From Gammaproteobacteria bacterium (lineage in GTDB: Bacteria > Pseudomonadota > Gammaproteobacteria > SURF-13), in assembly GCA_003599485.1 (NCBI GenBank), contig QZKM01000024.1, positions 1 through 37,044 of the forward strand: a stretch of 37,044 bases of DNA, read 5' to 3'. Within the stretch, counting starts at the first letter, position 1; the number at the start of each line of letters is the position of its first letter. Both the position numbers and the translations under genes were made by a program. The notes below the pieces were generated by a model that saw only the letters and a list, made by a program, of their open reading frames with translations, did no database searches and had not been told where the DNA came from. Of this stretch, positions 1 to 37,044 are shown piece after piece.

Positions 1-2325
1 GGGTTGGAGTAGCTGCTGTTTGAGCGCGGTGATGATTTCCTCGCGGCGCGGTGCGCTTTCAACGGCCGCGCCGGACTCTTCGAGCACAATGAAGGTGTTG
101 AGGGTGTGGCCGTTGCGGGTGGTGGCGATGCGCGCGTCATGTACGTTGAGCCCCAGTTGGTCGAGCGCGCCGGTGAGGGTGGCGAACAGGTAGTCCCTGT
201 CCGGGGTGTAGATAAACAACTCGCTGCCGCCTGCGCTGCGTTGACGCATGAGAACGAGCGGTTTGTCCGCGGCGGGTGCGGCCAGGATAGACTGTGTATG
301 CCAGGCGATTTCGTCCGCGGTGTAACGCAAAAAATAATCCTCGCTTGCGTCGCGCCACAACGCCTGTAACGCCGTTTCATCCACGCCGTGCTGTGTGAGC
401 AGTTGCTGCGCCTCGCGCCGGGTTTGCTCGCTGCGCTCGGCCTGGGCGAGGGGATTATCCAGTCCGCGCGCCAGCGCATGCCGGGTGGCGAGGTACAACT
501 CGGTGAGCAGCGCGCCTTTCCAGCCGGTCCACAGGCCGGGGTTGGTGGCGCGAATGTCGGCTATGGTGAGCAGGTATAGATAATCCAGTTGAGTGTCATC
601 GCTTATTTTGGCGGCGAAGGCGTTAATCACCTGCGGGTCGCTGATGTCCTCGCGCTGCGCGGTGCGCGACAGAATCAGATGGTGCTTGACCAGCCACGCC
701 ACCATGTGCGCGTCATAGGCGCTGAGGCCATGACGCAGGCAGAATTGCGCGGCGTCTTCCGCCCCCAGTTCGGAGTGATCGCCGCCGCGGCCCTTGGCGA
801 TGTCGTGGAACAGCCCGGCGAGATATAAAAGTTCCGGCTTGGGCAACTGCTGAAAGATTTCGCTGCACAGCGGAAGTTCGTGCGCGAACTCCGGCAAGGC
901 GAAGCGGCGCAGGTTGCGCACCAGAAACAGCGTGTGCTCATCCACGGTGTAAACGTGAAATAAATCGTGCTGCATCTGGCCTTCGATGCGGCCGAATTCC
1001 GGAATATAGGCGCCCAGCACGCCGTAGCGGTGCATGCGACGCAGTTCATGCGCGATGCCGCGTTGCTCGCGCAACAATTCCGTGAATAGAGTACGACAGC
1101 GCAGGTCGGCGCGGAACGCGTCGTCTATCAAATAGCGGTGATCGCGGATCAGGCGTATAGTGGCGGCGCGCACGCCCTTGATATGCGGGCGCTGCGCGAG
1201 CAGCAGAAAGATTTCCAGCAGCGCGAACGGATAATGTCTGAAGACATTGGGGTACGCGACCTCGATCACGTCATTGCGGACCTGGAAGCGCCGGTTAAGC
1301 GGAATGACCTCCGCGTTTTCCCCGGCATAGAGGATGGTTTCCTGAAACAGTTGCAGCAGCATCTCATTCAAACGGCCAAGCTCCATCACCGTGCGGTAAT
1401 AACGCTGCATGAATTGCTCGACCGCCAGCTGCTGCGGCGTATCGTGGTAGCCGAATTGCGCGGCGAGGGCGCGTTGATAATCGAACAGCAGGCGGTCCTC
1501 GCGCCGCCCGGCGAGCAGGTGCAGGGCGTAGCGGATGCGCCACAGAAAATTCCGGCCTTCCTGCAACAAACCGAGTTCGCTCGCGGTGAGAAAGCCGTGC
1601 GCCGCCAAGTCATGCAACTGCGCGCTGCCGAAGTGGCGCAGCGCGACCCAGGTGATGGTTTGTATGTCGCGCAAGCCGCCGGGCCCATCCTTGACGTTGG
1701 GCTCCAGGTTATAGGCGGTGTCGTGATATTTATGGTGACGCCGCGCCTGTTCTTCCCACTTTGCCTTGAAGAATTCGCCCGGCGGCCACAGGCGCTCCGG
1801 CGCGAGCGCCGCGCGCATCGCTTCGAACAGCGGCGCCGGGCCGGTGACCGGGCGCGCCTCCAGAAGAGTGGTGAGTATGGTGACATCGTGCGCGGCAACC
1901 TCGGCGCATTGCGCCACGGTGCGCACACTGTGCCCGACATGCAGGCCAATGTCCCACAGGAAATGGACGAAACGCTCGATGGCCTGTGTTTCAGTGCTGT
2001 CTTCGGCGGTCAGAATCAGTAAATCTATATCCGAACCCGGATGCAGTTCCGCGCGCCCGTAGCCGCCTACCGCGACCAGCGCGGCTTGTGGCGGAGGGTT
2101 GTGCAGACGCCATGCGCGGGTGAGTAGCTCATCAAGCAACGTGGCGCGCTGATGCAGCAATTCCTCCACCGGCGCGCCGGAGAGGAAACGCTGGCGTTGC
2201 GCCTCGTGCGCCTCCTGTAGCGCGTTGCGGAACGAGGGCAGCGGCGGCGCGCCGCCTTGCAGTGCCTCGTCCAGCTTGTTTACTTCAAACTGCAAGGAGT
2301 CGCGCTGCGCGGTTGCAGGGAGCAT
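1..2325 (-). CDS. glnD: Bifunctional uridylyltransferase/uridylyl-removing enzyme GlnD, 3' end cut by window
   Basis: GlnD adds UMP to PII proteins when glutamine is low and removes it when glutamine is high, controlling nitrogen assimilation. The minus-strand frame is open from the ATG at 2325 to base 1, giving 775 codons; the family is near 890 residues, so roughly the last 115 are outside the window. Visible parts in order: the nucleotidyltransferase motif GGYGRAELHPGSDIDLLIL around residues 85-105, an HD hydrolase motif (LFHDIAKGRGGDH) near residue 503, and the start of the ACT region near residue 700 (GGSELFIYTPDRDYLFATL). The start lies 5 bases after the map stop, so it is probably cotranscribed with map and may depend on translational coupling, as I see no strong ribosome site. 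Identity is from motifs and from the glnD-map neighbourhood usual in gammaproteobacteria. Confidence 0.95.
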   Translation of the reverse strand, partial: MLPATAQRDSLQFEVNKLDEALQGGAPPLPSFRNALQEAHEAQRQRFLSGAPVEELLHQRATLLDELLTRAWRLHNPPPQAALVAVGGYGRAELHPGSDIDLLILTAEDSTETQAIERFVHFLWDIGLHVGHSVRTVAQCAEVAAHDVTILTTLLEARPVTGPAPLFEAMRAALAPERLWPPGEFFKAKWEEQARRHHKYHDTAYNLEPNVKDGPGGLRDIQTITWVALRHFGSAQLHDLAAHGFLTASELGLLQEGRNFLWRIRYALHLLAGRREDRLLFDYQRALAAQFGYHDTPQQLAVEQFMQRYYRTVMELGRLNEMLLQLFQETILYAGENAEVIPLNRRFQVRNDVIEVAYPNVFRHYPFALLEIFLLLAQRPHIKGVRAATIRLIRDHRYLIDDAFRADLRCRTLFTELLREQRGIAHELRRMHRYGVLGAYIPEFGRIEGQMQHDLFHVYTVDEHTLFLVRNLRRFALPEFAHELPLCSEIFQQLPKPELLYLAGLFHDIAKGRGGDHSELGAEDAAQFCLRHGLSAYDAHMVAWLVKHHLILSRTAQREDISDPQVINAFAAKISDDTQLDYLYLLTIADIRATNPGLWTGWKGALLTELYLATRHALARGLDNPLAQAERSEQTRREAQQLLTQHGVDETALQALWRDASEDYFLRYTADEIAWHTQSILAAPAADKPLVLMRQRSAGGSELFIYTPDRDYLFATLTGALDQLGLNVHDARIATTRNGHTLNTFIVLEESGAAVESAPRREEIITALKQQLLQP

Positions 2326-2330
2326 GGATC

Positions 2331-3098
2331 TTATATGCCGTCGCCCGGCCTTACCGTGAGCACCTCAAAGCCGGTTTCAGTGACCAGCACGGTGTGTTCC
2401 CATTGCGCGGACAGGCTGTGATCCTTGGTGACCACGGTCCATTGATCGGGCAGCAGCTTCACCTGGCGCCTGCCCGCGTTAATCATGGGTTCGATGGTGA
2501 AGGTCATGCCGGGTTGCAGCGCCATGCCAGTGCCGGGCTGGCCGTAGTGCAGCACCTGCGGGTCTTCGTGAAACACGCGCCCGATGCCGTGGCCGCAGTA
2601 TTCGCGCACCACCGAGCAATTGTTGGCCTCGGCGTGTTTCTGGATCGCGTGGCCGATGTCGCCGAGGCGCACGCCGGGCTTCACCATTTCTATGCCGAGG
2701 CGCATGCATTCATAACTGGTTTGCGTGACGCGTTTGGCGATGAGTGAGGGCTCGCCCACAAAAAACATCTTGCTGGTGTCGCCGTGATAACCATCCTTGA
2801 TGACCGTCACGTCTATGTTGACGATGTCGCCTTCTTTCAGCACGCGCGCGCCGGGTATGCCGTGACATACCTGATGATTCACCGAGGTGCAGATGGACTT
2901 GGGATAGCCGCGGTAATTGAGCGGCGCGGGGACGGCCTGCTGCACGTTGACGATGTAATCATGGCACAGGCGGTCCAGTTCGCCGGTGGTGACGCCGGCT
3001 TTGACGTGGGGTCGGATCATGTGCAGCACGTCCGCCGCGAGGCGGCCCGCGACGCGCATCTTGCCGATTTCTTCGGCGGTTTTAATCGTGACGCTCAT
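2331..3098 (-). CDS. map: Type I methionine aminopeptidase
   Basis: Removes the initiator methionine from nascent proteins in the cytoplasm. The protein is 255 residues, the usual length for the short type I enzyme without an N-terminal extension. The five metal ligands can be seen in context: two Asp in [17 protein letters not shown], His in CGHGIG, Glu in [10 protein letters not shown] and Glu in [11 protein letters not shown] chose the ATG at 3098 ([15 protein letters not shown]) because it matches the normal N-terminus; the frame stays open 20 codons further upstream, but that would run into the divergent rpsB promoter. It is divergent from rpsB and followed at once by glnD. Confidence 0.96.
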
Positions 3099-3105
3099 GC
3101 TGTAA

Positions 3106-3135
3106 TTGCCGGCCAGAGGGGTTTTGCTGTATAAT
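3106..3135 (+). promoter_or_regulatory. Predicted sigma-70 promoter of the rpsB operon
   Basis: A perfect -10 box TATAAT lies at 3130-3135, with TTGCCG at 3106-3111 as a -35 box and an 18-base spacer. Transcription would begin near 3142, giving an rpsB leader of about 115 bases. It sits in the gap between divergent map and rpsB. This is a prediction from consensus match only. Confidence 0.7.
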
Positions 3136-3141
3136 GAAAAA

Positions 3142-3256
3142 GTTTTTACTACACACATGCATCACTACCCCGCAGCGGGGTGCCGCCTGGCCTGATCCGG
3201 GCGGTTCGCTGCAGGGGGGTGCATGGAGGATCAACCCAAATCAAGGAGTATACAAC
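3142..3256 (+). promoter_or_regulatory. Structured rpsB leader, candidate S2 autoregulatory site
   Basis: The untranslated leader holds a 5-bp hairpin at 3168-3180 (CCCCG, loop CAG, CGGGG) and, just after it, an 8-bp stem formed by CCGCCTGG and CCGGGCGG with one G-U pair. A G-run with GGGGTGC occurs twice, at the base of the first hairpin and after the second stem. The ribosome site AAGGAG is at 3243-3248, about 8 bases before the ATG. In E. coli and relatives the rpsB leader is known to be bound by S2 to repress rpsB-tsf. That this leader does the same is inference from position and folding potential. Confidence 0.4.
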
Positions 3257-4150
3257 ATGGCAGATGTTACCATGCGTCAAATGCTGGAGGCCGGCGTGCA
3301 TTTCGGCCACCAGACGCGCTTTTGGAATCCCAAGATGGCCCCTTTTATCTTCGGCCAGCGCGACAAGATACACATTATCAATCTGGAAAAGTCCCTGCCG
3401 CTGTACCACGAGGCGATGAACTTCATCGGCAAGATGGCGGCCAACAAGGGCGTCATTTTGTTCGTCGGCACCAAGCGTTCCGCGCAGGAGATTATCGAAC
3501 AGGAGGCGCAGCGCTGCGCCATGCCTTATGTGAGCAAGCGCTGGCTGGGCGGCATGCTCACCAATTTCAAGACCATCCGCCAGTCCATCAAACGCCTCAA
3601 GGATCTGGAGGCGATGGCCGAGGACGGCAGCCTGCAACGCCTGAGCAAAAAAGAGTCGCTCATGCTGGAGCGCGAGCGGGATAAGCTGCGTCACAGTCTG
3701 GGCGGGATCAAGGACATGGAGCGTCTGCCCGACGCCCTGTTCGTGATAGACGTGGGCAACGAAAAGATCGCGGTGCAGGAGGCGGTCAAGCTCGGCATCC
3801 CGGTGGTCGGTGTGGTGGACAGCAACAATCCGCCGGACGGGGTGGATTACATGATCCCCGGCAATGACGACGCGATCCGCGCCATTCAACTGTACGCGCG
3901 CGGCGCGGCGGATGCGGTGCTGGAGGGCCGGAGCATGATCACCCAGGGTCCGGCGGACGAGTTTATCGAGCTGGGCGAGGGCGGCGAGCCCCAGCGCGGT
4001 GCGGAACCGAGAAAGGCCGCTCCGAGACGCACGGCGAGAAAAGCCGCCGTCGCCAAGGAGCAGGCTGCGCCGGAGAAGGAAACAGCGAAGAAACGCGCGC
4101 CCTCCAAGGCCAAGGTCAGCACGCGCGGCAAAACGAGCGCGAAGAAGTAA
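3257..4150 (+). CDS. rpsB: 30S ribosomal protein S2 with a long basic tail
   Basis: Small-subunit protein S2, needed for S1 binding to the 30S subunit. The S2 core is clear: [20 protein letters not shown] at the N-terminus, then [25 protein letters not shown] and [19 protein letters not shown]. The ATG at 3257 follows AAGGAG at a good distance. The protein is 297 residues, against about 241 in E. coli; the extra comes mostly from a C-terminal tail of about 50 residues from near residue 247, rich in Ala, Lys and Arg (for example [20 protein letters not shown]). It is the first gene of the rpsB-tsf pair, with tsf 29 bases downstream. The function of the tail is unknown. Confidence 0.97.
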
Positions 4151-4179
4151 TCTCGCCCGAAATCAAGGAGAGTTTCAAT

Positions 4180-5055
4180 ATGGAAATTACCGCCGCGTTG
4201 GTCAAGGATCTGCGTGAGCGCACCGGGTCGGGCATGATGGAGTGCAAGAAGGCCCTGCTGGAAACCAGGGGCGACATCGAGGCTGCGGTGGAGGTGATGC
4301 GCAAGAGTGGCCTGGCGCAGGCCGGCAAAAAGGCCGGACGCATCGCCGCCGAAGGCATGATCGTGATCGCGCTCGCCCCAGGCGCCAAACAGGCGGTGAT
4401 GGTGGAGGTGAACTGCGAAACCGATTTCGTCGCCAAGGGCGATGCATTCAAGCAGTTTGCGCAGGACGTCGCGCAGGTGGCGCTGAAGCAGCAGCCCGGA
4501 GACGTGGACGCGCTGCTCGCGCTGCCGCTCGGCGAGGGCAGTGTGAACAGCGTGCGTCAGGCGCTCATCGCCAAGATCGGTGAAAACATCGGCGTGCGCC
4601 GTTTCGTGCGTCTGGAGAGCAAGGGCTTGATCGGCGCTTATTCGCATGGCGCGCGTATCGGCGTGCTGGTAGACGGTGAGGGCGCAGACGCGGAGCTGGC
4701 CAAGCGCATCGCCATGCACATCGCGGCCAACAAGCCGATGGCGGTGGCGCCACAGGACGTGCCCGCCGAAGTGATCGCCAAGGAGCGCGAAATCTACAGC
4801 GCGCAGGCGGCCGAGAGCGGCAAGCCCGCCGCCATTCTGGAAAAAATGATTGAAGGCAAGATCAAGAAGTTCCTTGCCGAGAGCACCTTGCTCAGCCAGC
4901 CGTATTTGCACGACGCGGAGAAGACCGTGGAACAGGTTTTGAAGGAAGCGCATGCCAAAGTGTTGCGTTTTGAGCGCTTCGAGGTCGGCGAGGGTGTCGT
5001 CAGGAAGACGGAAAACTTTGCCGAAGAAGTGATGGCGCAGGTGCGTAAAGCCTAA
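4180..5055 (+). CDS. tsf: Translation elongation factor Ts
   Basis: Exchanges GDP for GTP on EF-Tu during elongation. The N-terminal UBA-like segment carries the family signature [18 protein letters not shown], followed by the core with [18 protein letters not shown], which contacts EF-Tu. Length is 291 residues, as expected (E. coli 283). A strong ribosome site (AAGGAG) lies about 9 bases before the ATG, so the gene can initiate independently of rpsB. It lies between rpsB and pyrH in the usual order. Confidence 0.97.
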
Positions 5056-5063
5056 GATCGCCC

Positions 5064-5804
5064 ATGTCCGCTCCCACGCCCAAGCCGCAGAGCAGACCTA
5101 AGTATCAGCGCATCCTGCTGAAGCTGTCCGGCGAGGCGTTGATGGGCGAGGCCGATTACGGCATAGACCCCAGGGTAATCCAGCGCATCGCCAGGGAGGT
5201 GCAGGAACTGGTTGAGGCCGGCGTGCAGGTGGCGCTGGTGATCGGTGGCGGCAACATCTTCCGCGGCGCGGGGCTGGCCGCCAACGGCATGGACCGCGTC
5301 ACCGCCGACCAGATGGGCATGCTCGCCACGGTGATCAACGCGCTCGCCATGCAGGACGCCATCGAGCGGCTGGGGCTCAGCGCCCGCGTCCTGTCCGCGC
5401 TCAAGATCAATCAAATCTGCGAAGACTACATTCGCCGCCGCGCGATACGCCACCTGGAAAAGGGGCGCGTGGTGATACTCGCCGCAGGCACCGGCAATCC
5501 CTTCTTTACCACCGATTCCGCCGCCAGCCTGCGCGGCGTGGAACTAGGCGTGCAACTGGTGCTCAAGGCCACCAAGGTGGACGGCGTTTATTCCGCCGAC
5601 CCCATGAAGGATAAAAACGCAGTACGCTACCAGCGCCTCACCTACGATGAAGTGATTGAACGCAAGCTGATGGTGATGGACGCCACCGCCATCGTGCTGT
5701 GCCGCGATCACAACATGCCGCTGTGCATCTACAACATGAACAAACCCGGCGCGCTGATGAACATCGTGCTGGGCGCCGATGAGGGAACGCTGGTAGGGCC
5801 TTGA
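5064..5804 (+). CDS. pyrH: UMP kinase
   Basis: Phosphorylates UMP to UDP in pyrimidine nucleotide synthesis; bacterial UMP kinases belong to the amino acid kinase fold and are usually activated by GTP and inhibited by UTP. The 246-residue protein has the N-terminal phosphate-binding run [13 protein letters not shown], the glycine-rich [12 protein letters not shown] and [19 protein letters not shown], and [14 protein letters not shown]. The ATG is 8 bases after the tsf stop without a strong ribosome site, which suggests coupling to tsf translation. Confidence 0.97.
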
Positions 5805-5850
5805 AAAAGATCGAGGACGGCCTTTCCCGGCATTTTGACGAGTCACAGCC

Positions 5851-6408
5851 ATGACTAAACAAATCATTCAGAACAGCCAGCAGCGTATGCACAAGAGCAT
5901 CGAGGCGCTGAAACAGGAGGTCGCCAAGCTGCGCGGCGGGCGCGCGCATCCCAGCCTGATCGAGCACGTGAAGGTGGTCTATTACGGCAACGAAGTGCCG
6001 CTCAACCAGACCGCCAACATCACGGTGGGCGACGCGCGCACCCTGGTGGTCACCCCGTGGGACAAAAGCGCGACGCAGGCGATAGAGAAAGCGATCCTGA
6101 ACGCCAACCTGGGACTCAACCCGGTGGCCGCGGGCAACGTGATCCGCGTGCCGCTGCCCCCGCTCACCGAAGAACGCCGCCGCGACATGATCAAGGTGGT
6201 GCGTGCGGAGGGCGAGAGCGGGCGCGTGGCGGTGCGCAACGTGCGCCGCGACGCCAACACCGAGATTAAAAACCTGCTCAAGGACAAAAAAATCACCGAA
6301 GACGAAGAGCGCCGCGCCCAGGACGAAATCCAGAAGCTCACTGACAAATCCATCGCCGAAATAGACAAGATTCTGGAGCAGAAAGAGAAAGAGTTGATGG
6401 AGGTGTGA
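5851..6408 (+). CDS. frr: Ribosome recycling factor
   Basis: With EF-G, splits the post-termination ribosome so that it can be reused. The protein has the standard length of 185 residues; recognisable segments are [52 protein letters not shown] and the helical C-terminus ([20 protein letters not shown]). The start at 5851 lies 46 bases after pyrH. The stop runs directly into the purine-rich repeat spacer that separates it from uppS. Confidence 0.97.
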
Positions 6409-6413
6409 TGGAA

Positions 6414-6501
6414 GCAGGGGCAAGGGTAAAGGGAAAAGGGCAAGACACACATCAAGATATGGACTTCCCTTTTCCCTTGGCTCTTTCCCCTTCCCCCTTG
6501 C
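6414..6501. repeat. Purine/pyrimidine inverted-arm spacer between frr and uppS
   Basis: The left arm (6414-6444) is a run of G-tracts separated by A-rich gaps; the right arm (6464-6501) is the complementary C-tract/T-rich design, so the two can pair imperfectly around a centre of about 20 bases. Bases 6417-6440 contain four G-tracts (4,3,3,3) with spacers of 3 to 4 bases, which fits the standard G-quadruplex pattern on the plus strand. The same design is present at 15978-16063. No gene is seen in it. Confidence 0.75.
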
Positions 6502-6508
6502 TTAAATA

Positions 6509-7258
6509 ATGGATCGCTCGCTTAAATCCGCCAATGGCGTGCTTCCCAGGCATATCGCCATCATCATGGACGGCAACGGCCGCTGGGCGGAGCGGCGTCA
6601 CTTGCCGCGCATCGCCGGACATCGAGCCGGTACTGAGAGCGTGAAGAGCGCGGTGCAGACCTGCGCGGAAAAGGGCGTGGCCGCGCTCACCCTGTTCGCC
6701 TTCAGCAGTGAAAACTGGACCCGCCCGGCACGGGAGGTGACGCAGCTCATGGAGCTGTTTCTCTCCGCGCTGCAAAAAGAGATTGAGGAGCTGCACCGGA
6801 ACCGCGTGCGTCTCGCGTTCATCGGCGAGCGCAGGGCGTTCTCAGACAAGTTGCAACAGCAAATGCGCGCGGCGGAGGAGTTGACCTCGGCGAACACGGG
6901 TTTGCGTCTCACTATCGCCGCCAATTACGGCGGGCAGTGGGACATTGTGCAGGCGGCGCAACAGCTCGCGTTGCGCGTGGAGCAGGGAACGCTGCGCACG
7001 GATCAGATAGACCGCGCGCTGTTTGAATCCTGTCTGTGTCTCAGCGCGCTGCCGGCGGTGGACTTGTTCATCCGCACCGGCGGCGAGCAGCGCATCAGCA
7101 ATTTTCTGTTGTGGCAGATCGCCTATACCGAGCTGTATTTCACCGGGACTCTATGGCCGGATTTCGGTGCGTCCGCCTTGCAGGAGGCGCTCGACGCCTA
7201 CGCCGCGCGCCAGCGCCGCTTTGGCGGCCTTGCTGCAGCGCGCCAGGCGCAAGGCTGA
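6509..7258 (+). CDS. uppS: Undecaprenyl diphosphate synthase (cis-prenyltransferase)
   Basis: Condenses isopentenyl diphosphate units onto farnesyl diphosphate to make the C55 lipid carrier for peptidoglycan and O-antigen. The catalytic motif HIAIIMDGNGRWA has Asp21; FSSENWTRPAREV and the C-terminal RTGGEQRISNFLLWQIAYTE are both intact. Length 249 residues is normal. The ATG at 6509 gives the expected N-terminus, but it is preceded by the pyrimidine arm of a repeat and has no visible Shine-Dalgarno sequence. cdsA follows after 3 bases. Confidence 0.97.
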   Translation: MDRSLKSANGVLPRHIAIIMDGNGRWAERRHLPRIAGHRAGTESVKSAVQTCAEKGVAALTLFAFSSENWTRPAREVTQLMELFLSALQKEIEELHRNRVRLAFIGERRAFSDKLQQQMRAAEELTSANTGLRLTIAANYGGQWDIVQAAQQLALRVEQGTLRTDQIDRALFESCLCLSALPAVDLFIRTGGEQRISNFLLWQIAYTELYFTGTLWPDFGASALQEALDAYAARQRRFGGLAAARQAQG

Positions 7259-7261
7259 TCC

Positions 7262-8065
7262 ATGCTCTGGCAGCGTTTGCTGACGGCGGCGCTGTTGATC
7301 CCCCTGTTGATCTGGGCGGACTATGCGCTCGCCAGCCGCTATTTCGCGCTGCTCATCGCGGCGATTATCCTGTGCGGCGCCTGGGAGTGGGCGCGTTTGA
7401 CCGGATTTACCCGCCCGCTCCAGCGTCCGGGCTACGTGCTGCTGACGGCGGCGGCGCTGTGGGGCGCGTTACAGCTTCCCCTGCAACTGCTACTATGGAC
7501 AGCGCTGGCATGGTGGGCGATCGCACTGCTATGGGTGCTGCGCTTTCCGCGCGATGAGCGTACCTGGTCACAACCTGCGGTGGCGGGCGTCGCGGGTATG
7601 CTGGTGCTGGTCCCGGCCTGGCGGGCCTTAAGCGCGCTGCATGAAGACTACGGCCCGCACGCCGTGCTGTTTTTGCTGGGCATGATCTGGCTGGCCGACA
7701 GCGCCGCCTATTTCACAGGCCGCCGCTGGGGCGCCCGCAAGCTCGCGCCCCTGGTCAGCCCCGGCAAAACCTGGGAGGGCGTGCAGGGCGCCGCCGCCGC
7801 GGCCTTGGTCACGGCGCTGGCCGGCGGGGCCCTGGCCGGGCTGGATGCGGGCGCGTTTGCGTTATTTGTCCTGCTGTGTCTGGTGACGGTGGCGGTTTCC
7901 ATCGTGGGTGATTTATTCAAAAGCATGTATAAGCGCCATGCCAAGGTGAAGGACAGCGGCGCCCTGTTTCCCGGCCACGGCGGAGTGCTGGATCGCATAG
8001 ACAGCCTGACATCGGCCGCGCCGGTGTTCGTGCTGGGCTTGATCTATATGGAGAGGTGGCTGTGA
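7262..8065 (+). CDS. cdsA: Phosphatidate cytidylyltransferase (CDP-diglyceride synthase)
   Basis: Integral membrane enzyme that makes CDP-diacylglycerol from phosphatidic acid and CTP, the branch point for all phospholipids. The 267 residues are mostly hydrophobic membrane segments, and the C-terminal family signature is complete (SMYKRHAKVKDSGALFPGHG, then GVLDRIDS). It starts 3 bases after uppS, and its stop overlaps the dxr start (GTGA at 8062-8065). Confidence 0.96.
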   Translation: MLWQRLLTAALLIPLLIWADYALASRYFALLIAAIILCGAWEWARLTGFTRPLQRPGYVLLTAAALWGALQLPLQLLLWTALAWWAIALLWVLRFPRDERTWSQPAVAGVAGMLVLVPAWRALSALHEDYGPHAVLFLLGMIWLADSAAYFTGRRWGARKLAPLVSPGKTWEGVQGAAAAALVTALAGGALAGLDAGAFALFVLLCLVTVAVSIVGDLFKSMYKRHAKVKDSGALFPGHGGVLDRIDSLTSAAPVFVLGLIYMERWL

Positions 8066-9318
8066 TCGGCGTGACCATACTCGGCTCTACCGGCTCCATC
8101 GGAGTGAACACGCTGGACGTGCTGGCGCGCCAGCGCGCGCGTTTCCGCGTGGTTGCGCTCGGCGCGCAGCGCGACGTGGAACGCATGGTGGAGCAATGCG
8201 TGGCGTTTCAACCCGAATACGCGGCGCTTGCGGACGCCGCCGCCGCCGGGCGCCTGGCGCAGCGTCTGCGCGGCGTGACGGACACGCAGGTGCTGGCGGG
8301 CGACGCGGGCCTTTCGTTCATCGCGCGCCTGCCGCAGGCGCATTACGTGATGGCGGCCATCGTGGGCGCGGCGGGGTTGCCGCCCACGCTCGCCGCGCTG
8401 CGCGTGGGCAAGCGCGTGCTGCTCGCCAACAAGGAAGCGCTGGTGATGGCGGGCGCGCTGTTCATGGACGCGTTGCGCGGCGGCGGCGCGACCTTGCTGC
8501 CCATAGACAGCGAGCACAACGCGGTATTTCAGTGCCTGCCGCATCATTTCAACCAGGCCGTGCGCCCGGACTGCCGGGCCGCCGGGGTGCGGCGCATTTT
8601 GCTCACTGCCTCCGGCGGGCCGTTTCGCATCTTGCCGTTGGCGAAGTTGGGGCAAGTCACGCCGGCCGAGGCCTGCAGGCATCCCAACTGGGTGATGGGC
8701 AAAAAAATCTCGGTGGACTCGGCCACCATGATGAACAAGGGTCTGGAGGTGATCGAGGCCACGTGGCTGTTCGGCGTGGCGCCGGAAACGATCGAGGTGC
8801 TGCTGCACCCGCAAAGCGTGATTCACTCGCTGGTGGAGTATCACGACGGCTCGGTGCTGGCCGAGCTTGCCAGTCCCGACATGCGCGTGCCCATCGCGCA
8901 CGCGCTGGCGTGGCCGGAGCGCATCGAGTCCGGCGCGCCGCGCCTTGATCTTGCAGCCGTGGGCCGGCTTGAGTTCAGCACCGTGGAGCACGCGCGCTAT
9001 CCGTGCTTGAGCCTGGCGTATCAGGCGGCGCGTCAAGGGGGCACCGCGCCCGCGATATTGAATGCCGCCAACGAGGTTGCGGTGCGCGCGTTTTTAGATG
9101 AAAAAATTCCGTTTACCGGCATCGCCAGGGTGGTGGAGGCCACGCTGGCCGCGCAAACCGCGCGTCCCGCCGCGGCGCTGGAGACGGTGCTGGAGGATGA
9201 CGCGCGCGCGCGCGCGTGCGCCGCGGGGCACATCATCAGGCTGAGCGCGCCCAAGCCGCGGCGGGTGAAAAACAAGACGCGCGTTGCGGCGCACTCCGCG
9301 CCGGCCCCGTTGCGGTGA
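8062..9318 (+). CDS. dxr: 1-deoxy-D-xylulose 5-phosphate reductoisomerase
   Basis: Second step of the MEP isoprenoid pathway: NADPH-dependent conversion of DXP to MEP. Motifs: the NADPH loop ILGSTGSIGVNTLDV at the N-terminus, the metal/substrate region DSEHNAVFQCLPHHF, TASGGPFR, and NWVMGKKISVDSATMMNKGL. I chose GTG 8062, which overlaps the cdsA stop and has GGAGAGG 5 bases upstream; GTG 8056 is the alternative. It is about 418 residues (E. coli 398), with a short basic tail (PKPRRVKNKTRVAA) as the extra. A run of eight CG dinucleotides lies in the coding sequence at 9201-9216. In E. coli dxr precedes uppS; here it follows cdsA. Confidence 0.96.
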   Translation: MIGVTILGSTGSIGVNTLDVLARQRARFRVVALGAQRDVERMVEQCVAFQPEYAALADAAAAGRLAQRLRGVTDTQVLAGDAGLSFIARLPQAHYVMAAIVGAAGLPPTLAALRVGKRVLLANKEALVMAGALFMDALRGGGATLLPIDSEHNAVFQCLPHHFNQAVRPDCRAAGVRRILLTASGGPFRILPLAKLGQVTPAEACRHPNWVMGKKISVDSATMMNKGLEVIEATWLFGVAPETIEVLLHPQSVIHSLVEYHDGSVLAELASPDMRVPIAHALAWPERIESGAPRLDLAAVGRLEFSTVEHARYPCLSLAYQAARQGGTAPAILNAANEVAVRAFLDEKIPFTGIARVVEATLAAQTARPAAALETVLEDDARARACAAGHIIRLSAPKPRRVKNKTRVAAHSAPAPLR

Positions 9319-9325
9319 GCAGGCG

Positions 9326-10684
9326 ATGACCGGCGTGCTGTTATCCGTTCTCGGCTTTATCGTGACCCTGGGAATACTGGTTACAGTACACGAATTCGGC
9401 CATTTCTGGGTGGCGCGCAAACTGGGCGTCAAGGTGCTGCGCTTTTCCGTCGGCTTCGGCAGGCCGCTGTGGAGCGTGCGTGGCCGGCGCGATGACACCG
9501 AGTACGCCATCGGGGTGTTTCCGCTCGGCGGTTATGTGAAGATGCTTGATGAGCGCGAAGGGCCGGTGCGCGAGGAAGAGCTGGCGCGCGCCTTCAACCG
9601 CCAGAATGTCAAGGTGCGCTCCGCCATCGTGCTGGCCGGGCCGCTGTTCAATCTGGTGTTTGCGGTGCTGGCCTACTGGCTGTTGTTCAGCGCCGGCATC
9701 CCCGGCATCAAGCCGGTGCTGGGCGAGGTCGCGCCCGCGTCGGTGGCGGCGCAGGCCGGACTCGCGCCGGGCGATGAGATCGTGAGCGTGGACGGCAAAC
9801 CCACCCCGGCCTGGGACAGCGTGTTCATGGCCCTGCTCGGCAAGGCGCTGAGCCGTGAGCCGGTGACGCTGGAGACCGAGGCCGGCGGTGTGCGTCGTTC
9901 GCACGTGCTGCAACTCCGCGATGCCCCGGCGCAACTCGATCAAGGCGACTTGCTCGGCAAGCTGGGCATCCGGCCGGTACGCCTGCCCGTGCCTGCCGTG
10001 GTGGGCGTTGTGGAACGGGGCGGGGCGGCGGAGCAAGCCGGGTTGAAACCGGGCGACAGGCTGCTTCGCATCGCCGGTAAACCGATACAGGATTGGCGCG
10101 ACTGGGCCGCCTATGTAAGCGGGCATCCTGGCGCGGAGTTGCTACTGGAGATCGAACGCGCCGGACGGCCGCTCACGCTTACGCTGCGCCCTGCCGGAAG
10201 GCCGGTAGCGGGCAAGATCACGGGTTATGTCGGAGCCGCGCCGCAACCGGTCGAGCTGCCTGCTTCAATGCGCGCCGAGGTGCGATACTCTCCGCCCGTT
10301 GCGCTGGTGAAAGGAATGGAAAAGACCGCCCAGATGGCGGGATTGATGCTGAAAGTGCTGTGGAAGATGGTGACGGGCGAGGCCTCGCTGCAAAACCTGA
10401 GCGGCCCCTTGAGCATCGCGCAATTCGCGAGGCTGTCGGTAAGCGACGGCCTTGCGCCGTTTTTACAGTTTCTGGCGGTTATCAGCATCAGCCTGGGGGT
10501 GCTGAACCTGCTGCCGGTGCCGCTTTTGGACGGCGGCCACTTGATGTATTATCTTATAGAGGCCTGCAAGGGCAGCGCGGTATCGGAGCGGGTCCAGCTC
10601 GCGGGCCAGCAACTGGGGATTGTACTGCTTGCCTGCCTGACTTTAATCGCCTTGTATAACGACGTGACGCGTCTGTGGGGATAA
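9326..10684 (+). CDS. rseP: Site-2 intramembrane zinc protease RseP
   Basis: Cleaves the anti-sigma factor RseA within the membrane after DegS, releasing sigma-E in envelope stress; also clears signal-peptide remnants. It has the zinc motif HEFGH (His22, Glu23, His26) in the first membrane helix and the second active-site motif LLPVPLLDGGHLMYY near residue 400. Two PDZ domains lie between (VLGEVAPASVAAQAGLAPGD and VVERGGAAEQAGLKPGD). The ATG at 9326 gives 452 residues, close to E. coli RseP (450); an open frame continues upstream into dxr but gives no family-like sequence. It sits directly before bamA, whose product is itself linked to envelope stress. Confidence 0.97.
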   Translation: MTGVLLSVLGFIVTLGILVTVHEFGHFWVARKLGVKVLRFSVGFGRPLWSVRGRRDDTEYAIGVFPLGGYVKMLDEREGPVREEELARAFNRQNVKVRSAIVLAGPLFNLVFAVLAYWLLFSAGIPGIKPVLGEVAPASVAAQAGLAPGDEIVSVDGKPTPAWDSVFMALLGKALSREPVTLETEAGGVRRSHVLQLRDAPAQLDQGDLLGKLGIRPVRLPVPAVVGVVERGGAAEQAGLKPGDRLLRIAGKPIQDWRDWAAYVSGHPGAELLLEIERAGRPLTLTLRPAGRPVAGKITGYVGAAPQPVELPASMRAEVRYSPPVALVKGMEKTAQMAGLMLKVLWKMVTGEASLQNLSGPLSIAQFARLSVSDGLAPFLQFLAVISISLGVLNLLPVPLLDGGHLMYYLIEACKGSAVSERVQLAGQQLGIVLLACLTLIALYNDVTRLWG

Positions 10685-10710
10685 ACGCCGTGTTAAAGCA
10701 ACCAATAACA

Positions 10711-12993
10711 ATGAACAAGCTGTTGCGCGTCGTGTGGCTGTGCGCCGTGTTTACATCCACGGCCTGGGCGCTGGAGCCGTTCGTGGTCAAGGATATCCGC
10801 GTGGAGGGCCTGCAGCGCATTGCGGCGGGCACCCTCTTCAACTATCTGCCGCTCAAGGTGGGCGACACCCTGGACGAGGCGCGCTCGCAGGAGGCGATCC
10901 GCGCCTTGTTCAAGACCGGATTTTTCAAGGATGTGCGTCTGGAGCGCGACGGCGAGGTGCTGGTGGTGATCGTGGACGAGCGTCCGGCGATCGCCAGCAT
11001 CAAGTTCTTCGGCAACAAGGACATTGATACCGAGACGCTGACCAAGGCGTTGAAGGGACAGGGGCTGGCGGAGGGCGAGGTGTTCGATCGCGCGCTGCTG
11101 GACAAGATCGAGCAGGAACTGAAGCGCCAGTACTTCAGCCGCGGCAAATACGCGGTGAAGGTGACCACCACCGCGATGCCCCTGGAGCGTAACCGCATGG
11201 CGGTCACCATAGATATTTCGGAAGGCCGCGCCGCGCGCATCAAGGAGATCAACATCGTCGGCAACCAGGCATTCCCCGACGAGGACCTGCTGGATGAATT
11301 CCAGCTTACCACGCCCACGCTGATCTCGTTTTATACCGACAGCGACCAGTATTCCAAGCAAAAACTCTCCGCCGATCTGGAAACGCTGCGTTCGTTTTAT
11401 CTGGATCGCGGGTACATCAATTTCAACATTGACTCCACCCAGGTCTCGATCACGCCGGACAAACAGGATATCTACATCACCATCAACGTCACGGAAGGCG
11501 ACGTGTTCACCGTCAAGGAAACCAGGCTCGCGGGAGAACTGGTGGTGCCGGAAGAAGACATCGCTAAACTGATTGAGGTGGAAAAAGGCGGTGTGTTTTC
11601 GCGCAAGGCGGCCACGGAGTCGAGCGCCAGGATCACCGAGCGGCTGGGCGAGGAGGGTTATGCCTTCGCCAACGTGAATATCATTCCGGACATCATCCAG
11701 GCGGATAAGCAGGTGGGGCTCACCTTCTTCGTGGACCCGGGCAAGCGGGTGTACGTGCGGCGCATCAACTTCGCGGGCAACACCAAGACGCGCGACGAAG
11801 TGCTGCGGCGCGAGATGCGCCAGGTGGAGGGCGGCTGGATCTCAACGGAAAAGGTCAAACGCTCGCGCGCGCGCCTGGAAAAGCTCGGCTATTTTGAAGA
11901 GGTCAACGTAGAGACTCCCGCCGTGCCCGGCACGGCCGACCAGGTGGACGCGAACTTCACCGTGGTGGAAAAACCGTCGGGTAACCTGCTGGCGGGTCTG
12001 GGCTTCTCCCAGTCGCAGGGCATTATTTTCAACACCAGCGTGAGCCAGGAAAACTTTCTCGGCAGCGGCAAGCGCGTGAATTTCGCCTTCAACAACAGTG
12101 ACGTCAATACCACCTACAGCTTCGGCTATACCAATCCCTATTACACGCTGGATGGGGTGAGCCGCGGCTTCAGCCTGTTTTCCAGAAAGACCGATGCGGA
12201 CGAGGCCAACATCGCGCAATATACCACGGACACGCTGGGCGGTTTTGTCAACTTCGGCATTCCGGTTACCGAGTTTGACAGTGTGCAACTGGGCCTCGGT
12301 TACGAAAACATAGATATCAAGACCGGCACGGAGACACCAGCCGAATTCCGCAACTTCCTGGCCGCAAACGATACCGGTTTTGACGCAGTCAAGCTGTCCG
12401 CCGGCTGGGCGCATGACACGCGTGACCGCGCGGTGTTCGCCACGCAAGGCGTATTGCAGAATTTTTCGGCGGAACTGGGCGCGCCCGGCGGCAATATGCA
12501 GTATTATAAGGCGAGTTACCGCCACCAGTGGTTGCGTCCACTGGGCAAGCGCTGGGGTATCATGCTCAACGGCGACGTGGGTTATGGAGACGGCTACGGC
12601 GACACCACGGAACTTCCGTTTTTTGAGAATTTCTACAGCGGCGGCCCGCGTTCGGTGCGCGGCTTCAAGGAAAACAGCCTGGGTCCGCGCAGCGCCTCCA
12701 CCGGCCGGCCGCTGGGCGGCAATATGCGCCTGGTGGGCAACGCGGAACTGATTTTCCCCACGCCGTTTGTCAAGGACAGCAAGAGCGTGCGCCTGAGCGG
12801 GTTTCTGGACGCGGGGGGTGTATTCAGCAATCAAACCGGTTATGATTCCGGCGGGTTCCGTTATTCCACCGGCGTTAGCGGCCAATGGTTGTCCCCGCTC
12901 GGCGCGCTCACCGTGAGCATCGCCGTGCCGCTCAATGACAAGGGAACGGACGAGACGCAGATATTCCAATTTACCTTTGGCGCGCCTTTTTGA
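10711..12993 (+). CDS. bamA: Outer membrane protein assembly factor BamA
   Basis: Core of the BAM complex that folds beta-barrel proteins into the outer membrane. Start chosen at ATG 10711, giving a signal peptide (MNKLLRVVWLCAVFTSTAWA) and a 760-residue protein; upstream in-frame GTGs at 10675 and 10690 add only a non-family extension. Five POTRA domains follow (the first begins FVVKDIRVEGLQRIAAGTLF), then the 16-strand barrel with the conserved SVRGFKENSLGPR near residue 648. The chain ends FTFGAPF with the C-terminal Phe typical of outer-membrane barrels. Its stop codon lies at the left border of a multi-hairpin repeat that separates it from skp. Confidence 0.98.
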   Translation: MNKLLRVVWLCAVFTSTAWALEPFVVKDIRVEGLQRIAAGTLFNYLPLKVGDTLDEARSQEAIRALFKTGFFKDVRLERDGEVLVVIVDERPAIASIKFFGNKDIDTETLTKALKGQGLAEGEVFDRALLDKIEQELKRQYFSRGKYAVKVTTTAMPLERNRMAVTIDISEGRAARIKEINIVGNQAFPDEDLLDEFQLTTPTLISFYTDSDQYSKQKLSADLETLRSFYLDRGYINFNIDSTQVSITPDKQDIYITINVTEGDVFTVKETRLAGELVVPEEDIAKLIEVEKGGVFSRKAATESSARITERLGEEGYAFANVNIIPDIIQADKQVGLTFFVDPGKRVYVRRINFAGNTKTRDEVLRREMRQVEGGWISTEKVKRSRARLEKLGYFEEVNVETPAVPGTADQVDANFTVVEKPSGNLLAGLGFSQSQGIIFNTSVSQENFLGSGKRVNFAFNNSDVNTTYSFGYTNPYYTLDGVSRGFSLFSRKTDADEANIAQYTTDTLGGFVNFGIPVTEFDSVQLGLGYENIDIKTGTETPAEFRNFLAANDTGFDAVKLSAGWAHDTRDRAVFATQGVLQNFSAELGAPGGNMQYYKASYRHQWLRPLGKRWGIMLNGDVGYGDGYGDTTELPFFENFYSGGPRSVRGFKENSLGPRSASTGRPLGGNMRLVGNAELIFPTPFVKDSKSVRLSGFLDAGGVFSNQTGYDSGGFRYSTGVSGQWLSPLGALTVSIAVPLNDKGTDETQIFQFTFGAPF

Positions 12994-13145
12994 GGAAGCT
13001 CTGAATAAGCCCATCCTGGACTTCTCAGAGCACGAAAAGCAAAAACGCGGTTTTTGCTTTTCTTCATTTTTCAAACACTTCGTGTTTGAAAAATGGCGGC
13101 ACCTCCCTGTGCCGCAGGAACTTCTGGTTTAATCAGGAGTTCCCT
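12991..13145 (+). repeat. Multi-hairpin repeat, copy A (bamA-skp junction)
   Basis: About 150 bases made of successive hairpins: a bulged stem at 12998-13031; a perfect 13-bp stem at 13034-13062 with loop GCG; a 14-bp stem at 13065-13095 with loop TTC; a 7-bp stem at 13096-13115; and a 10-bp stem with one G-U at 13117-13143. The two ends are imperfect inverted repeats of each other (AGGAAGCTCTGAATAA at the left; AGGGAACTCCTGATTAA read from the right). A second copy without the last hairpin lies at 29418-29533 on the other strand. It resembles a non-autonomous, MITE-like element; no transposase is nearby. Confidence 0.8.
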
Positions 13146-13168
13146 AATTTATTTTTAGGAGTCGAAAC

Positions 13169-13723
13169 TTGAAACGATTGCTATTGATTCTGCTGATTGG
13201 ATTTTGTTCGGTGGCGGCGGGCGCCGAATTGAAGGTGGGCTTTGTAAACACCGACAAGATACTGGAAGAGTCGCCGCAAGCCAAGGCGGCGGACGAGCGC
13301 CTGAAGAAGGAGTTCACGGCGCGCGACAAGAAGCTCATCGAAACCCGGAAGGAAATCAGGACGCTGGAGGAGAAACTTGCCAAGGATGCGGCGGTAATGA
13401 GCGAGGCGGAGCGTATGAAGGCGGAGCGTGACATTATCTCGCGCAAACGCGATGTAAAACGCGCACAGGATGAATTTGACGACGACTTTAATCTGCGCCG
13501 CAACGAAGAGTTGAGCAAGGTGCGGAAAACCGTGTTTGACGCCATCGTGGCGCTGGCCAAACAGGATGGCTTTGATCTGGTGTTGAGCGGCGGCGTGGTG
13601 TTCGCGGCAGAGCGCGTTGACATCACCGACAAGGTGCTGGAGCGCCTCAAGAGTTCCGCCGGCGCTTCGACCGGCGGCTCAACCGGCGCCGCAAGCAGCG
13701 GCGCGGCCAATCCCAAACTCTGA
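13169..13723 (+). CDS. skp: Periplasmic chaperone Skp/OmpH
   Basis: Holds unfolded outer-membrane proteins in the periplasm and delivers them to BAM. The start is TTG at 13169, preceded by TTTAGGAG, giving a signal peptide (MKRLLLILLIGFCSVAAGA). The mature part starts ELKVGFVNTDKILEESPQAK and is dominated by charged coiled-coil helices (residues about 40-130), as expected for the tentacles of the trimer. It ends in a Gly/Ser/Ala-rich tail. The 184 residues are slightly more than in E. coli (161). It lies between the BamA repeat and lpxD. Confidence 0.94.
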   Translation: MKRLLLILLIGFCSVAAGAELKVGFVNTDKILEESPQAKAADERLKKEFTARDKKLIETRKEIRTLEEKLAKDAAVMSEAERMKAERDIISRKRDVKRAQDEFDDDFNLRRNEELSKVRKTVFDAIVALAKQDGFDLVLSGGVVFAAERVDITDKVLERLKSSAGASTGGSTGAASSGAANPKL

Positions 13724-13738
13724 TATGGGCGTAGCGCG

Positions 13739-14758
13739 GTGGCGCACACCCTGGGAGAGCTGGCGCGCCATATCGGCGCGGAGTTACAAGGCGATCCCTC
13801 CTGCCTGATTCGCGCCGTTGCGGGATTGCAGCAGGCCGGGCCGGGCGATGTGAGTTTTCTCGCCCATACACGTTATCTCAAGCACCTTGCCACTACCCGC
13901 GCCTCTGCGGTGATTCTGGACGCTGCGCACCGCGCGCACTGCCGGGTATCCGCGCTGGTGGTGGAAAATCCGCTTCTGTCCTACGCCCGCGCCGCGGCGT
14001 TGCTTCATCCCGAAGCCATGCCCGCGCCCGGTATCCATCCCAGCGCCGCTGTCGGCGCCGGATGCCGCATCCACGCCAGCGCCTCGGTGGGCGCGCAGTG
14101 CGTGGTGGAGCAGGGTGTGGAAATCGGCGCTGACGCGGTAATAGGACCGGCTTGCGTGATAGGCCGCGACTGTGTGATCGGCGAGGGCAGCCGCCTGCTG
14201 GCGCAGGTCACGCTGTGTCACGGCACGCGCATCGGCAAGCGCACGCTGATCCATCCCGGCGCGGTGATCGGCAGCGACGGTTTCGGTCTCGCGCCGGATC
14301 GGGGCGCATGGGTCAAGATACCTCAGCTTGGCGGCGTGCGTATCGGCGATGATGTGGAAATCGGCGCCAACACCACCATAGACCGCGGCGCGCTGGAAGA
14401 CACCGTAATCGAGGATGGCGTCAAGCTCGACAATCAGATTCAGATCGCGCACAACGTGCGCATCGGCGCGCATACCGCGATTGCGGCCTGCACGGGCGTC
14501 GCCGGCAGCGCGCGCATCGGTAAACGCTGCCAGATCGGCGGCGGCGCGGGCATCGCCGGCCATATTGAAATAACGGACGATGTGATTATTACCGGCATGG
14601 CGATGGTGACCAAATCCATCACCCGGCCGGGCGTGTATTCCTCCGGCATGCCAGCGCAGGAGAACGCGCTGTGGCACAGACAGGTCGTGCGCCTGCGCCA
14701 GCTGGACGGCATCGCTGAGCGCCTGAAGAATCTGGAAAATCGTTTACAGGAAAAATAA
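13739..14758 (+). CDS. lpxD: UDP-3-O-acylglucosamine N-acyltransferase
   Basis: Third step of lipid A synthesis: transfers a hydroxyacyl chain from ACP to the 2-amino group of UDP-3-O-acylglucosamine. The 339-residue protein has the N-terminal uridine-binding domain ([20 protein letters not shown]) and then a left-handed beta-helix of hexapeptide repeats, from about residue 100 ([20 protein letters not shown]) to 270, including [11 protein letters not shown] and the catalytic-His region [20 protein letters not shown]. The start is GTG at 13739, 15 bases after skp, with a weak ribosome site. fabZ begins on the next base after the stop codon. Confidence 0.97.
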
Positions 14759-15214
14759 ATGTCAACCGTCATGGATATCCAACAGGTGCTCAAGCTTCTG
14801 CCGCACCGCTACCCGTTCCTGCTGATAGACAGGGTGTTGTCGTATACCCCGGCCCAGTCGCTCACCGCGCTCAAGAACGTGACCTGCAATGAGCCGTTTT
14901 TCCCCGGCCATTTTCCCCAGCGCCCGGTGATGCCCGGCGTGCTGATCGTGGAGGCGATGGCGCAGGCCACCGGATTGCTGGCCTATGCGGGCAGCCAGGC
15001 TCAATCTGCAAACCCGGGCTTGTACTATCTGGTCGGCATAGACGATGCGCGCTTCAAGCAACCGGTGCAGCCGGGCGATCAACTCATCATCGAGGTGGTG
15101 CTGGAGCGCAACATGCGCGACGTGTGGAAATTCAACGGTACGGCCAAGGTGGACGGCAAGCTGGCGGCCAGCGCCGTCATCCTGTGCGCGCGCGGGAAAG
15201 ACGAAGTTGATTGA
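14759..15214 (+). CDS. fabZ: 3-hydroxyacyl-ACP dehydratase FabZ
   Basis: Dehydrates beta-hydroxyacyl-ACP in the fatty acid elongation cycle and competes with LpxA for hydroxymyristoyl-ACP, balancing phospholipid against lipid A. The hot-dog fold motifs are intact: [14 protein letters not shown] with the catalytic His, and [20 protein letters not shown] with the catalytic Glu. Length is 151 residues from ATG 14759, which has AGGAA 7 bases upstream; ATG 14771 is a possible shorter start. It overlaps the lpxA start by 8 bases. Confidence 0.97.
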
Positions 15215-15977
15215 CGCGCGCGCGGTGATCGCCCCGGACGCCAGAATCGGGGACGGCGTTATGGTCGGGCCTTATAGCGTCATCGGCTCCGGCGTCGAGA
15301 TCGGAGCGGGGACCTGGATCGGGCCGCACGTGGTCATTAACGGCCCCACGCGGATCGGGCGCGACAATAAAATCTATCAGTTCGCCTCGCTGGGCGATGC
15401 TCCGCAGGACAAAAAATACGCAGGCGAAAATACCCGGCTTGAGATCGGCGACCGTAACGTGATCCGCGAATACTGCACCATCAACCGCGGAACAGCGCAG
15501 GACAAAGGCGTCACCCGCATCGGCCACGACAACTGGATCATGGCCTATGCGCATATCGCGCATGACTGCGTGATCGGCGATCAGACCATCTTCGCCAACG
15601 CCGCCTCGCTCGCGGGACACGTCACGGTGGGTGATTACGCCATCCTCGGCGGCTTTACCCTGGTGCACCAGTTCTGCGCCATCGGCGCGCACTGTTTTTG
15701 TGGCATGGGCAGCGTGATCTCCATGGACGTGCCGCCCTACGTCATGGTCTCCGGCCATCCCGCCCGGCCGCATGGCATTAACAGCGAAGGCCTGAAGCGG
15801 CGCGGCTTCAGCGCCGAGGCGCTGCGCGCGCTGCGCGAGGCGTACAAGCTTATTTATAAATCCAGTCTCACGCTGAGCGAGGCACGCGAACAGATCGCGG
15901 CCAAGGCCGCTGAGCATCCGGAACTGGAACTGCTCGCGCGCTTTCTGGAGCAGAGTCAGAGGGGGATAGTCAGATGA
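15207..15977 (+). CDS. lpxA: UDP-N-acetylglucosamine O-acyltransferase
   Basis: First step of lipid A synthesis: transfers a hydroxyacyl group from ACP to UDP-GlcNAc. The start is assigned to TTG 15207 inside the fabZ end, because this gives the conserved N-terminus (M)[17 protein letters not shown]; an open frame extends further upstream but only as a shadow of fabZ. The 256 residues form hexapeptide repeats ([20 protein letters not shown]), include the catalytic His in [13 protein letters not shown], and end with the helical C-terminal domain. The stop runs straight into a G/A-rich repeat. Confidence 0.96.
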
Positions 15978-16063
15978 AGGGCAAAGGGCAAAGGGCAAAG
16001 GACAAAGGCGATGAAAGTTCATTTTTGTTTTTCTCCTTCCCCTTTTCCCTTTTCCCTTTTCCC
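15978..16063. repeat. Purine/pyrimidine inverted-arm spacer between lpxA and lpxB
   Basis: The left arm begins right after the lpxA stop: three GGG tracts spaced by CAAA, then two GG tracts. The right arm, 16033-16063, has four C-tracts separated by TTTT; bases 16039-16063 fit the G-quadruplex pattern on the minus strand. The arms can pair imperfectly. It has the same design as 6414-6501 before uppS. No gene is seen in it. Confidence 0.75.
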
Positions 16064-16074
16064 TGTTTTGTTAC

Positions 16075-17292
16075 ATGCGCATCGGCATAGTCGCAGGCGA
16101 GGCTTCAGGTGATTTACTGGCCGCGGGGTTGATCCGCGCCTTGCAGAAGCGCGTGCCGGATGTTCAGTTCGAAGGCATCGCCGGGCCGCGCATGATACAG
16201 GCGGGGTGCAAGGCGCTCGCTCCGGCGGAACGCCTCGCGGTGATGGGGTTGTTCGAGGTGCTGGGGCGTTATCGTGAGTTGCGCGCGCTGCGCTCCGAGA
16301 CGGTGCGCCATTTTATCCGCCATCCGCCCGATGTGTTTATCGGCGTGGACGCTCCGGACTTCAATCTCGGTCTGGAGCACGCGCTGCGTCAGGCTGGTGT
16401 AACCACGGTGCACTACGTCAGCCCGTCGGTGTGGGCCTGGCGCCAATATCGCATTAAAAAGATCGCGCGCTCCGTGGACCTGATGCTGACCCTGTTTCCG
16501 TTCGAGGCCGAGTTTTATGCGCGCCATCGGGATTCTCCAGCGCCGCACACGGATGTGCCAGTGTCGCGGGAGGCAGGATGCCGGAAGCGACTGCCGGTGA
16601 GTTTCGTGGGCCATCCATTGGCGGACAGTATCCCGCTGGAGGAACAGGAGGAAGAACGGCGCAGATTGCGCGGCGAATTCGGTTTTGCCGCCGATGCGAA
16701 AGTCATCGCACTGCTGCCCGGCAGCCGGGAAGGAGAATTGAAACGCCTGGCGCAGCCATTCCTGGAAACCGCGCTGTGGTGCAGCCAGCGCCGGCCTGGT
16801 GTGCAATTCGTGGCACCCATGGCAAACAAGGCGGCGCGTGAGATAGTTGAGCGGGCAAGACTGGACATCGCTCCGCAATTGCCCGTGGTGCTGCTGGATG
16901 GGCGGGCGCAGGACGCCCTGCGCGCGGCGGACGCGGTATTGGTGGCCTCCGGCACCGCGGCGCTGGAGGCGCTGCTGATGAAACGGCCCATGGTGGTGGC
17001 GTACCGAGTGGCTGCGTTGACTGCATTCCTGCTCAAGCACTTCTTGTTCAAGGCGCCGTATTTTTCACTGCCCAATCTGCTCGCCGGGCGCATGCTGGCG
17101 CCGGAGTTCAGTCAGCATCAGGTGACGGCGGAGAATCTCGGCGCGGCCTTGTTGCGCTATCTTGACGGCCCGGAACAGGTTGCTGCACTGCGTGAAGAAT
17201 TTTCCCGGATACATCGCACCTTGCGCCGCAACGCCAGCGAACAGGCGGCGCAAGCGGTGCTGGAATTGCTGCATGCGCGAGGTGGAGCATGA
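16075..17292 (+). CDS. lpxB: Lipid-A-disaccharide synthase with a repeat-derived insertion
   Basis: Joins UDP-2,3-diacylglucosamine and lipid X to form the lipid A disaccharide at the inner membrane face. The GT19 signature starts at once ([20 protein letters not shown]), followed by [44 protein letters not shown] and [15 protein letters not shown]. It has 405 residues, against 382 in E. coli. The excess is explained by about 21 residues at 152-172, between FYARH and [12 protein letters not shown], encoded by a short repeat (16540-16584) shared with the end of rnhB. The reading frame is kept and all core motifs are present, so the enzyme is probably functional. The ATG has no clear ribosome site and follows a C/T-rich repeat; the stop overlaps rnhB (ATGA). 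Confidence 0.96.
16540..16584 (+). repeat. Short intragenic repeat inside lpxB
   Basis: A 34-base core at 16540-16573 matches 17914-17947 in rnhB at 33 of 34 positions, followed directly by an 11-base tail (CAGGATGCCGG) that in the rnhB copy lies 51 bases further on. The core can fold as CCGCACAC paired with GTGT-C-GCGG. It is translated within LpxB as [14 protein letters not shown]. It resembles in behaviour the palindromic elements known inside Rickettsia genes, though no relation is claimed. Confidence 0.8.
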
Positions 17293-18029
17293 GCCGCGCC
17301 CAGTTGCTCGCGGCGGGCGCCGCGCAGGGCAATTTTGGTTTCGCCGCGCCGCACGGCCTGGTGGCCGGCGTGGACGAGGCAGGGCGAGGTCCGCTGGCCG
17401 GCCCGGTGTACGCCGCCGCGGTGATACTCAATCCTGCACAACCCATCGCCGGTCTGGCCGACTCCAAGACGCTGGATGCAGCCACGCGCGCCAGGCTGGA
17501 TGCGGAGATACGCGCGCGCGCCCTGGCCTGGGCCACGGGTTCGGCCAGCGTGCAGGAGATAGATCAGTTGAATATTCTACGCGCTACCTTGCTCGCCATG
17601 CAGCGCGCGGTGGCGGGATTGCGCGTGGCGCCGCGCTATGTGCTGGTGGACGGCAACCAGTGCCCGGCGTTGAGTTTTCCGGTGGTATCCGTTATCAAGG
17701 GCGATGCGCGCTATGCCAGCATCAGCGCCGCTTCGATACTGGCCAAGGTGGCGCGCGACCGGGTGATGGCCGAGTTGGACAGAAGCTATCCCGGTTATGG
17801 CTTTGCGGAACATAAAGGCTACGGCACGGCGCAACACCTGCACGCCCTGCGCAACCTGGGTGTCACCCCGGAGCACAGGTGTTCGTTTGCGCCGGTGCGT
17901 GATTGTATGACCGGCGCCGCACACGGACGTGCCAGTGTCGCGGGAGGGTCGCTCCTGCACGTCCCTGCGCCCGCGGCATTGGGTCGTCCTGCCCGGAACA
18001 GGATGCCGGGAACGACAGGCCGGACATGA
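17289..18029 (+). CDS. rnhB: Ribonuclease HII with repeat-derived C-terminal extension
   Basis: Cleaves RNA in RNA-DNA hybrids and removes single ribonucleotides from DNA. The active-site motif [20 protein letters not shown] is present, followed by VDGNQCPAL and [20 protein letters not shown]. The family normally ends near CSFAPVRDC, here at residue 206; this protein continues 40 more residues to 246, all encoded by a short repeat (17914-18010) and its flanks. The stop falls as ATGA over the dnaE start. Start is the ATG overlapping the lpxB stop. The enzyme core is intact; the tail is probably tolerated rather than functional. Confidence 0.95.
17914..18010 (+). repeat. Short repeat at the 3' end of rnhB, longer copy
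   Basis: The same 34-base core as in lpxB (17914-17947) and the same 11-base tail (17999-18009), here separated by 51 bases that are missing from the lpxB copy. In rnhB the core is read in another frame ([12 protein letters not shown]) than in lpxB ([11 protein letters not shown]). The 51-base difference is a multiple of three. Confidence 0.8.
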
Positions 18030-21000
18030 CGCAGTGTTTCGTGCATTTGCGCGTGCACAGCGAATATTCGCTGGTGGACGGGATCGTGCGCATCGAGCCG
18101 CTGATCGAAGCGGCGCGGGAGCTTTCCATGCCCGCGGTGGCGCTCACCGACCAGTGCAACCTGTTTGCGCTGGTCAAGTTTTACCGCGCCGCGCACCAGG
18201 CCGGCGTGAAACCCGTCATCGGCGCGGATATGTGGGTGCACGGGCGTTCTGCCAGCCGCCTGACGCTGTTATGCCAGGACCTCACCGGCTACCGCAATCT
18301 GACGCGATTGATTACGCGCGCCTACGTCGAGGGCCAGCAGCGTGGCATTCCCCTGTTGCACAAGGAATGGCTGAACGGCGCCACGCAAGGCTTGATCGCC
18401 CTGTCCGGCGGGCGTGAAGGCGATATCGGCCAGAGCCTGCTGGCGGGCAACCGCGAACTGGCGGGGGCGTTGCTGCACGAATGGCGCGCGCTGTTCCCGG
18501 GACGCTTTTATCTGGAGTTGCAGCGCAGCGCGCGTGAGGGTGAGGAAGATTACCTGCACGCCGCGCTGGAACTGGCGCTGGCTGGCGCAACGCCGGTGGT
18601 GGCGACCAATGACGTGCGTTTCCTCCGGCGCGAGGACTTCGAGACGCACGAGGCGCGCGTCTGCATCCACGAGGGGCGCACGCTCAGCGACCCGCGCCGT
18701 CCGCACCATTACAGCGAGCAGCAGTATTTGAAAAGCGCCGCGGAGATGGCCGAACTGTTCAGCGACATTCCTGAAGCGCTGGAGAACACGGTACACATTG
18801 CCCGGCGTTGCAATCTCACGCTCGATTTTGGCCGGCACCACCTGCCCGACTATCCAGCGCCCGGTGTGATGACGGTGCAGGATTACCTGCGCGCCCAGAC
18901 CCAGGCCGGTTTGCAGCAGCGTCTGGCGGAGCTGCCCGCCGGCGCGGCGCAGTCCGCCCAGCAACGCGCTTATCAACAGCGCCTGGAGATCGAGCTGGAA
19001 GTGATTCTGCGCATGGGCTTCGCCGGGTACTTTTTGATCGTGGCCGACTTTATCCAGTGGGCCAAGCAGCAGGGTATCCCGGTGGGGCCGGGGCGCGGCT
19101 CCGGCGCGGGGTCGCTGGTCGCCTATGCGCTGCGCATCACCGATCTCGACCCGATCCATCACGGTCTTTTATTTGAGCGCTTCCTCAATCCAGAGCGCGT
19201 GTCGCTGCCGGACTTTGATATTGATTTCTGCATGGAGCGGCGCGACGAGGTGATCGCCTATGTCACGCAACGCTATGGGCGCGAGCGCGTGGCGCAGATT
19301 ATCACCTACGGCACCATGGCGGCCAAGGCGGTGGTGCGCGACGTGGGCCGCGTGCTGGGCATGCCCTACGGCTTTGTGGACGCGATCGCCAAACTGATTC
19401 CGTTTGATCTCGGCATCACCCTGGAGCAGGCCTTGAAGGACGAGGCGCTGCTGCGCGAGCGTTATCAGAAGGAAGACGAGGTACGCGCGCTGATTGATCT
19501 GGCGCGGCGGCTGGAAGGCATTACGCGCAACGCCGGCAAGCATGCGGGCGGTGTGGTGATCGCGCCGAGTGATCTCACCGATTTCATGCCGCTGTTTTGC
19601 GAGCCGGGCGCGGAGGGGCGCGTCACGCAACTGGACAAGGACGACGTGGAAACCCTGGGCCTGGTCAAGTTTGATTTCCTCGGCCTGCGCACCCTCACCA
19701 TCATAGACTGGGCGGTGAAGACCCTGCATGAGCGCGGCGTGAGCGTGGACATCGTTCACCTGCCGTTGGACGACAGGCCGACCTATGACCTGCTTAAGCG
19801 TTGCGCCACCACGGCGGTATTCCAGCTGGAGTCGCGCGGCATGCAGGATTTGATCAAGCGCCTGCAACCGGACCGCTTCGAAGAAGTGGTGGCGCTGGTC
19901 GCGCTGTTCCGCCCCGGCCCGTTGCAGTCCGGCATGGTGGACGACTTTATCGCGCGCAAGCACGGCAAAAAGAAGGTGGAATATCCGCACCCGGAGCTGA
20001 TTCCCATTTTGCAGCCGACCTACGGCGTGATTCTTTACCAGGAACAGGTGATGCAGATCGCCCAGGTGCTGGCCGGCTATACGCTGGGCGCGGCCGACCT
20101 GCTGCGCCGGGCCATGGGTAAAAAGAAACCGGAGGAGATGGCTAAGCAGCGCGACATCTTCCAGCAGGGCGCCAAGGCGCGCGGGGTGGATCCGCGCGTG
20201 GCGGCGCACATCTTCGATCTGATGGAAAAATTCGCCGACTACGGTTTCAACAAGTCGCACTCGGTGGCCTATGCGCTGATCGCTTATCAAACCGCCTGGC
20301 TCAAGGCGCATTATCCGGCGGCGTTCATGGCCGCGGTGCTGTCCTCGGACATGGACAATACCGACAAGGTGGTGAACATGATAGACGAGTGCCGGGCGCT
20401 CAAGCTCACCTTGCTGCCGCCGGACGTGAACCGCTGCGAGTATAAATTCACTCTGGACGACGATCAGACGCTGGTGTACGGCCTGGGCGCGGTGAAGGGC
20501 GTGGGTCAGGCCGCGGCGGAGAGCATCGCGGCGGCGCGGCGCGAGCGTCCGTTCGAGGATTTATTCGATTTGTGCGCCCGCGTCGAGCTGCGCAAGGTCA
20601 ACCGGCGCGCGCTGGAGGCACTGATCCGGGCCGGGGCGCTGGACAAATTGGGGCCGGGGCGCGCCACGCTGATGGCCACGCTGCCGGAGGCGATAAGCGC
20701 CGCCGAACAGCGGCAGCGCAATCATAGCGCGGGTCAGGACGATTTGTTTGGCGAGGCGGCGCAACAGGCGGGACCCGCGCGCCGCTACGCCGCTGCGCCG
20801 GAGTGGAGCGAAGACCAGCGCCTGGCCCATGAAAAGGAAACCCTGGGACTATATCTCAGCGGCCACCCGCTGACGCGTTACGCCGGTGAACTGGCGCAGT
20901 TCACCACCTGCCGTCTGGCGGAGTTGGGCGGCTTTCACGGCAAGCCGGTCACAGTGGCGGGGCTGGTGGCGGAACTGCGCACGCTTTATACCCGGCGTGG

Positions 21001-21460
21001 CGAGCGCATGGCGGTGCTGACGCTGGACGATCAGAGCGCGCGCGTGGAAGTGGCGCTGTTCGCCGAGATTTACCAGCGCTACCGCGACCTGCTCGGCAAG
21101 GACAAGCTGCTGGTAGTGGAAGGCGAAGTGGCGAGCGATGACTACAGTGGCGGTTCGCGCATCACGGCGGAGCGTCTGTGCGACATCCATCAGGCGCGCG
21201 CCGTGTACGCCAAGGGTTTGTTGATTGAGATCGAGGGACAGGCGGCCGGAAACGGCCAGATTTCCGGTATTGCCAAAGTCCTCGCCCCGTTCCGCAACGG
21301 CGCCTGCCCGGTACGCATTCGTTACCAGAATACGTATAATGGACGGCAGGTAAACGCCGAACTGCCGCTCGGCGCAGACTGGCGCGTGCGGCCGGACGAC
21401 GACCTGCTGCAGCGCCTGGCCGCGCTGGTGGGCGAGCAGCGGGTGCGCGTTATCTATTAA
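18026..21460 (+). CDS. dnaE: DNA polymerase III alpha subunit
   Basis: Replicative polymerase of the chromosome. Start set at ATG 18026 ([20 protein letters not shown]), where family similarity begins; the frame is open upstream only through the rnhB repeat. It has 1144 residues, close to E. coli (1160). In order: PHP domain ([13 protein letters not shown]), palm with [17 protein letters not shown], catalytic Asp398 and Asp400 in [15 protein letters not shown] and Asp550 in [14 protein letters not shown], the fingers, a clamp-binding motif QDDLFGE near residue 904, and the OB domain ([20 protein letters not shown]). Overlaps rnhB as ATGA; accA follows after 12 bases. Confidence 0.97.
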
Positions 21461-21472
21461 AGGAATCTCTGA

Positions 21473-22435
21473 ATGGACCTGCGTTTTCTCGACTTTGAAC
21501 AACCCATCGCCGAGCTTGAAGGCAAGATCGAGAGCCTGCGCTCGGTGCAGGATGGCGGCAGCGCGAATATCGCCGAGGAAATCCTGCGCCTGGAGGAAAA
21601 GTGCAAGGCGCTGACCAAAAATATTTTTTCCGCGCTCAGCGCCTGGCAAATCTCGCAACTGGCGCGTCACCCGCAGCGCCCCCATCTGCATAAATACCTC
21701 GCGGGCTTGTTTACCGACTTTGAAGAGCTGCACGGCGACCGCTGTTTCGGAGACGACACGGCGGTGGTGGGCGGCGTGGCGCGGCTGGAGGGCAGGCCCG
21801 TGATGGTGATCGGCACGCAAAAGGGCGATGACACCAGGGAAAACGTGTACCGCAACTTCGGCATGCCGCGCCCGGAGGGCTACCGCAAGGCGCTGCGCCT
21901 GATGCGCATGGCGGAACGCTACAAGCTGCCGCTGCTCACCTTCATAGACACGCCGGGCGCCTATCCCGGCGTCGGCGCCGAGGAGCGCGGGCAGAGCGAG
22001 GCCATCGCGGCCAATCTGTTCGCCATGGCGCGGCTCAACACGCCGGTGGTGTGCACCGTAATCGGCGAGGGGGGCTCCGGCGGCGCGCTCGCCATCGGCG
22101 TGGGCGACCGTATCCTGATGCTGGAGTACAGCATCTACTCGGTGATCTCGCCGGAAGGCTGCGCCTCGATCCTGTGGAAGAGCGCCGAACACGCGTCCAA
22201 GGCGGCGGAGGCGATGGGCATCACGTCTGCGGCGTTGAAAAAGCTGAACCTGATAGACCAGATCATCGAGGAGCCGATGGGCGGTGCGCACCGTGACGTG
22301 GCGGATACGGTGCAGCGGGTGAAACGCGCGCTGCTGGACAATCTTGAGGCGCTGGAGCAAATCCCCATTGAGCAACTGCTGGAGAGCCGTTATCAGCGGC
22401 TCATGCGCTATGGGAGCTACAACGAATATACATAA
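21473..22435 (+). CDS. accA: Acetyl-CoA carboxylase carboxyltransferase subunit alpha
   Basis: With AccD, transfers the carboxyl group from biotin to acetyl-CoA, the first committed step in fatty acid synthesis. The 320 residues contain [17 protein letters not shown] at the N-terminus, the conserved block [20 protein letters not shown], and the oxyanion/CoA region [20 protein letters not shown] followed by [20 protein letters not shown] lies 7 bases before the ATG. It sits directly downstream of dnaE, as in E. coli. Confidence 0.97.
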
Positions 22436-22446
22436 TGACATAAATC

Positions 22447-22567
22447 TGCTGCGCGGCTTTGATGCGGGTGCGTGCGGTGCTCGGAATGCGGGGTCGCGTA
22501 GCGACAGACTCTTACGTACACTCCGGTTCCTGTGCTCCGCCGCTCCCGCCTGAAAGCCGCTCGCGAC
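22447..22567. repeat. Long quasi-palindrome between accA and tilS
   Basis: The outer arms are 22453-22472 and 22541-22560, which match as inverted repeats at 16 of 20 positions; inner parts also correspond (GCGGTGCTCGGAA against GCGGAGCACAGGAA read from the other strand). A small perfect hairpin, GTCGC-GTA-GCGAC, sits at 22493-22505. The whole 145-base gap is filled by it and no gene is seen. It looks like a palindromic interspersed repeat; only this copy is in the window. Confidence 0.6.
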
Positions 22568-22580
22568 GATTTCTGTCGTT

Positions 22581-23912
22581 ATGTATAAAGTGTTTTTCAG
22601 CGCGGCGGCGTTACATGACGTGCTGCGCCGCTATCCCGCCCCGCGCCGCTACTGGGTTGCCTACAGCGGTGGGCTTGATTCTCACGTACTGCTGCATGCC
22701 ATGGCGCAGTTGCGCCCGGAATGCGGCGTTACAGTGCATGCGGCGCATGTGGATCACGCGCTGCATCCCGATTCCGCACACTGGGCCGGACACTGCCGGA
22801 CGGTATGCGCCGATTTGGGTATTCCCTGCCAAACTGTGCGTGTCCACGCCAAGGCCGGCCCCGGCGTCAGCCCGGAAGCCGCCGCGCGCCGCGCGCGCTA
22901 TCAGGCGCTGGCGGACTTGATGGAGCCGGGGGATTATTTATTGACCGCGCATCATCAGGACGATCAGGCGGAAACCCTGCTGCTGCAACTGCTGCGCGGC
23001 GCAGGCCCCCACGGCCTGGCGGCAATGCCGCCCTGCGCCGGATTTTCCCAGGGACGGCATGTTCGCCCCCTGCTTGAGTTCAGCCGCGCCGCGCTGCGCC
23101 GCTACGCCGGGGAGCACACGCTGCACTGGATTGAAGACCCCGGCAATATCAACCGCGACTTTGCACGCAACACGCTGCGCCATGACATCATGCCAGAGAT
23201 CAACGCACGCTGGCCCGCCGCCGCCGTTACCCTGGCGCGCGGCGCGCGGCTTCAGGCCGAGGCCGCAGAGTTGATGGACGCCCTGGCCGGACTGGACCTG
23301 CGCCAGGTGCTGGGCGCGCATAAAAATACGCTTTCCGTCACCCGGCTCAACGCATTATCCGGCGCGCGCCAGCGCAACATATTACGCTACTGGATTAAAG
23401 GACTCGGCCTGCCTCTGCCGGATTCGCGCCATGTGCAGCGTATTGTGCGCGACGTGCTGAGCGCACGGCCTGACGCTGTGCCGTGCGTACACTGGCGCGG
23501 GGCCGAGGTGCGCCGCTACCGGGACGAGCTATACGCCATGCCGCCGCTCCCGGCGCACGACGCGAGTCAAATCATCGCCTGGGATATGAAACAGCCGCTC
23601 ATTCTGCCATCTGGCCTCGGCACGCTCAGTTGCGCCCCCGATGCGGGCGGAGGATTGAAGCAAGCGTCATGCCGCGACGCCTTGGTGACGGTGCGCTTCC
23701 GCCGGGGCGGCGAGCGCTGCAAGCCCGCAGGCCGGCGCGAAACGCATGAACTGAAAAAACTCTTACAGGAGGCCGATGTGCCGCCTTGGCAACGCGCGCG
23801 CGTCCCGCTCGTTTATATTGACGGTCAGCTCGCCGCCGTGGCCGGCCTTTGGCTATGTGCGCCGTTTCAGGCTGAAACAGGCGAGCCTGGACTGCGGATT
23901 TCATTGTCGTGA
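22581..23912 (+). CDS. tilS: tRNA(Ile)-lysidine synthase
   Basis: Modifies C34 of the CAU-anticodon tRNA-Ile to lysidine so that it reads AUA and is charged with isoleucine. The N-terminal PP-loop motif VAYSGGLDSHVLL (Ser29 to Ser34) binds ATP, followed by VHAAHVDHALHPDS and TAHHQDDQAETLLLQLLRGA, both typical of TilS. The C-terminal domain carries VRFRRGGERCKPAGR, the tRNA-binding signature. Length 443 residues is normal. The ATG follows the quasi-palindrome and has no visible ribosome site. pyrG starts 68 bases downstream. Confidence 0.95.
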   Translation: MYKVFFSAAALHDVLRRYPAPRRYWVAYSGGLDSHVLLHAMAQLRPECGVTVHAAHVDHALHPDSAHWAGHCRTVCADLGIPCQTVRVHAKAGPGVSPEAAARRARYQALADLMEPGDYLLTAHHQDDQAETLLLQLLRGAGPHGLAAMPPCAGFSQGRHVRPLLEFSRAALRRYAGEHTLHWIEDPGNINRDFARNTLRHDIMPEINARWPAAAVTLARGARLQAEAAELMDALAGLDLRQVLGAHKNTLSVTRLNALSGARQRNILRYWIKGLGLPLPDSRHVQRIVRDVLSARPDAVPCVHWRGAEVRRYRDELYAMPPLPAHDASQIIAWDMKQPLILPSGLGTLSCAPDAGGGLKQASCRDALVTVRFRRGGERCKPAGRRETHELKKLLQEADVPPWQRARVPLVYIDGQLAAVAGLWLCAPFQAETGEPGLRISLS

Positions 23913-23929
23913 ACTGCGCTTTCTGGTAA

Positions 23930-26457
<2,528 letters not shown>

Positions 26458-26460
<3 letters not shown>

Positions 26461-26515
26461 TGGCTAGGGGCTAGGGGAATACACTCTACCCGTTTTTTCT
26501 CGCCACTCGCTACTA
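26458..26515. repeat. Inverted-arm repeat between kdsA and eno
   Basis: The left arm 26458-26474 (TAGTGGCTAGGGGCTAG) and the right arm 26499-26515 match as inverted repeats at 13 of 17 positions. Both arms are made of 7-base near-repeats (GGCTAGG / CGCCACT type). The kdsA stop TAG is inside the left arm. Overall design is like the spacers before uppS and lpxB but with another unit. The eno ribosome site lies just outside the right arm. Confidence 0.6.
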
Positions 26516-26521
26516 TTTTGA

Positions 26522-27874
<1,353 letters not shown>

Positions 27875-27880
27875 CGGCGC

Positions 27881-28153
27881 ATGAAAACTCTCAGCGCCCT
27901 GCTGCTGATATTGTTGCTGGGCCTGCAGTACAGCCTGTGGGCGGGGCATGGCGGTCTTGCCGGGATCTGGCGCCTGACGCAGGCCGTGCGCGCGCAACAG
28001 GAAGAAAACCGCGCGCTGCGCGAGCGCAACCTGGCGCTCGAGGCCGAGGTGCGCGATCTCAAGCAGGGCACGGCGGCCATCGAGGAGCGCGCGCGCAACG
28101 AGCTCGGCATGATAGGCAAGGACGAGACGTTCTATCAACTGGTTGGCGAGTAA
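27881..28153 (+). CDS. ftsB: Cell division protein FtsB
   Basis: Small bitopic inner-membrane protein that with FtsL and FtsQ links early and late division proteins at the septum. The 90 residues have one N-terminal membrane segment (residues 1-22, TLSALLLILLLGLQYSLWAG), then a leucine-zipper-like coiled coil (RLTQAVRAQQEENRALRERN onwards), then the conserved EERARNELGMIGKDETFYQL that recruits FtsQ. Its place between eno and ispD is the normal one. Confidence 0.95.
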   Translation: MKTLSALLLILLLGLQYSLWAGHGGLAGIWRLTQAVRAQQEENRALRERNLALEAEVRDLKQGTAAIEERARNELGMIGKDETFYQLVGE

Positions 28154-28194
28154 GCCGTATCCGTTGTCAGACACCGCGTTCAACAGGACTACCT

Positions 28195-28911
28195 TTGCGG
28201 GTTACTCGATATTGGGCGGTGATACCGGCGGCCGGCAGGGGCGCGCGCATGGGCGTGACCCTGCCCAAGCAGTATCAGCCGTTGTGCGGCAAGCCGGTGC
28301 TGCAACACGGCATGGAGCGCCTGCTTACGCATCCCGCCATCGCGGGAGTAGTGGTGGCGCTGGCGCCGCAGGACGTGCACTTTCCGGCGCTGGCCGAGGC
28401 GCTGCGTCATTACGGCAAGCCTGTTATTACCGCGCCGGGCGGCGCGGAGCGTTGTCATTCGGTGCTTAACGCCCTGCATAAGCTCGCGCAATCGGCCGCC
28501 GCCGATGACTGGGTGCTGGTGCATGACGCCGCGCGCCCTTGTGTGCGCAAGGCCGATATAGACAAACTGATCGCTGCGGCAGAGCGGCATACGGCAGGAG
28601 CGCTGCTCGCGGCGCGCGTCTCCGACACCGTGAAATGCGCCGATGCCGCGGGGATCGTGACGGCGACGCAGCCGCGCGAGACGTTGTGGCTGGCGCAGAC
28701 GCCGCAGATGTTCCGCTTGGGGCGGCTGACCGAAGCGTTGGAATACGTGATAAAAAATACCATCCCGGTCACCGACGACGCCGCCGCCGTCGAGGCGCTG
28801 GGCGAACGGCCGCTGTTGGTGGAGGGCCATGCGGATAATATCAAGATCACCCGTCGGGGGGATCTCGCGCTGGCGGAATTTTATCTCAAACAGCAGGGAG
28901 CTTGCGCATGA
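28195..28911 (+). CDS. ispD: 2-C-methyl-D-erythritol 4-phosphate cytidylyltransferase
   Basis: Third MEP-pathway step: forms CDP-methylerythritol from MEP and CTP. I place the start at TTG 28195, with AGGA 7 bases upstream, which gives (M)RVTRYWAVIPAAGRGARMG and 238 residues (E. coli 236). The frame is open much further upstream through ftsB, but only as a shadow. The nucleotide-binding loop PAAGRGARMGVTLPKQY, the DWVLVHDAARPCV motif and TQTPQMF-type motif (LAQTPQMFRLG) are intact. It overlaps ispF as ATGA; the two enzymes act in the same pathway, one step apart. Confidence 0.95.
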   Translation: MRVTRYWAVIPAAGRGARMGVTLPKQYQPLCGKPVLQHGMERLLTHPAIAGVVVALAPQDVHFPALAEALRHYGKPVITAPGGAERCHSVLNALHKLAQSAAADDWVLVHDAARPCVRKADIDKLIAAAERHTAGALLAARVSDTVKCADAAGIVTATQPRETLWLAQTPQMFRLGRLTEALEYVIKNTIPVTDDAAAVEALGERPLLVEGHADNIKITRRGDLALAEFYLKQQGACA

Positions 28912-29408
28912 GAATCGGCCACGGTTACGACGCGCATCGCCTGGCGGCGGGCAGGCGCCTGGTCTTGGGCGGCGTGACCATTCCTTACGAGCGCGGACTC
29001 GCCGCACACTCCGACGGCGACGTGTTGATTCACGCCCTGTGCAACGCGCTGCTCGGCGCGGCGGGTCTGGGCGATATCGGCAGGCACTTCCCCGACAGCG
29101 ACGCGCAATACAAGGACGCGGACAGCCGCGTATTGCTGCGCCGGGTAGCACTCATGCTCCAGGAGCACAATCTCGGCATCTCCAACATTGACTCCACCCT
29201 CGTGGCCCAGGCGCCCAGGCTCGCGCCTTACGTCGAGGCCATGCGCAACCTGCTGGCGGACGATTTGGACATGCACCCGTTGCGTATCAACATCAAGGCG
29301 GCGACCACGGAGGGTATGGGCTACATCGGGCGCGGCGAGGGTATCGAGGCGCACGTGGTGGTGATGCTGGAGGAGTTGTATCCGGGCGCAGCGGTCAAGG
29401 ATGAGTGA
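28908..29408 (+). CDS. ispF: 2-C-methyl-D-erythritol 2,4-cyclodiphosphate synthase
   Basis: Cyclises CDP-methylerythritol 2-phosphate to the cyclodiphosphate, releasing CMP. Start is ATG 28908 inside the ispD stop (TTG 28902 is also in frame but unlikely). The zinc site is visible: Asp8 and His10 in RIGHGYDAHRL and the later His in VLIHALCNALLGA. The C-terminal block INIKAATTEGMGYIGRGEG is typical. Length 166 residues, trimer-forming family. Last gene of the long plus-strand series; convergent with smr across a hairpin repeat. Confidence 0.97.
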   Translation: MRIGHGYDAHRLAAGRRLVLGGVTIPYERGLAAHSDGDVLIHALCNALLGAAGLGDIGRHFPDSDAQYKDADSRVLLRRVALMLQEHNLGISNIDSTLVAQAPRLAPYVEAMRNLLADDLDMHPLRINIKAATTEGMGYIGRGEGIEAHVVVMLEELYPGAAVKDE

Positions 29409-29417
29409 ATGCGCGAT

Positions 29418-29533
29418 GCGGCACAAGGAGGTGCCGCCATTTTCCAAACACACAAGTGTCCGGAAAATGAAGCAAAGCAAAAATCACATTTTTGCTTTGT
29501 GTGGCTGGAAAAGTCCTGGACGGACTTTTCCAG
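29418..29533 (-). repeat. Multi-hairpin repeat, copy B (ispF/smr convergent gap)
   Basis: Reverse-orientation copy of the element at 12991-13145. Read on the minus strand: a perfect 12-bp stem (29505-29533), a perfect 12-bp stem (29473-29499), a 13-bp stem with two G-U pairs (29439-29468) and a 7-bp stem (29418-29437). Across the core of about 80 bases it differs from copy A by about ten substitutions and one indel; several changes keep pairing. The final hairpin of copy A is absent. An extra 7-bp hairpin (29534-29554) lies between it and the smr stop. It may act as a terminator or 3' stabiliser, but no T-run follows. Confidence 0.8.
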
Positions 29534-29556
29534 CATCCTGCCAGCGGCGCAGGATT

Positions 29557-30105
29557 TCAGGCCGCGTGGCGCTTGAGTAATACGTACACCGCGCCCGTAC
29601 CGCCGTCGTGGCGCGGCGCGGAGCAGTAGGCGAGCACTTCGTCGCGTGCCCTGAGCCAGGCATCGAGCTTGCCCTTGAGCACCGGGCGTTTATGCGGTGA
29701 GCGGTGGCCCTTGCCGTGCACGATGCGCACGCAGCGTACCCCGCCGTTCTGACACACGGCGAGAAACCGGGCCAGGGCGGGACGCGCCTCGGCGACCGTC
29801 ATGCCATGTAAATCAAGTTCTCTCTCGATGCGGATTTGTCCGCGCCGCAGCTTGCGCAGCACGCCGTGTTGCAGCCCGGTGCGGCTGTACAGCAGTTCCT
29901 CACCGGTTTCGATCTCAGCAGGGTCGTAATCACCTGACAGCATGTCGTCCAGAACCTGCTGGTCGTCCAGAAGCCCCTGCCGTGGCACGGGCTTGGCGCG
30001 TTTTCGCGCCATAGTGGCTTTGTCTTGACGCAGCAGGGTGACGCGCTTTACCGCGTTGCGGAACAGCGCAACGTCGGCGTCGCTGAGTTCCGGTTTACGC
30101 GCCAC
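29557..30105 (-). CDS. Smr-domain protein (SmrA/YdaL-like, putative nuclease)
   Basis: A 182-residue protein with a C-terminal Smr domain: RELDLHGMTVAEARPALARF and the glycine-rich VRIVHGKGHRSPHKRPVLKG, followed by YCSAPRHDGGTGAVYVLL. Stand-alone Smr proteins of this group have been linked to DNA or RNA endonuclease activity; substrate here is unknown. The N-terminal half is charged and lacks a recognised domain. Its start overlaps the end of the GGDEF-EAL gene by 11 bases, so it is probably the last gene of the minus-strand cluster that begins with the barrel gene. Confidence 0.88.
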   Translation of the reverse strand: MARKPELSDADVALFRNAVKRVTLLRQDKATMARKRAKPVPRQGLLDDQQVLDDMLSGDYDPAEIETGEELLYSRTGLQHGVLRKLRRGQIRIERELDLHGMTVAEARPALARFLAVCQNGGVRCVRIVHGKGHRSPHKRPVLKGKLDAWLRARDEVLAYCSAPRHDGGTGAVYVLLKRHAA

Positions 30106-32125
30106 CGGCGTGATCCGTGTTTGTCGCCGGATGGCGGGCCTGTTTCAGCCATTGCAGCAATTGCGTGGCCGTCATGGGGTGGCTCAGGGAATAGCCCTGC
30201 GCATTGTCGCAGCCCAGGGCGCTCAGGCGTTCCAGCAGCTCCTTGTTTTCCACGCCCTGCGCGCTGACCTGATGGCCCAACAGGTGAGCGATTTCGATGG
30301 CCATGCGCAGCAGTACGCCGTTTTCCGCCAGCTCGGGATCGAGCAGGATGGCCCGGTCAATCTTGATTTCCTGAATGGGGAGCTTCTTGAGATAGGCCAG
30401 CGAGGCGGGCGCGGCGCCGTAGTTATCCATGGTCAGGCGCACGCCGAGGGCGGCGAGACGCTCCAGGATTTCCAGGTTGCGCGACGGGTCCAGGTTGAGA
30501 GTGCTCTCGTTGATTTCCAGACGCAGGTACTCGGCCGGTACCTCCCAGGCCGCGAGGCGCGCGGCAATCTGGTCCGGCAGATGCGGGTTGTGCAGGTTGC
30601 GCGACGAGAGGTTGATCGAGATGGGCAGCTTCACGCCCGCCTTACTCCAGATGTGATACTGGCTGAACGCCTCATCCAGCACCCAGAGCAGGAGCGGATG
30701 AATCAGGCCGGTCGTTTCCGCCAAGGGTATAAATTGCGCGGCGGGCAGCAGGCCGAGCTCAGGATGACGCCAGCGCATCAACGCTTCCACGCCTTGTATC
30801 TTTCTGGTCTTGAGATCAATTTTCGGCTGGTAGTGCAACTCCAATTGCTTATTGTTGATCGCCTGGCGCAGTTCCCGGCCAAGGATGAATTTTTCGTCGC
30901 GTGCCTGATCCAGCTGCGGCTGACTCAGGGCATAGCCGCATTCGGCGCGCTTGGCCTCGTACATGGCGAGGTCGGCGCGGCGCAACAGGGTCTCGGTGTC
31001 GTCGCCGTGATCGGGAAACAGGGCGATGCCGATACTGGCCGTGATATCCAGGGTGTGGCCGTCCAGTTCCATGGGTTGTTCCATCTGACTTAATATTTTT
31101 TGCGCGGCATGCGTTGTGTGCTGCACGTTGTCCACGTGCTGCAACACGATGGCGAACTCATCGCCCCCCAGACGCGCCACGGTGTCCGACTCACGCAGCG
31201 CGCCGCGGACGCGCAGCGCTACCTGCTGCAGCAACTGGTCGCCGGCGGCGTGGCCCAGCGTGTCATTGATCTCTTTGAAGCGGTTTAAATCCATCAGGCA
31301 CACGGCCAGACTCTCCCCGCTGCGGCGTGCCTCCATCAACGCCTGTTCCAGGCGGTCATCGAACAGCGTGCGGTTGGGCAGGCCGGTGAGCGGGTCGTGC
31401 AGGGCCTGATATTCCAGCGTCTCGCTCTTGTTGATGAGTTCACGGCGCATCATCTCCAGGTCGTCTGCCAGACTGTTCACTTCGGTCAGCGAAGTGGTTA
31501 CCTGGAGCTGCTCGCGCAAATTTCCATCCGCGATACGCTGCGCGGCGTCGCGCAGCCGGCGCAGCGACTTGGTGAGCAATGGCGCAAGCATCAGGGTTAA
31601 TGACAGGGAAAGAACGAAATAGGCAAGCGTGAAGTAGAGACTGCGTGTGTAAGTGCGCTGAATCAGTTCCAGTGTGGGGGTTTCGTCATAGCCCAGGCGC
31701 AGCGTGGCGCGCGCTTTGCCGCGCTCGTCATAAAGCGGGATGGCGAGGTAATACACGCCGTCATCGTGTTCGCTGAAGAAAAAGTCTTCCCGGAACTGTA
31801 TTTGCGCCAGGCGGCTTGCCTCGGGTTGAATGACGGCGCCCGTTTCAGTGATGATTTCGGCGTAGATCACATGGCCGCCCAGCACCGCGTCGTGCAGTAA
31901 TTGCCGCAGGCGCTGCTCATTCTGGTCCTGCGCCAGCAGGGAGGCGAACAGGTGCGAATCCAGGCGCACCTGGTTGACGAACTGGTTCTGGTAGCCTTCC
32001 TTGACGAGAAGCACGACGCCGGCCGGCAACATGGGGAGCATCAGGGCGTGTATGGCGAGCAGACCGAGCGTGAGCCGGCCCGTCAGACTGTTGATGAAAC
32101 GGGCTATTCCACCTGGCTTTGCCAT
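30095..32125 (-). CDS. Membrane GGDEF-EAL protein with degenerate EAL domain
   Basis: Predicted cyclic di-GMP protein of 676 residues. Layout: membrane segment about 17-41, periplasmic region about 42-160, membrane segment about 161-185, HAMP-like linker to about 237, GGDEF domain 240-400, EAL domain 430-670. The GGDEF motif is intact (RLGGDEF, 320-324) and an inhibitory I-site RESD lies five residues before it. In the EAL domain, EALMR (447-451) and KID (Lys588) are kept, but the usual DDFGTG is DNYGAA (Asn568) and AEGVE is AQGVE (Gln623), so phosphodiesterase activity is doubtful. I prefer ATG 32125; a GTG at 32176 also fits the frame. The start overlaps the PstS-like gene by 22 bases, which suggests the two act together. 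Confidence 0.9.
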   Translation of the reverse strand: MAKPGGIARFINSLTGRLTLGLLAIHALMLPMLPAGVVLLVKEGYQNQFVNQVRLDSHLFASLLAQDQNEQRLRQLLHDAVLGGHVIYAEIITETGAVIQPEASRLAQIQFREDFFFSEHDDGVYYLAIPLYDERGKARATLRLGYDETPTLELIQRTYTRSLYFTLAYFVLSLSLTLMLAPLLTKSLRRLRDAAQRIADGNLREQLQVTTSLTEVNSLADDLEMMRRELINKSETLEYQALHDPLTGLPNRTLFDDRLEQALMEARRSGESLAVCLMDLNRFKEINDTLGHAAGDQLLQQVALRVRGALRESDTVARLGGDEFAIVLQHVDNVQHTTHAAQKILSQMEQPMELDGHTLDITASIGIALFPDHGDDTETLLRRADLAMYEAKRAECGYALSQPQLDQARDEKFILGRELRQAINNKQLELHYQPKIDLKTRKIQGVEALMRWRHPELGLLPAAQFIPLAETTGLIHPLLLWVLDEAFSQYHIWSKAGVKLPISINLSSRNLHNPHLPDQIAARLAAWEVPAEYLRLEINESTLNLDPSRNLEILERLAALGVRLTMDNYGAAPASLAYLKKLPIQEIKIDRAILLDPELAENGVLLRMAIEIAHLLGHQVSAQGVENKELLERLSALGCDNAQGYSLSHPMTATQLLQWLKQARHPATNTDHAGGA

Positions 32126-32571
32126 AACGTACCGATGGTTTTTACACCAGGACTGGACTTCACCATATCCTCCCACATATAGCTTACCCTTCCCGGCTCG
32201 CCGCGCAGGGCTTCAAGCAGCTTGGCGCTGTCGGTGTAAACCGCCGGGCGCTGGCCGCCTATGCGGAACACACGCGCCAGCACCTGCCGCTCATAGTGAC
32301 GCGCGGACAGATGGATTATCTTCTGCAGAAACGCCTCGTACAGCAAAGGGTCGCCGGTGTTGAGCAATGGGACCAAACGTTCGCCGTCCTTGATCAGCGT
32401 CTCTCCCAGGAACAGCCTGCGCACCTCGTGCTGGGTGAGCGATGCGGTTTTGCTCTGCGCGCCGGTCACCGTCACCATGACCAGCGTGCGCTCCGCGCCC
32501 GGAACGGCGCCGGGCTCGGTCGTACCCAGCAACAGCGCCAGGGAGCAGACAATTGCAATACCCGCTCTCAT
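32104..32571 (-). CDS. Short PstS-like periplasmic substrate-binding protein
   Basis: 155 residues with an N-terminal signal peptide (MRAGIAIVCSLALLLG). The rest resembles one lobe of the phosphate-binding-protein-like (PBP) family: LTQHEVRRLFLGETLIKDGE, then RLVPLLNTGDPLLYEAFLQK and GRVSYMWEDMV. It is much shorter than a complete PstS (about 320 residues), and there are no ABC transporter genes beside it, so transport is unlikely; a sensing role with the downstream GGDEF-EAL protein is my inference. The ATG at 32571 overlaps the stop of the barrel gene as ATGA; a start at 32589 is possible but less fitting. Confidence 0.82.
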   Translation of the reverse strand: MRAGIAIVCSLALLLGTTEPGAVPGAERTLVMVTVTGAQSKTASLTQHEVRRLFLGETLIKDGERLVPLLNTGDPLLYEAFLQKIIHLSARHYERQVLARVFRIGGQRPAVYTDSAKLLEALRGEPGRVSYMWEDMVKSSPGVKTIGTLWQSQVE

Positions 32572-33650
32572 GGAAAGGCGGCGCTCCATTGAACGGCGAT
32601 TTCGCTGAACCGGTCGTCATGCGTTTCCACGCCGGCGAACTCGATCTTGAGCGCCTGCCGGTTGCCCAACTCATAGCGCAACCCCGCGAGGCTGCGTTTT
32701 TTGACAAAGTGCGGGAAGCGCCCGACATAGGGGTCATGGTTTTCGCCGAACGTATTTTCCAGACGGCCGTAGACCGTCCAGTCGGCGTGCAGACCGTATT
32801 CCACCTGCACGTAGCCGCTGGTAAACGTTCCGCGCTGCGTGCCGCCCGCGCCTTGCACGCGGTCATGCACCCAATACAGTTCACCAAACAGGCGCAACGC
32901 ATCATACTGCCACTGGGCGTGGGCGCCAAGCGTGGTGAGACGCACCTCGTCCACGCTGCTGACCGTCCCAGGCACGTAAGCCTGTTGCAGAAACAGGCCC
33001 AACTCTTGGTCGTGGGACTCGGGGTGATAGCTCAGATGCGCGCTGGCGACCAGCCTGCCCTCGTTTAAACCATCAAGCGGGGCGGGTTCCAGCTCATCCG
33101 CTTTCAAGGACGGCCCGGCGCCCGCGCTCAGCTTGTAGGCCAGCCCGCCGCCCTGCTCCAGGGCATGTTTGCCCTCCCAAAACAGCCCCGTGGTATGGAC
33201 GGGCAGTAAGCCGCCGTCATCTTCGTATTCCGTGATGCCGGGGCGGCTGATGCTTGTTTGCAGATAACGGCCGTGGTGGTACTGCGTGTTCCAAATCCCC
33301 AGCGGCGCATGGTGCTTGCCGAGCCAGAAAATATCGCCGGCGCCGGTGAACCAGCCGAGTTGCAACCGCTCTACCTCGGCTTCACCCTCCCCCAGGAAGA
33401 ACTCGCCCAGTAGGCGCCACTTTTCGCCCTGAGCGGTGTAGAACAAGTCCAGCGCGGGGCTGGTATCATCCTTTTCCTTCTTGCTTCCGTTTGCGAGACC
33501 ATGGCGATTGGTTACAGTGAGTTCCGGAAACAAGATGAACTCCGCGCGGGAGGGAGTAGGCGCGCCGAGCGCCAGCCAGCACAGTGACAGCATCAGTGCT
33601 TTGCACAGCGTGCGCTGAGCTTGGGTGAGGCATTTCTGCAGTTGGCGCAT
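32568..33650 (-). CDS. Putative outer-membrane beta-barrel protein
   Basis: 360 residues. The first 36 look like a long signal peptide (hydrophobic core ALMLSLCWLALGAPTPSRA), followed by AEFILFPELTVTNRHG. The rest alternates polar and hydrophobic residues with many aromatic-ended strands (LQLGWFTGAGDIFWLGKHHA, LFGELYWVHDRVQ, YVQVEYGLHADWTVYGRLEN), as in porin-like barrels. It ends VQWSAAFP, with Phe next to last rather than last. I do not recognise a named family and do not assign a substrate. It is the first gene of the overlapping cluster with the PstS-like and GGDEF-EAL genes. ATG 33650 has no clear ribosome site; an internal ATG at residue 20 would shorten the signal peptide. Confidence 0.75.
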   Translation of the reverse strand: MRQLQKCLTQAQRTLCKALMLSLCWLALGAPTPSRAEFILFPELTVTNRHGLANGSKKEKDDTSPALDLFYTAQGEKWRLLGEFFLGEGEAEVERLQLGWFTGAGDIFWLGKHHAPLGIWNTQYHHGRYLQTSISRPGITEYEDDGGLLPVHTTGLFWEGKHALEQGGGLAYKLSAGAGPSLKADELEPAPLDGLNEGRLVASAHLSYHPESHDQELGLFLQQAYVPGTVSSVDEVRLTTLGAHAQWQYDALRLFGELYWVHDRVQGAGGTQRGTFTSGYVQVEYGLHADWTVYGRLENTFGENHDPYVGRFPHFVKKRSLAGLRYELGNRQALKIEFAGVETHDDRFSEIAVQWSAAFP

Positions 33651-33776
33651 AGCTGGCTACCCGTGTGGTTTGGCCGCACGCGCTGGCACGGACGGCTGGA
33701 GAGGGGGGCGCGAGTCAACGGACTCACGTCCAGGACTGTCTGCTGCTTATTCTTGTGGCTGCCTCTATAATCAATC

Positions 33777-33852
<76 letters not shown>

Positions 33853-33866
33853 ATGCAAAATCACCT

Positions 33867-33895
33867 ATCATAGGCTGCCGCCTGGTAGGGGTCAA
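33867..33895 (-). promoter_or_regulatory. Predicted sigma-70 promoter for tRNA-Asn
   Basis: On the minus strand, TTGACC (33890-33895) and TATGAT (33867-33872) are separated by exactly 17 bases, close to consensus, and transcription would start a few bases before the tRNA 5' end at 33852. It is the best promoter match in the window by eye. Confidence 0.8.
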
Positions 33896-33928
33896 TAGCG
33901 GAACAGCTTGATGCAAGGAGATAGTGTC

Positions 33929-34240
33929 ATGAGGAAGCGCTTGCGCGTATTGCTTGCCTGTTTTGCCTTAAGCGGACTGGTGCAGGCAGACGCCCTAGTG
34001 AACATCAATAGCGCCAGTCGGCAGCAATTGGAGTCCGTGAAAGGGATAGGCCCGAAGAAGGCCCAAGCCATTATTGAATATCGTCAGAAGCACGGCAAAT
34101 TCAAGAGTGTTGATGAACTGGATAAGGTAGCGGGATTCGGCAAAAAGGGCGTCGAGCAACTGCGCGCGCGGCTGACGGTGGAGGACCCGGCAGGCGTACC
34201 GCCCGCGCCGAGCGCCATCCACGGCTGTTATAGCTGTTAA
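33929..34240 (+). CDS. Small secreted ComEA-like helix-hairpin-helix protein
   Basis: 103 residues with a signal peptide (RKRLRVLLACFALSGLVQA) and a double helix-hairpin-helix domain: VNINSASRQQLESVKGIGPK, then KAQAIIEYRQKHGKFKSVDE and AGFGKKGVEQLRARL. Such proteins bind double-stranded DNA without sequence preference; ComEA uses this in the periplasm for DNA uptake. The short version without a membrane anchor is common in Gram-negative bacteria. The start at 33929 is set by AAGGAG 8 bases upstream. The tail SAIHGCYSC has two cysteines of unknown role. It stands alone, divergent from the tRNA and followed by a REP-like repeat. Confidence 0.88.
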   Translation: MRKRLRVLLACFALSGLVQADALVNINSASRQQLESVKGIGPKKAQAIIEYRQKHGKFKSVDELDKVAGFGKKGVEQLRARLTVEDPAGVPPAPSAIHGCYSC

Positions 34241-34265
34241 GGAACCGCTGATTTATTGTCTTTTT

Positions 34266-34332
34266 TGTCATCCCCGCGCAGGCGGGAATCCAGTAAGTCA
34301 CTGAGCTATACGGGTTCCCGCTTTCACGGGAT
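34266..34332. repeat. REP-like double hairpin at the prmB 3' end
   Basis: Two hairpins, CCCGC-GCAG-GCGGG near 34273-34286 and TCCCG-CTTTCA-CGGGA near 34316-34331, are arranged as an inverted pair around a centre of about 30 bases. The left half (GTCATCCCCGCGCAGGCGGG) resembles the widespread repeat type with GTCATTCCCGC...GCGGGAATCC. The prmB stop (34324-34326, minus strand) lies within the right half. It occupies the convergent gap between the ComEA-like gene and prmB and may also end transcription. Confidence 0.75.
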
Positions 34333-35244
34333 GTGGTGGTGCGTGAGCTGCTCTGCGGTGAGCAGGAATACTCCGCCGCCGCCGCGCTCGAATTCCAGCC
34401 ATACGAAAGGTACGCTGGGGAAGCGCCGCGCCAGCGCTGCCTCGCTGTTGCCGACTTCCACAACCAGGATACCGTGCGGGGCAAGATAGTTGCCGGCCTG
34501 TTGCAGAATGCGCAGCGCAAAATCCAGGCCTTCCTCTCCGCCGCACAGCGCGGCTTGCGGTTCGCGCCGGAATTCCTGTTCCAGGCAGGCCATGTCGTCT
34601 TTGTCCACATACGGCGGGTTGCTGACGATGATGTCGTAACGTCGGCCGGAAAGCGCGCTGAATAAGTCGGATTGTATGGCGTGCACCCGCTGTTCCAATC
34701 CGTGGCGCTCGATGTTGATTTGCGCCACCGCCAGGGCCTCAGCGGAAATATCTGCTGCGTCCACCTCGGCTTGGGGGAAGGCATGGGCGCAGGCGATGGC
34801 GATGCAACCGCTGCCGGTGCCGATGTCCGCTATCCGGGTGACGCGGCCTTCCTCGATCCACGGAGAGAAGCCGCGCTCGATCAGCTCGGCGATCGGCGAG
34901 CGCGGCACCAGCACGCGCTCGTCCACGTAAAAACTCATACCCGCGAACCATGCCTCGTGCGTGAGATAGGGCGCGGGCAGGCGCTCTGCGATGCGCCGTT
35001 GAAGCAGTTCCAAGATCCTGCGTTTTTCGCTTTCCGTCAGGCGCGCGCGCAGGTATTCATCGGGGATTTTGGGCGGCAGGTGCAGCGCGTGCAGCGTGAG
35101 ATATGCGGCCTCATCCAGGGCGTTGTCGGCGCCGTGGCCGAAATACAGCCCGGCTTCGTTGAAGCGGCTCGCCCCATAGCGGATGAAGTCGCGCAGGGTG
35201 TGCAACTGCGCGAGCGCTTGCTCGAAATCCGGCGCGAGCGTCAT
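34324..35244 (-). CDS. prmB: 50S ribosomal protein L3 glutamine methyltransferase
   Basis: SAM-dependent N5-glutamine methyltransferase of the HemK family; PrmB modifies a Gln in ribosomal protein L3. The 306 residues match PrmB rather than PrmC: N-terminal [40 protein letters not shown], the SAM site [19 protein letters not shown] and the catalytic [12 protein letters not shown]. The chain ends [10 protein letters not shown], with the stop codon provided by a REP-like repeat. The start overlaps the lpxH stop by one base (TGATG). Confidence 0.94.
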
Positions 35245-35969
35245 CAGCCGGACAAAGGCAGGGTGGTAAGATGCAGGCCGCGCGCGTCGCAGCGCAATAC
35301 GCTGCCTTGCGCATACCAGTCGCCCAGTACAATACGTTGCGCGGCCCGGCCGTCCAGTTCAAAATCGTGCACCGCCGGGCGGTGGGTGTGGCCGTGTATC
35401 AGGCGCGTGACCCGGTGTTGGCGCATCACCGCCGCCACGCTGCGCGCGTTCACGTCCATGATGGCGGGCGATTTTGCCAGGGTGCGGCTCATGCTCTGCG
35501 CGCGCAGGCGGCGCGCGATGCGGCGGCGCAGCGCCAGCGGCAGATTCAAAAACAGCCGTTGACTGAAGCGGTTGCGCGCCAGGCGGCGGAAGCGCTGATA
35601 GCCCACGTCATCGGTGCACAAGGTGTCGCCGTGCATGAGCAGGGTGGGTGTGCCGTTGAGGTCAATCACGCTGGGGTCGGGCAACAGCCGGCAGCCGCTC
35701 AGGGCGGCGAATTTTTCGGCGATCAAAAAGTCGCGGTTGCCGTGCATGAAATAAATCGCCGTGCCGCTGTCATGCAGCGCGCGCAACGCGGAGATGACGC
35801 GCGCGTTGTCCGGCCCGTCATCGTCATCGCCCAACCAGGCTTCGAATAAATCCCCCAGTATGTACAAGGCGTCGCACTGCCCGGCCTGCCGGTTGAGGAA
35901 CTCGATGAACAATTGCAGGATGGCCGGGCGTTGCGCGCATAAATGCAGATCGGAAATAAACAGAGTCAT
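35244..35969 (-). CDS. lpxH: UDP-2,3-diacylglucosamine diphosphatase
   Basis: Fourth step of lipid A synthesis: hydrolyses UDP-2,3-diacylglucosamine to lipid X and UMP. It is a calcineurin-type phosphoesterase with the full metal set: [44 protein letters not shown] and [11 protein letters not shown]. Start chosen at ATG 35969 ([10 protein letters not shown]), 241 residues as in E. coli (240); the frame extends 9 codons upstream. It supplies the substrate for LpxB encoded at 16075, completing lpxA, lpxD, lpxH and lpxB in one window (lpxC is not here). Confidence 0.96.
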
Positions 35970-36024
35970 GGGCAACGGCGCCCATACGCGCGCCACCGGC
36001 GCCGTACGTATGGAATGAGAGAGA

Positions 36025-36690
36025 TTATTTCCTGGTTTTGGAAGGGGTTTTGGACGCGACGCGATTGGGGTTGGTCCCGGACGGCTTGTCCGTATCCAGT
36101 TCAGCTACGGCGGCCGATTCCGCGTTGATTTTGCCGATGACGATGGGGAGCAGCGGGGCTTCCTTCTCAAAAATGCCCACCGCGCCGGTGGGGGTGCTGG
36201 CGATGCGATCCAGCACATCCATGCCCTGAATGACCTTGCCGAACACGGTATAGCCCCAGTAGCCGGGTTCCGGGGCGTGGTGGTCGAGGGTCATGTTGTC
36301 GGCGAGGTTGATGAAGAACTGGCTGGTGGCGGTGTTGGGTTCATAGTCGCGCGTCATGGCGATGGCGCCGCGCTTGTTCTTCAGCCCGTTCATGGCCTCG
36401 GTTGCTATCGGCGCATGGGCAGGGCGGAGTGTGTAGTTGCTGTCGTAGACCCCGCCCTGGATGATGAAATCCTTGCTGACGCGGTGAAACACCGTGCCGT
36501 CATAGGCCCCTTCGCGCACATAGGTCAAGAAATTCTCCACGGTCCTGGGCGCCTTCTCGCGGTTGAGCTGCAATACGATGTCCCCCAGGCTGGTCTGGAT
36601 GCGTACGATTGGATAAGGGTCATCGAGCGGTCCGGCGTACAGCCAGGCGCTGAACAGCAGACAGGTTGCTCCGGCGACAAGGGTTTTCAT
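36025..36690 (-). CDS. Periplasmic cyclophilin-type peptidyl-prolyl isomerase
   Basis: Catalyses cis-trans isomerisation of proline bonds. ATG 36690 gives a signal peptide (MKTLVAGATCLLFSAWLYAG) with GAGG about 9 bases upstream, so the protein is predicted to be periplasmic, as PpiA. The cyclophilin core shows FHRVSKDFIIQGG, NTATSQFFINLADN and FGKVIQGMDVLDRIA. Total is 221 residues; a C-terminal tail of about 35 residues (DTDKPSGTNPNRVASKTPSK) is Lys/Ser/Thr-rich and not part of the usual fold. Divergent from gltX; lpxH follows 55 bases downstream on the same strand. Confidence 0.93.
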   Translation of the reverse strand: MKTLVAGATCLLFSAWLYAGPLDDPYPIVRIQTSLGDIVLQLNREKAPRTVENFLTYVREGAYDGTVFHRVSKDFIIQGGVYDSNYTLRPAHAPIATEAMNGLKNKRGAIAMTRDYEPNTATSQFFINLADNMTLDHHAPEPGYWGYTVFGKVIQGMDVLDRIASTPTGAVGIFEKEAPLLPIVIGKINAESAAVAELDTDKPSGTNPNRVASKTPSKTRK

Positions 36691-36760
36691 GAGCCGTACC
36701 TCGTTCTCGCTTTTTGTGCGGACACGCCATCCGGGTCCGCCGGAAATCGCCATTTGAAGC

Positions 36761-36766
36761 TATAAT
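36761..36766 (+). promoter_or_regulatory. Consensus -10 box just before gltX
   Basis: TATAAT at 36761-36766, with no good -35 box at the usual distance (36738-36743 reads CGCCGG). If used, transcription would begin about 36773, only about three bases before the gltX ATG. There is no ribosome site between it and the ATG. Confidence 0.45.
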
Positions 36767-36775
36767 TAATAGCCT

Positions 36776-37044
36776 ATGCCGCCCACTCAAGTCAAGGGTC
36801 AAGTCAAGACCCGTTTCGCCCCCAGTCCCACCGGTCACATACACATGGGCAACACCCGTGTCGCGCTGTTCAGCGCGCTGTACGCGCGCCATCACCGTGG
36901 CCTGTTCCTGCTGCGCATCGAAGACACCGATCTGGAACGCAGCGCGACGCGCTATATCGAGGCGCTCAAGGAGGATCTGCGCTGGCTGGGGCTTGCGTGG
37001 CAGGAGGGGCCGGAGGCGGGCGGGCCGCATGGCCCTTACCGCCA
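36776..37044 (+). CDS. gltX: Glutamate--tRNA ligase, 5' part only
   Basis: Charges tRNA-Glu with glutamate. Only the first 89 codons are in the window. After a short leader ([11 protein letters not shown]) comes the class I synthetase signature [20 protein letters not shown], whose HIHM replaces HIGH, followed by [20 protein letters not shown] and [20 protein letters not shown], all typical of GltX. The KMSKS motif and anticodon domain lie outside the window. The second residues of the motif (GN rather than GG) are a family variation and do not suggest loss of function. Confidence 0.93.

Follow-up and report, generated by a model that had tools for sequence, protein, structure and literature searches.

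A widespread IS5-type MITE with an unusual five-hairpin body and paired stem changes in Gammaproteobacteria

Introduction

What keeps the arms of a repeated hairpin element matched while their sequences change, and is it RNA that is being preserved? The question is raised by two intergenic sites in the window, the whole 37,044-nt stretch of contig QZKM01000024.1 analysed here, which belongs to a gammaproteobacterial genome of 1.69 Mb (50 contigs, 96% complete). An earlier note, made from the letters alone, had described two copies of a multi-hairpin element with paired substitutions in the stems, had seen both pointing the same way as the gene just upstream (bamA; smr) and had proposed that the element is selected as RNA in a 3′ untranslated region. 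Here we compare the two copies with their relatives and conclude that they are members of a dispersed family, an IS5-type MITE that is widespread and has an unusual body of five hairpins.

Two copies of one element in the window

Direct reading found matching hairpin clusters at both places, and folding was far more stable than that of dinucleotide-shuffled sequences, with −74 versus −37 kcal/mol for copy A (z −10.5) and −67.7 versus −32 kcal/mol for copy B (z −9.2). The limits given previously were roughly right and needed slight correction (Table 1). The shared core, announced as about 80 bases with about ten substitutions and one indel, corresponds to hairpins H2 to H4 and measures 82–83 nt, with ~11–12 substitutions and one indel in a loop. 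In H2, the first core stem, the loop-closing pair indeed changes from C-G to T-A; the outer pair is also exchanged on both sides, but it is the second pair and passes from A-T to C-G, not from G-C to C-G. In H3 the described T-A to C-G change is present, as are the two A-T pairs that become G.T on the element strand of copy B. Pair 1 of H2 is A.C in copy B, so that one pair is broken there.

Table 1. Positions of the two element copies and their parts in the window
Feature	Position	Strand	Remarks
Copy A	12994-13143	+	Type I MITE, 150 bp, five hairpins; in the bamA–ompH/skp gap, inserted at the stop codon of bamA
Copy A, left-hand target duplication	12990-12993	+	Now TTGA, containing the bamA stop TGA
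Copy A, left terminal inverted repeat	12994-13009	+	GGAAGCTCTGAATAAG; 5′ arm of H1
Copy A, H1	12998-13031	+	Loop region CATCCTGG
Copy A, H2	13034-13062	+	Followed by T-run TTCATTTTT on the + strand
Copy A, H3	13065-13095	+	CATTTTTCAA...TTGAAAAATG; arms provide the T-runs of H2 (+) and H4 (−)
Copy A, H4	13096-13115	+	GCGGCAC CTCCCT GTGCCGC; terminator-like on the − strand
Copy A, H5	13117-13143	+	3′ arm forms the right terminal inverted repeat (GGAACTCCTGATTAAAC read inward)
Copy A, right-hand target duplication	13144-13147	+	CTAA
Copy B	29418-29540	−	Type II MITE in the gap of the convergent genes ispF (+) and smr (−); eroded left end CAGGATGCTGGAAAAG, no H5 at the right end
Copy B, H1	29504-29534	−	GCTGGAAAAGTCC GTCCA GGACTTTTCCAGC
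Copy B, H2	29473-29499	−
Copy B, H3	29438-29469	−
Copy B, H4	29418-29437	−

The bamA–ompH junction is empty of the element in three other genomes (G001, G003 and G004). In G002, which represents a different genus from the host of copy A, the same bamA stop codon carries an independent, inverted and shortened relative (L260) with CTAG on both sides. At the smr–ispF junction, the relatives that were read contained no element. Elsewhere in the window, positions 3134-3235 (+) match the Rfam t44 RNA (RF00127) with 58.5 bits.

A dispersed family with a common anatomy

Searching the window's own genome retrieved the element at 20–30 places beyond copies A and B, which were fetched and compared side by side; the likeness of the two copies is therefore more than chance. 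In total ~30 copies of the hairpin element occur in this genome, all six genomes of the source organism's family carry it, and a sample of 369 gammaproteobacterial genomes contained 52 carriers, from 43 of 272 genera. Named carriers include Muproteobacteria, Acidiferrobacterales, Thiohalocapsa, Thiosymbion and Olavius symbiont genomes, together with one MAG labelled Nitrospirae. Pattern matches in Acinetobacter, Methylotenera, Geothermocultor and Salinivirgaceae were excluded from the family as single chance H3-like palindromes, and plasmid and phage records queried with a 151-bp copy returned no relative. The family was not found in Rfam, where the element matched no curated RNA family, or in the literature searched (mostly without subscription papers), in which literal sequence searches gave unrelated matches only; an earlier description is possible.

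The unit of ~150 bp consists of five consecutive hairpins in the order H1-H2-H3-H4-H5. Full copies measure 150–153 bp, some subtypes 161–165 bp, and copies with extra nested hairpins ~205–218 bp; hairpin order, spacing and length (150–153 or 152/161–163 bp) are conserved across many genera. The left terminal inverted repeat is the outer arm of H1 and the right one the outer arm of H5. Three end types are found on the common body, namely type I (GGAAGCTCTGAATAAG), type II (CAGGTTGTTGAAAAA) and type III (GGGGACCTTGAA), each with terminal inverted repeats, and the pairing of H1 to H5 is retained although the stem sequences differ wholesale between them. The outer arms of H3 are conserved in sequence, whereas its inner arms merely pair. 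Nearly every copy has RTCCNT as its H4 loop, invariably in the same orientation, and TCC is present in 81 of 85 well-paired H1 loops.

This single-orientation RTCCNT motif is common to the loops of H1, of H4 and of extra inserted hairpins, while the stems vary freely; in copy A the H4 loop lies at 13103-13108 and that of H1 at about 13014-13018. Extra hairpins (e.g. CGGCCGCTCCTGCGCATCCCTGCGCCCGCGGCATTGGGGCGTCCTGCCCGGC) are nested in H1, H2 or H4 at loci L016, L018, L022, L015 and L160-L163 and in the 205-bp copies of G129, and their occurrence in different genera amounts to modular growth of the element. A few copies are chimeric and combine a type II left end with a type I right end, as at L019:3070-3230 in the window's genome (G000:C13).

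Target-site duplications and a possible IS5 partner

The elements are short, numerous and dispersed and contain no transposase gene. Among copies with both ends located (54 of type I and 67 of type II), an exact 4-bp YTAR duplication flanks 76 of 121, compared with ~21 expected from shuffled pairing. Perfect 4-bp duplications border 38 of 54 type I copies (8.6 when shuffled) and 38 of 67 type II copies (12.5 when shuffled); duplication lengths of 2, 3, 5, 6 and 8 bp did not exceed chance. The main targets are TTAA, CTAA, CTAG and TTAG. Terminal inverted repeats together with 4-bp target duplications identify the element as mobile DNA, and the YTAR duplication is that of IS5-derived elements.

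The clearest picture of movement comes from genome G129, a single contig, in which identical 153- and 205-bp copies occupy different sites with different perfect duplications (CTAA, CTAG, TTAG, TTAA, TGAA and CAAG), a target duplication being present in 10 of 11 copies. The same genome encodes an IS5-family transposase (NF033581, 353 bits versus a cut-off of 140) on five copies of a 1158-bp insertion sequence with the ends GGAACTTCTGCAAAAG / GGATGCTCTGAACAAG; at least four of the five are flanked by YTAR duplications. One of these copies directly adjoins a hairpin element with the same kind of ends; at this locus (L317:820-2185) the MITE and the IS5 copy stand head to tail with one CTAA target in common. 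Terminal repeats, YTAR duplications and identical copies beside a similar-ended IS5 with the same target thus define an IS5-type MITE.

The G129 insertion sequence and the MITE are alike only over the terminal 16–17 bp (~88%). Since the ends are all they have in common, simple internal deletion of this IS5 would not produce the MITE, and on this comparison with the G129 insertion sequence an origin by internal deletion of a known IS5 copy was discarded. A search of the window's own genome for PF01609 (IS4/IS5-type DDE) yielded no transposase of that type; its mobiliser may have been lost, may be unassembled or may be of another family. The PF01609 transposases of G001 were rejected as partners, having no exact type I ends, and L152 has related GAGACCTCTGAACAAC ends. 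Viral contigs scanned with the IS5 transposase contained distant relatives only (45–54% identity).

Identical copies at new sites suggest movement in trans. We consider it very probable that the MITE is moved in trans by IS5-family transposases and that the paired stem changes are an effect at the level of DNA. Such a transposase would bind the terminal repeats, that is, the outer arms of H1 and H5, cut, and insert the element at YTAR, and insertions on the TAA or TAG stop codon of a gene or between genes would survive.

Orientation and stop codons

If the element were a structured RNA of 3′ untranslated regions, the transcript sense to the upstream gene would fold and protect or regulate the mRNA. 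The position of the copies accords with this at first sight: of 135 copies, 37 have an element end exactly at a stop codon, whereas 7% of YTAR sites overall are so placed, and none has an end at a start codon. The very stable folds are also in its favour. The orientation of the copies is against it. In tandem gene contexts, assigned from simple codon-based gene calls, 54 copies run with the genes and 51 against them (p = 0.85), so that the proposed agreement with neighbouring genes is random family-wide; convergent and divergent gaps hold 36 and 28 copies, the background gaps numbering 89 and 93. At stop codons, sense and antisense are about equal, with 18 copies meeting the codon at their left and 22 at their right end. 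The agreement of copy B with smr is uninformative, because ispF and smr are convergent and either orientation agrees with one of them.

The target sequence itself offers a reason for this placement. YTAR contains TAA and TAG, and an insertion there leaves the gene intact, which would account for the copies at stop codons; copy A matches the pattern exactly at the bamA stop. The family would thereby explain why such repeats accumulate exactly at stop codons.

Paired changes without a preference for G.T

The covariation proposed from two copies is present in large excess across the family. In an alignment of 108 distinct rows (A4), 96.7% of stem cells are paired, compared with 84.2% after shuffling and 44–49% when the partner is slid by 1–3 columns. 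Two-sided changes occur in 30 of 34 pairs of this alignment and in 425 cells versus 100 in shuffled data, and none of 500 shuffles reached the observed value on any covariation measure. Over 193 distinct cores, 95.8% of stem cells are Watson-Crick. This strong covariation favours the RNA reading.

RNA tolerates G.U and not A.C. In the family, A.C cells (130) are at least as frequent as G.T cells (57), also when three columns with one recurrent state are set aside (72 and 48), and the ratio is independent of gene direction, with 14 G.T to 30 A.C where genes run along the element and 17 to 33 where they are opposed (Fisher p = 1). In RNA genes, 78.5% of two-step compensations go via G-U (PMC8794818). 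A tRNA control for this comparison (32 G.T, 0 A.C) was unusable for A.C, since ARAGORN marks nothing but permitted pairs with its brackets. The share of transitions among paired changes, taken alone, also failed as a discriminator between DNA and RNA, being 67% here and 61% for rRNA (PMC8794818). Together with target duplications and recent copies, which are marks of mobile DNA, and the lack of an Rfam family, these observations leave selection as sense RNA very improbable. Orientation and the parity of G.T and A.C largely refute it already.

The paired changes look instead like DNA-level matching of the arms and not like the signature of an RNA made from one strand. Even where closest copies are separated by only one or two stem pairs, two-sided changes make up 20 of 50 and 40 of 72 differences, respectively, and this share of 40–56% is far beyond the yield of independent point changes. 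Transitions and transversions number 40:20 among these two-sided changes, a ratio equal to the 38:21 of one-sided changes. Both arm-to-arm copying and strand-symmetric selection on folded DNA fit this picture. Template switching creates and repairs hairpin stems (PMC8794818), and the two arms may be kept matched most simply by such hairpin-templated copying during replication, possibly reinforced by selection for hairpins. Two predictions of template switching were not seen: paired changes are not clustered (6 of 42 versus 8 of 74 close pairs), and no loop is inverted, RTCCNT of H4 being always in one orientation. As neither was found, selection on hairpins is not separable from copying.

What the hairpin body may do

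Two further readings concern the body and the forces that might act on it. The first is that of a portable two-way terminator, in which selection would keep H2, H3 and H4 so that insertions are less harmful or the element ends are shielded from transcriptional read-through. A T-run follows H2 on the + strand in 173 of 193 cores and H4 on the − strand in 150 of 193, and T-runs on the opposite sides of these hairpins are nearly absent (1 of 189 and 0 of 190). The outer arms of H3 supply both T-runs, so this reading would explain why those arms are conserved in sequence and the inner ones only in pairing. A terminator scan of copy A found H2, H4 and H5, three where 0.6 were expected. Conserved T-runs on both strands and scan hits at the same sites make two-way termination plausible from sequence, and back-to-back termination, by H2 and its T-run on one strand and by H4 and its T-run on the other, is a likely consequence of the body, judging from its match to the terminator consensus. 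Several details fit selection for it poorly: H2 is A+T-rich with few G-C pairs, the T-run after H4 begins two bases late, copies also lie between apparently co-transcribed genes (bamA-ompH), and the distribution of G.T and A.C reveals neither + strand selection in H2 nor clear − strand selection in H4. We therefore treat a selected two-way terminator as tentative, with somewhat less than an even prospect of being correct; it is compatible with the MITE reading and does not exclude it.

The second is selection on folded DNA, whether as hairpins on both strands, as a cruciform or as palindromes read by a dimeric protein, for transposition or replication. Strand-symmetric mismatches, the order, spacing and length conserved over many genera and the oriented loops of H4 and H1 are all consistent with it. 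The autonomous IS5 elements that were found, however, move without such hairpins, and no loop-binding protein is known from the present analysis; we think this reading rather less likely than not.

A conjecture that joins these threads, and to which we assign a limited chance, is that the five-hairpin body is itself selected, as folded DNA or as a two-way terminator, with the MITE spreading ready-made insulators onto stop codons and arm-to-arm copying renewing the stems. If this is true, such copying gives RNA-like covariation without RNA function, a warning against taking covariation in repeats as proof of RNA.

Relation to known systems

The preferred reading, that of an IS5-type MITE, makes this family a clear case in which textbook covariation, normally taken to prove a functional RNA, occurs in mobile DNA that is oriented at random and does not favour G.U. 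It also provides a natural experiment, replicated many times over, on how the arms of palindromes stay matched.

Its closest affinities are with IS5-family insertion sequences (NF033581) and the MITEs derived from them, which are alike in GG-starting terminal repeats of the GGAACNTCTGAATAAG type and in the 4-bp YTAR duplication, whereas the present element has no transposase, measures 150 bp, folds into five hairpins and has only the outer 16–17 bp in common with IS5. Other MITEs of bacteria, among them QMITE1/2 of Coxiella, Chunjie of Geobacter and Correia elements (PMC5896051, PMC10969869), are likewise short, gene-free and intergenic, with terminal repeats and stable folds. QMITE1 is reported to be one very long palindrome for which other genomes yielded no orthologues (PMC5896051); by comparison with the text of these papers rather than with their sequences, the present element differs in its five separate hairpins of fixed order and in its spread over the 43 of 272 sampled genera. 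REP and BIME sequences with RAYT (PMC3733652, PMC2817692) share the dispersed intergenic palindromes, the mosaic arrangement and possible termination, but REPs are 20–40 bp long with a GTAG or CGTC tag (PMC3733652, PMC2817692), and the element described here spans 150 bp and has terminal repeats and target duplications; identity with REP/BIME was rejected, direct reading having found neither tag at the stem feet. Finally, hairpins maintained by template switching (PMC8794818) resemble it in that double substitutions preserve stem pairing with no single-step intermediate; those hairpins belong to rRNA and other RNA genes, whereas here they form a mobile DNA repeat in which G.T does not exceed A.C.
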